Part shown: positions 1 to 64,000 of the stretch, in pieces | Numbering within the stretch: the stretch's first letter is position 1 | Layout of the letters: every line of letters begins with the position of its first letter | Assembly (NCBI GenBank): GCA_021734395.1 | Contig: JAIPJB010000005.1 | Coordinates: forward strand, 1-64,000 | From: Candidatus Altimarinota bacterium | GTDB lineage: Bacteria > Patescibacteriota > Gracilibacteria > UBA4473 | Length of the DNA stretch: 64,000 nucleotides | Reading direction: 5' to 3' | Made by a program: the position numbers and the translations under genes | The notes under the pieces: model-generated | Databases searched by the model: none | Told to the model about the DNA's origin: nothing | What the model saw: only the letters and a program-made list of their open reading frames with translations

Positions 1-50
1 GCTCTAATCAACGATTGTTTTGCGGTGAGGAACGAACCGGAAAACAAGTT

Positions 51-73
51 GTCCCGCACTTGATGCGGGATCC
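51..73. repeat. Short palindromic repeat (TCCCGC type)
   Basis: TCCCGCA and TGCGGGA form an inverted repeat around a short ACTTGA-like loop, followed by TCC. This is the same general design (G/C-rich stem ending in GGATCC or GGAATGAC) as repeats at 30893, 41689 and 42501. It lies just upstream of the epimerase gene. Confidence 0.6.
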
Positions 74-91
74 ATTTATCTATGATAAAAA

Positions 92-1072
92 ATGAAAAAA
101 ATACTTGTAACCGGAGGTGCGGGCTTTATCGGCTCTAATTTCTGCAATCTCAATAAAGACGAGTATGACATTGTAGCATTGGATAATTTGTTTTTAGGGG
201 ATGCAGAAAATTTGGAATCTGGTGTTGGATTTGTCCAAGGGGATGCGTGTAATATTGAAGACTTAGCGCAGTGTGGATCAAAATTTGATTTTGTAGTTCA
301 TTTCGCAGGAACATCATCAGCACCAATGTTTGCTGATGACGGATTTGTAGAGGGATATGTAAATTCCATACAAAGTTTTTGCCAGAGCTTGGAGTTTGCC
401 CGAAAAGTCGGAGCCAAAAAATTTCTCTACGCGTCTACTTCTTCTTTGTATGGGAATAATCCTATGCCACTTGTCGAGACACAATCAGTTACTCCGCCCA
501 ATCACTATGCGGTGACGAAGTTCTGTTATGAGCACTGTGCGCGAATTTATCACCAAGTATACCCTGAAATAGAGATTATCGGTTTTCGTTTTATGTCGGT
601 CTATGGTCCCCATGAAGAATCAAAAGGACGATATGCGAATATGATTTCTCAATTCATTTGGGATATTGCTCGTGATCTACCACCGGTCATTTATGGAGAC
701 GGAGAGCAGTTTCGAGATTTTACCAATGTGGTGGATGTGGTGCAGGGGATAAAATTAGCCTTGGAAGCAGATGAGAAGCTTGGAAACAAAGTGTATAATA
801 TCGGGACAGGAGAATGCTGTTCGTTTAATGATATTCTGAAGGAAATAAATGCTGCTTTGGGAAAAAATATTGAGCCAATCTATATTTCCAATCCGGTAAA
901 AGAAGGGTACGTTCGCGGTCAACATGCGGATATTTCCAAAATATCAAATGAATTGGGATACAAGCCAACGGTTGACTTACAGACAGGAATTAGTCATCAG
1001 GTGCGGCATTTGGATGTATCCAAAATAAAGGAGACCAGTTCTGATCTGATAAGAGATCAGTATGCGAGTTAA
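92..1072 (+). CDS. NAD-dependent sugar-nucleotide epimerase/dehydratase
   Basis: This is an extended short-chain dehydrogenase/reductase of 326 aa, the usual size for UDP-glucose or UDP-glucuronate 4-epimerases. The N-terminal Rossmann motif GGAGFIGSN is at residues 8-16. A TSSLYG segment near residue 117 and the catalytic pair YAVTK near residue 139 follow. The C-terminal half carries the substrate-side segments FRFMSVYGP and YGDGEQFRDFTNVVDV that are typical of sugar epimerases. The likely role is making an activated sugar for surface polysaccharide. The exact substrate cannot be read from sequence. It starts at an ATG after an A-rich stretch without a clear Shine-Dalgarno site. A tRNA gene lies downstream on the other strand. 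Confidence 0.85.
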   Translation: MKKILVTGGAGFIGSNFCNLNKDEYDIVALDNLFLGDAENLESGVGFVQGDACNIEDLAQCGSKFDFVVHFAGTSSAPMFADDGFVEGYVNSIQSFCQSLEFARKVGAKKFLYASTSSLYGNNPMPLVETQSVTPPNHYAVTKFCYEHCARIYHQVYPEIEIIGFRFMSVYGPHEESKGRYANMISQFIWDIARDLPPVIYGDGEQFRDFTNVVDVVQGIKLALEADEKLGNKVYNIGTGECCSFNDILKEINAALGKNIEPIYISNPVKEGYVRGQHADISKISNELGYKPTVDLQTGISHQVRHLDVSKIKETSSDLIRDQYAS

Positions 1073-1154
1073 CGAGTTCACAAGCCCCCCCAAGTCAACG
1101 AGTTTAGCAAAAACCCCCTGAGAAGGAGAATAAATGCCAGGCAGGATGTTTGCC

Positions 1155-1232
1155 TGGCGGGACCGACGGGACTCGAACCCGCGACCTCCGCCGTGACAGG
1201 GCGGCGCTCTAAACCAACTGAGCTACGATCCC
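1155..1232 (-). tRNA. tRNA-Asp (GTC)
   Basis: Read on the minus strand, the acceptor arms GGGATCG and CGGTCCC pair over 7 bp. The D-arm (TAGCTCAGTTGG), a GC-rich anticodon stem with loop CTGTCAC (anticodon GTC) and the T-arm GGGTTCGAGTCCC are all present. The discriminator is G and the CCA end is encoded. A promoter of the TACAAT type lies just upstream. Confidence 0.95.
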
Positions 1233-1246
1233 GAAAGAACGAACGG

Positions 1247-1274
1247 ATTGTAGACAGAATGAAAAACTCGTCAA
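1247..1274 (-). promoter_or_regulatory. Promoter of tRNA-Asp
   Basis: On the minus strand, TTGACG is followed by a 16-bp spacer and TACAAT, placing initiation a few bases before the tRNA 5' end. The same spacing and -10 sequence recur at seven other genes in the window. Confidence 0.75.
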
Positions 1275-1316
1275 TAAAAATTACTTCCTTTCGTTCTCTT
1301 GAGAAATATATTTTTG

Positions 1317-2474
1317 TTATTCCACTTCAATACTGATTCCTCCGAAAGGGAAAAATCCCACTTTTTTTTCGGTATTGGCATCGATCCATTCGGGGATATG
1401 GAGAACCCATCGGGAATTATTCCCAGATTTTGCGGTCTGAGACATGTCTACCTTGAGTGTTATTTTTTTAATACTGGAACCGATAGCCAATCGGGTTTGT
1501 TTGAGGGGGATATGAATGAGTTCTTTGTAGGGATGGATACGGTCGGAAATTCTGCGTCCGGCCTCTTCCAGCCACAGATCATTAAAGTCGGAATAAATAC
1601 CATTCCCTACGCGTCGAAATTGAAGTCCGGCTAGTTCTACAATTCCATTTTTACTCTGAAGTTTTAGCTGATGGGCGATAACATCTCGTTGATTTTTGGA
1701 AACCGTTTTTTTCTTGGGAAGAGATTCATCTTTGTATATGTAGAGAGTGCCAGCATCCTGCTCAGCGGGAAGGGTCTGAATGGTTTCTGGTGATTGATAT
1801 GTAAAAGATTCAGGAGCAGAATTAGAATTTTCTGTTTGATTTGGTTCTGGTACATCATCAGCCTGAACAATATCAAAACTGGTCAGGTGCCCTGTTTTTT
1901 TCATGATCCGAAATAGTTGTTCGGCTATTTCAGATCGCGTCGGATTATGATTTGGCTTCAGGTCAGTATATTCAGCGCCATGGGGGAGCAACTCTTTTTG
2001 TAAAAGTGTGCGAAAATATTTTTTGTACCAAGGTTCATCTTCTGCTTCAGGAGCGACTTCCAATCCAAAGGCATTTGCCATAATTTTCGCTGCTTCTGCA
2101 CGATTAATTTTACTCCCGGGTTGGAAAGTACCATCGGGATATCCCTCCAACCAGCCATATTCATGAGCGGTTTCCACATAATCGAAAAACCAGTCAGAGC
2201 GTTCCACATCAGGAAAGCTAGATTCCAGCGGTAGATATTTTTCGACTCCCGTGGCCTGCACCAATACTTTGCAAAACTCAGCTCGATTCATGGGGCGGTC
2301 AGGCGCAAAAGTACCGTCAGAGTTTCCTGACATTACTTCTTTTTCGCTCAGTGTCGCAATAGAAGAATGTGCCCAGTCAGGAATTGCTGTGCGATCAGAA
2401 AATCCTTCGAGAGCCGCAGAGGCAATATTAAGATTGAGAAATAGAGCGATAGCCGCTATAAAAAAAACTCGCAT
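1317..2474 (-). CDS. Secreted SLH-domain protein
   Basis: This 385-aa protein begins with a signal peptide (MRVFFIAAIALFLNLNIASA). Three S-layer homology segments follow: about residues 31-76, 88-137 and a weaker third at 148-195. They show the recurring pattern F-x-D ... G-x-x-D-G-T-F-x-P ... N-R-A-E. SLH domains normally bind pyruvylated cell-wall polymer, so the protein is probably anchored in the envelope. The C-terminal half (about residues 215-385) is a serine/glutamate-rich linker and a beta-rich domain I do not recognise. An upstream in-frame ATG exists at 2510, but a promoter with TACAAT at 2483-2488 covers it. The ATG at 2474 is therefore preferred, and the mRNA would be almost leaderless. 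Confidence 0.85.
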   Translation of the reverse strand: MRVFFIAAIALFLNLNIASAALEGFSDRTAIPDWAHSSIATLSEKEVMSGNSDGTFAPDRPMNRAEFCKVLVQATGVEKYLPLESSFPDVERSDWFFDYVETAHEYGWLEGYPDGTFQPGSKINRAEAAKIMANAFGLEVAPEAEDEPWYKKYFRTLLQKELLPHGAEYTDLKPNHNPTRSEIAEQLFRIMKKTGHLTSFDIVQADDVPEPNQTENSNSAPESFTYQSPETIQTLPAEQDAGTLYIYKDESLPKKKTVSKNQRDVIAHQLKLQSKNGIVELAGLQFRRVGNGIYSDFNDLWLEEAGRRISDRIHPYKELIHIPLKQTRLAIGSSIKKITLKVDMSQTAKSGNNSRWVLHIPEWIDANTEKKVGFFPFGGISIEVE

Positions 2475-2482
2475 CTTCTGAG

Positions 2483-2510
2483 ATTGTAGGAGATTGCTTG
2501 AAAAGTTCAA
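2483..2510 (-). promoter_or_regulatory. Promoter of the SLH protein gene
   Basis: TTGAAC, a 16-bp spacer and TACAAT are read on the minus strand. The -10 box ends 8 nt before the ATG at 2474, so transcription would start at or very near the start codon. This decides the start of the SLH gene. Confidence 0.65.
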
Positions 2511-2513
2511 ATT

Positions 2514-3065
2514 TTACCGAGACGATGTTTTGCTGGGAATTATGTTTTCTACGGCACCCCATTCAGCATCGCCTTCTTCAGGAATAATAACCGTTACTTC
2601 GTCGCCTACTTTTGCTTTGTAGAATGTGACCGAAGCATAAAGAACATTATAGGTTTTTTCTTCGCACAAAACTTTATACTGATTGCCTTCCAAGATTAGC
2701 CGACCCGTACAAAGCTTTCTGGGAGTCATATCGATTTGTTTGTACACAAAAGCTCCGTTGGGTTTAATCGTCAGCTTCAGACTATCCCCTTCAACGAGTT
2801 TTGATTTTGACGCATAGTTTGTTGGAACAGGATAGACGGTTCCGTCTTTTGCTGTCATATTTTGTCCGTCAAAAATTCCTTCCACAACGCGCTCTTCTTC
2901 CCCGATCATTTCATCGGATAGTTCTTTTGCTTTTTCTTTTATGGGGCTCATTTCTACATTGTTTTTTTCAGCCAAAAGTTCAGACCATTTGGCTACTGCC
3001 TCTAGGGATGACTGGGCGGAATGAATCGCCTGATTGAGTTTGCGGATGATTTCGGAATCTTTCAT
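2514..3065 (-). CDS. Conserved hypothetical protein, 183 aa
   Basis: I do not recognise a named family. The N-terminal 75 residues (starting MKDSEIIRKLNQ) are predicted helical and charged, and probably form a coiled coil. Residues 80-183 are beta-rich, with segments such as KDGTVYPVPTNYASKSKL and KVGDEVTVIIPEEG that suggest a small barrel. There is no signal peptide or membrane segment, so it is probably cytoplasmic. The start at 3065 was chosen because the 18 extra residues of the longer frame do not look like the rest. The gene ends 3 nt before the -35 box of the SLH gene's promoter on the same strand and is divergent from glyS. Confidence 0.6.
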   Translation of the reverse strand: MKDSEIIRKLNQAIHSAQSSLEAVAKWSELLAEKNNVEMSPIKEKAKELSDEMIGEEERVVEGIFDGQNMTAKDGTVYPVPTNYASKSKLVEGDSLKLTIKPNGAFVYKQIDMTPRKLCTGRLILEGNQYKVLCEEKTYNVLYASVTFYKAKVGDEVTVIIPEEGDAEWGAVENIIPSKTSSR

Positions 3066-3134
3066 GTGTGTCTGTGTGTTCTCCTCATTATACCACAATA
3101 AAAAGGGAATTTCAAGCATTTGGAGTGATTTTTT

Positions 3135-3162
3135 TTGCTTTTTGGGGCTGAGAATCTACAAT
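3135..3162 (+). promoter_or_regulatory. Promoter of glyS
   Basis: TTGCTT, a 16-bp spacer and TACAAT lie upstream of the glyS ATG at 3188. This is one of eight promoters in the window with the same spacer length and -10 box. Confidence 0.7.
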
Positions 3163-3187
3163 TCCACTGATTTCTATATAAGGTGTT

Positions 3188-4585
3188 ATGACAAAAACTA
3201 CGATGGATCAGATTGTTTCTTTTTGTAAGAGAAGGGGATTTGCGTATCCGGGAAGTGCGATTTATGGCGGTTTTGCCAATTCGTACACCTACGGTCCGTA
3301 TGGGACAGAACTGAAAAAAAACATTAAAGATTTGTGGTGGGATACTTTTGTTCGCCAGAGGGAGGATATGGTAGGCATTGACGGTGATATTTTGCTGCAT
3401 CCTCGCACGTGGAAAGCGAGCGGTCATCTGGATTCTTTCAACGATCAGTTGGTAGACTGTAAAAACTGTAAAGCCCGATTGCGGGCCGATCATTTGGTGG
3501 AGGGGCAATTGGATATCGAATGCGAAGGTTTGGCAGATGAAGATGTCACCAAATTGATCGAAGAAAATGATATCAAGTGTCCCAAATGCGGAAAAAAAGA
3601 TTTCACGCCGGTAAGAAAATTTAATCTGATGTTTGAGACTCAGATGGCAAAAACCCATTCGGCAAGCTCAGGGCAAGCCGCAGATGGTGTGGCGTATCTT
3701 CGCCCTGAGACAGCGCAGGCTATTTTTTTGGAATTCAAAAATATTGTGGACACGATGCGGGTCAAGCTCCCTTTTGGTATTGGACAGATTGGAAAAGCAT
3801 TTCGCAATGAAATCACCCCCGGAAACTTTATTTTTCGCCGTTTGGAATTTGAACAAATGGAGATCGAATATTTTATCGAAGAAAAAGACTGGAAATCTCA
3901 ATTTGATGCCTGGCAGAAAGCGATGCAGCAGTGGTGTAAATCCATTGGATTGGATTCTGACAAGTTGCATGATTATGAACATCCCGAAGAAAAACTCTCT
4001 CACTATTCCAAGAGGACGGTGGATATCGAATACGATTTTCCGTTCGGTCGGAGTGAGCTGTATGGATTAGCCTATCGGACTGATTTTGACCTCTCTCAGC
4101 ACGAGCAGTTTTCCAAACAAACTCTCCGAATTCACGACGAGCAGAAAGGCGAAAAAATACTCCCGCATGTGATCGAACCGACCTTTGGTGTGGATCGAAC
4201 GATTCTGGCATTGTTGTGCGATGGATATACGGAAGAAAAATTAGACGATGGATCTGAGCGAGTTGTGATGAAGCTGTCGCCCCTTATCGCTCCTGTGAAA
4301 GTCGCGGTGCTGCCACTCCTCAAAAAAGACGGACTGCCAGAAAAGGCGAGAGAAGTTTTCACGCTTTTACAGCATTTTGGAAATATCGAATATGATGAAG
4401 GTGGCTCGATCGGAAAACGCTACCGTCGGCAAGATGAGATCGGCACACCGGTCTGTGTGACGGTCGATCATGACAGCTTAGAAGATGAAAGTGTAACGAT
4501 TCGTGATCGGGACAACATGCAGCAGGAGCGGGTAAAGATTTCAGAGTTGGCGAAGAAATTGGGGAAGAAGTATTTCAGTCAATAA
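3188..4585 (+). CDS. glyS: Glycyl-tRNA synthetase (dimeric class II type)
   Basis: This enzyme attaches glycine to tRNA-Gly. At 465 aa it has the size of the homodimeric class. Visible landmarks are the N-terminal RRGFAYPGSAIYGG, a zinc-ribbon-like pair of CxxC motifs (DCKNC and KCPKC, about residues 94-138), the YLRPETAQ motif, motif 2 around FRNEITPGNFIFRR and motif 3 GVDRTILALL. The anticodon-binding domain is C-terminal. Just before YLRPETAQ there is an extra stretch, THSASSGQAADG, encoded by a palindromic repeat at 3658-3679. By eye it is about 5-6 residues longer than family members. The gene overlaps the convergent transposase gene by 11 nt. Confidence 0.95.
   Translation: MTKTTMDQIVSFCKRRGFAYPGSAIYGGFANSYTYGPYGTELKKNIKDLWWDTFVRQREDMVGIDGDILLHPRTWKASGHLDSFNDQLVDCKNCKARLRADHLVEGQLDIECEGLADEDVTKLIEENDIKCPKCGKKDFTPVRKFNLMFETQMAKTHSASSGQAADGVAYLRPETAQAIFLEFKNIVDTMRVKLPFGIGQIGKAFRNEITPGNFIFRRLEFEQMEIEYFIEEKDWKSQFDAWQKAMQQWCKSIGLDSDKLHDYEHPEEKLSHYSKRTVDIEYDFPFGRSELYGLAYRTDFDLSQHEQFSKQTLRIHDEQKGEKILPHVIEPTFGVDRTILALLCDGYTEEKLDDGSERVVMKLSPLIAPVKVAVLPLLKKDGLPEKAREVFTLLQHFGNIEYDEGGSIGKRYRRQDEIGTPVCVTVDHDSLEDESVTIRDRDNMQQERVKISELAKKLGKKYFSQ
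3658..3679. repeat. Palindromic repeat inside glyS
   Basis: The segment has the form TTCGGC-AAGCTCAGGG-CAAGCC and encodes part of HSASSGQAADG in frame. A related copy with a TTCGACCC start and CTCAGGGCAAGC end lies at 32631-32653. It looks like an insertion into a surface loop of the synthetase. Confidence 0.6.
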
Positions 4586-5117
4586 AAAATTCATCATTCT
4601 TCCATTGTTCAGGATTTATTCGGATGTATTCTTGTATATTTTTCAATGATAATTCATTTCGGATGATATGATCGTAATATGATCTCTGCCAACGAAAAAT
4701 TTTTTCTGGAAAGCAATGATTTATTTTTCGTGTGACACTGGATTTAAATTGTTGAATGATTTTGGGAATGAGCATTTTTGACCGGTCGCTTGGAGTAGGG
4801 GACGCAGATCTGCGTCCCCTACAAATATCTGATAAACCTGACTTTTTTATTTTTAAAACTCCATGAATATGATTTGGCATTATGATAAAAGCATCAATTC
4901 CGATATTCGGAAAATGTTTTGGAATATCTTTCCAGTATTTTTGAGCAATATATCCGAGGGGATTAAGAACTATCTTTTTGTTTTGGATGTTTCCAAAAAA
5001 AGGATTTCTGTTTTTGGTGCAAATAGTAAGGAAGTAAAAAGCTTCAGACGAGTAGTGAAAATTAGAAAAACGCAGTTTTTTTCTTTCTTTTGATCGTCTG
5101 AATTTGTTCTGTGCCAT
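4575..5117 (-). CDS. REP-associated tyrosine transposase (RAYT, Y1_Tnp family)
   Basis: This 180-aa single-strand transposase belongs to the IS200/IS605-like tyrosine family that acts on REP hairpins. The HUH-type motif is in IIMPNHIHG (about residue 80), where two histidines bind metal. The catalytic tyrosine is in SYYDHIIRNE (about residue 150). The N-terminal YHYSSEAFYFLTICTKNR-like region is typical, with the segment FYFLTICTKNR visible. No terminal repeats or second IS gene are seen, as expected of RAYTs. A perfect 28-nt palindrome at 4795-4822 lies in the coding region and encodes CRGRRSASPT between the HUH and tyrosine halves. The protein appears intact. It ends convergently inside the glyS 3' end. 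Confidence 0.88.
   Translation of the reverse strand: MAQNKFRRSKERKKLRFSNFHYSSEAFYFLTICTKNRNPFFGNIQNKKIVLNPLGYIAQKYWKDIPKHFPNIGIDAFIIMPNHIHGVLKIKKSGLSDICRGRRSASPTPSDRSKMLIPKIIQQFKSSVTRKINHCFPEKIFRWQRSYYDHIIRNELSLKNIQEYIRINPEQWKNDEFFID
4795..4822. repeat. REP hairpin (28-nt perfect palindrome) within the RAYT gene
   Basis: The left arm GTAGGGGACGCAGA is the exact reverse complement of the right arm, and AAAT follows. A sister element with arm GTAGGGAACAACGA, the same length and the same AAAT flank lies at 9047-9074. The shared GTAGGG...CCCTAC ends with a changed centre suggest two members of one REP family. Confidence 0.8.
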
Positions 5118-5214
5118 TTCCTGTAATGATACGAATTCTTTGAGGATAAAAACAAATATTTATTTATCATTTTTCTTTTTTCGTTACAATTACAATAAGC
5201 AAGAATAAAAAATT

Positions 5215-6195
5215 ATGAGAATTCTTACCGGTATGCAGTCTAGCGGGATTCCCCACATCGGGAATTATTTTGGGATGATGCGGCAGACGATCGAGCTGCA
5301 GGATTATCCGGACAATGAATGTTTTTATTTTATTGCTGATCTGCACGCTTTTACAACTCAGCGTAATCCAGAAGAGTTTCGTGCCCATCAGGAGCGGTGT
5401 GTGATAGACTGGTTGGCTTTGGGGATTGATCCCAAAAAATCACTCTTTTATCGCCAGTCGGATATCAGGGCTCATACGGAATTAACTTGGCTTTTGCTCT
5501 GTCAGGCGAATATGGGATTATTGCAACGAGCACATTCCTACAAGGACAAGCTCGCTCGAAAAATAGAAGCCAATGCGGGACTGTTTACCTATCCGGTACT
5601 CATGGCAGCGGATATTCTGCTCTATGATGCCGAGGTTATCCCGGTCGGGAAAGATCAAAAACAGCACGTCGAAATGGCACGTGATATCGCTCAGAAATTC
5701 AACCATCAATTTGGCGAAGTATTCACACTGCCCAAACCTCGAATACTCAAAGATGTCCAAACGATTCCGGGACTAGACGGACAGAAAATGTCCAAAAGTT
5801 ACGGCAACACGATTGATATTTTCGAGGATGAAACAGTTTTGCGTAAAAAAGTGATGTCGATCCAAACGGCTTCAGTTCCTCTGGGGGAACCATTGGATCC
5901 GTCTGGATGCACTGTTTTTGCATTTCATAAACTATTTGGCAATCCAAACCTAAAAAAGTTGGAACAGCAATACAAAAATGGAGAAATTGGGTATGGAGAC
6001 AGTAAGAAACAACTTTTTGAGCTGATCTGGGAATATTTTCGTGAAGCCAGAGAAAGACGGGAAAAACTTTTATTGAACAAAAAATGTGTTCAAGAGATAT
6101 TAGAGCAGGGGGCTCAAAAAGCCAATACTATCGCCGAGAAAAAATTGTCAGAAGTTCGAAAAAAAATGGGGCTCGATGGGAAACATTTGGCATAG
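5215..6195 (+). CDS. trpS: Tryptophanyl-tRNA synthetase
   Basis: This class I synthetase charges tRNA-Trp. The 326-aa length is standard for bacterial TrpS. The N-terminal signature GMQSSGIPHIGNYFG contains the HIGH-type motif PHIG (about residues 14-17). The KMSKS loop reads GQKMSKSYGN near residue 195. The sequence between includes YKDKLARKIEANAGLFTYPVLMAADILLYDAEV-type core segments (for example FTYPVLMAADILLYDAE). The ATG has no Shine-Dalgarno site, and TACAAT boxes occur twice about 20-30 nt upstream. A repeat at 6069-6095 lies in the C-terminal coding region. A terminator hairpin follows the stop. Confidence 0.96.
   Translation: MRILTGMQSSGIPHIGNYFGMMRQTIELQDYPDNECFYFIADLHAFTTQRNPEEFRAHQERCVIDWLALGIDPKKSLFYRQSDIRAHTELTWLLLCQANMGLLQRAHSYKDKLARKIEANAGLFTYPVLMAADILLYDAEVIPVGKDQKQHVEMARDIAQKFNHQFGEVFTLPKPRILKDVQTIPGLDGQKMSKSYGNTIDIFEDETVLRKKVMSIQTASVPLGEPLDPSGCTVFAFHKLFGNPNLKKLEQQYKNGEIGYGDSKKQLFELIWEYFREARERREKLLLNKKCVQEILEQGAQKANTIAEKKLSEVRKKMGLDGKHLA
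6069..6095. repeat. Short TTGAACA element inside trpS
   Basis: TTGAACA-N7-TGTTCAA is a 7-bp inverted repeat within a 27-nt block that is identical at 52534-52560. A 24-nt core of the block is also found in truB at 29688-29711. Here it encodes LLNKKCVQ in frame without an obvious length change against TrpS relatives. Confidence 0.7.
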
Positions 6196-6200
6196 GAAAA

Positions 6201-6228
6201 GGAGAGATCTCTTAATGAAGACCTCTCC
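6201..6228. terminator. Hairpin between convergent trpS and the 6.2 kb gene
   Basis: GGAGAG-A-TCT and AGA-C-CTCTCC form a stem with one mismatch and an 8-nt loop, followed by a T-rich stretch on the plus strand. It probably ends trpS transcription and may work in both directions. Confidence 0.6.
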
Positions 6229-6231
6229 GGT

Positions 6232-6633
6232 TTATTCTTTCCGGACAACGATGTAGAGGTTGTCCATGAGAAATTTTTTTGGATAGGGGATCAAAAAAAG
6301 AGATTTGTCTCCTACCAAAAGAAATATATTCCTTCCTTCCCGACGATATCCTAGATGATATCCGTAATAATCTAGGATCAGATTCATCGGAAAGTTTCCT
6401 CCGACCTGAATTTTTTTTGCTTGCGTGCGAAATCCGATCTCATAATCCACATCGAGTGAATCATCAGATTTTGCGGCAAACTGTACGGTAAAGGGCAAGA
6501 GAGTGTCTCCTGCGACCGTGATTTTTTGGGTCACAAAGGGATACTCAAAAACCGCTACAGGAGAGGGAGGAAAAAAAGAATCGTCCTGCAAAAAAAGAAT
6601 GCAGAACAGAACAATGAAAACTATTTTTTTCAT
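6232..6633 (-). CDS. Putative secreted protein, 133 aa
   Basis: No family is recognised. The chosen ATG at 6633 has a strong Shine-Dalgarno site (AGGAGG 5 nt upstream), which is rare in this window and decides against the longer frame starting at 6729. The N-terminus MKKIVFIVLFCILFL is a signal peptide or membrane anchor. The rest is beta-rich, for example VFEYPFVTQKITVAGDTLLP and FLLVGDKSLFLIPYPKKF. It is likely exported. It is convergent with trpS and divergent from the sortase gene. Confidence 0.6.
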   Translation of the reverse strand: MKKIVFIVLFCILFLQDDSFFPPSPVAVFEYPFVTQKITVAGDTLLPFTVQFAAKSDDSLDVDYEIGFRTQAKKIQVGGNFPMNLILDYYGYHLGYRREGRNIFLLVGDKSLFLIPYPKKFLMDNLYIVVRKE

Positions 6634-6745
6634 ACATCCTCCTTTTGATTTATTGGAAAAAAGAAAGAACAAACTGTGTTGACTTATATCACATTTTTGT
6701 TCTTTTGCAAGAAAGATATCGTATTCCAAAAGACAGAGAAGAGAC

Positions 6746-6774
6746 TTGAAAAAAGCTGTTTTTTGTGCTATACT
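6746..6774 (+). promoter_or_regulatory. Promoter of the sortase gene
   Basis: TTGAAA, a 17-bp spacer and TATACT precede a GGAGGG stretch and the ATG at 6795. Confidence 0.65.
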
Positions 6775-6794
6775 GGAGGGATTTATTTTTCTCT

Positions 6795-7655
6795 ATGAAC
6801 GAACACAACGAATTTGATTTTGGTCTCAAGCCCAAGCGTCCGCTCTGGAAAGATGTTCTTCTTTTTGTTATGACGGTTGGTTCTGTCTGGGGAATGACGC
6901 ATGTCGCTCTGAACTATCAGGCATTTGCCCAGATCACAAAATTTCGAATGGAAAAGCTCCAAGCTTCTGTTTTGGATCTGATTCAAAATACTGAAAAATC
7001 AGAGCAGGCTCAGACTTTGGTGCTGGAAAAAATAAACCCAACCCCCAAAAGAATCTTTCGTCGTCAGAATCTCAAACCCCGAAATCAAGCTCAGAAAATG
7101 TTTTCGGCGATGGATGTGTATCCTTCTGATAATCGTCTCTATATTCCGAGTATTGATAAAAATGTTCCGCTCGTCCAGGTGCCGACTCATCGAAACTGGC
7201 AGCAACTCGAAAAAAATATCCAGAATGGATTGCGGGATGGAGTTGTCGTGCATCCGGTCTCTCGCGCGCCAGGGAATTTTGGGAACTTTTTTGTGACCGG
7301 TCATTCCTCTTATTACACTTGGGATTCTGGACGATTTAAAGATGTCTTTGCTCTATTGCATGAAGTGGAACCGGGAGAAAAGGTAGAAGTATATTGGGAA
7401 GGTCGAAGATATATATACCAATTGCAGGAGAAAAAAGTCGTTTTGCCGAGTCAAACGGATGTTTTACAACAGCCCAATAACAAATCGATTTTGACTCTGA
7501 TGACCTGTACACCAGTCGGAACCAATAAAAAACGACTCATTTTGGTGGGAGAATTGGTCGAAGAAGGAGTAGAAAAAACCGTTGCTTCTCCGGATTCAGA
7601 TTCAGATTCAGATTCAGAAGATTCGGTCAGACCGAGGGTGTCACTGTCTTCGTAA
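6795..7655 (+). CDS. Sortase family transpeptidase
   Basis: Sortases join surface proteins to the envelope. This 286-aa protein has an N-terminal cytoplasmic stretch, one membrane segment (WKDVLLFVMTVGSVWGMTHV, about residues 19-38) and an extracytoplasmic catalytic domain. The catalytic histidine is in FVTGHSSYY, the cysteine in LTLMTCTP and the arginine in KKRLILVGEL. The tail carries a short Ser-Asp repeat (SDSDSDSDSE) made by tandem GATTCA units. No LPXTG-like sorting signal was noticed in other proteins of the window. The frame was taken from the ATG at 6795, after the promoter and GGAGGG. Its last 29 nt overlap the convergent cutA gene. Confidence 0.88.
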   Translation: MNEHNEFDFGLKPKRPLWKDVLLFVMTVGSVWGMTHVALNYQAFAQITKFRMEKLQASVLDLIQNTEKSEQAQTLVLEKINPTPKRIFRRQNLKPRNQAQKMFSAMDVYPSDNRLYIPSIDKNVPLVQVPTHRNWQQLEKNIQNGLRDGVVVHPVSRAPGNFGNFFVTGHSSYYTWDSGRFKDVFALLHEVEPGEKVEVYWEGRRYIYQLQEKKVVLPSQTDVLQQPNNKSILTLMTCTPVGTNKKRLILVGELVEEGVEKTVASPDSDSDSDSEDSVRPRVSLSS

Positions 7656-7947
7656 TCCACTCCTGAAAATCTTTATTGGCATCAAAAGGAATTTTCAGTA
7701 TTGCGGGGAGATCATACGAGTGCAATGAATGCACTTCCCGTTTAATAGCCTCAAAATGTTGTGTGTGTGTTTTTCCAAGCAGGATGTATTCGAGTTGGTG
7801 TTGGGTTTCTCCTTTCCAGAAAAAGAGACTTTTTGATGGAAGAATGTTGCCGCAAGCAATGAGTTTTTTCTGGAGCAATGCGGTCGCTATTTTTTCCGCC
7901 TCTTCTTCACTGCCACATGGAATGTATATCAAAATCAGTGTGCCCAT
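7627..7947 (-). CDS. cutA: CutA-like divalent cation tolerance protein
   Basis: This 106-aa protein matches the small trimeric CutA1 family. It starts with a beta strand (LILIYIPCGSEEEAEKIA), then LLQKKLIACGNILPSKSLFFWKGE, and ends EWITKTV. The segment with ACGN followed by a WxGE-type turn is the family signature. CutA proteins are cytoplasmic and linked to copper tolerance, though their biochemical role is unclear. It overlaps the end of the upstream CDP-alcohol phosphatidyltransferase gene by 13 nt and is likely co-transcribed with it and with tRNA-Ser. Confidence 0.88.
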   Translation of the reverse strand: MGTLILIYIPCGSEEEAEKIATALLQKKLIACGNILPSKSLFFWKGETQHQLEYILLGKTHTQHFEAIKREVHSLHSYDLPAILKIPFDANKDFQEWITKTVTPSV

Positions 7948-8591
7948 TTTCTCAGAGTATAAAAATCATAGAGAACGTACACAAAGAGGATGATAACAAT
8001 AGGAACGAGTGCCAGCGTGAGATAATTTTCTCCGATCCATACAGACCACCAAAAGAGACAGTACACGATAACTCGGGGACGAAAAACATATTTATTCGGT
8101 ATATTGAGTGTATTTTTGAGAACACTGAAGAGAATCAGTACTGGATATAACACTAAGTACAGACTTCCCCAGAAAATATCTATCAAACCGTTTACGAGCA
8201 ATCCGATAGTGGTCGCCGATACACTCACCTGATCGGTGAAAGTATCGGTTAATGCTCCGCGATGATCGTTTTTTCCGGTATATCGAGCCAATGAGCCATC
8301 AATACCATCCAAAACAAAAGAAGCCAGAAGAAGCCACCCCGCGACGACGAGGTCGTATTTCATATAAACTGCTGCTCCCACTCCCAAAAAAGCACTGACA
8401 TAGCTTATGGCGTTGGCGCTGATTCCCAGCCAAACAAAAAATCTCAAAAAAGGATAGAAAAGTATTTTTTTCTTTCGTTCAAAAAAGTTTTTTATTTTTC
8501 GTTCGGCCGGAGACCAGCAATCAAAATATTTCTCCTTCACACGTCGAGAGATTTTGCGGGTTATTTGCCGAGCTTTTTCTCGCTTTTTCAT
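7935..8591 (-). CDS. CDP-alcohol phosphatidyltransferase family protein
   Basis: This membrane enzyme transfers a phosphatidyl group from a CDP-lipid (or a CDP-alcohol headgroup) in phospholipid synthesis. The full catalytic signature D-x2-DG-x2-AR-x8-G-x3-D-x3-D is present, starting DGIDGSLAR near residue 103. Several membrane segments follow. At 218 aa it is normal in size. The N-terminus is very basic (MKKREKARQITRKISRR). The start at 8591 was chosen because the longer frame runs through tRNA-Ser. Its ATG is only 8 nt after the CCA end of that tRNA, so tRNA and mRNA must share a transcript. The exact lipid product cannot be told. Confidence 0.88.
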   Translation of the reverse strand: MKKREKARQITRKISRRVKEKYFDCWSPAERKIKNFFERKKKILFYPFLRFFVWLGISANAISYVSAFLGVGAAVYMKYDLVVAGWLLLASFVLDGIDGSLARYTGKNDHRGALTDTFTDQVSVSATTIGLLVNGLIDIFWGSLYLVLYPVLILFSVLKNTLNIPNKYVFRPRVIVYCLFWWSVWIGENYLTLALVPIVIILFVYVLYDFYTLRKWAH

Positions 8592-8599
8592 GATACTGA

Positions 8600-8690
<91 letters not shown>

Positions 8691-8704
8691 GCAACAACGC
8701 CGGG

Positions 8705-8732
8705 ATTGTAAGAAAAAGAGACAAAAAGGCAA
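8705..8732 (-). promoter_or_regulatory. Promoter of tRNA-Ser(TGA) and downstream genes
   Basis: TTGCCT, a 16-bp spacer and TACAAT are read on the minus strand, 15 nt before the tRNA 5' end. It probably also drives the phosphatidyltransferase and cutA genes. Confidence 0.7.
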
Positions 8733-8751
8733 AGCATTTCACAGAAAAAGA

Positions 8752-8779
8752 TTGCTTTTCGAGGAAAAATTTCTACAAT
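8752..8779 (+). promoter_or_regulatory. Promoter of tRNA-Val/tRNA-Ser
   Basis: TTGCTT, a 16-bp spacer and TACAAT lie 16 nt before the tRNA-Val gene. It faces away from the tRNA-Ser(TGA) promoter, leaving only 19 bp between the two -35 boxes. Confidence 0.75.
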
Positions 8780-8795
8780 CGTCCCGTTCTTTCAT

Positions 8796-8872
8796 GGGCG
8801 CTTAGCTCAGCTGGCTAGAGCATCTCGTTTACACCGAGGAGGTCGCGGGTTCGAGTCCCTCAGCGCCCACCA
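8796..8872 (+). tRNA. tRNA-Val (TAC)
   Basis: Acceptor arms GGGCGCT and AGCGCCC, D-arm TAGCTCAGCTGG, anticodon loop TTTACAC (anticodon TAC) and T-arm GGGTTCGAGTCCC are all visible. Discriminator A and CCA are encoded. Confidence 0.95.
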
Positions 8873-8892
8873 TCTTATTTTCCTACGACCCC

Positions 8893-8983
8893 GGAGGAGT
8901 GCCGGAGCGGTCGAACGGGGTGCTCTCGAAAAGCACTGTCCCGCTCAGCGGGACCGGAGGTTCGAATCCTCTCTCCTCCGCCA
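8893..8983 (+). tRNA. tRNA-Ser (CGA)
   Basis: Acceptor arms GGAGGAG and CTCCTCC pair. The anticodon loop CTCGAAA gives CGA, and the long variable arm has the stem GTCCCGC/GCGGGAC. The T-arm is GGTTCGAATCC. Discriminator G and CCA are encoded. It follows tRNA-Val by 20 nt and is probably co-transcribed. Confidence 0.95.
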
Positions 8984-9046
8984 GAAAGTCTGGGCATCCC
9001 TTGTGGATGGAAGGATTTTTTGAGTATTTGATTGCTCAAATAAACC

Positions 9047-9074
9047 GTAGGGAACAACGATCGTTGTTCCCTAC
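9047..9074. repeat. REP hairpin, sister of the one in the RAYT gene
   Basis: The 28-nt perfect palindrome has arm GTAGGGAACAACGA. It lies between tRNA-Ser and the hydrolase gene and has the same length, ends and AAAT flank as the element at 4795-4822. Confidence 0.8.
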
Positions 9075-9133
9075 AAATAAATTATCTTTTTGGATAAATT
9101 CGAAAATCTCTCCTCCGTCAGTTTCAACTTACT

Positions 9134-9162
9134 TTGAGTTTTTCTCAGAGTAGTTTTATGAT
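9134..9162 (+). promoter_or_regulatory. Promoter of the hydrolase gene
   Basis: TTGAGT, a 17-bp spacer and TATGAT end 6 nt before the ATG at 9169, which predicts a leaderless transcript. Confidence 0.55.
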
Positions 9163-9168
9163 TTTTGT

Positions 9169-9705
9169 ATGAAACAAACCTTTCTTCTGCTTCATGGTTG
9201 GGGTGGGAATGGTTCAGATCATTGGCAGAATTTTCTGTCATCATTTCTAAAACAAAAAGGAAAACGAATCGTGTCTCCTCACTTTCAAAATCCTGATACT
9301 CCGGATTTATCACAATGGCTTCTGCAATTAAAATCATTTCTTGAGAACTTATCACCTTCTAATGTGATTATTGTCGCGCATAGCTTAGGTGCTGCGCTGT
9401 GGATTCATTTTGTGTCTCAACATCCAAGCTTTCAATCATCAAAAGCATTTTTAGTAGCTCCCACTCCAGATGATTGTGGGATTTCTGAAATTCGTTCTTT
9501 TTTTCCTCTTCCTTCGGTGGAGTTAAATTCTTCTTCTGTGGTAGTGGCATCCACAAATGATCCGTATATTTCTTCTGAAAAATGCAAACTATTGGCTCAA
9601 AGTATAGGTGCACAATTTCAGACACTTTCTAATGCCGGTCATATTTCGCCTGATTCAGGGTTTGGCCGATGGAAATGGATCGAGCAGAAGTGTTTAGAAG
9701 CTTAG
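9169..9705 (+). CDS. RBBP9/YdeN-like alpha/beta hydrolase
   Basis: This 178-aa serine hydrolase is of the RBBP9/YdeN type. The N-terminal LLLHGWGGNGSDHWQ contains the oxyanion-hole HGWG motif. The nucleophile elbow is VAHSLGAAL (residue Ser about 71). The acid is probably in STNDPYIS and the histidine in LSNAGHIS. These enzymes are small cytoplasmic hydrolases with poorly known substrates. The gene ends tail-to-tail with the VirB4-like gene, the two stop codons sharing the four bases TTAG. Confidence 0.88.
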   Translation: MKQTFLLLHGWGGNGSDHWQNFLSSFLKQKGKRIVSPHFQNPDTPDLSQWLLQLKSFLENLSPSNVIIVAHSLGAALWIHFVSQHPSFQSSKAFLVAPTPDDCGISEIRSFFPLPSVELNSSSVVVASTNDPYISSEKCKLLAQSIGAQFQTLSNAGHISPDSGFGRWKWIEQKCLEA

Positions 9706-11783
9706 TCTTTCTCTTTTTCGCTCTTTTTTTGCAATTGAGCTTTGAGCATTTCTTTTTCTTGTTTCTTCATCTGGAGGAGTTCTTCGGGATCAGTCGTGAT
9801 GATTTTGTGCTCGCCATAACTGGCAATCACCTGAATAGCCACGTGTTGATTTCCGGCAAAAAATAGTCCTTGTCCGATACCAGAATTAATCAAAAGATAT
9901 TTTTCTCCTTCGGTGAGATTAAAAACTTTCTTGAGTTTTTCCATGGCTACGGGCGCCTGACGCATCAGTATTTGCATCGAAGAGTTTGTAATAATGGGTT
10001 TTCCCCAGCGACTCTCTAAGAAGTCCTCTACATCTTGCGTGATGGTCGTAATTCCCAAGTAGTATTTTCGGGCGCGTTTCGTGAGATTATGCAGAAATCG
10101 TCCAGAATCTTCGTATTGCACCATATGCCAGGCCTCATCAATGACGAGTAGGCGTCGCTTGAGTTCGGATCGGATACGATTCCAGATAAAGTTCAAAAGA
10201 ATGTACATGGCGACGGGTCGAAGCTGTTCTTCCAGATCGCGAATACAAAAGACAATGAGTCCTGTTCCCAGATCAACATTGGTTTGATCCGAAAAAAGTC
10301 CGGAAAAAGTTCCTTTGGTATATTTCTCTAATCTTGTGGCGAGACCTTTTCCGCCTTCCATGGATTTGAGAACATTTTCCAAATCTCCCATTGTGGGCAT
10401 TTCGTACTCGTGTGGATTTTCAGTTTTGGATGTAATTCCTTTCAGTTCATATGTCTGGAGTATGGCTTTATCCATCAGAGCTTCTTCCTCGGGATTCAAT
10501 TTTCCCAGCATGACATTCATGAGCCCCGAGAGATTAATCGCGCTTTCACGCAATAATTCCCCAGCTTGGGTATCATCTTTATCAACCGGCAGGGGCAGAT
10601 CAAATGGATTGATACGTTGATCGGATGTCAGTGATACACGGATATAGCTTCCGCCTACTGTTCGCGACAGAGATTCGTATTCATTTTCCGGATCAATGAC
10701 CACGACATCGGTTCCCATCATGAGCGAACGTAACAGTTCGAGTTTCACGGCGTATGATTTACCGGCACCCGATTTCGCGAAGACCACTTGATTGGCATTT
10801 TCGAGCTTAAATCGATCGAAAATAATTAATGAATTGTTATGCCGATTGAGCCCGTAGAGGATTCCTTCATTTGATGTGAGATCATTGGAGACAAACGGAA
10901 ATGTGGTCGAAAGAGGACCAGTATTCATATTTCGGAATTCCTCAATCATGTCCGTTGCTTGGGGGAGCGTCGTTTCAAACCCTCGTTCGACACGGAAGTC
11001 AGCACTTCGAGTCATAATCAACTGCCCGCCCAAAATGGTTTCGAGTTGTTTCGAGGTTTTTTCGAGTTTTTCTTGGTCTTCGGCATAGACGGTAAAGTAC
11101 ACGCCGACCTGGAAAAATTTTTCGGTTCCGCGCTGAATATCTACACGCAAAGATTCTGCATCTTCTAAGGCTGTGTCGAGTGCCACATCATTGACCACTC
11201 CTCGTTTTTGATTCATGCGTTTGCTCGAGAGCATTTCAGCAACCTTTTTGCGCAGGATTTTCATCATGCGTGAGGGATCAGTAGGGTAGACAAAGACGGA
11301 GATATCAAGCGTTGCATCAAAATTAATCAATTGGTTCATCCATCCACTTTCCAAAAAACGAGGATAATTGAATACAAAAAAACTTTTTACATGCATTCCG
11401 TTCAATTTCATGTCATAGGTTGATGTCTCCACAGATGAGGGAGCGATCAAATCTTTCACCGAAACGATTCCATTTTGATAGAGTTTTTCAGCATCTATAA
11501 TGCGTTTTCGCATCTGAGAAGTGAGCTTTTTCTTGTCGTGCTGAGGATCAAAATTTTCAAAAAATTCATCCAGATCTCCGATTTGTTCTTCGAGTTTTTT
11601 GTCTTGTTCTGCTTCGTTTTTTTTGTCTTTTCCCAAAACATTCTCCCACTTTTTTTTCAGTGATTCGGCAACGCCAAATTCTGTCGATCCCTTTTTCTCG
11701 ACATTGGTAATCGTTATTTTCCCGACCTGAGAGTTTTGACTCTGAGATGTATTTTGCTGTTTGGCTTTTGTTTGTTCGACCAT
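9702..11783 (-). CDS. VirB4/TraC-like type IV secretion ATPase
   Basis: This is a hexameric P-loop ATPase of the VirB4 family that powers type IV secretion or related envelope machines. The 693-aa protein has a charged, Gln/Lys-rich N-terminus, a VirB4 N-terminal domain and the Walker A motif FAKSGAGKSYAVK near residue 336. Walker B is RLLVIDEAWHM near residue 551. The terminal 25 residues are rich in Lys, Glu and Gln. No other type IV secretion gene lies beside it. Orphan VirB4 homologues are common in CPR genomes. The ATG at 11783 was chosen over a longer frame because a TATAAT promoter lies at 11806-11834. Confidence 0.87.
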   Translation of the reverse strand: MVEQTKAKQQNTSQSQNSQVGKITITNVEKKGSTEFGVAESLKKKWENVLGKDKKNEAEQDKKLEEQIGDLDEFFENFDPQHDKKKLTSQMRKRIIDAEKLYQNGIVSVKDLIAPSSVETSTYDMKLNGMHVKSFFVFNYPRFLESGWMNQLINFDATLDISVFVYPTDPSRMMKILRKKVAEMLSSKRMNQKRGVVNDVALDTALEDAESLRVDIQRGTEKFFQVGVYFTVYAEDQEKLEKTSKQLETILGGQLIMTRSADFRVERGFETTLPQATDMIEEFRNMNTGPLSTTFPFVSNDLTSNEGILYGLNRHNNSLIIFDRFKLENANQVVFAKSGAGKSYAVKLELLRSLMMGTDVVVIDPENEYESLSRTVGGSYIRVSLTSDQRINPFDLPLPVDKDDTQAGELLRESAINLSGLMNVMLGKLNPEEEALMDKAILQTYELKGITSKTENPHEYEMPTMGDLENVLKSMEGGKGLATRLEKYTKGTFSGLFSDQTNVDLGTGLIVFCIRDLEEQLRPVAMYILLNFIWNRIRSELKRRLLVIDEAWHMVQYEDSGRFLHNLTKRARKYYLGITTITQDVEDFLESRWGKPIITNSSMQILMRQAPVAMEKLKKVFNLTEGEKYLLINSGIGQGLFFAGNQHVAIQVIASYGEHKIITTDPEELLQMKKQEKEMLKAQLQKKSEKEKD

Positions 11784-11805
11784 AAGAGAAGGTTTTATTC
11801 TGATT

Positions 11806-11834
11806 ATTATACCAGAAAAAAGCCTTTTATTCAA
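11806..11834 (-). promoter_or_regulatory. Promoter of the VirB4-like gene
   Basis: TTGAAT, a 17-bp spacer and TATAAT are read on the minus strand, giving a leader of about 16-20 nt before the ATG at 11783. Confidence 0.7.
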
Positions 11835-11865
11835 TACTTTTTGTGGGTTTTTGAAGAGGAGTCGC

Positions 11866-11894
11866 TTGACATTTTTTTAAAAACTTTGTATATA
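11866..11894 (+). promoter_or_regulatory. Near-consensus promoter of the leader RNA/P-type ATPase
   Basis: TTGACA, a 17-bp spacer and TATATA form one of the best promoters in the window. The predicted start near 11901 is about 435 nt before the ATPase start codon, so a long untranslated RNA is made. Confidence 0.75.
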
Positions 11895-11900
11895 AAAAGC

Positions 11901-12260
11901 GCACATCTTTTTCACAGTAAATCGTTTCGCAAAAATTTGAGACTTAGAGGTGTGATATGCGCTTTTTACCGCACATGTGCTAATATTTTAGCACAGGGAG
12001 GTTTGATCTGGGCTTACAGATCATCTCGCCTGCCATCCGAAGATCAATTTTTAGGAGCGTATCTTCTCGCTCACAGATTGTGTTTTTGTGTTCAAAGATT
12101 ATCTGGAGTAAGGGTATGAGAGAGAAACTGTCTTTCTCTCGAAATCCGAGAAAAGCTACTGTCGGATGGGAGAGGAAGGCAGGGAGGAGGGGGGAATACA
12201 ATATTCTATTCTCTCCTGCTCCCGACCTTCCGGTTATATCGTGCGGATTAAAAGAACAAA
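11901..12260 (+). ncRNA. Candidate structured leader RNA or independent ncRNA
   Basis: No protein-like ORF is seen between the promoter at 11866-11894 and the ATPase start. The region is dense in hairpins. A 5' stem pairs GCGCACATC with GATATGCGC (to 11962). Other stems are GTGCTAA/TTAGCAC (11977-11994), TGATCTG/CAGATCA (12004-12023), GAGAGAAA/TTTCTCTC (12120-12140) and a 58-nt hairpin at 12174-12231. TTTCTC (12133-12138) can instead pair with GAGAAA (12148-12153), so two hairpins exclude each other, as in riboswitches. It does not match the RNase P, tmRNA, SRP or common riboswitch motifs I know. It may be a regulatory leader of the ATPase gene or a separate RNA. No U-tract terminator was found. 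Confidence 0.5.
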
Positions 12261-12335
12261 TCATTATACCATAAAAAAATAATAAAATCAAACACTTTGG
12301 GATGATGGAAAAGTTCAGTACAATAGAAAAAAAAC

Positions 12336-14990
12336 ATGACAGGACTTTCTTCTTCCGTCGCCCGTAGTCGTTTGCAGCAATATGGGAAAAATGCGCTCAG
12401 AGTAAAAAAAACACATCCTTGGTGGAAAATACTTTTTGGGCAATTTACCGATGTTTTGGTTCTTCTCTTGGTTGCTGCTTCTCTTATTTCTTTTGTACTG
12501 GGGGAGAAAACAGATGGAACGGTTATTCTCTTTATTGTTGTACTCAACGCGGGAATAGGTTTTTTTCAAGAATTTCGAACTGAGCGCACCATCGAGGCTC
12601 TCAAAAAAATGATCCACCCTCAGATTCGAGTATTTCGTGATGGGAAAGAAACCTTGCTCTCGACAGAACTTTTGGTGCCGGGCGACATTGTTCTTTTAGC
12701 CGAAGGGGATAAGATTCCTGCTGACGGAATTTTACGGGAAGTTCATCAATGTAAAGTCGAGGAGTCGGCTTTGACGGGAGAATCTGTCCCTGTGGAAAAA
12801 AAAGAATCCGAAGAGGTTTTTATGGGGACGTCAGTCGTTCATGGTTCAGCGGTTTTTGAAGTAGTACAGACAGGTATGAAAACCCGATTTGGGAAGATTG
12901 CTGAGCTCACGACTTCTACCATTCAGGTTCGATCACCACTCCAAAAAGAACTCGCCCACATGGGTGTGTTTGTGACACAGCTGACAGCGGTAATCTGTGT
13001 GGTGCTCTTTTTTATGAGTTTGTGGCGAGAATCCACGCTTTTGGACAGCTTGCTTTTTGCAGTTTCAGTGGCTATTGCGGCAGTTCCTGAAGGGCTTCCG
13101 ACCACCATTACCATTGCTTTGGCATTAGGGGCGACGGTTCTGGCTCGGAAAAAAGCGATCATGAAACGACTTTCGTCAGTAGAAACATTGGGCGCGGTGA
13201 CAACGATTTGTTCGGATAAAACTGGCACTCTTACTCGCAATGAAATGACGGCTCGTGAAATATATTTAGCGGATCGATCTATTTTTCATGTGTCGGGGGG
13301 AGGCTATGATCCCCACGGAAAAATCGATTATATTGGAGGAAGTATCAATTCTTCTTTTCGAGAAAATTTACTGGATCAATTACTTGAGGTATGCCTTCAG
13401 TGTAACGAGGCCAAACTCGAGAAAAAAAATCACCGCTATCATGTTTTGGGCGATCCGACCGAAGGGGCGCTTTTAACATTAGTCGGGAAGGACAGTCTTT
13501 CTCGATTATCGCGAGCAGGGAAAGGGATCCATGATATTTTTCCTTTTGACTCTGAAAGAAAGATGATGTCGGTCATTGCGGAGAACAAATATCAAATACC
13601 AAATATCAAAGGACAAAAAACAAAAAATAAAAAGCAGTTATTAATTTTGGTCAAAGGATCTCCAGATCAGGTTCTCGCGCACTGTACTCATTGGTCGGAT
13701 GGAAAAAAGATACATGTTTTGACCGATGCCAAGCGCAAAAAGATACACTCTCATTACGAGCGCATGGCGGGGAACGCTCTGCGAGTTTTGGCTTTTGCAT
13801 CGAGGGAGGCGAAAGTCAGTGAGAAAATTTCTTCCGAAAAGGAAGCCGAAAAAAACCTCACATTTCTGGGATTGGTAGGGATGATTGATCCTCCCAGAGA
13901 AGAAGTGCGTTCGGCGGTTGAGAAATGTCGCACTGCTGGCATCAGAACGGTTATTATTACCGGTGATTTCGGCGTGACGGCTGAGGCTATTGCTCGAGAG
14001 CTAGGAATTGTTCGTGGAAATAAAGTCAGGGTCCTCACGGGTGATCAGATACAAAAACTCAGTGATAAAAAATTATCAGCTCTCCTGCGAGAGAAAGAAA
14101 AGGCTCTTATTTTTGCGCGCAGTATGCCGGAACAGAAAATGCGTGTCGTAAAACTCCTCCAGTCTCATGGAGAAATAGTGGCGATGACCGGCGATGGGGT
14201 CAACGATGCTCCCGCGCTCAAAGCGGCTGATATCGGTGTTGCAATGGGTATTGCGGGGACGGATGTTTCCAAAGAAGCCGCCACAATGATTTTAACCGAT
14301 GATTCTTTTGCTTCGATTGTCACGGCTGTGGAAGAGGGGAGACGGATTTATGAAAATCTAAAGAAATTTGTCTGGTTTATTTTTTCCTGCAATATCGGTG
14401 AACTTTTTGTTATTTTTTCGGCGATCGTCTTTCAGTTTCCACTTCCCTTGACGGCGATTCTTATTCTCTGTGTGGATCTGGGGACCGATATTCTGCCGGC
14501 GATTGCATTGGGCGTGGATAGCGGAGAAGAAGATCTGATGCACAAAAAACCACGCGATCCGAAACAACGAGTTATGAACAAAAAATTTGTTCAATATTTT
14601 TTGCTGGTTGGTGTGACGATTGGGATTTCAGTGACGGGGGCATTTCTCTGGTCGCTCTGGAGTGATGGCTGGTGGTGGGGAGATGGATTTGATCAAAATG
14701 TAGAACACGCCCGCAGCGTTGCCTTCACGGCATTGGTTTTTGTGCAGTTAGTCAATGCCTTTTCCGCTCGCAGCGAAAAAAAATCTCTCTTTCGAGGAAA
14801 GATGGATAATCATTTTCTTATCCTTGCCGTACTGTCGTCGATTTTAATGGTCTTCCTCATGCTCTATGTCCCTTTCCTCAATCGCACACTCGGAACCTCT
14901 CCTCTCGGAGGAATGGATTGGATAGCTGTAGCAATAGCAGCGCTTTTGCCGTTACTCGTAATCGAGATTCGAAAAAAAATAATCAATTAG
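12336..14990 (+). CDS. P-type cation-transporting ATPase, Ca2+ type
   Basis: This 884-aa membrane pump uses ATP to move cations, most likely Ca2+ (type II P-type ATPase). The actuator-domain motif LTGESVPVEK is near residue 147. The ion-binding M4 motif VPEGLPTT is near 251, the phosphorylation motif CSDKTGTLTRNEM near 293 and the hinge TGDGVNDAPAL near 617. About ten membrane segments are visible. The PEGLP motif and the missing N-terminal metal-binding CxxC domain argue against heavy-metal pumps. The N-terminus is short and starts directly in the GLS...YGKNAL region. An in-frame stop just upstream supports this. The N-domain holds an insertion of about 18 residues rich in Lys, Gln and Asn (13584-13636). 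Confidence 0.93.
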   Translation: MTGLSSSVARSRLQQYGKNALRVKKTHPWWKILFGQFTDVLVLLLVAASLISFVLGEKTDGTVILFIVVLNAGIGFFQEFRTERTIEALKKMIHPQIRVFRDGKETLLSTELLVPGDIVLLAEGDKIPADGILREVHQCKVEESALTGESVPVEKKESEEVFMGTSVVHGSAVFEVVQTGMKTRFGKIAELTTSTIQVRSPLQKELAHMGVFVTQLTAVICVVLFFMSLWRESTLLDSLLFAVSVAIAAVPEGLPTTITIALALGATVLARKKAIMKRLSSVETLGAVTTICSDKTGTLTRNEMTAREIYLADRSIFHVSGGGYDPHGKIDYIGGSINSSFRENLLDQLLEVCLQCNEAKLEKKNHRYHVLGDPTEGALLTLVGKDSLSRLSRAGKGIHDIFPFDSERKMMSVIAENKYQIPNIKGQKTKNKKQLLILVKGSPDQVLAHCTHWSDGKKIHVLTDAKRKKIHSHYERMAGNALRVLAFASREAKVSEKISSEKEAEKNLTFLGLVGMIDPPREEVRSAVEKCRTAGIRTVIITGDFGVTAEAIARELGIVRGNKVRVLTGDQIQKLSDKKLSALLREKEKALIFARSMPEQKMRVVKLLQSHGEIVAMTGDGVNDAPALKAADIGVAMGIAGTDVSKEAATMILTDDSFASIVTAVEEGRRIYENLKKFVWFIFSCNIGELFVIFSAIVFQFPLPLTAILILCVDLGTDILPAIALGVDSGEEDLMHKKPRDPKQRVMNKKFVQYFLLVGVTIGISVTGAFLWSLWSDGWWWGDGFDQNVEHARSVAFTALVFVQLVNAFSARSEKKSLFRGKMDNHFLILAVLSSILMVFLMLYVPFLNRTLGTSPLGGMDWIAVAIAALLPLLVIEIRKKIIN
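13584..13636. repeat. A-rich low-complexity insertion in the P-type ATPase
   Basis: Short units resembling CAAATATCAAATACC followed by GGACAAAAAACAAAAAAT encode KYQIPNIKGQKTKNKKQ within the nucleotide-binding domain, between MMSVIAEN and LLILVKGSPDQ. Relatives join these two segments with a short turn, so this looks inserted. Confidence 0.5.
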
Positions 14991-15217
14991 CGAGCTTTCA
15001 TTGACTTCATCAGCCCAACTTGAGCCTTCACTTCTTCTTCCGAGAGTATCGTTTCTTGAGCACCGGCTTTTACGGCGCTGAGCTGTTTTTTTACTTTATT
15101 TGTTATTTTTCGCCGTTCTTCCTTTGTTCTTTTTGACTCTGGCTTTCCTGCGATGAGAGTATATTCTTCACTACTGAGTTCTTCGTCTAAGGGGAGGATT
15201 TTTGCTGTTTCTGACAT
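14987..15217 (-). CDS. Small charged hypothetical protein, 76 aa
   Basis: No family is recognised. The protein is soluble, highly charged and mostly helical, with KPESKRTKEERRKITNKVKK in the middle and two acidic segments (LDEELSSEEY and ILSEEEVKAQ). It is the last gene of an apparent hrcA operon. Its stop codon overlaps that of the convergent P-type ATPase in the four bases TTAG. Confidence 0.5.
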   Translation of the reverse strand: MSETAKILPLDEELSSEEYTLIAGKPESKRTKEERRKITNKVKKQLSAVKAGAQETILSEEEVKAQVGLMKSMKAR

Positions 15218-15266
15218 CTTAAAAAGGGTTAATAATTTTTTCTATTGTATCTCTTTGTTTTTTCTG

Positions 15267-15569
15267 TCAAGAATTTGTTAGAAGTTTATCAATATCGGCA
15301 ACGGTTTGGAGAGTAATTTCCTTGAGATCGTCCAAGTTTTTTCCGGTTTTTTCTCGGATGATATTTTCTAACATTGCTCTATCCAGAGGATCATTTCCAA
15401 TAATTTCTTGGATGGAAGCCTCGTCGGTTATGATTTTATCATCTGACTTCAGAGCAGCAATTGCTGCGATAATATCTTTTCCTGAGTTCAGGTTTGTTGT
15501 ATCCATTGTGATAACACTATCGCGTTCTTTGTATACGGCGGAACCTGGAAATTTTTCGGAAGAAGTCAT
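15267..15569 (-). CDS. Hypothetical protein, 100 aa
   Basis: No family is recognised. The protein is acidic and probably cytoplasmic, with segments such as KDIIAAIAALKSDDKIITDE and AMLENIIREKTGKNLDDLKE that suggest helices. A TTG lies five codons upstream, but the ATG at 15569 is preferred. The frame begins shortly after the hrcA stop, so it is likely translated from the HrcA-controlled transcript. Confidence 0.5.
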   Translation of the reverse strand: MTSSEKFPGSAVYKERDSVITMDTTNLNSGKDIIAAIAALKSDDKIITDEASIQEIIGNDPLDRAMLENIIREKTGKNLDDLKEITLQTVADIDKLLTNS

Positions 15570-15585
15570 GTTTTTTTTTGTCAAA

Positions 15586-16302
15586 TCATTCCAATATTTC
15601 TAGTGCATTTCGGAGAAGCGCTCGATTGAATGCATATTTCATTCGTATCGGTCCCAAGATTCCCATATGCCCATGTACGCCTCGAGCAGAAAAACGTGTC
15701 ACCAGCATCGTACAGCTGGAAATTTCTTCGAGCATATTTTCATGACCGATGAATATTTTAACGCTATCCTCTTCTTCTACTTCTAGTGAACGCAGGAGTG
15801 ATTGAAGTTTTTCCTGGCCTTCAAGAACCTCAATAATTTGGGCGACTTTTTCAGGTGTTTTTAAAAATTCAGGGCTGCGCAGAACATTAGAGAGTCCTAA
15901 ATAGGCTGTTTTATCATTTTCAATATTCGCAAATGCTACATTGCCTGAAAGAGAGGCTACAATTCTCAGAGCATCAAAGAGAGATTCTTTGGTCCTTTCC
16001 AATCGATATTCTGTCAGTCGTTTTTGAAACAATGAGGTCACCATTTCTTCCTCGCTTTTGTCTTGTAGCAATTCATCAACAAAAAATCGATATCCTTTTT
16101 CGGTGGGGATTTTTCCAGCAGAAACATGAGGTGATTCAATCAATCCGATTTCTTCCAAGATTGCGAATTCATTTCGAATCGTAGCCGATGACACATCAAA
16201 ATCCTTATGCCCCATAAGGAGTCGTTTGGAAGCTACAGGAGTTGCAGTTTCTACAAAATCCTCGATCAATGCCGCTAAAATCTGAAGTGTTCGGTCTTTC
16301 AT
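15586..16302 (-). CDS. hrcA: Heat-inducible transcription repressor HrcA
   Basis: HrcA represses heat-shock genes by binding CIRCE operators and depends on GroEL for activity. The N-terminal winged helix is clear: MKDRTLQILAALIEDFVE, then ATPVASKRL and SSATIRNEFAILEEIGLIE. The family segments SAGKIPTEKGYRFFVDEL follow. The C-terminal part includes VSIGPIRM-like sequence, here LGPIRMKYAFNRALL. At 238 aa it is about 100 residues shorter than typical HrcA, apparently by loss of part of the central dimerisation domain. A CIRCE-like operator lies at 16325-16351 and the Shine-Dalgarno site AAGGAG is close to the ATG, so the gene is probably autoregulated. Confidence 0.92.
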   Translation of the reverse strand: MKDRTLQILAALIEDFVETATPVASKRLLMGHKDFDVSSATIRNEFAILEEIGLIESPHVSAGKIPTEKGYRFFVDELLQDKSEEEMVTSLFQKRLTEYRLERTKESLFDALRIVASLSGNVAFANIENDKTAYLGLSNVLRSPEFLKTPEKVAQIIEVLEGQEKLQSLLRSLEVEEEDSVKIFIGHENMLEEISSCTMLVTRFSARGVHGHMGILGPIRMKYAFNRALLRNALEILE

Positions 16303-16324
16303 CCAACTCCTTTTGTACCAAAAA

Positions 16325-16351
16325 TTCGCACCTCCTGCAAGTGAGTGCCAA
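16325..16351. promoter_or_regulatory. CIRCE-like HrcA operator
   Basis: TTCGCACCT, a 9-nt spacer and GAGTGCCAA resemble the CIRCE consensus TTAGCACTC-N9-GAGTGCTAA, with 6/9 and 8/9 matches. It lies 22 nt upstream of the hrcA ATG. A TTGCAG-N17-TACAAA promoter overlaps it on the hrcA strand. Confidence 0.75.
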
Positions 16352-16396
16352 AATTCTTTCCTGCTTTTTCTTTTCCGGTTAGAATCATTTTTGGAA

Positions 16397-18562
16397 ATGC
16401 AATTTTGTGATGTTTGGATTCGGGGGGTAAAAGGTATTTTTTCGTGGCACTTTGAAAAAGACCAGAAGATCTCTATTGGTTCTCGAGTTGTTGTTCGATT
16501 TCGGGGAAAAAAAAGAGTCGGAATCGTTGTGTCTGTTACTGAAAAAATACCAGATTTTCAAACTCAGCCTGTTCAGGAAATATGGGAAGAGCATTTTATT
16601 GATGAGCGATATATCCGATTGGCTCGAAATATCGCGGAGGAGAATTTTACCTCTTTTGAAAAAGTACTCGGGCTGATGATACCGGATAAATTTTTCTTTG
16701 CTCGTCATCCGGAAAAACGAGATATTTTTTATTTATTACAAAGTTTGAACTCTTCAGAGTTCGAGCTTAAAGGCGAGAAACAAAGACTGGCTGTTCAGAT
16801 TCTTCGTGAAGAAGGGGGGAAGGCGGAAGAAGCAGTTCTTCGAAAAAAGGTTTCCCGTGCAACCATCCAAAGCCTTATCAAAAAAGGATGGATTCAGGAA
16901 GAGAGTGGGAAGATAAAAAATATTTTTTCCCGTGTGCCTCGAGGAAAACCTTCTTTTCAGCTGAACTCCGCCCAAGAAAATGCAGTGGAGCAAATCCAAT
17001 CTACTGACAAGCCAACTTTGTTGTTTGGTGTGACGGGGAGTGGGAAGACTGAAGTCTATAAAAAATTGGCATCTAAAATGCTAGAACAAGACCAGAGCGC
17101 GCAGGTTTTATTTTTACTTCCTGAGATTGCGCTCACGCCACAACTTATCGATGAATTTCATTCGATTTTTGCCGATAAAATTGCTGTGTGGCATTCACAA
17201 CTTTCAGAGGGGGAAAAGATTCAGGAGTGGGCGAGAATTCAGAGCGGAGAAGCGAGAATACTCATTGGTGCTCGTTCTGCGGTTTTGATCCCTCTGCGAA
17301 ATCCAAAACTCATTATCTTGGACGAAGAGCATGAATGGACATTCAAAAATGAGTTTGCGCCGCGATTTTGGACACACGATGTCGTTCTCAAGATTGAACA
17401 AATTTTTTGTTCAAAATTGGTTTTTGGTACCGCTACTCCTCGTGTAGAAAGTTTTATCCAAGTAGAATCTGGTCATTGGCAGAGAGTGAACCTGTCTGAT
17501 CGAGTGCACCAAGTACAACTTCCGGAAATACAAATGGTTGATCTTCGAAATGAAGCCAAAAAAGGGAATTTTGGACCACTTTCGGAAATCTTAATCGAAG
17601 AATTGCATTCAATCTTTTCACAAAAAAAACAGGCGATGCTTTTTCTCAATAAACGTGGATTTTCAGGGGCTACACTGTGTCGGGTTTGTGGTCATCGATT
17701 TGAATGTCCTCATTGTTCTCATTGTATGAAGATGCATCAGCGAGCCGGAAATCAAAAGTTTCTCTGTCATGTATGCGGACATATGGAAAGATTTCCCCTC
17801 TCTTGTCCGGAATGCGGGTCGGATCATTTTGTTTTTCGCGGATGGGGAACGCAGATGGTAGAAGAAATTCTCCGAGAAAAATTTCCCGACATTCGTCTTT
17901 TTCGGGCTGATTCTGATTCGGTATCGGGAAAGAATGATTTTGAGAAGTTGATGGATCGTTTTCATGAGGGAGAAGCAGATGTGCTTTTGGGAACGCAGAT
18001 GATTGCGAAAGGATTGGACTTTGAGAATGTACAGCTCGTGGGTGTTATTCTGGCGGATGTAGGACTCAATCTTCCTGATTTTCGATCGGAAGAACGGGTT
18101 TTTCAGATTTTGACCCAGGTGGCCGGTCGAGCAGGGCGTCGTAAAAAAAGAGGGCGCATTGTTATTCAGACATTCCGACCAGAGGAAAAAGTGTTTGATT
18201 TTGTACGTTCCCATGATAGCCAGGGGTTTTTGGAATGGCAGCAGGAAATTCGACGGAAAATATCTCTGCCTCCTTTTTCGGCACTAGGGAAACTCACTAT
18301 TTCCCACACCCAAAAGGAAACCGCTTTTGAAGAAGCAAAAAAAATATATCACTCTCTTCACCAAAAATTGCAACAAACAGAAAAATATTCTTCCTGGCAT
18401 TGTCATTTTGCGCCGGCTTTTTTTCCTCGAACGCACGGGAAATACCATTTTCATGTTTTTCTGAAGACGCCCGATACGGGATCACTCGTGCAATTCCTTC
18501 GTGATCATTCTTCTCTTGTGGGAGCAGCCACCATTGATATTAATCCTTCCAGCCTTCTTTAG
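16397..18562 (+). CDS. priA: Primosomal protein N' (PriA helicase)
   Basis: PriA is a 3'-5' DNA helicase that restarts stalled replication forks. The 721-aa protein starts MQFCDVWIRGVKGIFSWHF (the DNA-binding domain). The helicase core follows with Walker A FGVTGSGKTEVYKK (about residue 215), the DEEH box LDEEHEWTFKNE and GTATPRVES. The zinc-binding insert has CRVCGHRFECPHCSHC and later CHVCGH and CPECGS cysteines. The C-terminal motifs include GTQMIAKGLDFENV and QVAGRAGR. The start at 16397 is supported by a TAGAAT box 12 nt upstream. It is divergent from hrcA. It ends tail-to-tail with dnaX, sharing TTAG. Confidence 0.95.
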   Translation: MQFCDVWIRGVKGIFSWHFEKDQKISIGSRVVVRFRGKKRVGIVVSVTEKIPDFQTQPVQEIWEEHFIDERYIRLARNIAEENFTSFEKVLGLMIPDKFFFARHPEKRDIFYLLQSLNSSEFELKGEKQRLAVQILREEGGKAEEAVLRKKVSRATIQSLIKKGWIQEESGKIKNIFSRVPRGKPSFQLNSAQENAVEQIQSTDKPTLLFGVTGSGKTEVYKKLASKMLEQDQSAQVLFLLPEIALTPQLIDEFHSIFADKIAVWHSQLSEGEKIQEWARIQSGEARILIGARSAVLIPLRNPKLIILDEEHEWTFKNEFAPRFWTHDVVLKIEQIFCSKLVFGTATPRVESFIQVESGHWQRVNLSDRVHQVQLPEIQMVDLRNEAKKGNFGPLSEILIEELHSIFSQKKQAMLFLNKRGFSGATLCRVCGHRFECPHCSHCMKMHQRAGNQKFLCHVCGHMERFPLSCPECGSDHFVFRGWGTQMVEEILREKFPDIRLFRADSDSVSGKNDFEKLMDRFHEGEADVLLGTQMIAKGLDFENVQLVGVILADVGLNLPDFRSEERVFQILTQVAGRAGRRKKRGRIVIQTFRPEEKVFDFVRSHDSQGFLEWQQEIRRKISLPPFSALGKLTISHTQKETAFEEAKKIYHSLHQKLQQTEKYSSWHCHFAPAFFPRTHGKYHFHVFLKTPDTGSLVQFLRDHSSLVGAATIDINPSSLL

Positions 18563-20124
18563 AAATCGAGAAAATCATCCACTGTGGCATATTCGGATGC
18601 TTTTTGTTCTGATGGTTGTTTCTTGGCAATAGAAAACTCAACCAGGCATTTTTGTTGGAAGAGTTCTCGCAAGGAATTTTGTATTGGGATCCGCACATTT
18701 TCTTTTTGAAGTTTTTCTAAATGAAAATGACTGTCAGTCTGAAAAAGAATTTTGTCTTCTTGAAGCAGGGGCTTTGTCGTCAGAAATGATTTTTTTGCAA
18801 AGCTGGGGATACCTGCTTTTTGAGCGATATCGATCATTTTTTCTAGAACAACCTGTTCGGAGAAATCAAAGACCTTTGCTTCAGATTTTGTTTCGGCAAC
18901 AGAAACAATTTCATCTTCTCCCTCCAAAAGCTCATCAGAAGAAGGTTGTTTTATCTTTTGTTGCGTTCTTTTTTCATTTCTTTCTTCTGATTCAAACAGA
19001 AACTCAGAATCATTTTTTTCTGATTTGGAGGAGGGTTCTGTATTTTGCACGGGTTCGGTTTTTTGGGGGATGGATTGAGGGGGGGCACTGAATGCCTTTT
19101 TTATTTCTGCTCCTTGACACAGCCGAAGTGCGGCGATTTCGAGAGGAAGTTCTATGATTGGTGATGTTTTGAGCTGAGAAAGTGCCTTTTCTATATTTTC
19201 TATTGCCGGAATAATATCCGCAATGATTTCGGGACGGGTAAGATTTTGGTGGAGATTGTTTCGGAGAAATCCCAGAAAATCATGACCAAATGTTCGGAAA
19301 TCACGACCTGATTGTCCGATCTCTTGAAGAAGAGAGAGAGCCGTTTCGGAATTTTTTTCTTGAAGAGCATTCCAAAAATTTTCGAGTGTTTCAAGCGAAG
19401 AAATTCCCAAAGAATTCCGTACATTTTCAGCGGTAATTTTTCCTTCTGTTTCAGAGGCAATTTGTTCCAGCAAAGAAATCGCGTCTCGTAATCCTCCTTC
19501 TGCTTTTCGGGCAATAAGCTGCAGAGCTTCTGATTCCGCACGAAATTTTTCTTCGTCGCATATGGCTTGAAGTCGTTCACTCAGTTGATCCAGAGAAAAA
19601 CGATGAAAAATAAATGTCTGACACCGAGAAACAATCGTTTCGGGGAGTTTGTGCATTTCTGTCGTTGCCAGGATAAAAAAGGCGTGTTCGGGGGGTTCTT
19701 CAAGTGTTTTGAGAAGGGCATTAAAAGCTTCTTTGGTGAGCATGTGGACTTCATCGATAATATATACTTTTCGCAGAGCACGATTAGGAGAAAATTTTAT
19801 TTTTTCCCGAAGTTCGCGAATTTCATCAATGCCTCGATTGGAAGCAGCATCAATTTCTATGACATCTATGAGATTTCCTTTGGAAATATCCTGACAGAAA
19901 GAACATTTTCCACAGGGATTCCCATCCACAGCTTCAGAACAGTTGAGCCCTTTGGCCAGAATTCGTGCGGTCGATGTTTTTCCTGTTCCGCGACTCCCTG
20001 AAAACAGATATGCATGAGAAGGATTGCTGTTTTTGAGTGCATTGCGCAGTGTTTGAGTGACCGATTTTTGACCGACCACATCGGTGAATGTTTGAGGACG
20101 GTATTTTAAAAAGAGAGCCGACAT
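18559..20124 (-). CDS. dnaX: DNA polymerase III subunit gamma/tau
   Basis: DnaX is the clamp-loader ATPase of the replisome. The 521-aa protein begins MSALFLKYRPQTFTDVVGQ. It has Walker A FSGSRGTGKTSTARILAKG (about residues 41-59), a four-cysteine zinc module (NCSEAVDGNPCGKCSFC), Walker B YIIDEVHMLT and the SRC motif VSRCQTFIF. The linker after residue 350 is long, charged and low in complexity. The C-terminal domain (about residues 420-521) probably contacts the polymerase. The usual downstream partners recR and ybaB are not adjacent. Confidence 0.95.
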   Translation of the reverse strand: MSALFLKYRPQTFTDVVGQKSVTQTLRNALKNSNPSHAYLFSGSRGTGKTSTARILAKGLNCSEAVDGNPCGKCSFCQDISKGNLIDVIEIDAASNRGIDEIRELREKIKFSPNRALRKVYIIDEVHMLTKEAFNALLKTLEEPPEHAFFILATTEMHKLPETIVSRCQTFIFHRFSLDQLSERLQAICDEEKFRAESEALQLIARKAEGGLRDAISLLEQIASETEGKITAENVRNSLGISSLETLENFWNALQEKNSETALSLLQEIGQSGRDFRTFGHDFLGFLRNNLHQNLTRPEIIADIIPAIENIEKALSQLKTSPIIELPLEIAALRLCQGAEIKKAFSAPPQSIPQKTEPVQNTEPSSKSEKNDSEFLFESEERNEKRTQQKIKQPSSDELLEGEDEIVSVAETKSEAKVFDFSEQVVLEKMIDIAQKAGIPSFAKKSFLTTKPLLQEDKILFQTDSHFHLEKLQKENVRIPIQNSLRELFQQKCLVEFSIAKKQPSEQKASEYATVDDFLDF

Positions 20125-20194
20125 GGGATAATTTTCAATGATAAAATATCAGAGGGTTTTGTTTTTGTGTGGGACGGTTGAGAGTTTAGGGGTT

Positions 20195-21259
20195 TCAACG
20201 GATTTGTAAAATATTTTGAACGATCTCTTTTGAGGCATTATGAATATTTTTTTCTTTTAATTTTTTTTGCATTGTTTCGTCATGAAATGCTTCTTGAATG
20301 GCTTTGGGCAGAAGTGATTTTGTCTGAGAATTTTGCTCCAAAATATGGCAGAGATTCCTATCGGAAAAATATTTCGCATTGTGGTACTGATGATTGCGCG
20401 CTACCGAAGGCAGGGGGATGATAATACTCGGACGCTGAGCGGCAATAATTTCGAAAAGCGAATTGGCTCCTCCCCGAGCGATAATGAGATCTGAAACAAG
20501 GATGAGTTGAGCAATGTCATTGGCTGAAACGAACTCTTTTTGGTGAAAATAGCGGTGATGAAAATCGATTTGCTTCTTGTGTCCCGCAATCAGTGTGATT
20601 TCATATGTTTGAAGGAGAGAGGGGAGATTCTCTCGAAGAACATCATTTAAAAACTGAGCTCCCTGTGATCCCCCGAAGACCAGTATTTTTTTTCTGCTCT
20701 GGGATTGCCTTGTCGCTCCCTTCGTCGAGAGGGGAGTGGGAAAATTTTCGACTTTGGGCTTTTGATGTTCTATTTGAGGAGAGTAAAAAAGTGGCAGAGG
20801 ATGTTCGCCGAAATTTGAAAAAGATAAGTCAGCCCATCGTTTCGCGAGTTTTGTCAGCATGCCAGCAGAAATATCTGATTCGTGAGCGATGATTTTTCCA
20901 GGAAGTCGCATGAGTAATTTTGCTGCTACCAAAAAGGGGAATCCCACAAACCCTCCTTTAAAAAAAATGATATCGGGATTTATTTTTCGCAGCCATCTTC
21001 GAGCTTTCCAGCAAGCGGCAACAATCCGAAATATATCGACAAAATTATGCAGCGAAAAATAACGTCGTATTTTTCCGGTTTGAAAAAAATGCGTGTTGAT
21101 ATCTGAAAAATTTTCCTGAACGATTTTTTTATCGAGTTTTTGATCGGCTACCACTAATTCGACATCGATATTTTGCTTTTTAAATTCGTCAGCAAGGTTG
21201 CGAAGCGGAAAAATATGTCCCCCCGTCCCCCCACCGATAAGAAGTACTTTTTTTGTCAT
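20195..21259 (-). CDS. murG: UDP-GlcNAc:lipid I transferase MurG
   Basis: MurG adds GlcNAc to lipid I to make lipid II at the inner membrane face. The 354-aa protein has the glycine loop GGGTGGHIFPLRNLA at residues 9-23, GGFVGFPFLVAAKL, AHESDISAGMLTKLA, then VFGGSQGAQFLND and ARGGANSLFEIIA. The segment where relatives carry a GNPxR motif instead reads ENFPTPLSTKGATRQSQ, encoded by a palindromic repeat at 20711-20740. It follows ftsW by 6 nt in one operon, so it acts in the lipid II pathway beside the flippase/polymerase family protein. Confidence 0.93.
   Translation of the reverse strand: MTKKVLLIGGGTGGHIFPLRNLADEFKKQNIDVELVVADQKLDKKIVQENFSDINTHFFQTGKIRRYFSLHNFVDIFRIVAACWKARRWLRKINPDIIFFKGGFVGFPFLVAAKLLMRLPGKIIAHESDISAGMLTKLAKRWADLSFSNFGEHPLPLFYSPQIEHQKPKVENFPTPLSTKGATRQSQSRKKILVFGGSQGAQFLNDVLRENLPSLLQTYEITLIAGHKKQIDFHHRYFHQKEFVSANDIAQLILVSDLIIARGGANSLFEIIAAQRPSIIIPLPSVARNHQYHNAKYFSDRNLCHILEQNSQTKSLLPKAIQEAFHDETMQKKLKEKNIHNASKEIVQNILQIR
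20711..20740. repeat. Palindromic repeat inside murG
   Basis: CTCCC-TTCGTCGAGAG-GGGAG is an inverted repeat with a long loop. It encodes (on the minus strand) TPLSTKGATRQ. It resembles the CCCTC/GAGGG elements of truB and murB in style but not in detail. Confidence 0.45.
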
Positions 21260-21265
21260 GACAAA

Positions 21266-22375
21266 TTAATGATAGTAGTGGCGTTTTTTTTGCTGGTGGG
21301 ATTGACCGGATATCTGGAGCAAAATGCCGACCGAAGCAAGGATTAAAAGCATTGAACTTCCTCCATAAGAAATAAGAGGAAGTGTAATTCCTGTATTAGG
21401 AAGAAGTGCTAAATTAACCGCAATATTAATGAATGCCTGACCGACAATCCAGGTGGTAATACCAACGGCCAAGAGCTTCGAAAAATGATCCTGTGCGTTT
21501 TTGGCAATCTGATAACCACGATAGCCAATATAAAAATAAGCACCGATCAAAATAAGAATTCTGAGAAAGCCCATTTCTTCAGCGATGGCTGCAAAAATCG
21601 TGTCGGATTGAACTTCTGGAAGATAGTCGAATTTCTGAATAGAATTTTGAAATCCTCGTCCAAAAATTCCTCCCGAGCCGATGGCGATCAAAGCTTGCTT
21701 GACTTGAAACCCTGTGTTGAGGGGATCCAGACTAGGATCAAGGAATACTTTGACCCGATGTAAGATGTAGGGAGTCGTAAGGGTAATGATGCCAAATCCT
21801 GCAAAAAATATTCCCATTCCACCAAAAAAGTGTTTGAGATTGGCTCCTGCCGAGAAATAAACAGCGGCAGAAATCAGAATTAAAACCAACAGAGAACCAA
21901 AATCCGGCTGAGCGACGATCAGAATAGCCGGAATAGACATCACAACCACAAAGGGAACAAACCCTCCTTCTAGTGTGGAAGGATTCGATTTTCCGCTAGC
22001 AAAAAGTGCCGAAAGAAAAATAATGACAGTGAGCTTTATCAGTTCTACCGGTTGGAAAGAAAAAGGACCAATTGGCAGCCATGATCGAGCTGCCGTTCCG
22101 TAACTTTCCCCGATAGTAAGCGTCAAAATCAAAAGGATCAGCGAGATAAGAAAAAGAAGAACAGAGAGTTTTTTGAGTTTTTCAATAGGAAATTTAAAGG
22201 CGACAAGAAAGATGGGAATACCAATGAGAACATGCCAGAAGTGTCGCCAGAAATAAAAGTCGTTTTGTCCTGTAACTTCAAAACTTCCCGCAATAGATAT
22301 GGAGCTCATCATAATGAGCCCGAAAATGGTGAGTCCTGCAACAGTAAAGAAAAGTCCTTTATCAATGTTTTGCAT
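21266..22375 (-). CDS. ftsW: FtsW/RodA/SpoVE family cell-cycle protein
   Basis: This polytopic membrane protein is a SEDS-family peptidoglycan polymerase acting in septation (FtsW) or elongation (RodA). The 369-aa length and about ten hydrophobic segments fit. The diagnostic periplasmic stretch includes NTGFQVKQALIAIGSGGIFG, LPEVQSDTIFAAIAEEMGF and a C-terminal GITLPLISYGGSS. Clustering with murG favours FtsW over RodA. The ATG at 22375 is divergent from a small gene at 22468 with its own promoter. Confidence 0.92.
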   Translation of the reverse strand: MQNIDKGLFFTVAGLTIFGLIMMSSISIAGSFEVTGQNDFYFWRHFWHVLIGIPIFLVAFKFPIEKLKKLSVLLFLISLILLILTLTIGESYGTAARSWLPIGPFSFQPVELIKLTVIIFLSALFASGKSNPSTLEGGFVPFVVVMSIPAILIVAQPDFGSLLVLILISAAVYFSAGANLKHFFGGMGIFFAGFGIITLTTPYILHRVKVFLDPSLDPLNTGFQVKQALIAIGSGGIFGRGFQNSIQKFDYLPEVQSDTIFAAIAEEMGFLRILILIGAYFYIGYRGYQIAKNAQDHFSKLLAVGITTWIVGQAFINIAVNLALLPNTGITLPLISYGGSSMLLILASVGILLQISGQSHQQKKRHYYH

Positions 22376-22414
22376 ATGGAGGAATTATAGGTTTTGAAAA
22401 TGGTTTGGAAAGTG

Positions 22415-22442
22415 TTGACAATTTATTTTTTATTTATATATT
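22415..22442 (+). promoter_or_regulatory. Promoter of the 83-aa protein gene
   Basis: TTGACA, a 16-bp spacer and TATATT lie upstream of the ATG at 22468. A second TATAAT at 22452-22457 is closer to the start, but has no good -35 partner. Confidence 0.55.
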
Positions 22443-22467
22443 CATACTTGCTATAATTTATTTTTCC

Positions 22468-22719
22468 ATGAGTGAAACTAAAAAATTGAATATTCCAAAT
22501 GTAGAAGAATACCTTTCCTCTGACAATATTGATGATGTTCGGAAGGGGCTCCTTTCTGCTGCAGATATGGGATCGACAGAATATTTGCCAGCGATAGAAA
22601 GAATACTCAAAAATGAGAATTTATCTGCCGTTCACAAAGAGGCAGAAGAAGTCAAAACCTATCTGGAACAAGTAAAAAACAATGTGGAGAATGTTATAAA
22701 CAGTAGTACAGCTGTTTAA
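22468..22719 (+). CDS. Small helical hypothetical protein, 83 aa
   Basis: No family is recognised with confidence. The sequence MSETKKLNIPNVEEYLSSDN, then DDVRKGLLSAADMGSTEYLP and AIERILKNENLSAVHKEAEE suggests paired helices similar to a single HEAT-like repeat. It is probably cytoplasmic. The start at 22468 was chosen because the longer frame begins at the promoter. Its stop overlaps that of the convergent purD gene in the four bases TTAA. Confidence 0.55.
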   Translation: MSETKKLNIPNVEEYLSSDNIDDVRKGLLSAADMGSTEYLPAIERILKNENLSAVHKEAEEVKTYLEQVKNNVENVINSSTAV

Positions 22720-24044
22720 TTGCTCCGAATCTGAACCATATGCGCTATTCTTTGTTGAATAAGCGGAGCTGTACCGATATCTTTGCGGTAAAAAAGTGGT
22801 CCGGAGAATTTTTGGATTTCAGATTCGCAATTTCTGTTTGCTTCTTCTAAGTTTGTACCGAGACCTACGACGCCGATTGCACGAGATCCTTTGAGTATCA
22901 GCTGACCAGATTCTTCTGCGACAGAAGCAAAAAATATTCGCGCGTTTGGATTCTCACTTCTCAAAGGACCAGTGACAGGTTTTTCTTTGACTGGATTTGT
23001 CGGATATCCTTCGGGACAGAGATATTTTACAACCGTTGCTTGAGGTTCAAATTCAAGAGCTCCTATCTCAGAGAGTTTTCCCTGGATCGCTTTCTGGCAC
23101 ACATCGACGAAATCCGTTTTGAGAATCGGTAAAATGTTGAGTGCTTCGGGATCACCAAAGCGTGCGTTGTATTCGATGAGTTTGACTCCTTTTCGCGTTA
23201 CCATAAAGCCACCGTACATGACGCCAACATATTTTTCTCCCAATTCCTGCTCGAGAGCTTTCATGACTTGGACGGTAATCTGATGGGCTTGTTGTTTTTC
23301 TTTTTCACTCAGAAAAGGCAGTGAATGATGTTCATCGCTGACGCATCCCATGCCGCCAGTATTGGGACCAGTATCATTTTCAAATGCGCGTTTATGATCC
23401 TGGATAGCAGGCGTATCGAGAACGGTTTCTCCGTCCACAAGAGAGATCAGGGAAAATTCTTCGCCGACGAGTTTTTCTTCGAGGACAACCCGTCCAAATT
23501 TTCCGATTGATTGACGAGCAAAGCTTTCTGCTTGTTCGAATTCGCTGAAATGATCACCAGCAACTAGTACGCCTTTGCCACCGATGAGTCCATCGGCTTT
23601 GACGACGATTTGTCCTTTATGACTATCAAAAAATTTCTTTCGTTCTTCACTTTCTTTTGTTTCGAATACTTCGAAATCAGGTGATGCATCAATATAGTAT
23701 TTTTTTAATAGATTGCGCGTAAAAGATTTTGAACTTTCTAGTTGCGCGCCAGCTTTACTGGGAGCGAAGCAGGGGATACCTATTTTTTTGAGTTCATCGG
23801 TGACACCTGTTGCCAGAGGGTTTTCTGGACCGATGACGGCAAAGTCCGGCTGTATTATTTTGGCAAAAGTCGTGACCTGCACTGGATTACAAATATCACC
23901 AATTTTTATTTCTCGAACAAGTGGTGCTATCCCGGGATTTATTGCGGTCGCAAAGTTAAAAATATCCGGTTTTTGTGCAGATCGCGCTAAAGCATCACAC
24001 AAAGCGTGTTCTCGACCACCATTCCCGAGAAGCAGAATTTTCAT
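22716..24044 (-). CDS. purD: Phosphoribosylamine-glycine ligase
   Basis: PurD joins phosphoribosylamine and glycine with ATP, the second step of purine synthesis. The 442-aa protein begins MKILLLGNGGREHALC (the N-terminal domain). It carries the ATP-grasp segments VVKADGLIGGKGVLVAGD, EEFSLISLVDG, TGGMGCVSDEH and YNARFGDPEALNILPILK. No other purine gene is in the window. The ATG follows the pilC stop with no gap, which places purD last in the pilus operon. Confidence 0.94.
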   Translation of the reverse strand: MKILLLGNGGREHALCDALARSAQKPDIFNFATAINPGIAPLVREIKIGDICNPVQVTTFAKIIQPDFAVIGPENPLATGVTDELKKIGIPCFAPSKAGAQLESSKSFTRNLLKKYYIDASPDFEVFETKESEERKKFFDSHKGQIVVKADGLIGGKGVLVAGDHFSEFEQAESFARQSIGKFGRVVLEEKLVGEEFSLISLVDGETVLDTPAIQDHKRAFENDTGPNTGGMGCVSDEHHSLPFLSEKEKQQAHQITVQVMKALEQELGEKYVGVMYGGFMVTRKGVKLIEYNARFGDPEALNILPILKTDFVDVCQKAIQGKLSEIGALEFEPQATVVKYLCPEGYPTNPVKEKPVTGPLRSENPNARIFFASVAEESGQLILKGSRAIGVVGLGTNLEEANRNCESEIQKFSGPLFYRKDIGTAPLIQQRIAHMVQIRSN

Positions 24045-25271
24045 TTATGCGCCACCACCGAGTATCTGATCATTGAGCCGCAAGATAGGCAGATAAATCG
24101 CAAGTATCATAAAGATAGCGCCGGCGGCAATCAAGGCCAAAATGATCGGCTCCATGAGTTTGGAAAGATTATCGATTTTTCGTTCGAGTTCTTCCTCATA
24201 AAAGTCAGCAATTTTGAGCATAACACCTTCTAAAGAAGCGGTTTTTTCTCCGACAGAGATCATATTGATCAGCATAGAGGGAAACAATTTTTCATGATCA
24301 GAAAGGTTTTCGGCAATAGAAATACCTTTGGAAAGATCATCGGCCGCCAAGAGTAAGCGTTCTTCATAGAGTGGATTCGAAGAAATACTGGCGGTGATTT
24401 TGAGTCCTTCAATAATGGGAACTCCTGATGAAATTAAAAATCCAAAAATACGTGTGACTCGGGAAAGAATCATTCCTTTTAAAAGTCCGGAAATAATAGG
24501 CGTATTGATGAGAATGATGCTCCATTGTCGCCTTCCCGTTCTTGATCTTTTCCATACGATAAAAAGCGTGACAGCTGCTGCTAATCCTAGTAAAAGGAAA
24601 GGCCATTGGTTGCGAACTAGGTCACTGGCGCCGATCAGGATTCTGGTTGGAAGCGGTAGATTCCCAACTTCACCAAAGAGATCGATGAGCTTGGGAACAA
24701 CAAAAATCACAATCACCACTGACAACAAAATCATAACCACAAAAACAATAATAGGATAGGTCATGACAGATTTTACTTTTTTCTGAATATTATTGAGGCG
24801 ATTGTATTGACTGACGAGTTCTTTCAGAACCTCATTCAGCTTTCCTGATTTTTCTCCCGCGCCGATAATCGAGCAAGTGGCTTCGTTAAAGATGTCACCA
24901 GTTCTCCTCATGGCATTGGAAAAACTTTCTCCGTCCTCAATGAGGAGTCGTATGTCGCGGATGGCATGCTGTAATTTTTCATTTTTTGTTTGTTTTTCCA
25001 GCATTCGAAGCGCTTCGGGAACCGATATACCGGCATGAATAATAGCTGCCAAAAGCTGAAAGAAGAGAAGCTTTTCTTGGAGTTTTATTGGCGATTGTTC
25101 AATAACCCATTCATTGATGTAGTTGTACCACCCAAAAAGACCTTTGAAGCTTTTTTTCTTTATTTCTTTTTCAGGAGTGGCTTGATCATCACTTTTAATA
25201 TCCAGAATGATTTCATCAAAATTCTTTTCGGGTTCATTCTTTGGATTTGGAGGCGGAGAAGGAGGATTCAT
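24045..25271 (-). CDS. pilC: Type IV pilus inner-membrane platform protein PilC
   Basis: PilC/GspF proteins are the membrane platform on which the pilus motor acts. The 408-aa protein has a cytoplasmic N-terminus and two T2SSF domains, about residues 65-190 and 270-395. Three membrane segments lie near residues 165-190, 215-235 and 380-400. Typical motifs are FFQLLAAIIHAGISVPEALR and FGFLISSGVPIIEGLK. The start codon directly follows the pilB stop (TAAATG), so translation is coupled. It acts with the PilB ATPase and the two PilN/PilO-like proteins upstream. Confidence 0.92.
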   Translation of the reverse strand: MNPPSPPPNPKNEPEKNFDEIILDIKSDDQATPEKEIKKKSFKGLFGWYNYINEWVIEQSPIKLQEKLLFFQLLAAIIHAGISVPEALRMLEKQTKNEKLQHAIRDIRLLIEDGESFSNAMRRTGDIFNEATCSIIGAGEKSGKLNEVLKELVSQYNRLNNIQKKVKSVMTYPIIVFVVMILLSVVIVIFVVPKLIDLFGEVGNLPLPTRILIGASDLVRNQWPFLLLGLAAAVTLFIVWKRSRTGRRQWSIILINTPIISGLLKGMILSRVTRIFGFLISSGVPIIEGLKITASISSNPLYEERLLLAADDLSKGISIAENLSDHEKLFPSMLINMISVGEKTASLEGVMLKIADFYEEELERKIDNLSKLMEPIILALIAAGAIFMILAIYLPILRLNDQILGGGA

Positions 25272-26513
25272 TTAGCTGTTTTTTACGAGTTTATAGACTT
25301 CTTCCAGAGAGGTTTCACTTTGGAGCGCTTTAATCAATCCGTCTTGTTCGAGGGTCACCATTCCCTCTTTTTGTGCGAGTTGTTGGATCTCAAAAGAAGG
25401 GGATCCGCCCAGGATTGCTTTTTTTATATTTTCACTCATAAAAAGAACTTCAAAGATTCCGAGTCGTCCTTTGTATCCCTGTCCGTCGCATTCGGAACAG
25501 CCATTCGGATTGGGCTCATAAAAAACAGGTTCATTGAGTATATCCATATCAAATCCTTCATACGGAGAAAAGACCTCAAATGCTTCTTGTATCTTTTTTT
25601 GTGCGTCATGACTCGGAGGTTGGGGTTGCTTGCAGTGAGCACATAATTTCCTGGCCAATCGCTGAGCGATAATCAGATTTATTGATGCCGTTAGCAAGAA
25701 GTCCGGCACTTTCATATTGAGGATACGGGTAATCGTTTCTACGGCAGAATTTGTATGGATAGTAGAAAGCACGAGGTGTCCAGTAAGACTGGCTTCAATA
25801 GCAATGTCGATGGTTTCTCGATCACGGATTTCTCCTACCATGATGATGTCTGGATCTTGACGAAGAGCGGTTCTCAAGCCGGTAGCGAAGCTGTACCCAA
25901 TAGTAGGTCGCATTTGAGACTGGTTGAGTCCTTCCATCTGATTCTCGATAGGATCCTCAAAAGTCAGAATATTTTTTTCGGGCGAGTTCAAAAAACTCAT
26001 TGCTGAGTACATGGTAGTTGTTTTTCCTGATCCGGTGGGTCCGGTGGTCAGAATAATTCCGTTTGGCGCTGTAATTGCCTTCATGAAGCGTTCATAATTG
26101 CGTCCGAGGATCCCCAAATCTTTAACGGTGGGAATTTTTTTTGATTTATCCAGAACACGCATAACAACTTTTTCTCCGTTGGGAGTAGGCAGAGTTGAAA
26201 CACGAAGGTCGACTTCTGTTTCTCCGACAAAAGTAGTGATACGACCATCTTGGGGCACACGTGATTCATCGATCTTGAGGTTTGACATAATTTTTACTCG
26301 AGAAACGACACCGGGATGAAGATTGAGAGGATATTCCACCAGAATCTGGAGAATTCCATCAACTCGAAGTCGAATCTGAACGAGATTTTTTCGAGGTTCA
26401 ATATGAATATCTGAAGCATTTTTTTGCAACGAAATCATCATGGTAGCCTCCAAAATAGAAGGGACATCTCCACTGATAATCGCCTGTTTTAATCCCTGAA
26501 GAGTATCTTCCAT
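25272..26513 (-). CDS. pilB: Type IV pilus assembly ATPase PilB/GspE
   Basis: This secretion ATPase drives pilus extension. The 413-aa form lacks the N-terminal MshEN/GspE-N domain of long PilB proteins. It starts near the SDIHIEPRKNLVQIRLRVDG segment. Walker A is TTGPTGSGKTTTMYS (about residue 145), and the Asp and His boxes include ILTFEDPIE, GEIRDRETIDIA and LSTIHTNSAVE. The tetracysteine metal site CAHC...CSEC is C-terminal. The ATG at 26513 lies 10 nt after the preceding gene's stop. A longer TTG-started frame would overlap that gene. Confidence 0.92.
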   Translation of the reverse strand: MEDTLQGLKQAIISGDVPSILEATMMISLQKNASDIHIEPRKNLVQIRLRVDGILQILVEYPLNLHPGVVSRVKIMSNLKIDESRVPQDGRITTFVGETEVDLRVSTLPTPNGEKVVMRVLDKSKKIPTVKDLGILGRNYERFMKAITAPNGIILTTGPTGSGKTTTMYSAMSFLNSPEKNILTFEDPIENQMEGLNQSQMRPTIGYSFATGLRTALRQDPDIIMVGEIRDRETIDIAIEASLTGHLVLSTIHTNSAVETITRILNMKVPDFLLTASINLIIAQRLARKLCAHCKQPQPPSHDAQKKIQEAFEVFSPYEGFDMDILNEPVFYEPNPNGCSECDGQGYKGRLGIFEVLFMSENIKKAILGGSPSFEIQQLAQKEGMVTLEQDGLIKALQSETSLEEVYKLVKNS

Positions 26514-26523
26514 ACCGTCAAGA

Positions 26524-27234
26524 TTATTGAGAGAAGAAAATAATTTTTGCCTGAACTTCAAAAAATTCGGGAATTCCTAATTTTTTCGCATCACCCTGAT
26601 GAGATGCTATCTTAAGAGCATCAATATGAGCGATAGGCAAAAGATTGTCTTCGAGATACTTATAATCGACGAGTGTTATCTGCTCTCTTTCCTTTCCGGT
26701 TTTGAATCGTTCGGACAATTTTCCGGTCTGTAAAAATCGAACAAATGTCTCAAGATTTTCTCTGTCAGAAGTGAAGGAAAGAGTGGTATCGGTTGAAGAA
26801 TAATTTTTATTTTTTATCGGTGTGGTATGACCGAAACTGACTTTGGAAAGCTGAAAATAAGAGTTTCGTGTTTGAGTATCCATATTTTCCAATTGGAGTG
26901 CATAGAGTTCGAGTATTCTCGCAATTTTGGCGGCATCGATCTCTTCGGGAAAGAGTTGCTTTTCTCCTTCTAAATGAGGACCGGCGATAAGGTTAAACTC
27001 AATTTCTTTGGCTTCTTTTTCTCTTTTTTTGAGTTCATTTTCTGTCTGTAATTGCATCACGGATGTTTCGAGCATATTGATTTCACTTTTCTTTTCCTGC
27101 CATTCCATAAAGAGTGGAAATCCTGTTGTAAAAATCAAAACCATACACAGCACCAAAAGAATGATCCACGGAAGTGGATTTTTTTTCAGCTTCTCATGTG
27201 TGGATAGTTTTGATCGTTTTTTTGTTTCTGACAT
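26524..27234 (-). CDS. PilO-like pilus alignment protein
   Basis: This 236-aa protein has a short basic cytoplasmic N-terminus, one membrane helix (PLPWIILLVLCMVLIFTTGF, about residues 20-40), a coiled coil at about 45-75 and an extracytoplasmic domain. That layout and its place between a PilN-like gene and pilB fit PilO. Sequence similarity to PilO is not visible by eye, so the call rests on topology and operon order. It probably helps align the pilus assembly complex across the envelope. Confidence 0.6.
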   Translation of the reverse strand: MSETKKRSKLSTHEKLKKNPLPWIILLVLCMVLIFTTGFPLFMEWQEKKSEINMLETSVMQLQTENELKKREKEAKEIEFNLIAGPHLEGEKQLFPEEIDAAKIARILELYALQLENMDTQTRNSYFQLSKVSFGHTTPIKNKNYSSTDTTLSFTSDRENLETFVRFLQTGKLSERFKTGKEREQITLVDYKYLEDNLLPIAHIDALKIASHQGDAKKLGIPEFFEVQAKIIFFSQ

Positions 27235-27242
27235 GGATGAGA

Positions 27243-28247
27243 TTATTGAGGAGCAAAAGATGGAATCTTTTTCTGATATTGAGTGAAGTAATCATCATCA
27301 GGGTCTTCTTCGTCTGGAGTTTGCATTTCTAAACGCAGGGAAAAACTCATACTGTCTGTTCCTTCCTTGTTTTTTGTTTTGGCAAAGTTCCGAATGCTTC
27401 CGTTTTTAAAGAAAGGAAAAGAATTCATCATTTTTACAAATTCAGTATTTAAGAAAAAAACCTTTCCAAAAAGATTAAAGCCCTGTACGCCAAAGCTGAC
27501 ATATTCTCGTGTAGCCCAGAGATCCTCTACGATCAATTGGTTTCCTCCCGATGTCGCGAGTACGGCATTTTCGATAGAATTGGAATTAAAATAATTTTCC
27601 ATTCGCCGAATGCTGTCTAAGATTCCGTATTGGATTTCTGATTCGACTTCATTTTGTTGATCAAACCAGAGAAGTTGTTGATTTCTAATTTCCTGAATGA
27701 CATCAGTGAATTGTGAATATTGTTTGTTTTCCAATTGAAAAGCAATCCGTTTTATTTTGGAATCTAATGCGGTATTTTCTTCTGTGAGAAGATTTTTTTG
27801 TCGGTTTAGGTTGTAATGACGGAGCCCTACATTTTCCTGCAGATTAAAAAGACTGAGGTATTTATTATTAGGATCTAAATCAACGACCAGCCATACCACT
27901 CCTAGTACGGTAATGATCGCCAGTACCAGAGAAAAATATTTTAAAAACAAAACCCATCCTGGAATTCTCCGTCGTTCTTCCAAGAGACGACGTTGCTCGT
28001 CTAATGAAATGGTATTTTGTGCTATAGGAGAAGATGTATTTTGAGGTGTTGGTGGTGGTGCAGGAGGAGATGTAGGAATCGGCGTGCTCTGAGGGACTTT
28101 TGCTTCGGTTGTGTTTTGTGATTCTGGGGGCTGTTGATCTATTTTGGGCGGTGTTTTTTCTCCTGTGTTTTTAGAATCAGAAGAGGAATCCTGTTTTGAT
28201 GCAGGAAAAACCAATTTTTTGATAAATTCAAAAATACTATCAAACAT
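27243..28247 (-). CDS. PilN-like pilus protein with Pro-rich N-terminus
   Basis: The first 90 residues are disordered and rich in Pro, Ser and Thr (for example PTSPPAPPPTPQNTSSP). A basic segment (RRLLEERRRIPGW), a membrane helix near residues 97-120 and a coiled coil near 140-175 follow. The C-terminal extracytoplasmic domain ends in an acidic tail. The layout matches PilN or a PilN/PilO hybrid, and the gene heads the pilus operon. The proline-rich N-terminus is much longer than in classical PilN. No PilM gene is adjacent. Confidence 0.55.
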   Translation of the reverse strand: MFDSIFEFIKKLVFPASKQDSSSDSKNTGEKTPPKIDQQPPESQNTTEAKVPQSTPIPTSPPAPPPTPQNTSSPIAQNTISLDEQRRLLEERRRIPGWVLFLKYFSLVLAIITVLGVVWLVVDLDPNNKYLSLFNLQENVGLRHYNLNRQKNLLTEENTALDSKIKRIAFQLENKQYSQFTDVIQEIRNQQLLWFDQQNEVESEIQYGILDSIRRMENYFNSNSIENAVLATSGGNQLIVEDLWATREYVSFGVQGFNLFGKVFFLNTEFVKMMNSFPFFKNGSIRNFAKTKNKEGTDSMSFSLRLEMQTPDEEDPDDDYFTQYQKKIPSFAPQ

Positions 28248-28366
28248 GTGTGTATTTATTTCACGATCAATATTCTGACAGTCAGTGTATCAAAAAGCAA
28301 ACCAAAAACAAAAATTTTATTCAGACCTTTTGGAAGGAGAAAGGCAAAAGAAAGAGTTTTTGAGAA

Positions 28367-28594
28367 TTACTTTTTTTCGTATCGGACAGCAGCCAAAAGT
28401 GCCATATTTCGAGCCTTTTTTATAGCTGAAGCAAGTTGCTTTTGATGCTTGAGGCAGACTCCCGTGTGAAATCTACTCTGAATAGATCGATAATATGTAA
28501 TAAAATCAGAGAGCAATTTTGAATTTTTATAATCAATGTGCTGCACGTCATTTCGGCAGAAGGAGCAGATGAATTTTTTAGGTTTTGGAGGCAT
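28367..28594 (-). CDS. rpsR: Ribosomal protein S18
   Basis: This 75-aa protein has the S18 core: CSFCRNDVQHIDYKNSKLL, then a helical RNA-binding region and the C-terminal KHQKQLASAIKKARNMALLA. S18 binds S6 on the small-subunit platform. The ATG at 28594 lies 42 nt after the rpsF stop, so the pair is probably one operon. The ssb gene that often lies between rpsF and rpsR is at 62.8 kb instead. Confidence 0.95.
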   Translation of the reverse strand: MPPKPKKFICSFCRNDVQHIDYKNSKLLSDFITYYRSIQSRFHTGVCLKHQKQLASAIKKARNMALLAAVRYEKK

Positions 28595-28636
28595 TTTTAA
28601 TGATGAATGAACAATGAATAATGAAGAATGTTTTTT

Positions 28637-29176
28637 TTATAAATCCAAGGAGGAATCCTCAAGTATCTCATCAAGCTTTTTGTCAATGACATCTTTCTTG
28701 GGTTTTGGTTTTTCTTCTTTTGTGCTTTTTTCTTCCTTCTCTTCGACTTTTGGTGTTTTCTCGGGAGCTGGTTTTTTGGGAGCGGATTTTGCGGTTTTTG
28801 TGGCTACTTCTTTTATTTTTTGTTCCTTTTCTTCGGCTGCCCACTGAGCTTCCATCTCTTCTTGTGTTTGTGGCTTGGGAGCATTTTTCGGAACTTTCGT
28901 AATCAGGAAACGAACAATGGTATTATCCAAATTCCACTCGTGCTTTAATCCGTCAATATTTTGAGGTTCGCATTCGAATTGAGCACAAAAATAATATCCC
29001 CATTTTTGTTTGTTAATAGTGTACGCAAAGCCACGTTCTCCCCAAAAATCTTCAAAGGTGACATTTCCGCCTTCATCTTTTATTTTTTTTACAATATGCT
29101 CGGTCGCATATTTAGCGGCGGCTTTCTCATCGAGAGAATTCACAATGATGGCGAGTATTTCGTATTTTTGAGTCAT
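28637..29176 (-). CDS. rpsF: Ribosomal protein S6 with long charged C-terminal tail
   Basis: Residues 1-100 are an S6 domain, starting MTQKYEILAIIVNSLDEKAA and including FWGERGFAYTINKQKWGYY. S6 pairs with S18 in the 30S platform. From about residue 105 a tail of about 75 residues rich in Ala, Lys, Glu and Pro (for example KSAPKKPAPEKTPKVEEKEE) extends the protein to 179 aa, against about 95-135 in common bacteria. The start at 29176 was chosen from homology. The tail may be disordered and its function is unknown. Confidence 0.93.
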   Translation of the reverse strand: MTQKYEILAIIVNSLDEKAAAKYATEHIVKKIKDEGGNVTFEDFWGERGFAYTINKQKWGYYFCAQFECEPQNIDGLKHEWNLDNTIVRFLITKVPKNAPKPQTQEEMEAQWAAEEKEQKIKEVATKTAKSAPKKPAPEKTPKVEEKEEKSTKEEKPKPKKDVIDKKLDEILEDSSLDL

Positions 29177-29377
29177 GGCTTTCAGGTCAGAAATAAAGAA
29201 GGTTTCTGGCTTTCCTGTCAAAGCAGGAGAGCAAAGCGCGGGTAATGTAGCGAAGCGAAAAAAAAATGCAAATGATTTTTGAGGAGTCTCTCAGTTTACG
29301 AGTTGACGAGCTGACGAACGAAAGGTTCTTCTATTTCTGGTAGACTTGTTCGCTTGTAATCTTGTAGACTTGGATTG

Positions 29378-30229
29378 ATGGATGGATTTTGGTTGATTGA
29401 TAAAGAGAAGGGATGGACGAGTTTTGATGTATGCGCAAAACTGCGAAAAATTCTCCAGATCAAAAAAGTAGGGCACACGGGAACACTTGACCCTTTTGCG
29501 ACAGGATTGCTTTTGGTGGCGACGGGGAAGTGTACAAAACTGATTCCATTTCTCGAAAAAGAACGAAAGACGTATCAAACGACTCTTGTGCTGGGAAAAA
29601 CGTCCGACACCCTCGATCCGGAATCAGAGATTCGAGAAGAAAAATCTCCCTCCAATTCCCTCTTTATAAAAGAGGGAGGGGGAAAAATTATTGAACAAAA
29701 AATGTGTTCAATGTTTCAGGGAAAAATTCAACAGGTTCCGCCCCAGTTTTCTGCGATAAAATTCAAAGGTCAGAAAGCGTGTGATATGGCCAGAAAAGGA
29801 AAAAAAGTTGATTTAGAGTCCCGAGAAACAGAAATTTTTTCGTATCGAATTTTGTCGTTTGAATTTCCTGAATTACAGATCGAACTGGAAGTAGCGGCGG
29901 GCTTTTACGTGCGGGCTTTTGCTCGGGATTTGGCAAAAGAACTGGGCACAGTGGGCATGTGTCAGGAATTACGTCGAACGAAAATAGGGAATTTGTCGGT
30001 CGATGATGCGCAAAAAATAGATCAGATTACCGAGCCCATTGATCCTAAATTTATTATTTCTTTGGATCATCGGGAGATCGAGACGGGAAGAGTTCAGGAT
30101 TTTATCAGTGGTCGGGCTTTTCCTTGTGCGGGAGTGAACGGTGATAAAGTTTTGGTTCTTGTCGGAGGAAAGACCCTGGGAGTGGGGGAGATAGTCCATG
30201 GGAATTTGCAGCCTCGGATTGTGTTGTAG
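29378..30229 (+). CDS. truB: tRNA pseudouridine-55 synthase TruB
   Basis: TruB makes pseudouridine 55 in the T-loop of tRNAs. The N-terminal GFWLIDKEKGWTSFDVC and the catalytic motif GTLDPFATGLLLVATGKCTK (Asp about residue 39) are clear. IQQVPPQFSAIKFKGQKACD and GFYVRAFARDLAKELG follow. Between DPESEIREE and GKIQQVPP the protein carries two adjacent repeat-encoded pieces, SPSNSLFIKEGGG and IIEQKMCS. By eye these add about 7 residues against relatives. The ATG at 29378 is used; a TTG lies one codon upstream. Confidence 0.94.
   Translation: MDGFWLIDKEKGWTSFDVCAKLRKILQIKKVGHTGTLDPFATGLLLVATGKCTKLIPFLEKERKTYQTTLVLGKTSDTLDPESEIREEKSPSNSLFIKEGGGKIIEQKMCSMFQGKIQQVPPQFSAIKFKGQKACDMARKGKKVDLESRETEIFSYRILSFEFPELQIELEVAAGFYVRAFARDLAKELGTVGMCQELRRTKIGNLSVDDAQKIDQITEPIDPKFIISLDHREIETGRVQDFISGRAFPCAGVNGDKVLVLVGGKTLGVGEIVHGNLQPRIVL
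29642..29682. repeat. CCCTC/GAGGG repeat inside truB
   Basis: This 41-nt block with stem CCCTCTTT/AAAGAGGG differs from the block in murB (31747-31787) only at the loop and two other positions. In truB it is read as SPSNSLFIKEGGG. Confidence 0.8.
29691..29711. repeat. Short TTGAACA element inside truB
   Basis: TTGAACA-N7-TGTTCAA is identical to the 21-nt core at 6073-6093 and 52538-52558. It is read in a different frame from trpS and gives IEQKMCS. It lies 8 nt after another repeat. Confidence 0.75.
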
Positions 30230-30236
30230 AGATGCA

Positions 30237-30265
30237 TTGACATTTTTTCGCAATAGCTTTAATTG
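30237..30265 (+). promoter_or_regulatory. Promoter of the CoaD-like gene
   Basis: TTGACA, a 17-bp spacer and TAATTG lie just before the ATG at 30274. The -10 box overlaps an upstream GTG that would otherwise be a possible start. Confidence 0.5.
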
Positions 30266-30273
30266 TGAGTTAT

Positions 30274-30801
30274 ATGGGTACAACACCAGAAAAATTTCCT
30301 CGAAATGTCTACCCGGGAAGTTTTGACCCCTTTCATTATTCTCATCAGGAAACACATCGGAGGGCGGAAGAAGTTTTAGGGGAAGATGTTTCATTGTTGG
30401 TAGTTCAGAATTATATAAAAGACATTTCTCTTTTTTCGGCTTCAGAACGCAAGGATTTGATAGCACGCTGTATTCCTGAAGAAAAGATTCATATCGTTCA
30501 GAATAACGAAGAGCTTTTGGAATATTTTTCTCGAGCACAAAAGATTGTTCGAGGGATTCGTTTTAAGCTGGATAGTTTGGAGGCACTCAAGCTTTTTTTT
30601 AAAAAACCACAGTTTACGGCGCAAATAATGTTTGAATTTTGGAAAAAGCGATGCCAGGTTTTTGTTGATGAGAATAATAAACATATTTCCTCCCGCCTAT
30701 TGAAAATATTAGTTGATCAGGGAGATATAGAAACTGCCCAAAAATATACGACTTCTGAGATTGTGGAGGCTCTTCAGGGAAAGATGGAAAAAACAGAGTG
30801 A
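30274..30801 (+). CDS. CoaD-like nucleotidyltransferase (divergent)
   Basis: This 175-aa protein resembles phosphopantetheine adenylyltransferase, the fourth step of coenzyme A synthesis. It has the opening RNVYPGSFDPFHYSHQETH, the FSASERKDLI segment and a later IVRGIRF that corresponds to the family's LIRGLR. The nucleotide-binding HxGH motif reads HYSH, with Ser replacing Gly. The C-terminal SSRLLKILVDQGDIE replaces the usual SSSxVKE region. It may be a true but divergent CoaD or another cytidylyl/adenylyltransferase. The start at 30274 follows from the promoter position. Confidence 0.7.
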   Translation: MGTTPEKFPRNVYPGSFDPFHYSHQETHRRAEEVLGEDVSLLVVQNYIKDISLFSASERKDLIARCIPEEKIHIVQNNEELLEYFSRAQKIVRGIRFKLDSLEALKLFFKKPQFTAQIMFEFWKKRCQVFVDENNKHISSRLLKILVDQGDIETAQKYTTSEIVEALQGKMEKTE

Positions 30802-31059
30802 GTTTGTTTTTTGGATGCGAATTCAAAAAATTATATCATTCCCTTAAAAAAGTAAGCCAACCTGCCTGTAGATACGAACTCAAAAAAATTGCGTCATCCC
30901 CACGTAGGCGGGGATCCGAAACTTCTATTCTATAAAATGAGCATCAAACAAATGTTCGTATCGACTTATTCATTTTGAGAGTTTTGGATTCCCTTCTTCA
31001 GGGGCATGACACAAAGAGTGGATATGAGGTAATTTCGAAATTCGTATTCTTCTCCAAAA
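30802..31059. repeat. Intergenic region with paired palindromic repeats
   Basis: No gene is seen in these 258 nt. GTCATCCCCAC...GGGGATCC (30893-30917) is a palindrome of a type common in many bacteria. An inverted partner ending in GGGGCATGACA lies at 30986-31011. Two direct copies of GATACGAACTCAAAAAA-like sequence (around 30813 and 30871) also occur. Confidence 0.6.
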
Positions 31060-32022
31060 TTATACCTGTATCTTCTTTCCGTATTCATCGAGAATCATGA
31101 TTTCCGGTTCGAGTGTGATTCCGAATTTTTCGTGGACTTTCTGTTTCCATTTGCGGGCGAGAGCGAGAATATTTTCTTGCGTTGCTTTTCCCTCAAGGTT
31201 GACGATGAAATTCGCATGGCGTTCAGAAATTTGTGCATGACCGATCTGGTCGCCTTTGGCACCGGCTTCTTCGAGAAGCTTGCCGGCGAAGAGTTTTTCA
31301 TGAGGTTCTTCGGTTTCGCTCAGGACATCTCCACGGGCCGGAGATGGATTTTTGAAAAAACTGCCGCCGGATTTTCCGGGGGGATATTTTTTCCAACGGT
31401 CGGCGAGGAGCGTTCTTGTTTTTTGGAGTGACTGATCGGGCTCGGCTTTTTGTTTTAATTGTAATGTGGCACGAAGAATGCAGTATTCGGGATGATGCTT
31501 GAAAATCGATTCCCGATAGCCAAACTCGCACTGTTCTTTGGTGAATATTTTCCGTTTTCCGTTCGAGTCCAAGAATTCTACTGTCTGCACGAAATCTCCA
31601 GTTTCCAGTCCAAATGCTCCTGCGTTGCCGCGGACAAATCCTCCGAAATTTCCCGGAATTCCACTGAGGTTACAGAGATCTTCATAGCCTTTTTTGTTCG
31701 TCTCTTCCACGAATTCTTGCCAGGGCTTGCCGGCTTCGACGGTGACAAATCTCCCTCCAGCTCCCTCTTTGCGAAAGAGGGAGGGGGCATTCCAGGTTAT
31801 TTTCTTGAATTCCAGAGAAAAAACGCGTCCGCGAAATCCTGCATCACTGCAGAGCAAATTGGATCCCTTTCCGAGAATAAGAAATGGGATTTTTTTTGCT
31901 TGTGTTTCTGCCCAGACCTCAGCAAATGATTCTGCATCATCGACCTTCCAGAGCTCATCAGCCAGTCCACCAACTCCATAAAATGTGTGCTTGGATAAGG
32001 GTTCGTTTTTGAGAATTTCCAT
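31060..32022 (-). CDS. murB: UDP-N-acetylenolpyruvoylglucosamine reductase MurB
   Basis: MurB is the FAD enzyme that completes UDP-MurNAc. The 320-aa protein has HTFYGVGGLADELWK at the start, the FAD-site segments LGKGSNLLCSDAGFRGRV and SGIPGNFGGFVRGNAGAFG, then GKSGGSFFKNP and HANFIVNLEGKAT. Around residue 90 the stretch NAPSLFRKEGAGGRFV is encoded by a palindromic repeat shared with truB, placed between two beta strands. The start at 32022 is chosen by homology. It is convergent with the CoaD-like gene across a repeat-filled gap. Confidence 0.94.
   Translation of the reverse strand: MEILKNEPLSKHTFYGVGGLADELWKVDDAESFAEVWAETQAKKIPFLILGKGSNLLCSDAGFRGRVFSLEFKKITWNAPSLFRKEGAGGRFVTVEAGKPWQEFVEETNKKGYEDLCNLSGIPGNFGGFVRGNAGAFGLETGDFVQTVEFLDSNGKRKIFTKEQCEFGYRESIFKHHPEYCILRATLQLKQKAEPDQSLQKTRTLLADRWKKYPPGKSGGSFFKNPSPARGDVLSETEEPHEKLFAGKLLEEAGAKGDQIGHAQISERHANFIVNLEGKATQENILALARKWKQKVHEKFGITLEPEIMILDEYGKKIQV
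31747..31787. repeat. CCCTC/GAGGG repeat inside murB
   Basis: This 41-nt block with stem CCCTCTTT/AAAGAGGG is nearly identical to 29642-29682 in truB but is read on the opposite strand, giving NAPSLFRKEGAGG. Both orientations keep an open frame. Confidence 0.8.
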
Positions 32023-32033
32023 ATTTTTTATTT

Positions 32034-32110
32034 TGTCATCCTGAATTGAGTTCAGGATCTCCTGTATTCTACTCAAAATTTTGAGATTCTGAAACAAGTT
32101 CAAGAATAAT
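32034..32110. repeat. Composite repeat (CATCCTGAA...TTCAGGAT type)
   Basis: A hairpin with arms ATCCTGAA/TTCAGGAT is followed by a second half containing GAAACAAGTTCA. The same layout occurs at 43581-43653. It lies between murB and the GIY-YIG gene. Confidence 0.65.
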
Positions 32111-32150
32111 AAAGGTGATGTCTTCGTATAAATCCTTCCAATAACCACAG

Positions 32151-32480
32151 TCATTCCGGCTTGGCCGGAATCGCATCATAATCACATTGCTCAAAAATTT
32201 CAGCAGAAAGGTCTGCAAAAAATGGATTGTTCTTTTTGATTGCTTTTAATTTTTCTCGACGGGATAAATTCTTTAATTGTTTTTCCCGAATAATTGCCTG
32301 CAAAGCATTTTCGCAATATTCATAATGCAATAATTTCTTGAGTTGGTATTTTTTGACAAAATCACTTCCTTTTCCTTCTTTGTGTTCTTTTATCCTTCTG
32401 GGCAAACAATTGGTCATGCCCACGTACAAAGTAGGGCGATCATTGCCCATGATGTACACACCAAATATTTTGCTTTTCAT
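32151..32480 (-). CDS. GIY-YIG nuclease domain protein
   Basis: This 109-aa protein is a minimal GIY-YIG domain of the UPF0213/YhbQ type. Motifs are FGVYIM (for GIY), TLYVGMTNCLPRRIKEHK (for YIG plus Arg) and a later KKYQLKKLLHYEYCENALQA with EKQLKNLSRREK. Such proteins are presumed nucleases. The last residues, IPAKPE, and the TGA stop are supplied by a palindromic repeat (32153-32171), which shows that the repeat moved into or formed the gene end. No neighbour points to its role. Confidence 0.88.
   Translation of the reverse strand: MKSKIFGVYIMGNDRPTLYVGMTNCLPRRIKEHKEGKGSDFVKKYQLKKLLHYEYCENALQAIIREKQLKNLSRREKLKAIKKNNPFFADLSAEIFEQCDYDAIPAKPE
32153..32171. repeat. ATTCCGG/CCGGAAT repeat forming the end of the GIY-YIG gene
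   Basis: ATTCCGG-CTTGG-CCGGAAT is a 7-bp stem. Copies lie at 32505-32523 and 41689-41707. It encodes the C-terminus PAKPE and the TGA stop. Confidence 0.75.
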
Positions 32481-32504
32481 TTTTACACGATATCCTTTTT
32501 CAGG

Positions 32505-32523
32505 ATTCCGGACAAGCCAGAAT
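32505..32523. repeat. ATTCCGG repeat upstream of the GIY-YIG gene
   Basis: ATTCCGG-ACAAG-CCAGAAT has one mismatch in the stem. With the copy at 32153-32171 it brackets the GIY-YIG gene in inverted loop orientation (CTTGG versus ACAAG). Confidence 0.65.
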
Positions 32524-32630
32524 GATAATAATATTCAAAGAATATAAAAAATTTGATTTTTCTTCAGAACTTCTTAGAGTGCACGCGTTCGTCAAGTTCT
32601 TCTGATTTAAGGAGATCGGGAAGCGAACAC

Positions 32631-32653
32631 CCTTCGACCCTGCTCAGGGCAAG
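32631..32653. repeat. TTCGACCC...CTCAGGGCAAGC repeat upstream of rpsB
   Basis: CCCTTCGACCCTG and CTCAGGGCAAGC form an imperfect palindrome related to the one inside glyS. It lies about 28 nt before the rpsB ATG, so it would be in the leader. Confidence 0.55.
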
Positions 32654-32680
32654 CTTTACTTCTTAAATTTTTCCCCTCAT

Positions 32681-33343
32681 ATGGCTACAATAAAAGACCT
32701 TTTCAAAAACCTCATTCATATCGGTCAGCGTACCGAACGCTGGAATCCGAAAATGAATGTTTTTTTGCACGGCAAAAAAAATGGCGTGCATATTCTCAAT
32801 CTCGAAAAAACCCTTGAAAAACTGGAGGAAGCCAAAAAATTTCTGGCGGCCACGAAACTCAAAAACGGAAAAGTTTTATTTGTCGGAACAAAACCCCAGT
32901 CCGCTCTGGTTTTACGAGAGAAATTAGAAGGAGGGAATCAATTTTTTGTCGATGAAAAATGGGCGCCAGGACTTCTGACCAATTTCAATGAACTGCGCAA
33001 ACGGGTTGATTATTATCTAAATCTCAAATCTCAGTTCGAATCGGGGGAGATCAAAAAGTACACCAAAAAAGAAATCGCTCGTTTTAAAAAAGAATTGGGA
33101 AAACTGGATATCGCGTATCATGGTGTGGCTGAAATGCGCAAAAAACCAGCTGTATTAGTGGTATTGGACGCGGTCGTGGATCGCTTAGCGATCGAAGAAG
33201 CCAATCGTGTCAAGATTCCTGTCGTAGCACTGGTGGATTCCAATGCTGATCCAGATGGAATCGCGTATCCGATTCCGGCCAATGATGATGCGGTAAAATC
33301 AATTCGCTTTTTGGTCGGGGAATTGTTAGACTCACTCAAGTAA
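32681..33343 (+). CDS. rpsB: Ribosomal protein S2
   Basis: The 220-aa protein has S2 landmarks: FKNLIHIGQRTERWNPKMNV near the start, GTKPQSALVLREK, KWAPGLLTNFNELRKRVDYY and the C-terminal IPVVALVDSNADPDGIAYPI. S2 binds S1-side 30S structure and completes the small subunit. The ATG has no clear Shine-Dalgarno site. The usual partner tsf is not next to it but 7.3 kb downstream on the same strand. Confidence 0.95.
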   Translation: MATIKDLFKNLIHIGQRTERWNPKMNVFLHGKKNGVHILNLEKTLEKLEEAKKFLAATKLKNGKVLFVGTKPQSALVLREKLEGGNQFFVDEKWAPGLLTNFNELRKRVDYYLNLKSQFESGEIKKYTKKEIARFKKELGKLDIAYHGVAEMRKKPAVLVVLDAVVDRLAIEEANRVKIPVVALVDSNADPDGIAYPIPANDDAVKSIRFLVGELLDSLK

Positions 33344-33362
33344 TACATTTCCTTTTTGGACC

Positions 33363-33752
33363 ATGCCAGAAGAAGAAAATAACACCGGTGTCGGCGAAAA
33401 ATTAAAAGAGGAAGCGAAAAAAGTTGTTCCTCCGAAAGACGAAAAGTCACTCGCTTCAAAAGGCGAAAAAACTCTTTCAGCGATAGGATATATCAGCTTT
33501 TTTTGTATCCTGCCTTTGGTCTTGAAACCAGATTCAGAATTTGCTCAATTTCATGGAAAACAAGGATTGGTGATTACCATTCTCTTTTTGTTATTGTCTT
33601 GGATCGGATGGTTTTCTGCTTTTATGGGGTTCGTTATTTTGATCCTCCATGTTGTGCTCGTCCTTTTGGCTATTATTAATGCTTTGCAAGGACGGAAATG
33701 GAAAATTCCATTCATCTCTCAGGCGTCAGAAAAACTGGATTTCAATGAATAG
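33363..33752 (+). CDS. Small membrane protein (DUF4870/Tic20-like)
   Basis: The first 45 residues are charged (MPEEENNTGVGEKLKEEAKK). About three membrane segments follow, including YISFFCILPLVLK and LVITILFLLLSWIGWF. The motif FAQFHGKQGLVI resembles the FxxFHxxQGL signature of DUF4870/Tic20-like proteins, whose function is unknown. It starts 19 nt after rpsB and is probably co-transcribed. A weak hairpin follows its stop. Confidence 0.7.
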   Translation: MPEEENNTGVGEKLKEEAKKVVPPKDEKSLASKGEKTLSAIGYISFFCILPLVLKPDSEFAQFHGKQGLVITILFLLLSWIGWFSAFMGFVILILHVVLVLLAIINALQGRKWKIPFISQASEKLDFNE

Positions 33753-33777
33753 AAAAGGTCATAAGAAAACCTTTTTC
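33752..33777 (+). terminator. Weak rho-independent terminator
   Basis: GAAAAGG and CCTTTTTC form a 7-bp A/T-rich stem around an 11-nt loop, followed by TTTG. It would separate the rpsB transcript from the surface-protein genes. Confidence 0.4.
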
Positions 33778-33872
33778 TTTGAAAATCAATAGAAAATAGG
33801 GCGAATTGCTTTCTGTGCAGAGCGGTTTTTGTGGTAGAATTTCTCGCAGTAAAACCCACACAAACGACTCCA

Positions 33873-36278
33873 ATGGTTCACACCCCTTTATTTTCCCGCT
33901 GTAGAAAGTACTTTACGTACTTTTTGTTGGTGGGATTGTTTTTTAACACCGCTTTTGCAGCAGTGTATGATGTGACGGGGATTAGCGATAAAACTGCCGG
34001 AGGGAACCTCACTCTTTCAGATTTCAATTCGATCATCAATACGATCAAGAGTTTTTTCCGTGATGATGCGACGGGGAACGTGGGGATTGGGGTGAGTAGT
34101 CCGGGGTATCCATTAGCCGTAAAAAAAGATCAGGACGCAGGAACATATGTGAGCATCGAAAATGCAAATATTGGAAGTGCTGATATATATTCTGGTATGC
34201 GCATGAAAATTGGATCAACAACTTTCCCTGCTTATTTGCGATACTCAGCGAAAGGCGGAGCAAATTTCTTGGAATTGTCCAATTATGAAAGTCAAGGTCC
34301 CATTTACTTTTCGAGTGGATCTACTGATAGAGCTATGACGATTAGTGCCGGAGGAAGCGTGGGGATAGGAATAACAGGGCCTAATGCAAAATTAGATGTA
34401 GCGGGAAGAGTGATTTCTCAAGGAGATTTGAGAATTAATGGAAATGGAACTTCTAATAATTTAGGAGTTATGAGGTTTTATACAGATGCTGCAGGGACTG
34501 TGTTTGTGGATGCCAATAATGACGGAGCAGATATGGTTGTAAAAGATGATGGCAACGTCGGTATCGGGATCACTTCCCCCACTGAAGCACTCGATGTCTC
34601 CGGCAATATAAAAGCTTCCGGAACTCTTGAATGGGGTGGAGGAGCGAGTATTGCATCGAGTGATCTGATCGAGACATTTCCGTATGACGAACTTGTGGAT
34701 CATTGGGACGGAACAAATAAAGCTTTTCGATATTATGTAAACGGAACATCTGGAAGTGACTCTAATACGGGGGCGAGTATGTCTACTGCTTTTCAGACGG
34801 TGGGAGCTGCTATTGCGAAATTACCAGATAACTTAAATGGCTATACAGCCTACATTATTATTCATCCAGATACCTATAATGAGAGCTATAATTTTAGTCG
34901 GTTCTCCAACGGAGAAATCGCTTTTGTACCGGCTCAGGAATTTATTGACACGGGGACAGGAGACTTCACAGCTTGGGTACGAAATGGAGAAAGCAATGTT
35001 TCCACTTCTGATGGACAGGTTATCTTTACGAGTTCTGGTACGACTATTAGTAGTTGGAACGATGGAGATTTCTTATTCTATTTTGTAAATAGAAATCACG
35101 ATGTCTCGTGGGATACTCCTGGAAATTGGATTTATGCTCCTTTCAAACTCACATCTACCTGTACTGATTGTCCGATTGTTCAGACAGGGAACCTGAATAG
35201 TCCAAACTATGAAGGAAGTTTCGAGCTCGACTTAGCGAATGCTGGTATGGGGTGGTTGATCGGAAAAGGAGGGAAAATTCGATTTAATGGAGTAAAAGTA
35301 ACAGGAGGAAGTGGGAACGCTTCTACGTCAACTTCTGCACATCGAGGTGTATTTTTGGGAGCAAATACTACTCCTGATACATCGATTACTATTCATAAAA
35401 TTGGTATCAGTTCTAGTGGTTGGATGTCGGGTCATGCTCCAGGGGGCAATACTCGTGTGTGGCAAGTAACAGGAGTGCGTCAGCTCTTTAACTTTCGTGA
35501 TCCAGTGGATGTGCAGTTGACGCTTGATTCTTCTGCTATGGATTATAATCAGGGATCTTTGCCGGATGGTGATCTGCCAACTATTCGTTTGGGGAGCAGT
35601 ATAACGGGGAATTTTGCTTATCATTCTGATTATCAGCAGATGAATGATGCTTCTACTGAGATCCACGCGATTACTGATAATAAAGACAGCAGTACAAAAA
35701 AATATCTTTCTAGTACAGATTTGCTCACTTCTGGTGGCAATGTCGGTATTGGAATCACTTCCCCCACCGAAGCGCTAGACGTCGCAGGGAATATCGCCTC
35801 TACTGGTACGATCTGTGATGGCGCAGGGAATTGTCTGGATACATTAGAAGGAACAGGGCAATGGACAGCTTCAGGATCAGATATTTCCTACAGTGCGGGG
35901 AATGTCGGCATCGGCACGACGAGCCCCAGCGAAAAACTCGAAGTCAATAACACGATTGTCTTTACGTCTCAGTATGACAACGGTAACTCCGGAACATCCA
36001 AAACCATTGATTGGGGAAATGGAAATAAGCAAAAGCTCACCCTTACCGGAAATGCGACACTGACATTTACGGATCCCGGAGGAGCGGGAAATTTTACGCT
36101 GGTGCTCGCTCAGGATGCGACCGGTAGTCGGACCATCACTTGGCCGGCTTCTGTCAAATGGCCTAATGGTGGGACAGCTCCTACGCTCACGACAGCCGCC
36201 AGTGCCATCGATATTATCAGCTGTTATTTTGACGGGAGCGCGACCTATTTCTGTACTCCATCGTTTGATTTTCAGTAA
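33873..36278 (+). CDS. Secreted beta-helix surface protein with GIG-SP repeats
   Basis: This 801-aa protein has a signal peptide (YFTYFLLVGLFFNTAFAA). Five copies of the pattern VGIGxxSPxxxLxVxG occur: three near residues 65-245, one near 635 and one near 690. Such repeats are known from phage tail-fibre-like and bacterial surface proteins. The middle (about residues 280-620) opens with YYVNGTSGSDSNTGASMSTA, a DUF1565/pectate-lyase-like parallel beta-helix start. The C-terminal domain (about 700-801) is a compact beta domain with LTLTGNATLTFTDPGG. No anchor is seen. It is followed after 6 nt by the FG-GAP protein gene. The role is probably adhesion. A TAGAAT box at 33834-33839 supports the ATG at 33873 over an upstream GTG. 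Confidence 0.75.
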   Translation: MVHTPLFSRCRKYFTYFLLVGLFFNTAFAAVYDVTGISDKTAGGNLTLSDFNSIINTIKSFFRDDATGNVGIGVSSPGYPLAVKKDQDAGTYVSIENANIGSADIYSGMRMKIGSTTFPAYLRYSAKGGANFLELSNYESQGPIYFSSGSTDRAMTISAGGSVGIGITGPNAKLDVAGRVISQGDLRINGNGTSNNLGVMRFYTDAAGTVFVDANNDGADMVVKDDGNVGIGITSPTEALDVSGNIKASGTLEWGGGASIASSDLIETFPYDELVDHWDGTNKAFRYYVNGTSGSDSNTGASMSTAFQTVGAAIAKLPDNLNGYTAYIIIHPDTYNESYNFSRFSNGEIAFVPAQEFIDTGTGDFTAWVRNGESNVSTSDGQVIFTSSGTTISSWNDGDFLFYFVNRNHDVSWDTPGNWIYAPFKLTSTCTDCPIVQTGNLNSPNYEGSFELDLANAGMGWLIGKGGKIRFNGVKVTGGSGNASTSTSAHRGVFLGANTTPDTSITIHKIGISSSGWMSGHAPGGNTRVWQVTGVRQLFNFRDPVDVQLTLDSSAMDYNQGSLPDGDLPTIRLGSSITGNFAYHSDYQQMNDASTEIHAITDNKDSSTKKYLSSTDLLTSGGNVGIGITSPTEALDVAGNIASTGTICDGAGNCLDTLEGTGQWTASGSDISYSAGNVGIGTTSPSEKLEVNNTIVFTSQYDNGNSGTSKTIDWGNGNKQKLTLTGNATLTFTDPGGAGNFTLVLAQDATGSRTITWPASVKWPNGGTAPTLTTAASAIDIISCYFDGSATYFCTPSFDFQ

Positions 36279-36284
36279 AATGAT

Positions 36285-39200
36285 ATGAATGATCAAAAAA
36301 AATATTTTTTTTCGTCTTTCTGGCGATCTCGCTTCCTTGCCCTCTTGGTGGGAAGTAGTTTTCTGATTTCTCAGGTTGCTTTCGCCGCGTCCACGACGAT
36401 GAGCATCGGCTCAGATCATTCGACGTATGGAGCCGGAGAAAGCGTGCTTTTGCGAGGCAACGATTCCGTCCTCGACAATGGCCCGTGGGCCTACAAACTG
36501 CCTTTTGAAGTAGACGCAGCAGCATACGATCGGACGGATTACCTGATCAGTATGCCAGTAGATTTCACTCAGCTTTTTTCTGATCTGGGAACAAGCGGTA
36601 CAATGTGCGATACATGTGTGCGAGTGGTCGAGTACAATCCTACGACCGGCCAGCTGACTGGTCAAAAGCCCGTTCGATTTCTCCATCCGGGACCGAGCTA
36701 TGATGCGGCAACGAATGCGCGTGGAAGGATTGATTTTGTGCTCGACGGAACCACGACCAAAAATACCACGCGGTATTTCTATCTCTTTTTCGATAAAACT
36801 GAAAACGGCACAAAGCCCTCCCAACCAGTTGCTTTTGATAATACGCAGGTTTTCTTTTATCCCGAGACGGATCTAGATCAGGACGGGGAAATGGAAATCG
36901 TGGTAACCGATCACGATTACGGTGTTGAGATTATCAAATGGAATGGGACTTCGTATGAACAGGTTTTTCGACAGGATTTTGATATGGGAACCTATCCCGC
37001 ACTCGCTATTGCCGATATCGATAATAACGGCATTCCGAACCTTATCGTTTCTTATTACGCAAACGGGTATGTGTATTCTTTTGAATACAATTCTCAAACA
37101 GGGGAGTATGAGAACACTGAAGGGGGGAGTACCCATATTTTTGATTCTGGAGTGAGCCCGTACAATATTACCGTAGGAGATTTGGATCAAGACGGTACTA
37201 TTGAGATTATTGATCCGGGATATTCATCTGATCGATCTCGAGTTTTTGGTTGGAATGGGGCTTCGTATGTCCAGGAAGCGAATCTGGATGTTGCCGATCC
37301 CCAGTACTGGAATTCAGGAGTGGATTATACTTCCTATCAAAGTCAGGTCGATAACCAGATGATGGGCTCTGTAGGAGATATCGATAATGATGGAGCGCCG
37401 GAATTTGTTTCTCAAAAATATGCTTCTACCGGAGACCGTAATATCTGGCAGTATGGCGGAAATGGCACGTACGAACACCAAGAATATGAGCCCAATGGGC
37501 AAAATTACTGGGGCTCGGCTCTCCTGGATGTCGATATGGACGGTCTGCCGGAATTGGTGACCAGTGACTATGGCGACCGACCGATTATCTATGAATACGA
37601 TGAAGAAACCGGCGCCTGGACTGGGACGTCCGCCGGCTCAGATGTCGGGCATAACTATCAGGGGTTTGGGGGAGCGGCGGATTGGGATGGCGATGGATAT
37701 ATTGAATTTGTCATGGGAGAATACGAGGGAAGGGCTCATGTCTACCAGTATAACCCTACGACTGGTGCGTATGAGCGAGAATGGTACAGCCAAGATAATG
37801 GCGCTTATGGACTTATGGCTGCCTTTGGAGATGTAGATGGAGACGGGACGATAGAGGTGATTTATCCGGAGGTGGGGGATATTCATATCTACGATCCCAC
37901 GAGCGGACCGACCAATGCGACCCCCGAGGCGACGATTACTCCGGGGAATAGCTATTACGGATATTATTATAGTGATAGTCTGTTGATCTCCGGAATGCCC
38001 GATCCACAGGCTTTCGGCGTTGGGGCGCCAATCATTACAAAGGGTGAAGTGGAATTGGGTATGCCGACTTCTGTCATTACCAATACAGGTGGTTCATCGC
38101 TTTCCGCTCTTTTAACTATAATGATAGAAAAAGACTCCAGTGGTTGGACGATAATAGATACCCCTGTCAATGATTCTGTGGAGATTATCGAATCAGGAGC
38201 AACATTGGATTTGCAGCCTATCTGGGATACTGCCGGAGGATGGAGCACGGGAGCCCAAAGTGACGGAACTTATCGACTGAAGGTAAAGTTGGAAGATAAA
38301 GATACTGGTGTTTTGTTGAATAATGATGATTCCAGTCCGATGACGGCTTACTACGAATTTACGATCGATACGACAGCACCGACTATCTCAGCGAATACAC
38401 CATCAATCGGAGCGGTGATTGCTGATCCTTCTCTGTCTGAAGAAAATACCTATGACTATACGTGGAAAGTTGATACGGATGAGTTGGCACTCTGTCGCTT
38501 TGCTCCTATTTCTGGGGAAGCTTGGAATGATATGGTTCCTCTAGATGCAGATTATACGACAACTCATATTCATCGAGTGCAGTTGGTCGATGAAAGTTCC
38601 TATGATTTCTATATTAAATGTCTCGATCAGAGTAATAACAAAACGAATGATTTCCATCTGTCATTTACGACCGAATGGGACAACAAACCGACCTCTGGTC
38701 CCGCCAGTATTTCCAAAACCCTGTTTGACCAGATCGAAACCGTCACGCTGAGTGGCACGTGCTACGATATGGATACGACGAATGCCACAAATGACGGAAT
38801 GAAAGACTGTCGATTTGAGGGGACGCAAAATGGAACTACGCACAATGGCACCGATTGGCAGAGCTGTACGGGAATCAGTTGTGCGTGTAGCTGTACGGTG
38901 ACTGCTGCCGGGGTAGGGAGCGCTGGGTGTCCTGATCACGCGGAAGATGGGCATTGGAGTTATCGATTGGTCTGTCGTGACCAAGCAAATAATTCAGACG
39001 GCAGTTCTTTTTCTGATGATGCGATTCGGGCAAGTGTCAATTGGGGCACTGCCGCCCAGTCCGGAACCCTGACCATCACGGAAGGAACGAGCGCCGACCT
39101 GACGTATGGAAAGACGGTAACAGTAGATGGCGCCAATAATACAGTTCGCGGTGCTGGCTGGATGAGAAATTATACCGAGACATTGGGAGCTTCCGTTGAT

Positions 39201-40559
39201 ACATGGTCTGTGTATGAAGGGCAGAGTTGCTCGGGAAATACAGTACAAAAAGATCCTTTTGTGGCGATCATTGACAGAGATGGACGCGTTGATACCTACA
39301 CTATTTATGGGAATGGGGCTTTTAGTGACAAAATTGCTCATGGAAACCTCGCCCCTGGTTCAAATGATACCTATGATGGGAAGGCAGCTGATTTTAATAA
39401 TGACGGGTATTTTGATGTTTTGGTGGGAGGAGATTCTGATATTCGTCTCTATGCAGGGGATAGTGATGGGGAGTTGAATAGCCAATATATTACTTCTTCA
39501 GATGTTCTTCCTGGAGACGAAGTTCGAGGGCTCTCTGTCGCAGATTTCGATAACGATGGAGATTATGATATTCTCGGTGTTTCTGAGGGAGAAAGCGAAG
39601 TATATTTTGAAAATACCGGTAGTTGGAACTTTACCCATACCACTCTCACCCTTTCGGGACCGGCAGGAAGTTATCCAGCGGGAATGGATGCGGCCGATTT
39701 CAATCTGGACGGGAATATGGATGCTATTTTGCAACAATACGGATTGGGTGCTGTTATTTACTATGGAAATGGAGACGGGACATTCTCGAACCCGCTTCAG
39801 ATCGATACGGATTCTTGGCTTTCCTATGGGATTGTAGCGGCGGATTTTACTGGCGACGGGAACCCTGACTATATAAAATCAACCGGAAGTGGTGGAGATT
39901 TTTATCTGTATACCAATGATGGAGATGGGATTTCTTTTACTCGATCGGGACCAGTCTTTGATCAGAATGATTATGGGGGTGTAGCCAATTACGATCTCGA
40001 TCGAGATGGAGATCAAGATGTTTTTGTTTCTTATGAAAATGTTTGGGGGCGGACGGCATCAATTGCCTGGAATGATGGATCGGGAAATTTTACTCTTGAA
40101 ACGTTCTGGGTCGATCGAATGTATGGTTTTGGTTATGACACTGTGTATGTCGCAGCAGCACCAGAATACGATCCAGATATTGATACTCATGAATATGGCT
40201 ATACAAATATGGTGGGAAATTCTGTTGATTTTGATATTCATGCTCCCGCAGGAGATACCGGAAAACAAACACTCTGCTATACTTGGGCGGATGGGCTTTC
40301 TGCTTCTTCGTGTACTCCAACTTTGATTCCAGATGCAAATGGACTTTTTGAATGTGAAGTAACGATCACAAATAATACAGAATCTTCTGCTGATATAACT
40401 CTTCAAGATGCCTGTGATGTGGACTCTGTCCGCAATGGATATATTCCTCTTTCCTGTGGAGATCAATTAATGACAATTCCTACTGGAACAAGTGATTCAT
40501 ATATTTTTCAGTGGAAAAAGCCAAAAATGAATCCTCTTTTTTTCGGGACAGGATTTTAA
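36285..40559 (+). CDS. Giant FG-GAP/VCBS repeat surface protein
   Basis: This 1424-aa exported protein has a signal peptide (LALLVGSSFLISQVAFAAS). A DUF2341-like domain follows at about residues 65-180. Seven calcium-binding FG-GAP repeats lie at about 195-540 (for example DLDQDGEMEI, DIDNDGAPEF, DVDGDGTIEV). Immunoglobulin-like beta domains follow at about 600-940, then a second set of five repeats at about 1035-1240 (DFNNDGYFDV, DFDNDGDYDI, DLDRDGDQDV). The two sets probably fold as beta-propellers. The C-terminus has four cysteines but no sorting signal or membrane helix. Calcium-stabilised adhesion or binding of a host surface is likely but inferred. It is the second gene of a two-gene surface unit. 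Confidence 0.85.
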   Translation: MNDQKKYFFSSFWRSRFLALLVGSSFLISQVAFAASTTMSIGSDHSTYGAGESVLLRGNDSVLDNGPWAYKLPFEVDAAAYDRTDYLISMPVDFTQLFSDLGTSGTMCDTCVRVVEYNPTTGQLTGQKPVRFLHPGPSYDAATNARGRIDFVLDGTTTKNTTRYFYLFFDKTENGTKPSQPVAFDNTQVFFYPETDLDQDGEMEIVVTDHDYGVEIIKWNGTSYEQVFRQDFDMGTYPALAIADIDNNGIPNLIVSYYANGYVYSFEYNSQTGEYENTEGGSTHIFDSGVSPYNITVGDLDQDGTIEIIDPGYSSDRSRVFGWNGASYVQEANLDVADPQYWNSGVDYTSYQSQVDNQMMGSVGDIDNDGAPEFVSQKYASTGDRNIWQYGGNGTYEHQEYEPNGQNYWGSALLDVDMDGLPELVTSDYGDRPIIYEYDEETGAWTGTSAGSDVGHNYQGFGGAADWDGDGYIEFVMGEYEGRAHVYQYNPTTGAYEREWYSQDNGAYGLMAAFGDVDGDGTIEVIYPEVGDIHIYDPTSGPTNATPEATITPGNSYYGYYYSDSLLISGMPDPQAFGVGAPIITKGEVELGMPTSVITNTGGSSLSALLTIMIEKDSSGWTIIDTPVNDSVEIIESGATLDLQPIWDTAGGWSTGAQSDGTYRLKVKLEDKDTGVLLNNDDSSPMTAYYEFTIDTTAPTISANTPSIGAVIADPSLSEENTYDYTWKVDTDELALCRFAPISGEAWNDMVPLDADYTTTHIHRVQLVDESSYDFYIKCLDQSNNKTNDFHLSFTTEWDNKPTSGPASISKTLFDQIETVTLSGTCYDMDTTNATNDGMKDCRFEGTQNGTTHNGTDWQSCTGISCACSCTVTAAGVGSAGCPDHAEDGHWSYRLVCRDQANNSDGSSFSDDAIRASVNWGTAAQSGTLTITEGTSADLTYGKTVTVDGANNTVRGAGWMRNYTETLGASVDTWSVYEGQSCSGNTVQKDPFVAIIDRDGRVDTYTIYGNGAFSDKIAHGNLAPGSNDTYDGKAADFNNDGYFDVLVGGDSDIRLYAGDSDGELNSQYITSSDVLPGDEVRGLSVADFDNDGDYDILGVSEGESEVYFENTGSWNFTHTTLTLSGPAGSYPAGMDAADFNLDGNMDAILQQYGLGAVIYYGNGDGTFSNPLQIDTDSWLSYGIVAADFTGDGNPDYIKSTGSGGDFYLYTNDGDGISFTRSGPVFDQNDYGGVANYDLDRDGDQDVFVSYENVWGRTASIAWNDGSGNFTLETFWVDRMYGFGYDTVYVAAAPEYDPDIDTHEYGYTNMVGNSVDFDIHAPAGDTGKQTLCYTWADGLSASSCTPTLIPDANGLFECEVTITNNTESSADITLQDACDVDSVRNGYIPLSCGDQLMTIPTGTSDSYIFQWKKPKMNPLFFGTGF

Positions 40560-40587
40560 CAACCAAAGAATATTTTTTGCTTTCGGG

Positions 40588-40615
40588 TTGATTTTCTGAT
40601 GTCTCTCGCTACAAT
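40588..40615 (+). promoter_or_regulatory. Promoter of tsf
   Basis: TTGATT, a 16-bp spacer and TACAAT lie about 50 nt before the tsf ATG. The longer in-frame start at 40599 lies inside this promoter and is rejected. Confidence 0.7.
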
Positions 40616-40667
40616 CCGCCCGATTGTTCTCTTGCTGAGAAACACATATCTCCTAATTTTTATAAAA

Positions 40668-41429
40668 ATGGCAATTACTGCACAACAAGTCAAAGAACTT
40701 CGTGATCGTACCGGTGTTGGTATGATGGCCTGCCAAAAGGCTCTTTCTGAAGCCGATGGCGATATAGATCGAGCGATTGAAATTCTTCGCGAAAAAGGGG
40801 AAGCCAAAGCCGCTTCTAAAGCCGACCGAGAAACGCATGAAGGTCAGGTGGCTATTCATAATCACGCAATAGTAAAGCTCTTGTGTGAGACTGACTTTGT
40901 CGCGCGCAATGAAAAATTTCAGGCTTTTGCTAATGAATTGGCACAAAAGGCATCCGAAGCAGGAGTTGATGCCGCAAAACAATATTTTGAATCCGTGAAG
41001 ACAGATAAAATTCAGGAAATCGGAGAAAATATTTTGTTGGATTCGGTAGAGATTGTCGATCAGGATGGAGTGGTGGGATCGTATGTTCATTCTAACGGCA
41101 AACTCGGAGCGATTGTGGTTTTGTCGGGAGGCACGGAGGAAAAGGCACGTGATGTAGCCATGCATGCGGTTGCAATGAACCCTTTGGTAGCCAATCCTGA
41201 AGAAGTCCCTGCTGACGCAATTGAAAAAGAAAAATCAGTGTGTGCTGAGCAGCTCAAAAATGAAGGCAAGCCTGAGCAGATCATTGATAAAATTATTGAA
41301 GGAAAAATTAAAAAATTCTGTGCCGAGCAGGCTCTTTCTTCCCAAGCTTTTGTGAAAGATCCGTCTCAAACGGTTCAGGAATATTTGGGAGATGCAAAGA
41401 TCGTGACCTTTGTGCGCTACGAAGTGTAA
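40668..41429 (+). CDS. tsf: Elongation factor Ts
   Basis: EF-Ts regenerates EF-Tu-GTP during translation. The 253-aa protein begins MAITAQQVKELRDRTGVGMM, with the family motif CQKALSEADGDIDRAIEILR. CETDFVARNEKFQAFANELA follows, and later MHAVAMNPL and EQALSSQAFVKDPSQTVQEY. The start is fixed by homology and by the promoter. It normally forms an operon with rpsB; here three genes separate them and tsf has its own promoter. A dense repeat region follows. Confidence 0.96.
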   Translation: MAITAQQVKELRDRTGVGMMACQKALSEADGDIDRAIEILREKGEAKAASKADRETHEGQVAIHNHAIVKLLCETDFVARNEKFQAFANELAQKASEAGVDAAKQYFESVKTDKIQEIGENILLDSVEIVDQDGVVGSYVHSNGKLGAIVVLSGGTEEKARDVAMHAVAMNPLVANPEEVPADAIEKEKSVCAEQLKNEGKPEQIIDKIIEGKIKKFCAEQALSSQAFVKDPSQTVQEYLGDAKIVTFVRYEV

Positions 41430-41439
41430 AAATATTCCT

Positions 41440-41505
41440 GTCATTGCGAGGAATGAAATGACGAAGCAATCTCCAAAGATCGCTACGCTCCGCTCGCGAT
41501 GACAA
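41440..41505. repeat. Composite repeat (GTCATTGCGAGGA...GCGATGACA type)
   Basis: GTCATTGCGAGGA at one end and CTCGCGATGACA at the other are inverted ends around GAAGCAATCTC and GATCGCTACGCTC. A related, larger copy lies at 48320-48426. It lies directly after tsf. Confidence 0.7.
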
Positions 41506-41521
41506 GTTTTAATTTTTTACT

Positions 41522-41565
41522 TTGAACAAAAATCCCATCTTCCGCTTAATCAGGGAGGTGTTCAA
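41522..41565. repeat. Long (44-nt) TTGAACA element
   Basis: TTGAACAAAAA, 25 nt of a different centre and GTGTTCAA make a 44-nt element, the same length as that at 61020-61063. The centre contains TCCC...GGGA. The ends match the 21-nt elements in trpS and truB. Confidence 0.6.
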
Positions 41566-41579
41566 TAAAAGAGGTAGTC

Positions 41580-41598
41580 ATCCTGGCTTGCCCAGGAT
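41580..41598. repeat. ATCCTGG/CCCAGGAT palindrome with flanking direct repeat
   Basis: ATCCTGG-CTTG-CCCAGGAT is a 7-bp stem. The 12-nt sequence ATCAGGGAGGTG occurs just before the region (41549-41560) and again after it (41597-41608), as in a duplication. Confidence 0.6.
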
Positions 41599-41688
41599 CA
41601 GGGAGGTGAATATCTTCTTTCTTGAGCAAAGGGAATTATCTCACGGACTTTTTTCTTCGTGTTGGCATAGAATTTCTTAATTTGAAGG

Positions 41689-41707
41689 ATTCCGGACAAG
41701 CCGGAAT
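41689..41707. repeat. ATTCCGG/CCGGAAT repeat
   Basis: ATTCCGG-ACAAG-CCGGAAT followed by GACA is the same family as 32153-32171 and 32505-32523. It lies in the tsf-mutL gap. Confidence 0.7.
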
Positions 41708-41726
41708 GACAAAAAATTTCGTATGG

Positions 41727-41746
41727 ATTCTCGCCTTCGCGGGAAT
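41727..41746. repeat. ATTCCCGC-type repeat near the mutL end
   Basis: ATTCTCGC-CTTC-GCGGGAAT followed by GACA matches the element inside mutL (42501-42520) except for one base. The tsf-mutL gap of 332 nt holds five repeat elements and no gene. Confidence 0.7.
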
Positions 41747-41761
41747 GACAATGGAAGAAAT

Positions 41762-43528
41762 TTACCGATGAAACTGTCGATCGAGTTCTTCAAAACTCCA
41801 AAAAATATGATTGGGTCGACCGTGGGGACAGAGGTTGTGCCACTGGGTCGTCTGAAAATCATCCAACAATTTTTGCATTTCTTCTGGCTGTAATGAATCG
41901 CCAAACATAACCGCTCCACGACAGCTTTTGTATTCGATAACTTTTCGCATGATCTGATCGAGCGCATTTTCGCTGATCATATCTTCTCGCAAAAAATCTA
42001 AAATTTGATCGATGATCCCTCTGAGTTTTTCGTCTTTGAGAATGCTGGGGGTTTCGGAAATTTTGATGGTTGTATCAGAAGAGAACTCCATTCGAAATCC
42101 GAGTTTTTGGAGCACGGAAGCGTATTCGTGGAGGAGTTCTATTTCTTCTTCAGTATATTCGATTATTTCGGGGTGGAGGAATTTCTGAATCTGAAGTGAT
42201 GATTTTTTGTACTGATTCCAAAACATTTCGAATCGTTGTCGCTCGTGCAGGGCATGCTGATCAAAAAGCCATAGACCGGATTCAGATTGTGCCAGAATAT
42301 ATTTTCGTTCGACTTGGGCAATGAGTTTCAGAGAATCAATATTGTCCGATTCAATAGTTTCTTGTTCATCTTTTGTTCCACGAGAAAAAAGATCTCGTTC
42401 TGTGTTTCGCCTCTGGAAAGAAGGAGGAGAAGAATAGTTTTTTTGGGAAAACGAAGGAAACGATGAAGAAAAATTATTTTTTTGTTTTGACAGACTTTGG
42501 ATTCCCGCCTTCGCGGGAATGACAGAAGAAAAGTAAGAAGATACTTTTTTGAGACTGGCAGTGACAGCACTTTTGATGAGAGAAAAAATTTCCTGTGGTT
42601 CGGAAAACTTCACTTCCAGTTTTCGAGGATGAACGTTCACATCTACCAGTATTGGATCCATTTTCAAAAATAAAACAAAAACTGGGTGGAGGTGTTTTTC
42701 GATTCCCGCACTCTGCACAAAAGATTCCCGTATAGCGAAAGCCAATCTGTAATCCTGAATAAAACGTCCATTTACAAAAAGATATTGATGGGATTTGCTG
42801 CGTGCGCATTCTCCCGGAGCACAGACAAAACCGGAAAGTTCTATGGAGCCAGATTTTGCTTGTACCTTGAGGAGATTTTCAGACATTTTTCCGAGTACCT
42901 GCTGTGCTCGTTTTTTGAATGAGGAAACGGCCGGATAATCAAGGGTTGTTTTTCCGTCTTTTTGGAGTCGGAAACTTGCTTTGGGATTGGATAATGCGAA
43001 ATGCATGATTTCCTGTGCAATGGCGCGATACTCAGTAGCGTCGATTTTGAGATGTGATTTTCGAGCTGGAGTTGGGAAAAAAAGATCACGAACTTTTATT
43101 AGCGTTCCCCGATTCGCGGAAAAATCAGTGACGTATATATTTTTCCCAGCTTGTAGTGCTACTTTGGTGCCGATTTTTGATTTTTGTGTTTTTGTGATGA
43201 GTTCGAAATCTGAGACAGAAGCAATAGCCGCGAGTGCTTCCCCCCGGAATCCAAAACTCTGAATCGAAAAAATATCGTCGATCGTTTCGAGTTTGGAGGT
43301 AGCGTGCCTGAGAATTGATTTCTCCGCATCTTGTCGATTCATACCTGTCCCATTATCGCGAACTTGGATCAACTCTTTGCCCCCTTTTTCAATTGTCACT
43401 TCGATTTCATCAGCTCCTGCATCCAGAGCGTTTTCGATTAATTCCTTTACGACTGAGACTGGTCTTTCTACGACTTCTCCCGCGGCGATCTGATCCGAGA
43501 CCGAAGGAGGGAGGATTTTGATTGCCAT
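41762..43528 (-). CDS. mutL: DNA mismatch repair protein MutL
   Basis: MutL links mismatch recognition to repair. The 588-aa protein has the GHKL ATPase domain: MAIKILPPSVSDQIAAGEVV, ELIENALDAGADEIEV, DNGTGM and FGFRGEALAAIASVSD. A variable linker (about residues 335-405) follows. The C-terminal domain has the endonuclease motif DQHALHERQRFE, with SCRGAVMFGD and CPHGRPNHIF completing the metal site, so it is probably a nicking MutL. The linker contains SVIPAKAGIQ, which is encoded by a palindromic repeat. No MutS gene is in the window. The start is set by homology. Confidence 0.95.
   Translation of the reverse strand: MAIKILPPSVSDQIAAGEVVERPVSVVKELIENALDAGADEIEVTIEKGGKELIQVRDNGTGMNRQDAEKSILRHATSKLETIDDIFSIQSFGFRGEALAAIASVSDFELITKTQKSKIGTKVALQAGKNIYVTDFSANRGTLIKVRDLFFPTPARKSHLKIDATEYRAIAQEIMHFALSNPKASFRLQKDGKTTLDYPAVSSFKKRAQQVLGKMSENLLKVQAKSGSIELSGFVCAPGECARSKSHQYLFVNGRFIQDYRLAFAIRESFVQSAGIEKHLHPVFVLFLKMDPILVDVNVHPRKLEVKFSEPQEIFSLIKSAVTASLKKVSSYFSSVIPAKAGIQSLSKQKNNFSSSFPSFSQKNYSSPPSFQRRNTERDLFSRGTKDEQETIESDNIDSLKLIAQVERKYILAQSESGLWLFDQHALHERQRFEMFWNQYKKSSLQIQKFLHPEIIEYTEEEIELLHEYASVLQKLGFRMEFSSDTTIKISETPSILKDEKLRGIIDQILDFLREDMISENALDQIMRKVIEYKSCRGAVMFGDSLQPEEMQKLLDDFQTTQWHNLCPHGRPNHIFWSFEELDRQFHR
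42501..42520. repeat. ATTCCCGC repeat inside the mutL linker
   Basis: ATTCCCGC-CTTC-GCGGGAAT followed by GACA is read on the minus strand as SVIPAKAGIQ. It lies in the low-complexity linker between the ATPase and endonuclease domains. A near copy is at 41727-41746. Confidence 0.8.
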
Positions 43529-43580
43529 GTAGGCGTAATTATTAGAGAACCAAAAGGAAATATCAAATAGAACTTTTTCT

Positions 43581-43653
43581 ATCATCCTGAATTTATTTCA
43601 GGATCTCTTGTGTTTTATTCGGTAATAAGATGCTGAAACAAGTTCAGTATGAC
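43581..43653. repeat. Composite repeat upstream of mutL and the Cys-rich gene
   Basis: ATCCTGAA/TTCAGGAT hairpin arms are followed by CTGAAACAAGTTCAG and TATGACA. The layout matches 32034-32110. It lies between two divergent genes, so it may carry leader sequence of both. Confidence 0.65.
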
Positions 43654-43687
43654 AATACATACATTTCAGTATAAACTCTAAAACACG

Positions 43688-45328
43688 ATGAAGCGAAAAT
43701 GCAGAATTTCTGGAAGAGAATTTGAATTACACGACCGGGATTTGAAATTTTATGAACGCATGGATGTTCCAGTACCGGATATTTGTCCGGAAGAGATTTG
43801 GCGAAGCTTGATGGCTCTTCGGAATGAGTGGAAACTTTACCGTCGAAAATGTGATGCGACTGGCGACACAATTATCAGTGCGTACCACAAAAATTCTCCC
43901 TATAAAATTTATAAAAATGAATACTGGTGGGGGGATCAATGGGATGGTCTGGATTACGGTCGAGAGTTTGATTTTTCGCGTCCTTTTTTCGAGCAATTCA
44001 AAGAGTTGCAATTAAAAGTGCCGCGGGAAGGAACATCCGTTTTTAAATGCGAAAACTGTGACTATAACTCTCATATACGCGAATCAAAAAATTGTTACCT
44101 GACTTCACTTGTTTATCGCTGTGAAGACAATCTCTATTCTTCGTGGCTTGTGAATAATAAAGACTTGGTAGATTGTCATATGATGAGTGATTGTGAATTG
44201 TGTTATGAATGTATGGATTTGGAGCACTGTTTTGGATGTGTAGGATCCCGACATTGTGCGAACTGTAATGACTGTTTTTTCTCGTATCAGCTAGTGGGAT
44301 GTGACCACTGTATCGGTTGTTCCAACCTTCACCGAAAAAGTTATTACATCGCCAATAAAAAAGTTGCCAAAGAAGAATTTGAAAGAGTAAAAAAAGAAAT
44401 TCTCAATGGAACTCGTGATGGCTGGGAGAAAGGAAAGCAGTATTTTCAATCGATGTGGAACAATACTGTGCACCGTTTTGTGCACACTCTCAAATGTGAA
44501 AATGTTGTGGGTGATATTATGATCAATTCGAAAAATTGTTTTTCTTGTTTTGAAGGGTGGGATTCGGAAGATTGTGCCTACTCCCTTTCTCTTGGGACAG
44601 CGAAAGATGTTTACCATTGTTACTCCTCGGGATGGCCCAATGAAGAACTGACGTATTATTCGGCTGTCACACGGGGGAGTCAGGATATCCGATTTTGTTA
44701 TTATATCTGGTTTTGTAGCAACATGACATACTGCGATTCCTGTAGTTCGTGTCAGAATTGCTTTGGATGTGTGGGACTTAAACACAAACAATACTGTATT
44801 TTTAACCGTCAGTATTCCAAAGAAGAATATTTTGTTCTTCAGAAGAAAATTATTCAGCACATGAAAGATTCTGGAGAGTGGGGAACAATGCCGCCTGATC
44901 TTTCCACTTTTGCGTACAATGAGACGGCAGCGCAAGAACATTATCCTCTGACAAAACAAGAAGTAGAAAAGATGGGATATCAATGGTTAGAAGAAAACGA
45001 ATCTTCTGTTCGGGGTGAGAAATACATTGTTCCTGATGATTTAGAACAGGCAGAGGACAATATTGTAGAAAAAGTTCTCATCTGCCAGGAAAGCGGAAAA
45101 CCCTATAAAATCATTCCCAAAGAGTTGGATTTTTATAAAAAAATGAATGTGCCGATTCCTGTTTTTTGTCCTCAAATTCGGCATCAGTATCGATGGGAAA
45201 AAAGAAATCCGTGCCAATTATTCTCTCGGAAATGTGATCAATGCCAAAAAGAAATCCAGAGTAGTTTTGATCCAGATCGTTCGGAGAAAGTTTTTTGCGA
45301 GGAATGTTATCTGCGGGCTGTGGACTAG
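43688..45328 (+). CDS. Cysteine-rich repeat protein, 546 aa
   Basis: No function is known to me. Related Cys-rich proteins seem common in CPR genomes. The ends are duplicated domains: CRISGREFELHDRDLKFYER at the start and ICQESGKPYKIIPKELDFYK near residue 463. Both continue with M-x-VP-x-P-x-x-CP, an R-x-C pair and, at the end, CxxC zinc-like motifs. Between them are two modules (about residues 118-235 and 262-385) of dense C-x2-C/C-x5-C repeats, each closed by Y-x-I-x-N-(K/R)-x4-KEE (IANKKVAKEEFERV and IFNRQYSKEEYFVL). The repeats suggest a beta-helix with stacked cysteines or a metal-rich protein. There is no signal peptide. It shares the bases CTAG with the convergent next gene. Confidence 0.65.
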   Translation: MKRKCRISGREFELHDRDLKFYERMDVPVPDICPEEIWRSLMALRNEWKLYRRKCDATGDTIISAYHKNSPYKIYKNEYWWGDQWDGLDYGREFDFSRPFFEQFKELQLKVPREGTSVFKCENCDYNSHIRESKNCYLTSLVYRCEDNLYSSWLVNNKDLVDCHMMSDCELCYECMDLEHCFGCVGSRHCANCNDCFFSYQLVGCDHCIGCSNLHRKSYYIANKKVAKEEFERVKKEILNGTRDGWEKGKQYFQSMWNNTVHRFVHTLKCENVVGDIMINSKNCFSCFEGWDSEDCAYSLSLGTAKDVYHCYSSGWPNEELTYYSAVTRGSQDIRFCYYIWFCSNMTYCDSCSSCQNCFGCVGLKHKQYCIFNRQYSKEEYFVLQKKIIQHMKDSGEWGTMPPDLSTFAYNETAAQEHYPLTKQEVEKMGYQWLEENESSVRGEKYIVPDDLEQAEDNIVEKVLICQESGKPYKIIPKELDFYKKMNVPIPVFCPQIRHQYRWEKRNPCQLFSRKCDQCQKEIQSSFDPDRSEKVFCEECYLRAVD

Positions 45329-45924
45329 ATATAGCCGAGTTCTCTCATATGATTGAGACGAGTGGTTATATTTTTTATATGTCCGTTTTCTTTTGAGGGA
45401 TCGATAAGACTTTCTACGATTGCAGGAAGTTGTCCCCATTGCACTTCTTCGGTAATTTGACCTTTGTCAGTCTTTATTTTTATCTTGGGATTCTTCCACT
45501 GTTCCCCAGAAAAAAGAAACGCTTTGATTTCGAAATAAAGTATATTATTTGGATTTTGCTGGGGAGAGGCATTAAGGGTTGTGGTTATATTTTTTTCTGA
45601 AAAAGAAAAAATATTGTCCTTCTGATCTCCAGCGGGCTGAACAGAAGCGGTTGTTTGTAGTTCTGCTTGAAAATCCGTGATAGTACCGCCAAGACGATTC
45701 AGCATGTCTATCAGGGGAGTAAATTTTTCTTGTGCTTGGGTCAAAACTTCCTGAATATTTTCTTGATTATCCAGAGTTATTTCTATTTTTTCAGAAGTTT
45801 CTTCGAGAAGATCGCTTATATTACCATCGATATCTTGAGGAAATACTTCTTCTTCTTCCTCACCCGGATTGGATTTTAATTCAAATTCAGTATTTTCTCT
45901 GTCGGTATTTTTATCGAGATTCAT
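45325..45924 (-). CDS. Hypothetical acidic protein, 199 aa
   Basis: No family is recognised. The first 75 residues are acidic and helical (for example NPGEEEEEVFPQDIDGN and SEKIEITLDNQENIQEVLTQ). A leucine-rich helix LIDMLNRLGGTITDF follows, then a beta-rich part (ILYFEIKAFLFSGEQWKNPK). It follows livF by 10 nt and may be co-transcribed, but nothing ties it to transport. The ATG at 45924 is preferred to a TTG two codons upstream. Confidence 0.5.
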   Translation of the reverse strand: MNLDKNTDRENTEFELKSNPGEEEEEVFPQDIDGNISDLLEETSEKIEITLDNQENIQEVLTQAQEKFTPLIDMLNRLGGTITDFQAELQTTASVQPAGDQKDNIFSFSEKNITTTLNASPQQNPNNILYFEIKAFLFSGEQWKNPKIKIKTDKGQITEEVQWGQLPAIVESLIDPSKENGHIKNITTRLNHMRELGYI

Positions 45925-45934
45925 ACGCAATAAA

Positions 45935-46696
45935 TTATGATTTTTTCTTTGTTACTGATTTCTTTTTGTGAGTCAATGCTTTTTGAGACTTTCCCAAATA
46001 GAGCTCTCCCACACGAGGATTTCTGAGCAAGTCTTTTCCTTTGCCTTCCAGGGCATTTTTCCCAAGTTCCAGTACATATCCGCGATCAGAAATTGTCAGG
46101 GCTTTGGCGGCATTCTGTTCGACCATGAGGATTGTCGTACCGCTTTCTCGTATTTGAAGAATTTTTTCAAAGACCTCCTGCATAACTTTGGGAGCCAGAC
46201 CAATGGATGGTTCATCGAGAAGGAGTATTTCAGGAGAGAGCATCAAACTCATTCCCAGAGCTACCATTTGTCTTTCTCCACCAGACAGGATGCCAGCTTT
46301 TTTTTCACGAAATTTTTTCAAAATCGGAAAGAAAGAAAATACTTCTTCTTTTTTTTGGTTTAGTTCTTTTTTGTCTTGACGGATAAATGCCCCCATTTCG
46401 AGATTTTCTTCGACGGTCAAATCCGGAAAAATATTTTGTCCTTGGCTGACCATAGCAATACCAGAACGAATAATCTGATCGGTTTTGTGATAGGTAATAT
46501 CTCGTGACCCATGAATTATTTTTCCATTTCTAATATCAGTGAGCCCAAAAATAGATTTCAAGATGGTAGACTTTCCGGCGCCATTGGGACCAATAATCGT
46601 CACGATTTCATTTTCGTGCACCGATAAATTTACATCGTGCAGGATATCGGGACCTGCATTGTATCCAGCGGTGAGCGATTGTATTTCTAAAATCAT
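45935..46696 (-). CDS. livF: Branched-chain amino acid ABC transporter ATPase LivF
   Basis: This is one of two ATPase subunits of a Liv-type importer. The 253-aa protein has Walker A IGPNGAGKSTILK, the signature LSGGERQMVALGMSL, Walker B PEILLLDEPSIGLAP and the LivF-type ending with EQNAAKALTISDRGYVLE. Its start overlaps the livG stop by 4 nt (ATGA), and livG supplies a GGAGGA Shine-Dalgarno site, so translation is coupled. The last 15 residues are Lys-rich. Confidence 0.95.
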   Translation of the reverse strand: MILEIQSLTAGYNAGPDILHDVNLSVHENEIVTIIGPNGAGKSTILKSIFGLTDIRNGKIIHGSRDITYHKTDQIIRSGIAMVSQGQNIFPDLTVEENLEMGAFIRQDKKELNQKKEEVFSFFPILKKFREKKAGILSGGERQMVALGMSLMLSPEILLLDEPSIGLAPKVMQEVFEKILQIRESGTTILMVEQNAAKALTISDRGYVLELGKNALEGKGKDLLRNPRVGELYLGKSQKALTHKKKSVTKKKS

Positions 46697-47436
46697 GATC
46701 CTCCTAGGTAAGCTTCTAAAACTCGGATGTCCTTTTGGATTTTTGTCGGGACATCACGACAAAGAAATTTTCCGTTTTCCATGACAATGATTTCTTCCGC
46801 CATTTCCATAAGAAACGGCATATTGTGTTCGATGATAAAAATCGTTTTTCCCTGTGCCTTGAGATTTCGAATAAGTTTTTTGACGGTATTTAGCATGGGA
46901 GGATTTACTCCTGCGGCCGGTTCATCGAAGAGAATGAGTTCTGCTCCGGTGGCAATAGTGCGCACCATTTCCAGAAGTTTTGATTGTCCATAACTCAGGT
47001 TTCCTGCTTTTTCATCCCTGTGTTTTTCGAGATGCACTTCGCTCAAGAGTTTATAAGCGGTAGCATTTTCTTCGCTCTCATCTTGTAGCAAAAAGCTTTT
47101 CCACCAGCTGTCGTACTTCCAGGAAAGTGATAAAAGAACGTTTTCTCGAACGGTGAGTTCAGGGAAAATTCTGATTTGCTGAAAGGTTCGGGCGATTCCA
47201 TGTCGAATCAGAGCATAAGGGGGTTTCTTTTTGAGATTTTTCTCCTGGAAAAAAATGCTTCCTTCATTGCGCGGAAGAAAATGAGTGATAAGATTAAAAG
47301 CCGTTGTTTTTCCGGCTCCATTGGGTCCGATAAGTCCAATGATTGTATTTTTTTCTATTGCAAAACTGAAATTTTCTACGGCATGCAAACCACCAAAGCG
47401 CTTTGAAATATTACGGACGTCGAGCAGTGTTTTCAT
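46693..47436 (-). CDS. livG: Branched-chain amino acid ABC transporter ATPase LivG
   Basis: This is the second ATPase subunit. The 247-aa protein has RNISKRFGGLHAVENF, Walker A LIGPNGAGKTTAFNLITHF, the segment GIARTFQQIRIFPELTVREN, the signature LSYGQSKLLEMVRTIA and Walker B LILFDEPAAGVNP. It ends with VLEAYLGGS, typical of LivG. The start at 47436 overlaps the livM stop by 4 nt (ATGA). Confidence 0.95.
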   Translation of the reverse strand: MKTLLDVRNISKRFGGLHAVENFSFAIEKNTIIGLIGPNGAGKTTAFNLITHFLPRNEGSIFFQEKNLKKKPPYALIRHGIARTFQQIRIFPELTVRENVLLSLSWKYDSWWKSFLLQDESEENATAYKLLSEVHLEKHRDEKAGNLSYGQSKLLEMVRTIATGAELILFDEPAAGVNPPMLNTVKKLIRNLKAQGKTIFIIEHNMPFLMEMAEEIIVMENGKFLCRDVPTKIQKDIRVLEAYLGGS

Positions 47437-48308
47437 TTTTTTTCGAAAAAAGTAAAAAGTCCTTTTGGCTTCCAAAACATTGTTCCGATGAGAAGCGCTG
47501 CATACATAATATTTCGAGAAGCCCCAATAATGCTGTCAGGGAAACCGATGAATCGAGGCAATTCGCCGATAAAAATGACCAGTATCGTGCCTAAAATGGC
47601 TCCCCAGAAATTTCCGCGTCCGCCAACCACAACCATCAAAACCAGAACAATGATTTCTGGCAGTGCAAAAATAGTGGGATCCAAAAAAAGGCGGTAGTGG
47701 GTGTAGAGAGCTCCTGCAATTCCCGCAAAAGCGGCACTCAAAATCAAACTCCAAGTTTTGGCTTTAAATGTATTTTTCCCAGCAGCCTGAGCAGCGATTT
47801 CATCATCTTTTATAGCCCGAAGGAGTCGCCCAAAGGGGGAGTGAAAGAGTTTATACAGAAGAATATTTACCAGAAGAACAACTGTCACATAGAGAAGAAC
47901 GAAGAGAAGAGAATCTGCTTCGATTGTTATTCCAAAAATTTCCGGTTCGTCGATTCCTCGAATTCCTAAAGGCCCATTTGTCAGACTGATCCAATTCGTA
48001 GCAATAACGCTCGCGATCATGGCGGCTCCCAAAGTAGCAATTGCCAGGTAATGTCCAGAAAGTCGCAATGTCAGGAGTCCAAATCCGGCCGCAAATATTC
48101 CCGAAAAAAGAGCCGCCGCACCGATGTTTTCCAAGAATCCCCATCCGTATTTCGTATTCAAAATAGCGGCCGTGTAGGCTCCAACGCCATAAAAAATAAT
48201 GTGTCCGAGATTAAATAAACCCGTCAATCCAAAGCTCAGATTGTAACTCTGAGCCAGTAGTGCCCAAATAGCAGTAATAATCACAAGCGAAAAAAAGTAT
48301 TCAATCAT
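47433..48308 (-). CDS. livM: Branched-chain amino acid ABC transporter permease LivM
   Basis: This 291-aa membrane permease has eight or more hydrophobic segments. The LivM landmarks are LAQSYNLSFGLTGLFNLGHI, LTLRLSGHYLAIATLGAA, GPLGIRGI and the EAA-like loop FGRLLRAIKDDEIAAQAAGK. GGRGNFWGAILGTILVIF follows. The gap of 141 nt to livH is the only large gap in the operon and is filled by a repeat. Confidence 0.94.
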   Translation of the reverse strand: MIEYFFSLVIITAIWALLAQSYNLSFGLTGLFNLGHIIFYGVGAYTAAILNTKYGWGFLENIGAAALFSGIFAAGFGLLTLRLSGHYLAIATLGAAMIASVIATNWISLTNGPLGIRGIDEPEIFGITIEADSLLFVLLYVTVVLLVNILLYKLFHSPFGRLLRAIKDDEIAAQAAGKNTFKAKTWSLILSAAFAGIAGALYTHYRLFLDPTIFALPEIIVLVLMVVVGGRGNFWGAILGTILVIFIGELPRFIGFPDSIIGASRNIMYAALLIGTMFWKPKGLFTFFEKK

Positions 48309-48319
48309 TTCTTGGTATT

Positions 48320-48426
48320 GTCATTGCGAGGACTCTGAGCGAAGTCGAAGAGGACGCGGCAATCTTTTTGTTTTTTATCAATGAATGAGATCGCCACCGT
48401 TGCCTGTGGCAGACTCGCGACGACAG
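48320..48426. repeat. Large composite repeat between livH and livM
   Basis: GTCATTGCGAGGA at one end and CTCGCGACGACA at the other match the tsf repeat at 41440-41505. Inside it, CTCTGAGCGAAGTCGAAGAG is a second palindromic unit of another type, so one repeat appears nested in another. Confidence 0.65.
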
Positions 48427-48449
48427 AAAAGAGAAGTATTTTTTTATAT

Positions 48450-49340
48450 TCATTGTCGGAGAGCAGTAAATCGTTTTCCAAAGAGTCCTTCAGGTTTCAG
48501 AAGCAGCATTCCGATCAAAATGATGAATGGAATGGCGGCGGTAAACCCACTCGGAATAATTCCCAGACCCACAAGAAGACTTTCGCTCAGACCGATTAAA
48601 AAGGCACCAATAATAGCCCCCCTGACCGATCCTACTGCTCCCAAGATGACGGCAGAAAATGCTTTTACCGCAATCATTACCCCCATCATGGGTTCTAGAT
48701 TTTGTTCGAATCCCAGAAATATTCCCGCTACAGCAGCCAAGCCTGCTCCGACTCCGAATATCCATCGCATAGCAGTATTGACATGAATACCAAACACTTC
48801 GGCTATGTCACGATTGGAAGCGACAGCTCGGAGGGCCTTTCCGATTTTTGTTTTGTGAAGGAAGAGAATTGTCCCTCCCATCAAAATTATCGCGAGCACA
48901 ACAGCCCATATTTGAGAGGGGGTGGCGAGGATTTTTCCTCCAAAAAGAGAAAGACTGTGAAATGTTTTTTTTGAAATAGTCAGAATATTCGGACCAAAAA
49001 ATATGAGAATGACAGCCTGTAATCCAATAGAAAGACCAATTGAAATAACAAGGGGAACCATAGGGTCTTCATCTCGAACTGGGCGAAAGAAAAATCGTTC
49101 CAGAATTAATCCTACAAAGATGATCGATATGACAGCTGCTATTGCGGAAGGAACAATCTCCCAGCCGACGAGTTTATGCAACACCATAAAACTGTACGCT
49201 CCCAGAGCGACTATTTCTCCGTGTGCGAATTGAATGAATCCAGCAACACCGTAGATCAGTGTCAAACCCAGCGCGACAAGTGCGATCAATGCTCCTGTGA
49301 CCAAACCATTCCAGATGAGTTGGGCAACCAGTTCAGACAT
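48450..49340 (-). CDS. livH: Branched-chain amino acid ABC transporter permease LivH
   Basis: This is the second permease, 296 aa, with about eight membrane segments. LivH landmarks are GLVTGALIALVALGLTLIYG, VAGFIQFAHGEIVALGAYS, the cytoplasmic loop TKIGKALRAVASNRDIAEV and the end GSVRGAIIGAFLIGLSESLL. It lies 24 nt after livK and is the second gene of the livKHMGF operon. Confidence 0.95.
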   Translation of the reverse strand: MSELVAQLIWNGLVTGALIALVALGLTLIYGVAGFIQFAHGEIVALGAYSFMVLHKLVGWEIVPSAIAAVISIIFVGLILERFFFRPVRDEDPMVPLVISIGLSIGLQAVILIFFGPNILTISKKTFHSLSLFGGKILATPSQIWAVVLAIILMGGTILFLHKTKIGKALRAVASNRDIAEVFGIHVNTAMRWIFGVGAGLAAVAGIFLGFEQNLEPMMGVMIAVKAFSAVILGAVGSVRGAIIGAFLIGLSESLLVGLGIIPSGFTAAIPFIILIGMLLLKPEGLFGKRFTALRQ

Positions 49341-49364
49341 CAGAAAGATTGTAACATAGGATGG

Positions 49365-50483
49365 TTACTCTTGCAGCGGGATAAAATTCTCACCATCAAA
49401 AGACAAGAGTTGATGGGAAATATTTACATCCCCATTTTCGTCGAAAGAATAGGTACCGAACAAACCAGAGAAGTTTTGAGTATTGTAGAGTGCATCTCGA
49501 ATAGCTTTTGTGTCATTCGGATCATCAACTTCTTGGAGAACCTGAGCAATAATCTTCATCCCATCAATAGTGGCCGCCAAATAACTTTCATAAGGGGCTT
49601 CGTGGCCAAATTTGTCTGTGTATTCCTGGAGAGTATTTTTGAGCTCTTCGCTTTTTGGGGGGAGAAAATTCACACCTACAGTCCCAACCTCGGTAAGGAA
49701 ATCACTGTATTTGCGAGCACTTTCCGCGTTACTCGAGATTTCGTTGAGGAAAATTGGTTTGCTCCAGTTTTGCTCCTGAAGTTGTTTGACGATGATTTCG
49801 AATTTTTGTGGAGAATTCGAATTAATAAAAAGGGCATCGAGGTTCTCGCCTTTTAATTTTGTAATGCGGGTTTTGAAATCTGATTCATTATCCAAAAAAG
49901 ATTCTTCGATAAATTCTCCAGAAAAATGTTCTTTAAAAGTATTGCCAACTCCTACCGCATAGTCTGTTTGCTGGGTAAGGATACCCACTTTTTCAAAATT
50001 TTCATTGACATATTCAGCGAGTATTTTTCCTTGGCTGGAATCGGATGGAGCATTTCGAAATACAAAATCTCCGGCTTTGGTGATTTCAGGACTTGTGGAA
50101 ATAGAAGAAAAAAGAATCACTTCTTTCTTTTCAGTAATAGGCGCGGCGCCGAGTGTTTCTCCGGAACAATTCCCCCCGAAAATAATTGAAACTTTGTCGA
50201 TATTTACTAACTTTTGCGTGGCTTTTGCAGCATCACCGGGATTGCATTTCCCGTCTTCCCAAATAATTTCTAGATTTCGGCCATGAATACCGCCTTCGGC
50301 ATTTATTTTTTTTGCGTATAGGTTTCCCAAATTTTTTGTTTGGGTTCCCAGCGAAGCGAGATCTCCTGTGAGAGGAGCAAGTCCTCCAATCTGAAGAGGT
50401 CCTTGGGATGAGTTTTTAGATGTTTCTTGTTGTTGACATCCAATAAGAAGGAACGCAATACCGAGACCGAGAAAGAGTTTTTT
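49365..50483 (-). CDS. livK: Amino acid ABC transporter substrate-binding lipoprotein (LivK-like 1)
   Basis: This 372-aa lipoprotein begins MKKLFLGLGIAFLLIGCQQQ with the lipobox LIGC. The mature protein is a two-lobed Peripla_BP_6 fold: LQIGGLAPLTGDLASLGTQ, WEDGKCNPGDAAKATQKL, GGNCSGETLGAAPITEK and SPEITKAGDFVFRNAPSD are typical. The ligand is an amino acid or short peptide, not determinable here. It heads the liv operon, downstream of a promoter inside the palindrome at 50530-50550. It is divergent from the TrmB-like gene. Two similar genes follow at 51.4 and 52.6 kb. Confidence 0.93.
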   Translation of the reverse strand, partial: KKLFLGLGIAFLLIGCQQQETSKNSSQGPLQIGGLAPLTGDLASLGTQTKNLGNLYAKKINAEGGIHGRNLEIIWEDGKCNPGDAAKATQKLVNIDKVSIIFGGNCSGETLGAAPITEKKEVILFSSISTSPEITKAGDFVFRNAPSDSSQGKILAEYVNENFEKVGILTQQTDYAVGVGNTFKEHFSGEFIEESFLDNESDFKTRITKLKGENLDALFINSNSPQKFEIIVKQLQEQNWSKPIFLNEISSNAESARKYSDFLTEVGTVGVNFLPPKSEELKNTLQEYTDKFGHEAPYESYLAATIDGMKIIAQVLQEVDDPNDTKAIRDALYNTQNFSGLFGTYSFDENGDVNISHQLLSFDGENFIPLQE

Positions 50484-50529
50484 CATAGGAAGAAGAAAAT
50501 CATATTTCATTCTGATAAAAAATAAAATA

Positions 50530-50550
50530 CTGTCAACATGTTTTTGACAG
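50530..50550. promoter_or_regulatory. Palindromic operator candidate 1 (liv/trmB-like intergenic)
   Basis: CTGTCAA and TTGACAG are inverted arms around a 7-nt centre. The minus-strand TTGACA would be the -35 box of livK, with CAGAAT as a -10 box after 16 bp. The plus-strand TTGACA faces the regulator gene. A regulator bound here would block both. Confidence 0.6.
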
Positions 50551-50595
50551 ATGATAAAAAAACTTGCAAATATCTTTATGAGTACCTATTTTTTG

Positions 50596-50618
50596 GTTGT
50601 CGAAATTGTCTCGACAAC
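50596..50618. promoter_or_regulatory. Palindromic operator candidate 2
   Basis: GTTGTCGA and TCGACAAC are perfect 8-nt inverted arms around a 7-nt centre, 15 nt before the regulator's ATG. The core TTGTCGA resembles the CTGTCAA arm of candidate 1, so both may bind the TrmB-like protein. Confidence 0.6.
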
Positions 50619-50633
50619 ATTTTTTTTGTCAGA

Positions 50634-51392
50634 ATGGAGAAAATACTCTTACAAATCGGTTTATTGCCCAAAGAAGCAAAAGTATATTTAGCGAGTTTGC
50701 ATTTGGGGTCTCAGCCTGCGTCGGTTATTGCTCGTCGAAGCGGGATCCATCGAACAACGGTGTATGATGTTTTTAAAAGTCTTATTCGAAAGGGATTAGC
50801 GACGAAGACCGAGAAGGGGAGTGCGACATACTTTCAGGTGTTGGATCCGGAAAATCTTCTCAGCTATCTCGAGCGAGAACAAAGAGAGTATTCTAAAAAA
50901 ATAGACCAACAAAAAGAAGAGATAGCTCACATTATTCCGGTACTTAAATCACTTGAGAACCCGCTCAGTTCGAAACCCAAAGTAAAATTTTTTGAAGGAG
51001 AAAAAGGAATGAGAGAGGCATATGATGACACACTCACTTCTACCGAGCCTATTCGGGCTTATGCCAACGTAGAAGAAATGCACAAAGCCATGCCCAATTT
51101 TTTTCCGGAATATTACTCTCGCCGAAGAGAGGCAGGGATATCTATTCAGGCCATATTGCCGGACAATGCTCTTTGCCGAGAGCGAGTGCAGCACAATTCA
51201 AAAGAAGCCCGGAAAGCAAAGCTCGTTTCGGCTGAGAAGTATTCCTTTTCTCCGGAACTGGATATTTATGACGATAAAGTATTAATCACTTCGTTTCGTG
51301 AAAAAATGGCTATTATGATTCAGTCCAAAGAAATCGCCGAACTGCACAAAAAAATGTATGATTTGTTGTGGGACACACTGCCTTCCTCATAA
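50634..51392 (+). CDS. TrmB-family transcriptional regulator
   Basis: This 252-aa protein has an N-terminal winged helix: LLQIGLLPKEAKVYLASLHL, then VIARRSGIHRTTVYDVFKSL and IRKGLATKTEKGSATYFQVL. A coiled coil (about residues 82-115) and a C-terminal sensor domain (KVKFFEGEKGMREAYDDTL to the end) follow. TrmB proteins often sense sugars or other small molecules and control nearby transporters. Its position between the liv operon and two more binding-protein genes suggests control of amino-acid uptake. The start at 50634 follows the operator; the longer frame reads through it. The next gene is convergent with a 2-nt gap. Confidence 0.88.
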   Translation: MEKILLQIGLLPKEAKVYLASLHLGSQPASVIARRSGIHRTTVYDVFKSLIRKGLATKTEKGSATYFQVLDPENLLSYLEREQREYSKKIDQQKEEIAHIIPVLKSLENPLSSKPKVKFFEGEKGMREAYDDTLTSTEPIRAYANVEEMHKAMPNFFPEYYSRRREAGISIQAILPDNALCRERVQHNSKEARKAKLVSAEKYSFSPELDIYDDKVLITSFREKMAIMIQSKEIAELHKKMYDLLWDTLPSS

Positions 51393-51394
51393 GC

Positions 51395-52516
51395 CTATTG
51401 CTCCAAGAGGACAAATTTTTCGCCATCAAATTTGAAGAGAGAATAAGTAATATTCACGTCTCCATTCTCATCAAAATTTAGATCTCCGAAAATACCCGGA
51501 AAATTTTTCATTGCATAAAATTCATCACGAATTTTTTTGGTATTAGTGGGATCGTCTATTTTTTGGAGTGTCTGCATTAGAATATCGAAGGAATCAATGA
51601 TCCCTGCAGCATAATTGGTGTAGGGAAGTTCTTCATTATATTTTGCTGAGTATTGCTGCATAAATTTTTTGAGTTTAGGGCTGTCTGGAGCGACAAAATT
51701 AGCACCGACGGTTCCTTTTTCACTCAAGAAATCTTTAAATTTCGCAATTGTTTCGGTGCTGCCGGTAGCGATTTCGTTTTGCAGAATGGGTGTGTCCCAG
51801 CCCTGTTCTTGAAGTTGTTTGAGAATGATTTCGTATTTTGGTCCGGTTTGAGGATCCAGGAAAAGAGCTTCTACATTTTCATTTTTCAGTTTTGTAATTC
51901 GTGTTTTGAAGTCGGATTCGGTGGAAAGATATTGTTCTTCGACCAGTTCTCCCTGAAATTTTTCTGCAAAGGTTTGAGCAAGAGCTAGAGCGTAATCGGT
52001 TTGTTCGGCGAGCATCCCAATTTTCTCGAAATTTTCGTTTGCATAGTTTGCCAGCACTTCGGCTTGGGTGGTATCCGAAGGAGATGTTCGGAAAATAAAA
52101 TCCCCCGCATGAGTAATTTCTGGACTTGAAGATACGCCAGTAAAGAGAATCACTTGTTTTCGCTCAGCAATAGGCGCGGCTCCCAAAGTTTCCCCCGAAC
52201 AAAACCCTCCCAGAATGACGGATACACCATCAATTCCAATAAGTTTTTGGGCAGCTCTGGAACTATCAGCAGGGTTACATTTTCCGTCTTCCAGGACTAT
52301 GTTTATTTCTCTTCCATTGAGTCCTCCTGATTGATTCAATTGCTCGGTTTTGAGTTGGAGAACTTTTTGCTGCATATCTCCATAGACCGCTCCATCACCA
52401 GTCATGGGTGCAATCGCACCAATCTTCAGTGGTTCATTGGAAGACGAAGAAGTTTCTTGCTGCTGGCATCCAAAAGTAAGGAGTGCCATACCGAGACCGA
52501 AGAGAATTCTTTTCAT
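51395..52516 (-). CDS. Amino acid ABC substrate-binding lipoprotein (LivK-like 2)
   Basis: This 373-aa lipoprotein begins MKRILFGLGMALLTFGCQQQ with lipobox TFGC. It is a paralogue of the 49.4 kb protein: ILEDGKCNPADSSRAAQKL-type motifs, here VLEDGKCNPADSSRAAQKL, GGFCSGETLGAAPIAERKQ and SPEITHAGDFIFRTSPSD. It has no permease genes of its own, so it probably feeds LivHMGF with another specificity. It is the last gene of an NSS symporter operon (53.7-55.2 kb). Confidence 0.92.
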   Translation of the reverse strand: MKRILFGLGMALLTFGCQQQETSSSSNEPLKIGAIAPMTGDGAVYGDMQQKVLQLKTEQLNQSGGLNGREINIVLEDGKCNPADSSRAAQKLIGIDGVSVILGGFCSGETLGAAPIAERKQVILFTGVSSSPEITHAGDFIFRTSPSDTTQAEVLANYANENFEKIGMLAEQTDYALALAQTFAEKFQGELVEEQYLSTESDFKTRITKLKNENVEALFLDPQTGPKYEIILKQLQEQGWDTPILQNEIATGSTETIAKFKDFLSEKGTVGANFVAPDSPKLKKFMQQYSAKYNEELPYTNYAAGIIDSFDILMQTLQKIDDPTNTKKIRDEFYAMKNFPGIFGDLNFDENGDVNITYSLFKFDGEKFVLLEQ

Positions 52517-52537
52517 AGAGAAAAAATGAAGAATTTA

Positions 52538-52558
52538 TTGAACAAAAAATGTGTTCAA
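52538..52558. repeat. Short TTGAACA element between binding-protein genes
   Basis: TTGAACA-N7-TGTTCAA is identical to the elements in trpS (6073-6093) and truB (29691-29711). Here it is intergenic, within the transcript of two tandem substrate-binding genes. Confidence 0.75.
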
Positions 52559-52562
52559 GAAG

Positions 52563-53690
52563 TTATGATTCCAAAGGAACAAATTTTTTGCCATCAAAAC
52601 GGAGAAGTATATAGCCAATATTTACATCTCCATTTTTATCAAAAGAGAGAGTTCCAAACATACTGGGGAAACTTTCTATCTCATACAGAGCATCTCGTAA
52701 TTCTTGCGTATCATTCATGTCAGAGGCTTCACTCAGAATTTTTTTGAGGACACGAAAAGCATCGACTGTCGTAGCCGCATAGGCAGGATAAGCGGGAGCT
52801 TCACCGTATTTTTCTTTGTATTCTTGTGTAAATTCTTGAAAAACATCAGTATTCGGTGCCAAGAAATCAGAAGCAACCATTCGATCTTTCAAAAAGTCAG
52901 GATATTTTTGGATAATATCTTCATTCCCGGTTGCTATTTCCATAGTGAGAATAGGTATTTCCCAATTTTGTTCGACCATCTGTTTTATAATAACATCGAA
53001 TTTTGCCGGAAATTGCGTTACGAGAAAAATACCATCAATATCACTATTTTTGAGTTTTGTAACTCGTGTTTTGAAATCAGACTCGGAAGGAACGAATACT
53101 TCTTCTGTCTTGATATCACTGGTATAATATTTTTTAAAAGCATCGATAACTCCGACAGCATAATCTGCTTGCTCATACAGAAGTCCGATCTGAGGAAAAT
53201 TTTCATTGGCATATTCCGCACTGATTTTACTCTGCATTTCTGCATTGGGATCTGTGCGGAATACAAAATCTCCTGCATGAGTTATTTCTGGACTACTGGA
53301 AAAAGGAGAAATAACCAGCACTTTTTCTTTTTCTGTAATAGGTGCAATTCCAAGGGTTTCTCCTGAGCAATGGGAAAGAATAATATGTACTTTGTTTATT
53401 TTTATTAATTTTTGAGCTGCTTTTGCGGCCTCTCCGGCATTACATTTCCCGTCCTCCCAAATAATTTCTAAGTTTCGCCCCTGGACACCTCCTTCGGTAT
53501 TTATTCTTTTGATTTCTTGTTGTACTACCTTTTGAAGCATTTCCCCGTATGAAGAAGCTTCTCCCGTGAGAGGTCCTATCCATCCGATTTTTATACTTTC
53601 CTCCGAAGACGAAAGTTTATTCTCGAGAGACTGTTGTTGACAACCAAAGCTCAAGAGAGAACAGAAAACACCAAACAATATTTTTTTCAT
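52563..53690 (-). CDS. Amino acid ABC substrate-binding lipoprotein (LivK-like 3)
   Basis: This 375-aa lipoprotein begins MKKILFGVFCSLLSFGCQQQ with lipobox SFGC. It is a third paralogue, with IKIGWIGPLTGEASSYGEML, WEDGKCNAGEAAKAAQKLIK and SHCSGETLGIAPITEKEKV. It is more divergent than copies 1 and 2 in the second lobe. The ATG overlaps the stop of the NSS symporter gene by 4 nt (ATGA), so binding protein and symporter are translationally coupled. Confidence 0.92.
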   Translation of the reverse strand: MKKILFGVFCSLLSFGCQQQSLENKLSSSEESIKIGWIGPLTGEASSYGEMLQKVVQQEIKRINTEGGVQGRNLEIIWEDGKCNAGEAAKAAQKLIKINKVHIILSHCSGETLGIAPITEKEKVLVISPFSSSPEITHAGDFVFRTDPNAEMQSKISAEYANENFPQIGLLYEQADYAVGVIDAFKKYYTSDIKTEEVFVPSESDFKTRVTKLKNSDIDGIFLVTQFPAKFDVIIKQMVEQNWEIPILTMEIATGNEDIIQKYPDFLKDRMVASDFLAPNTDVFQEFTQEYKEKYGEAPAYPAYAATTVDAFRVLKKILSEASDMNDTQELRDALYEIESFPSMFGTLSFDKNGDVNIGYILLRFDGKKFVPLES

Positions 53691-55186
53691 GCTTTGAGCG
53701 ATTTTATTTTTCGAGAAGTAAAGACGCCAAAAATAATCGAGAGCAAAAAGACGAGTCCCAGTGGTACGAATCCCCAGCCAATAATATATTCCATGGGATA
53801 ACCACCATACACTTCCTGAGTTTCGGCGTACAGAGTGTAAAAGAAAAGTACGGCTAAAATTAGGGGAGTTGCATACAGAACAATATTAAAGAACTTGGGA
53901 ATTTTCCATCCTTGAGCCGTATTATTGATCCATTGACGAACGGTTTCTGGACCAATGAAGTAGGCGACAACAGCTGTTTCGAGCATTCCTACCAGAAGTA
54001 AGCAGTACCCACCGATAAAGTGATCAGTAATGTCTAAATAGTACAGACCAGCTCCCATCATGTAGGGGAGAGCTCCCAGACCACCGATCAAAATAACCGT
54101 TAAAAGCACGTTAAAGTATTTAAATTTTTTAGACCAGAGATCGTGAAAAGCGCCGGCAATAACTTCCATCAAACCAAAGATGGAATCAATAGCCAGAGTG
54201 ATGACTACCAAGAAAAGCAAGGCCGCAAAGAAAATTGCGCCTGCAGGCATCATAGAGACGGCGGTTGGTAAGACAGAGAAGACGAGCATAGGGCCACTCG
54301 TAGCCGCTTCGCTGATAGGGACTCCTTGCTGAGCGGCCATAAATCCAATCGTTGAGAAGACAGCCAACCCAGCCAAAAGGGAAACACCAAAATTTCCGGC
54401 AAGAATCCAGAGAGATGTTTTTGGGATTTCTGATTTTTCGGGTCGATGGCTGGCAGCAATAATAAAATACCCAACTGCCAAACTCGCAGAGAAAAAACTT
54501 TGCCCGACAGCTGCCTGCCAGAGTTTAATATTCCCTAAGGCAGACCAATCCGGAATAAAAAGTGCACGCAAGCCTTCAGCAGAGCCGGGAAGCGTGACTC
54601 CCCGAACAATCAAGATCAACAACAAAACAAAAGGTGCCGTAACAGTAATTTTTACGACGGGTCCCAAACTCAGTACGTCTTTTCTTAGTGCATAAATAGT
54701 AAAGAGATATCCCAAAATCAGTGCCCCCAAAATACTCCACTGAAATCCTCCTGGCACAGAGACGGATTCTGAAAGATGAAGAATATTGGTCATAAAATAA
54801 TTTGCTGGGTCAGCCAGGAATTCTCCGTTGAAAGATGCAAAGAAATATTTTATCCCCCATGACATAATCGGTACATAGTACATCAAGATGATAAAAACAG
54901 AAAAAACCGCAATCCACTGAATCCACGAAGTTTTGGATTTGAGTTTCTCCATCGCTTCGGGCGCAGAAAATTGAAATTTTTGTCCGATAGCCGTCTCCAT
55001 CATGAGGAGGGGATAGACCAGTAAAAGATTAGAAAGCAGAAGGGCGAGAATGAATGCGGCTCCGCCATGTTCATACGCCAGCATTGAAAAACGCCACAGG
55101 TTTCCGAGACCCGCAGCGCATCCTATAGCGGCAAGAATATAGACAAAATTACTGAGCCATTGAGGCCGAGAAGAAGATTGTGTCAT
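53687..55186 (-). CDS. Neurotransmitter:sodium symporter family transporter
   Basis: This 499-aa transporter has the NSS/LeuT-type core with about twelve membrane segments. The first helix motif FVYILAAIGCAAGLGNLWRF with GNLWRF is diagnostic and contributes to the sodium and substrate sites. YPLLMMETAIGQKF and the later SLAVGYFIIAASH fit the family. Substrates are usually hydrophobic or aromatic amino acids driven by Na+. It is the first gene of an operon that continues with two amino-acid binding lipoproteins, an unusual pairing of a secondary transporter with ABC receptors. Confidence 0.92.
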   Translation of the reverse strand: MTQSSSRPQWLSNFVYILAAIGCAAGLGNLWRFSMLAYEHGGAAFILALLLSNLLLVYPLLMMETAIGQKFQFSAPEAMEKLKSKTSWIQWIAVFSVFIILMYYVPIMSWGIKYFFASFNGEFLADPANYFMTNILHLSESVSVPGGFQWSILGALILGYLFTIYALRKDVLSLGPVVKITVTAPFVLLLILIVRGVTLPGSAEGLRALFIPDWSALGNIKLWQAAVGQSFFSASLAVGYFIIAASHRPEKSEIPKTSLWILAGNFGVSLLAGLAVFSTIGFMAAQQGVPISEAATSGPMLVFSVLPTAVSMMPAGAIFFAALLFLVVITLAIDSIFGLMEVIAGAFHDLWSKKFKYFNVLLTVILIGGLGALPYMMGAGLYYLDITDHFIGGYCLLLVGMLETAVVAYFIGPETVRQWINNTAQGWKIPKFFNIVLYATPLILAVLFFYTLYAETQEVYGGYPMEYIIGWGFVPLGLVFLLSIIFGVFTSRKIKSLKA

Positions 55187-55260
55187 GGAAAAGGGGATAA
55201 GAGAGGGAATCCATTTTTACATTTTCACCAAAAATGAATTTGTGTCAAAATAATGTTGGC

Positions 55261-55938
55261 ATGAAAAAACTCTATATGGTTGCGACCCCTATTGGGAATC
55301 TGGGAGATATGACGCTTCGCGCAATAGAAATACTCAAAAGCGTTGACGTTGTCATTACAGAAGACACCCGTCATACAAAGATACTTTTAGAGAAATATAA
55401 AATAGATCGTCCAATGACTTCTTTTCATGCGAAGACATCACCCGAAAAGTTGCAACGTCTCATCAATAAAATTCAATCTGGTTCTGCCGCCGCATACGTA
55501 TCGGATGCGGGAACACCATGTGTTTCAGATCCCGGATACAGACTGATTCGAGCTGCTTTGGAAGAGGGGATAGAGGTTTTGCCACTTCCTGGACCTTCTG
55601 CATTGACGGCTCTCCTTTCCGTGGCGGGAGTGCCAGCGGATTCTTTTTGTTTTCATGGATTTTTACCCCATAAGAAAGGTCGTCAGACTCTGCTCAAAAG
55701 TTTTCAAGATGAAAAAATATCGCATATTTTTTATGAGTCAGTCCATCGTTTTTCACGATTATTAACAGAATTAAGTGAGTATCTTCAAAAAGACAGGATT
55801 ATTGTTATTGGTCGGGAATTGACAAAAATTCATGAAGAGGTTTTCCGGGGAACAGTTTTGGAAGCTCAGAAACATTTTACAGCCGAAAATACAAAAGGGG
55901 AGTTTGTCGTTTTAATTGCGCCGAAAAATTTTGTATAA
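55261..55938 (+). CDS. rsmI: 16S rRNA 2'-O-methyltransferase RsmI
   Basis: RsmI methylates the ribose of C1402 in 16S rRNA near the decoding site. The 225-aa protein begins MKKLYMVATPIGNLGDMTLR. It has EDTRHTKILLEKY, FHAKTSPEKLQRLI, SDAGTPCVSDPGYRLIRAA and LPLPGPSALTALLSVAG, the SAM-binding tetrapyrrole-methylase-like fold. The start at 55261 is chosen over an upstream ATG. Its stop overlaps the start of the chorismate mutase gene (TAATG). Confidence 0.94.
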   Translation: MKKLYMVATPIGNLGDMTLRAIEILKSVDVVITEDTRHTKILLEKYKIDRPMTSFHAKTSPEKLQRLINKIQSGSAAAYVSDAGTPCVSDPGYRLIRAALEEGIEVLPLPGPSALTALLSVAGVPADSFCFHGFLPHKKGRQTLLKSFQDEKISHIFYESVHRFSRLLTELSEYLQKDRIIVIGRELTKIHEEVFRGTVLEAQKHFTAENTKGEFVVLIAPKNFV

Positions 55939-56210
55939 TGCTTCTGATGGATCAGAAACTTTCTCAGCATCGAAAAAAAATTGACGCTCTGGACGATGAA
56001 CTTTTTGTGGTTTTACAAAAGCGATTTCATGAAGTGGCGCGTTTAGCAGAATGGAAAAAAGAGAAAGGAAAAGAATTTTTGGATGCCCAGAGGGAAGCAG
56101 AGATTCTCGATCATATTCGTCAAAAATTACCCTCAAGCAATCTGCCCCACCAACAAACGCTTGAGCTTTGGCAGAAGATTTTGGATATTTCTCATTCTAT
56201 TGGAGCATGA
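55938..56210 (+). CDS. Chorismate mutase (AroQ type)
   Basis: The 90-aa protein matches the all-helical chorismate mutase fold. It begins with the H1 helix (HRKKIDALDDELFVVLQKR). The catalytic positions include an early Arg, ARLAEWKKEKGKEFLDAQRE with Lys/Arg and a C-terminal helix LELWQKILDISHSIG. It converts chorismate to prephenate for Phe/Tyr synthesis. No other aromatic-pathway gene is in view. A second ATG three codons in (55947) could be the true start. It overlaps rsmI and ldh, so all three are co-translated. Confidence 0.8.
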   Translation: MLLMDQKLSQHRKKIDALDDELFVVLQKRFHEVARLAEWKKEKGKEFLDAQREAEILDHIRQKLPSSNLPHQQTLELWQKILDISHSIGA

Positions 56211-57106
56211 AAAAAGTAGCGATCATCGGAACCGGAAATGTCGGAGCTCATATTGCGAGTGACGGTATTGCCAAAAATCTTCCAGTAGAATTTTTACTGG
56301 TAGACATGAATCAAGAATTTGAAACAGCACAAGTATTGGATCTGAAGGATTCATTGCTTTTTTCTCCAAAATCTCGAATTCGAGGGGTAGACTTTGGAGA
56401 TAAAGTTTTGACTGAAGCCGATGTCTTTATTATTACAGCCGGAGCCAATCAAAAACCAGGTGAAACCAGAACAGAACTTCTCGAACGGAATGTGGGGATT
56501 CTCAAAAACATAGTTCACTCTTTGGGAAAAATAAAAAAAAGTGCGATTGTTATTATTGTCAGCAATCCTGTTGATATTTTGACATCTGTGGCCAGTCAGA
56601 TACTCGACCTTCCCAAGGGGCATGTTTTTGGATCGGGAACGCTTTTGGACTCAGCGCGTTTGCGTTGGCGATTAGCTGAAAAATTTGATCAGAATATTTC
56701 CGATGTGACGGGATTTGTTTTGGGGGAGCACGGGGATAGTGAATTTGTCGCTTGGTCGACGGTCAAAGATTCCGAAGATATATCTTCGGAAGAGAAAAAA
56801 CTTATTGCTCGGTCTGTTATGCAGGAAGCGTATGAAATTATTGAAGGGAAAGGTTCGACTTATTTTGGAATTGGAGCAGCCGTTACGGATATTTTAGATG
56901 CTATTTTATCAGATGAAAAAAAGATTTTGCCGGTGTCGGTTCCTCTCTATGGAGAATATGATTTACAAAATGTCAGTATCGGTGTTCCAGCAAAAATAGG
57001 AAAAAAAGGCATTGAATCAGTTCAGGAAATAGACTTGTCAGAAGAGGAGAAAAAACAACTCCATGACTCTGCAACAAAACTCAAAAACCTTTGTCCTTCT
57101 TTTTAG
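56207..57106 (+). CDS. ldh: L-lactate dehydrogenase
   Basis: This 299-aa enzyme reduces pyruvate to L-lactate with NADH. The N-terminal KKVAIIGTGNVGAHIASDG is the NAD site. The substrate-specificity loop reads ITAGANQKPGETRTEL, with Gln (lactate-type) rather than the Arg of malate dehydrogenase. VSNPVDILTSVA, GSGTLLDSARLRWRLAEK and the catalytic LGEHGDSEFVAWS follow. It starts inside the chorismate mutase stop (ATGA). It likely regenerates NAD+ in a fermentative cell. Confidence 0.93.
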   Translation: MKKVAIIGTGNVGAHIASDGIAKNLPVEFLLVDMNQEFETAQVLDLKDSLLFSPKSRIRGVDFGDKVLTEADVFIITAGANQKPGETRTELLERNVGILKNIVHSLGKIKKSAIVIIVSNPVDILTSVASQILDLPKGHVFGSGTLLDSARLRWRLAEKFDQNISDVTGFVLGEHGDSEFVAWSTVKDSEDISSEEKKLIARSVMQEAYEIIEGKGSTYFGIGAAVTDILDAILSDEKKILPVSVPLYGEYDLQNVSIGVPAKIGKKGIESVQEIDLSEEEKKQLHDSATKLKNLCPSF

Positions 57107-57159
57107 GATATTAAGTATTCCACTTATATGACACTCAGAAAAGAGAAGCCCCGTTTTGC

Positions 57160-58350
57160 CTATTTTGTGATACGAAATCCAGGCTCTACTCCAGTCGATT
57201 CTTGAATTTGGTTTTGGCGTATGTTTTGCTGGGGAAGAGAATCTCCTGAATGCAAATATTCAGGATCAAAAAACCGCTGAGGGTTCAGCCTTAATTGCAA
57301 TCGGTCTCCATTTTGAGCATTGTGGGTAATTCGCCCTACGACCTGTATTTGCGAATTTTGAAAAAGATCAAAAGAGCTGTCAAAAATCAACTCCAGTCCT
57401 CCAGAGCCAGTCGAAAAGGTATCGGTTGAATCGACCATTTCTCCATTGATATACAAACGAAAATCGGAAAAAGTGCGCTCGAAATCTTCTCTTTCATTTT
57501 CGATTCCATTGCTATTTTTATCTTGGGCGCGTGATCCGGAGGTCACTTCTATAGCGACACCTTCCACTCGAACAGGCGTATCGTTTCGGCTATAAGATTG
57601 TAAAAACGTAATATCCTGACTTCCTGGAGAATATGAATCTCGATTTCTGGAGGAGGGGATGGATCTGGTAGCTCTTTGATAGGAAGGTGGTATATACCGA
57701 GTGTAGGTGGGATATGATCGTCTGTATTGTGATCCGTAATATCTATAAGACGGCCGAGAATTTTTTGAAAAAGAATTATTTCTATAATTTCGGATGACTG
57801 AAAGATCGCCTACGCCTAAGGGATAAGTTTCCATGCGGATTTTTTTTGAAACTTCTACCTGAAAATTATTCCCGACTTCGGTCGCAACAAAATCTTCTTC
57901 ATATCGAAAGCCTAGCTGAATGGTATCGCCGGGTCTGGCATAAGCAAGCGTTGCTTTTATTTCAAAAATAACACTGTCTCCAGCTCTCAGGAGAAAACCG
58001 CCACTGACACCATTCTCTAATGTGAATGTTATATCTTTGCGATCGGCGAAACTTTGAGTGGATATTTTTTCGTTCTGGACATAAATACCGGCATTTTCCA
58101 ATGCTTCATCCAAATCAGCGGTTCCATAATTGTGCAAACGGAGCGCCTGAACTTCTATCTTTTTGTTGTTTGGTGAACGATTGGTAGCACGAAATCGCCC
58201 GATCTGAGCAAATCGACCAATTTTTATTTCGGTTCCACTTCCCAAGGGAGTTAATTCTACCGAGGAAAGTTCATAACCAGAAATATTAACAGCGAAAACA
58301 TGTCCGAAGAATCCGAAAACCGAGAAAATAAAAAGAATATATTTCATCAT
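57160..58350 (-). CDS. Secreted protein with Arg/Ser/Tyr-rich linker, 396 aa
   Basis: No family is recognised. It starts with a signal peptide (MMKYILFIFSVFGFFGHVFA). An N-terminal beta-domain (about residues 20-185) and a C-terminal beta-domain (about 250-385) flank a low-complexity linker (about 195-250) rich in Arg, Tyr, Ser and Pro. Examples are NSRPSYRYYGSQYRRSYPTY and RSIPSSRNRDSYSPGSQ. The C-terminal domain holds DKNSNGIENEREDF, which looks like a calcium-binding loop. It is probably exported. It overlaps the PAS/GAF gene stop by 4 nt. Confidence 0.6.
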   Translation of the reverse strand: MMKYILFIFSVFGFFGHVFAVNISGYELSSVELTPLGSGTEIKIGRFAQIGRFRATNRSPNNKKIEVQALRLHNYGTADLDEALENAGIYVQNEKISTQSFADRKDITFTLENGVSGGFLLRAGDSVIFEIKATLAYARPGDTIQLGFRYEEDFVATEVGNNFQVEVSKKIRMETYPLGVGDLSVIRNYRNNSFSKNSRPSYRYYGSQYRRSYPTYTRYIPPSYQRATRSIPSSRNRDSYSPGSQDITFLQSYSRNDTPVRVEGVAIEVTSGSRAQDKNSNGIENEREDFERTFSDFRLYINGEMVDSTDTFSTGSGGLELIFDSSFDLFQNSQIQVVGRITHNAQNGDRLQLRLNPQRFFDPEYLHSGDSLPQQNIRQNQIQESTGVEPGFRITK

Positions 58351-59534
58351 TTTTGTATTTTTTCGAGAATATGCGAGAACATCCTGGATGATTGAACCGC
58401 GAGAACATCATAGAAGGAAAGGGAATGATTTTCAATGGTTTCATTTTTATCTGATCCCAAAATAATAACTCCGATAGTTTTTCCCCGACTGATGAGAGGG
58501 AGTGCTAAAAATGCTTTTAATGGAAGCGTTGGGTGGAGAGGAGTGAAATCATGATCTTTCTTTTTTTTGAAGAGCGTCTCTTTTCTTGGAAGAGAAGAAA
58601 GAAATTGCCATTTTTTTGATGTTATTGTTTGGAGATCCTGCTCTTGTTCTCGTGTGATTCCGACAGAATGAAGGAGTTGAAATTGTGATTTTTTAGAATT
58701 ATATTCGTAAAAAAGTCCATATTTTTCTCCTGAAAAACTGAGAGCGGCCATCAATAAATATTCTACGGTTTTGCCTTTTTCTTTGACCTTGTATTTGATC
58801 AAGTTTGACAGAAGTTCGACCTTTCTATTGATAACCCCGACGTGTTTATAAGAAGCGAGAAGTTTTTCGGTGTGCTGTTTCCGCCGAGTGAGGTCACGAG
58901 CAATAGCAATAATATATTCTTGATTGCCCTGTTGGATCATTTTGGCATGAACTTCAACGGGAAGAGAACCACCTTTTTTTTTCTTTTTTACGCCTTCGGT
59001 AAGAATTCCTATTTTTTTTCTGCGTCGAAGGATTTTTACATGTTTTTCCCAGGAGTCTTGCGTAGGAAAAGTTCTCTCGATGTCGAGCACTGTTTTCTTT
59101 TGAAGTTCTTCTTTTTGGTATCCTAATTTTCTGAAAACTGCTTGGTTCGCATCCAAAATTCTCCCTGTTTGGGGTTCGACAATGAAAATAAGATCATGTG
59201 TTTCATTGATCAATTTTCGAAAAAGAGAAAGAGAAATATCGCTTTCTCTTCGATTTTTATACATCGTATAGATATACCAACTTATGCCTATAACAAAAAC
59301 CGGAAGAGTCGGGAATAATAGATCATCGATATAGAATTTTTTTTCGTAGGAAAATCCCAAAGATTCAAAAAACACCTTCGAAATATCCATACTGACACTG
59401 ACAAAAAAGGCCAGAGCCGAAAAAAGAAGAACTACTCCAAGACCACTCCAGGCCTCTCGACCCGGTATTTTCTCGAAAGAAAAGAACTTCTTTTGAGAGG
59501 TTTTTTTCTGGAGGTTTCCCCGAACTCCCATCAT
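58347..59534 (-). CDS. Membrane PAS/GAF sensor protein without kinase domain
   Basis: This 395-aa protein has two membrane segments (WSGLGVVLLFSALAFFVSVS and LFPTLPVFVIGISWYIYTMY, about residues 30-50 and 72-92). A PAS domain (about residues 105-220, with ETHDLIFIVEPQTGRILDAN) and a GAF-like domain (about 255-390) follow. No histidine-kinase, cyclase or phosphatase domain follows the GAF domain, so its output is unclear. It is coupled by overlap to the secreted protein gene downstream and may sense for it. The ATG pair at the start (MMGVRG) leaves one codon uncertain. Confidence 0.72.
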   Translation of the reverse strand: MMGVRGNLQKKTSQKKFFSFEKIPGREAWSGLGVVLLFSALAFFVSVSMDISKVFFESLGFSYEKKFYIDDLLFPTLPVFVIGISWYIYTMYKNRRESDISLSLFRKLINETHDLIFIVEPQTGRILDANQAVFRKLGYQKEELQKKTVLDIERTFPTQDSWEKHVKILRRRKKIGILTEGVKKKKKGGSLPVEVHAKMIQQGNQEYIIAIARDLTRRKQHTEKLLASYKHVGVINRKVELLSNLIKYKVKEKGKTVEYLLMAALSFSGEKYGLFYEYNSKKSQFQLLHSVGITREQEQDLQTITSKKWQFLSSLPRKETLFKKKKDHDFTPLHPTLPLKAFLALPLISRGKTIGVIILGSDKNETIENHSLSFYDVLAVQSSRMFSHILEKIQK

Positions 59535-59585
59535 ATGTTTTATACCCTAAAGCAGAAAAAAAGAAACTTCTTTTTGTGTTCGAGA

Positions 59586-60173
59586 TTACATTGTTTTTAT
59601 TGCTTCCAACGTGGTAATGGGAATGCCGTGTTGTTGAGAAAGATGGAATAACTCCTCGAGAGAAGCAATTTCTCCTTCCGTATTCAGGATTTCCCCGACA
59701 ATCATTGCGGGAGATTGTCCGAGAATACGGGCTAATTTTACACCGGCTTCAGTATGTCCGAAACGTCCATTATCTTCTTGTGCCAAAAGCGGAAATGTGT
59801 GACCCGGCATAACCAGATCTTTTGAGGTTGCGGATGGATTGCAGAGCGTTTGAATCGTTTTTGTTCTGTCAGAAGCCGAAACTCCAGTTGTTATTTCCTC
59901 GGTGGCATCCACAGAAACGCAAAAATTCGTATGAAACAAATTAGAATTCTCTTTTATCATCAGCGGAATATCGAATTTTTTGATAATTTCCTTTCCGCAC
60001 GGGACACAAATCATTCCTTTCGCATTCTGAAATAAGAAATTTATTTTTTGAGGCGTTACCTTTTCTGCCAAGAGAAAAAAATCGCCTTCTTTTTCTCGGT
60101 GTTCATCAAATACAATAATAAAATCTCCTTGCTTGAGGGCAGCAATAATTGTTTCTGGGGAATCATATTTCAT
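59586..60173 (-). CDS. ribB: 3,4-dihydroxy-2-butanone 4-phosphate synthase
   Basis: RibB makes the four-carbon precursor of the riboflavin xylene ring from ribulose 5-phosphate. The 195-aa protein has FDEHREKEGDFFLLAEKVTP (acidic metal site), NAKGMICVPC, TTGVSASDRTKTIQ and PGHTFPLLAQ with FGHTEAGVKLARI. It is a stand-alone RibB, not the common RibBA fusion. It overlaps the ribH stop by 4 nt. RibA, RibD and RibE are not in the window. Confidence 0.93.
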   Translation of the reverse strand: MKYDSPETIIAALKQGDFIIVFDEHREKEGDFFLLAEKVTPQKINFLFQNAKGMICVPCGKEIIKKFDIPLMIKENSNLFHTNFCVSVDATEEITTGVSASDRTKTIQTLCNPSATSKDLVMPGHTFPLLAQEDNGRFGHTEAGVKLARILGQSPAMIVGEILNTEGEIASLEELFHLSQQHGIPITTLEAIKTM

Positions 60174-60565
60174 TGAGAAAACAACTGTTTCATATGAAGG
60201 GCGGTTTGAGCGTATTCAGCACCGTTTTGTGTTCGCTCTTGGGCATGCCGAAGTTCTTGGCAAGCTAAAACTCCATGCACGATAGGAATTGATTCATCCA
60301 AGCTGACACGTACCAGACCATCTCGACAGGCATCAATCACATATTCATAGTGATCGGTATCACCTTTGAGGACACATCCCAGGGCAATAATTGCATCTGG
60401 TTTTTTTTTGCGAATCATTTTTTGTGCGGCAATTGGCAATTCTACGGCTCCCGGGACACGAATAATTTCGTATGTCTCTTGAGCTTTTTTGAGTACCTCC
60501 ACAGCGGAAGCCTCCAACTTATCAGTAATATCAGATCGAAAATGAGCCGTCAGAATAAGGATCAT
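60170..60565 (-). CDS. ribH: 6,7-dimethyl-8-ribityllumazine synthase
   Basis: RibH condenses the RibB product with 5-amino-6-ribitylaminouracil. The 131-aa protein lacks the usual N-terminal 15-20 residues but keeps ILTAHFRSDITDKL, YEIIRVPGAVELPIAAQKMI, ALGCVLKGDTDHYEYVIDAC and HGVLACQELRHAQERT-like end segments. It overlaps genes on both sides by 4 nt, giving the order unknown-ribH-ribB in one operon. Confidence 0.93.
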   Translation of the reverse strand: MILILTAHFRSDITDKLEASAVEVLKKAQETYEIIRVPGAVELPIAAQKMIRKKKPDAIIALGCVLKGDTDHYEYVIDACRDGLVRVSLDESIPIVHGVLACQELRHAQERTQNGAEYAQTALHMKQLFSQ

Positions 60566-60960
60566 TGTTTTTCTTTTGCCAGCCTTACTTCGAAAGGGAT
60601 CGTCTCAACGAGCTGATGATTCATCCATATTTCGGTATGATACAATCCTTCTTCTTCGAATTTTACATTGTTGAAATCACTCACAAAAACAACCTCTTTT
60701 GTTTTTTCATCTTTATGATTGAGGTCCGCTTCGAGCTTTGCAATTGTTTCTCCGGTTTCTTTTTTCAGAATTTGAATCTTCATTTTTGAAGGTTCATGAA
60801 GGGCACAACTCAGAGCAATAGAAAGTTTTGGGTGGAGAGAGGGGAGTTTTCGAACACCAATTATTTTAAACATTCCAATGATATTGAGTTTTCCTTCGCG
60901 AGAAAAGAAAGCCGTATCACAGAGATGGGCGAAATGAATGACAGGATCCTTTTGTTCCAT
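60562..60960 (-). CDS. Conserved hypothetical protein upstream of ribH
   Basis: The 132-aa protein starts MEQKDPVIHFAHLCDTAFFS. It has REGKLNIIGMFKIIGVRKLP and an Ig-like C-terminal part (EEGLYHTEIWMNHQLVETIP). It resembles DUF6941-type proteins with an AEYAxxxxGKLNxIGxF pattern, but no function is known. It is the first gene of the ribH-ribB operon. Its ATG lies 12 nt after the stem of the atpB terminator, so the longer frame running into the stem is rejected. Confidence 0.6.
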   Translation of the reverse strand: MEQKDPVIHFAHLCDTAFFSREGKLNIIGMFKIIGVRKLPSLHPKLSIALSCALHEPSKMKIQILKKETGETIAKLEADLNHKDEKTKEVVFVSDFNNVKFEEEGLYHTEIWMNHQLVETIPFEVRLAKEKQ

Positions 60961-60971
60961 TTTGAACGAAA

Positions 60972-60998
60972 AAAGCGCCGCTACGATAGCGACGCTTT
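60972..60998 (-). terminator. Rho-independent terminator after atpB
   Basis: AAAGCG-x-CGCTA and TAGCG-x-CGCTTT form a 12-position stem with one mismatch and a 3-nt loop. On the minus strand it is followed by TTTTTT, as for an intrinsic terminator of the V-type ATPase B gene. It also separates this gene from the ribH operon. Confidence 0.75.
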
Positions 60999-61019
60999 CG
61001 AGAATTTGCAATACTTTTA

Positions 61020-61063
61020 TTGAACAAAAAGCATGTCCTGGGCTTGACCGAGGATGTGTTCAA
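61020..61063. repeat. Long (44-nt) TTGAACA element with nested hairpin
   Basis: TTGAACAAAAA and TGTGTTCAA are the same ends as the 21-nt elements, separated by 24 nt containing TCCTGGG...CCGAGGA, itself a near-palindrome. It lies in the 3' region of atpB. Confidence 0.7.
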
Positions 61064-61075
61064 CTATTTTCTGTC

Positions 61076-62485
61076 CTATGCCGCAACAGCTTCTTTTGAT
61101 TCGTTCTTTTTTCCCTGTTTGTCGGGATGATATTTGTCGATAATTTTATCGTTGATACGTTTGAGTTCGGTAATAGGGAAGGGACGAAGGAGTTCCCATC
61201 CGAGAGTGAGGGATTCTTCGATATCTCGGTCGATATTGTATCCCTGCCCAACAAATTGTTTTTCAAATTTATCGGCGAACTCGAGATAGATTTTATCGAT
61301 ATCTGACAGAGAACTTTCTCCCAAAACTACCGCCAACTCGCGAACATCTTTTCCTCGTGCATAACAAGCAAAAAGCTGATCTTTGAGTTTGGAATGATCT
61401 TCTCGGGTTTTTCCTTCTCCCATTCCAGCAGATGCCAGACGTGAAAGAGATTTTAATACATCCACAGGGGGCGCAATTTCTTTTTGATACAATCCTCGAT
61501 CCAGTACAAACTGACCCTCGGTAATATATCCGGTCAGGTCAGGGATAGGATGGGTAATGTCGTCTTCTGGCATGGAAAGAATCGGCATCTGAGTGACAGA
61601 TCCGTTTTTTCCTTTGATACGACCGGCTCGTTCATAAATGGTCGAGAGGTCTGTGTAGAGATATCCTGGATATCCACGACGACCAGGAACTTCTTTTCGG
61701 GCGGCAGAAACCTCTCGTAGTGCCTCGGCATAATTGGTCATGTCGGTCAGAATGACCAACACATGCATTTCTTTTTCGAGTGCTAAATATTCCGCAAAAC
61801 TCAGTGCCATTCGAGGAACAGCAATTCGTTCCACTACTGGATCGGCAGCAGTATTAACGAAAAGTGCGGCACGCTCGATAGCACCCGTGCGTTCAAATTC
61901 TTTCTGAAAGTACATGGCTTCCTCAAAGGTTACTCCCATGGCTCCGAAAACAACCGCGAAGTCAGATCCATCTTTTACTTTTGCCTGACGAGCGATCTGG
62001 GTTGCAAGTGCTGCGTGAGGCAGACCTGATCCAGAAAAAATAGGAAGTTTTTGTCCTCGAACCAAAGTGTTCATCACATCGAGCGAAGAAATTCCGGTCT
62101 GAATAAAATCAGCCGGATATGATCGAGAATACGGGTTGATCGCCATACCAGAAATATCGACATTTTTTTCAGCTAAAATTTCTGGTCCGCCATCGATGGG
62201 TTTTCCGGCTCCGTTAAAAATTCGTCCCAAGATATCAGTTGAAACTCCTAAAGTAGCAACTTTCCCTAAAAACTTTGCTTTGAGTCCTTTTGTGGAAAGT
62301 CCTTGGGTAGATTCAAACATCTGTACCAAAGCTCGAGAACCATCAGCTTCTAGCACTTTTCCCATCCGCGTTTCTCCGGTAGAAGTTTTTACTTCGACGA
62401 GTTCTTCGTATTTGACACCGTCTACGCCGTCAACAATAAGAATAGGTCCCGCAATGGCTTCGATATTTTCGTAAATTTTTTGCAT
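61076..62485 (-). CDS. atpB: V-type ATPase subunit B
   Basis: This is the non-catalytic nucleotide-binding subunit of a V/A-type ATPase. The 469-aa protein starts [20 protein letters not shown]. It has [78 protein letters not shown] and [20 protein letters not shown]. As in other B subunits the true Walker A is missing. No A, D or other V-ATPase gene is adjacent; the gene is flanked by its own promoter and terminator. The ATG at 62485 is used; a TTG lies two codons upstream. Confidence 0.94.
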
Positions 62486-62568
62486 CTGCAAGAGAGATTA
62501 AAATGAAGAGAAGGAGGAGAACCCGCTAAGGCGGGGGGAAAAGAGCAGTCTCTTTTCAAAACGCGCGA

Positions 62569-62596
62569 ATTGTAAAAAGGTTTTTAGAAATGTCAA
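62569..62596 (-). promoter_or_regulatory. Promoter of atpB
   Basis: TTGACA, a 16-bp spacer and TACAAT are read on the minus strand, about 80 nt before the atpB ATG. The leader contains a CCCGC/GCGGG hairpin. Confidence 0.75.
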
Positions 62597-62760
62597 AGGT
62601 TTGGGAAAGATTTTGAAATAGAGAGAATGAGATGATACGTCTAGGACATGACGAATGAATAAGCTTTCCCGTTTATGAATATTTCAAATACTAAATTTGC
62701 GCCCGTTATTCAGGATCATAAAATAGACTTCAGTAAGGAATAAAATTCCTGATAGAAATC

Positions 62761-62788
62761 TTGCCAATTTTTTTAAGCCTCGTACAAT
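62761..62788 (+). promoter_or_regulatory. Promoter of ssb
   Basis: TTGCCA, a 16-bp spacer and TACAAT precede the ssb ATG by about 41 nt. The longer in-frame start at 62761 is inside this promoter. Confidence 0.7.
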
Positions 62789-62829
62789 CAAAAAAGATTT
62801 ATTTCTTATTATTTTTTAATTCTTTTACG

Positions 62830-63264
62830 ATGAATTCATTGAACCGCGCAGAGATCATCGGCAATATTACTCGCGATCCCGAACTCAAATCGACAAAAGC
62901 GGGGCAATCAGTCACTACCATTGGAGTGGCAACAAACCGTGGCTGGACGGATTCCAGTGGAACTCGTCATGACGAGGCAGAATTTCATAATGTTGTCTGT
63001 TGGGGAAAACTCGCAGAAATTTCTTGTCAGTTTTTGAAAAAAGGCGCCAAAGTATATTTTGCTGGTCGGCTTCGAACCCGAAGCTGGGAAGATGAATCCG
63101 GAGTGAAGCATTTTCGAACTGAAATTGTGGCTCAGGATATGATCATGCTTTCACCAAAAGATGGAGACAATGGAAACAATAATTCCAATGTTGGACCAGA
63201 GGATGACAATGCTCCGGATCCAGAACCGGATGATGATGTCTCTTCAGAAGATCTGCCTTTCTAG
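62830..63264 (+). CDS. ssb: Single-stranded DNA-binding protein
   Basis: SSB coats single-stranded DNA in replication and repair. The 144-aa protein begins MNSLNRAEIIGNITRDPELK and carries the OB-fold segment FHNVVCWGKLAEISCQFLKK with VYFAGRLRTRSWEDESGVKH. The acidic linker ends in the partner-binding tail SSEDLPF. The start is fixed by homology and the promoter. It stands alone instead of lying between rpsF and rpsR, and a strong terminator follows. Confidence 0.96.
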   Translation: MNSLNRAEIIGNITRDPELKSTKAGQSVTTIGVATNRGWTDSSGTRHDEAEFHNVVCWGKLAEISCQFLKKGAKVYFAGRLRTRSWEDESGVKHFRTEIVAQDMIMLSPKDGDNGNNNSNVGPEDDNAPDPEPDDDVSSEDLPF

Positions 63265-63288
63265 GTTTTTCAGGCATTGATTTTTTTT

Positions 63289-63317
63289 AAAAGCGCGGTA
63301 CCCTTGACCGCGCTTTT
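63289..63317 (+). terminator. Rho-independent terminator after ssb
   Basis: AAAAGCGCGGT and ACCGCGCTTTT form a perfect 11-bp stem around a 7-nt loop, followed by CTTTTTC. It ends the ssb transcript 20 nt before the ndk start, so ndk needs readthrough or another promoter. Confidence 0.8.
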
Positions 63318-63336
63318 CTTTTTCTCATTCTTTTGT

Positions 63337-63789
63337 ATGGAACAATCACTTGTTATCATTAAACCGGATGCGATTCAGCGTGGACTTGTAGGGAATATTC
63401 TCCAGCGATTTGAGTATAAAGGACTCAAAATTGTGGGACTAAAAATGATCCGCCTCGATGAAGCCCTGCTCAAAGAGCATTATGCTCATGTTGCTGAAAA
63501 ACCCTTTTTTCAGGAACTCTCTCAGTTTATGAGTTCGAGCCCGGTTTTGGTTTTAGTATTAGAAGGCCCACAAGCAGTAGAATTGGTTCGCCTGGTTTGT
63601 GGCATTAGCCCTACGGATATGGGTTCTATACGAGGAGATTTTTCACTCTCAACACAACGAAATGTAGTTCATTCGTCCGATACTCCCGAAAATGCTCAGA
63701 AAGAAATTCGTCGATTTTTTTCCGAAAAAGAGCTTTTCGAGTATGATAAAGATGAGTGGCGCCATGCGCTTTCTCTGAATGAACGCTAA
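63337..63789 (+). CDS. ndk: Nucleoside diphosphate kinase
   Basis: NDK equalises nucleoside triphosphate pools via a phosphohistidine. The 150-aa protein begins MEQSLVIIKPDAIQRGLVGN. It has GLKIVGLKMIRL and the catalytic region RNVVHSSDTPENAQKEI with the active-site His. FSEKELFEYDKDEWRH closes it. The usual RGDF-type segment reads IRGDFS. The ATG is at 63337. The next gene begins 9 nt after the stop. Confidence 0.95.
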   Translation: MEQSLVIIKPDAIQRGLVGNILQRFEYKGLKIVGLKMIRLDEALLKEHYAHVAEKPFFQELSQFMSSSPVLVLVLEGPQAVELVRLVCGISPTDMGSIRGDFSLSTQRNVVHSSDTPENAQKEIRRFFSEKELFEYDKDEWRHALSLNER

Positions 63790-63798
63790 TCCTGCTTC

Positions 63799-64000
63799 AT
63801 GAAAAACACACACAAAATTTTGTTTCTGATCGGTTTCTTTTTTCTTTTGTTTGAGGGAAGAGGAATGGCTTATTTTGCTGATGTGGATGTCACCCATCCT
63901 CATTTTCATGCGATTGAATCTCTCCATGAACAGGATGTCATTGAGGGATACCAGAAGGATGATTTTTTCTTTTATAGTCCACTCAAGCCAGTTCTCAGGG
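63799..64000 (+). CDS. SLH-domain surface protein, partial (runs off the window)
   Basis: Only the first 67 codons are in view. A signal peptide (MKNTHKILFLIGFFFLLFEG) is followed by AYFADVDVTHPHFHAIESLH and QDVIEGYQKD, the start of an SLH domain (the F-x-D-V ... H-W/F-A pattern). It continues past position 64000. It is a second SLH protein, at the far end of the window from the one at 1.3 kb, and lies 9 nt after ndk. Confidence 0.8.
   Translation, partial: MKNTHKILFLIGFFFLLFEGRGMAYFADVDVTHPHFHAIESLHEQDVIEGYQKDDFFFYSPLKPVLR

Follow-up and report, generated by a model that had tools for sequence, protein, structure and literature searches.

Genomic context of the intergenic region

The window analyzed in this work, a stretch of 64,000 nucleotides from Candidatus Altimarinota bacterium, contains approximately 500 nt of gene-free DNA between the gene for a VirB4-like conjugal transfer ATPase of the CD1110 family (9702..11783, minus strand) and that for a P-type cation ATPase of the Ca2+ type IIA (12336..14990, plus strand). 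Both strands of this DNA are strongly structured, far beyond chance, with z-scores of -9.13 for the plus strand (11895-12335) and -8.35 for the minus strand (11880-12262), and in both cases none of 100 shuffled sequences was as stable. The initial annotation, which had described a long structured stretch with some 435 nt free of genes, agrees with these data. It had interpreted the region as a leader made from the plus strand ahead of the P-type ATPase gene, possibly a metal riboswitch of a new class, that starts at a near-consensus promoter. This promoter-like pair is indeed present on the plus strand (11866..11894), with TTGACA at 11866, TATATA at 11889 and a spacing of 17 nt. A separate plus-strand pair, TTGGGA-16-TACAAT (12297-12324), ends 12 nt before the ATG of the P-type ATPase gene and has no further support. 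The VirB4-like gene is preceded by a promoter-like pair of its own (11834-11806, minus strand).

Several genes of the window carry a TATAAT-like box very near the start, which suggests leaderless mRNAs, and a Shine-Dalgarno-like sequence was seen at 2 of the 44 first-ATG starts of ORFs of at least 200 amino acids. Many in-frame TGA codons occur in the VirB4 gene of several other genomes, among them G030, G032, G050 and G058, which fits TGA recoding in parts of the class.

A probable conserved transcription unit on the minus strand

Most of this region is taken up, on the minus strand (11894..12257), by a putative non-coding RNA that is about 365 nt long and has homologues in 15 further genomes. 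It extends from a conserved GTTCTTT to a T-run, both ends having been assigned from the sequence. Its predicted promoter (12263..12291, minus strand) consists of TTGATT, a 17-nt spacer and an extended TGG-TATAAT element, and matches the consensus at 10 of 12 positions. The same layout is found in most of the 16 genomes, with the consensus TTGAtt-17-TGgTAcAAT followed by a start resembling GTTCTTT on the minus strand; the promoter is weaker in G010 and G012. The length of the homologues ranges from 253 to 559 nt, and a large insertion accompanies the upper value (G010). The homologues share no common ORF, and a peptide-coding gene was therefore ruled out.

The RNA appears to end in a terminator hairpin followed by a T-run (11894..11967, minus strand). 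All nine outer pairs of this hairpin covary, its inner CAC/GUG alternates with CCC/GGG among genomes, and a CCUC(U) at the start of the loop and an A5 bulge are conserved; the pattern recurs in the newly found homologues G002 and G006. It is the minus strand that carries the conserved promoter, the start motif, the covarying helices and the predicted 3' terminator. The G-U pairs point the same way, since the minus-strand reading gave 21 G-U cells and no A-C cells in helices that were picked by hand. In G012 and G018, which were among the first relatives found, the conserved unit is co-oriented with the VirB4-like gene and not with the ATPase gene.

These observations make it most improbable that the P-type ATPase gene has a riboswitch leader on the plus strand. 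The stable plus-strand fold and the TTGACA/TATATA pair, present in four genomes, would agree with such a leader, but the conserved signals and the G-U pairs agree with the minus strand, and the ATPase gene has the separate promoter-like pair mentioned above. Furthermore, the RNA is not an ATPase leader because it lies beside other genes in two genomes and adjoins the P-type ATPase gene in only 4 to 5 of the 16 (G000, G001, G009 and G012, and also G004 as judged by the first residues). Nothing points to a metal riboswitch, and the RNA is kept where the ATPase gene is not its neighbor.

The TTGACA/TATATA pair could, however, serve another purpose in the subclade of the window, namely, transcription of an antisense RNA across the 3' hairpin, by which the RNA of the minus strand would be controlled. 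The pair is kept with differing spacer sequences in G000, G001, G012, and G018, and the terminator hairpin bears a T5 on the plus strand as well. Against this, the pair is missing from the other 12 homologues and its TATA is partly a by-product of the T-run, so that we regard transcription of both strands as unlikely.

The main rival to a stand-alone RNA is a cis-acting leader or attenuator, in which a two-state fold controls terminator read-through into virB4. In 14 of the 16 genomes the VirB4-like gene is indeed the downstream neighbor on the same strand. However, its own promoter-like pair is located past the terminator of the RNA, extra sequence or ORFs intervene between the two in G004 and G001, and in G002 and G006 the RNA sits away from VirB4 (the contig of G006 is short). 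Moreover, a conserved antiterminator that overlaps the terminator was not observed, and we judge this explanation improbable. A stand-alone non-coding RNA gene, recognizable by a promoter and terminator of its own and by its independence of the neighboring genes, is what the sequences point to; we consider it probable that this is a two-state RNA of a new family.

Predicted structure of the RNA

The core of the model is an H-type pseudoknot (12039..12072, minus strand) with the stems S1, GAGCG/CGCUC, and S2, GAAGAU/AUCUUC, and an A-rich linker. Among the homologues, this takes the form of a hairpin GAGNN/NNCUC whose loop pairs with a segment some 9 to 14 nt downstream, across the A-rich linker. 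S2 comprises 6 to 8 pairs in all 15 genomes tested; the pseudoknot of the sixteenth, G012, is ambiguous, and this genome was excluded from the test. When loops and partners were swapped among genomes, none of 100,000 combinations attained the observed total, and in alignment A4 seven of seven S2 pairs show changes on both sides. The pseudoknot is preceded by an A-rich single-stranded stretch (12076..12091, minus strand), which is conserved in the aligned homologues.

A CU-rich strand, termed X (12178..12190, minus strand), has two overlapping partners in all 14 genomes tested. In state A, X (12190-12178) would pair with the upstream strand 12231-12213 to form the hairpin P1 (12174..12231, minus strand), which corresponds to the 58-nt hairpin of the initial annotation. 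In state B, it would pair with GGCAGGCGAG, the 3' strand of the long-range helix LR (12025..12034, minus strand), which is located downstream, next to the pseudoknot. Both pairings were examined by means of duplex energies: LR gave -183.4, compared with -136.5 +/- 8.1 for swapped combinations, and P1 gave -188.0, compared with -149.9 +/- 8.8, the true combinations surpassing all 20,000 swaps in each case. These results hold after three close or similar members are dropped. A cruder test of LR based on the longest helix gave 18 of 100,000, and 632 of 100,000 with a reduced set. P1 and LR overlap by 4 to 11 nt in each of the 14 genomes and are therefore mutually exclusive. When a single strand has two mutually exclusive partners, each with covariation of its own, this is the mark of a bistable RNA, and the covariation indicates that this two-state fold on the minus strand is conserved. 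The energy model, which does not consider pseudoknots, favors P1 in nearly all full-length folds. Of the mutually exclusive hairpins proposed initially, the sequences GAGAGAAA and TTTCTC are present and competing pairings do exist, but the strands involved are others, namely, X and its partners in P1 or LR on the minus strand.

X is located just before P2, formed by CUUCCUCUC...GAGAGAAAG with a conserved C-A mismatch (12132..12178, minus strand). The sequence of P2 is nearly invariant and shows little covariation; the helix is lost or altered in G004, G007, G011, and G013.

The helices were located by eye, and the swap tests were made on the natural letters at positions chosen after inspection. 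The rows of alignments A3 and A4 were fitted to one another by hand trimming, which biases the pair counts towards structure. Less biased are the swap tests and the homologues G002, G006, and G008; the latter three were found with a model that lacked the S2, P1 and LR pairs, and all three pairings fit there.

Distribution

Homologues were gathered from the DNA that precedes the VirB4-like gene and by model searches. Of the 20 genomes of a single Gracilibacteria family, 16 carry the RNA, that of the window included (G000-G004, G006-G013, G015, G016, and G018). It was not found in G005 and G014, and the assemblies of G017 and G019 do not cover the stretch upstream of VirB4. Outside the family, no convincing member was detected with model R1 in 353 genomes of the class, with ten candidates scored per genome, or with model R2 in 37 genomes; a diverged relative could escape detection, since the known copies of G004 and G011 scored weakly with R2. 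Model matches in G177, G021, G030, G040, G043, G094, and G022 were weak and chance-like when inspected. An exact-pattern scan of 84,980 genomes returned five records of the Gracilibacteria group and four others, which is about the number estimated by chance, and most of the named records that contain the core pattern bear the label Candidatus Gracilibacteria. A phage origin was considered and rejected, as viral contigs gave no match. Small text searches of open-access papers yielded no account of an RNA of this kind from Gracilibacteria. So far, the RNA thus appears to be a new family confined to one Gracilibacteria family of tiny uncultured bacteria.

Possible function and relation to known RNAs

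Transcription would start at the minus-strand promoter of the RNA and end at its terminator, and P1 would form first as the RNA is made. X might then be shifted into LR/P2 once the RNA is complete, or by the binding of a protein, another RNA or a ligand, closing the pseudoknot core, and the exposed CCUCU loop and the A-rich strand may be contact sites. A function in trans is favored because the neighboring genes vary; that the RNA acts through this loop and strand, as a regulator or as a scaffold of a ribonucleoprotein, is a tentative proposal. It is likewise conceivable, at about the same level of confidence, that Gracilibacteria possess here a lineage-specific RNA machine, pseudoknotted, two-state and trans-acting, that has no counterpart in model bacteria. 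In the most likely reading, the RNA is new, specific to this lineage and either trans-acting or of a housekeeping kind, with a function and target that we infer. An anti-Shine-Dalgarno mimic via CACCUCU was also considered and is a weak candidate because of the few Shine-Dalgarno starts counted above (2 of 44), which is a crude test.

Known RNA families were compared using Rfam. A scan of the window returned tRNAs only, the region itself gave only chance-level matches to other families at E values up to 10, and the homologous loci scanned gave no match. The Mn, Mg and NiCo riboswitch families had no match at the gathering threshold at the locus, in line with the initial annotation, which had seen none of these motifs. 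Its suggestion of a new class holds for a structured RNA outside the known Rfam families and fails for a metal-riboswitch leader. A diverged form of a known housekeeping RNA would account for the length, the stand-alone gene and the family-wide presence but is very unlikely. RNase P RNA has a good RF00010 match and tmRNA an RF00023 match (C3:127970-128387) elsewhere in the genome, and neither has one at the locus. The 6S RNA model (RF00013) gave no match at the locus and weak sub-threshold matches elsewhere in four relatives that carry the RNA. For SRP RNA (RF00169/RF01854), no match was obtained, and the GGAA tetraloop motif of domain IV is absent from the 13 homologues checked. SRP RNA went undetected, with the small or the large Rfam model, in any of 20 genomes of the class, which would favor such an origin but is a lead only because the same search missed some control genomes, such as B. 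subtilis.

Large structured bacterial RNAs of obscure function have often proved to be important machines or regulators. The present result sets right an earlier, plausible interpretation of the region as a metal riboswitch that governs an ion pump, and the structural model, with a pseudoknot and two exclusive covarying pairings, is directly testable by probing. Like 6S RNA, the new RNA is a stand-alone, structured and housekeeping-like non-coding RNA, but it is about twice as long and has a pseudoknot and an A-rich strand. It is comparable to tmRNA in length and in having an H-type pseudoknot with an A-rich part, whereas a tRNA-like domain or tag ORF is not visible. With riboswitches and attenuators it shares one strand with two exclusive partners; it differs in that it stands alone and its downstream gene is not fixed. 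GOLLD, ROOL, OLE, and raiA are large orphan bacterial RNAs that have a complex conserved fold, are of unknown function and are often lineage restricted. The new RNA resembles them in its complex conserved fold and its restriction to a lineage, but it has no Rfam match, is smaller than GOLLD and ROOL, and belongs to a different host group.
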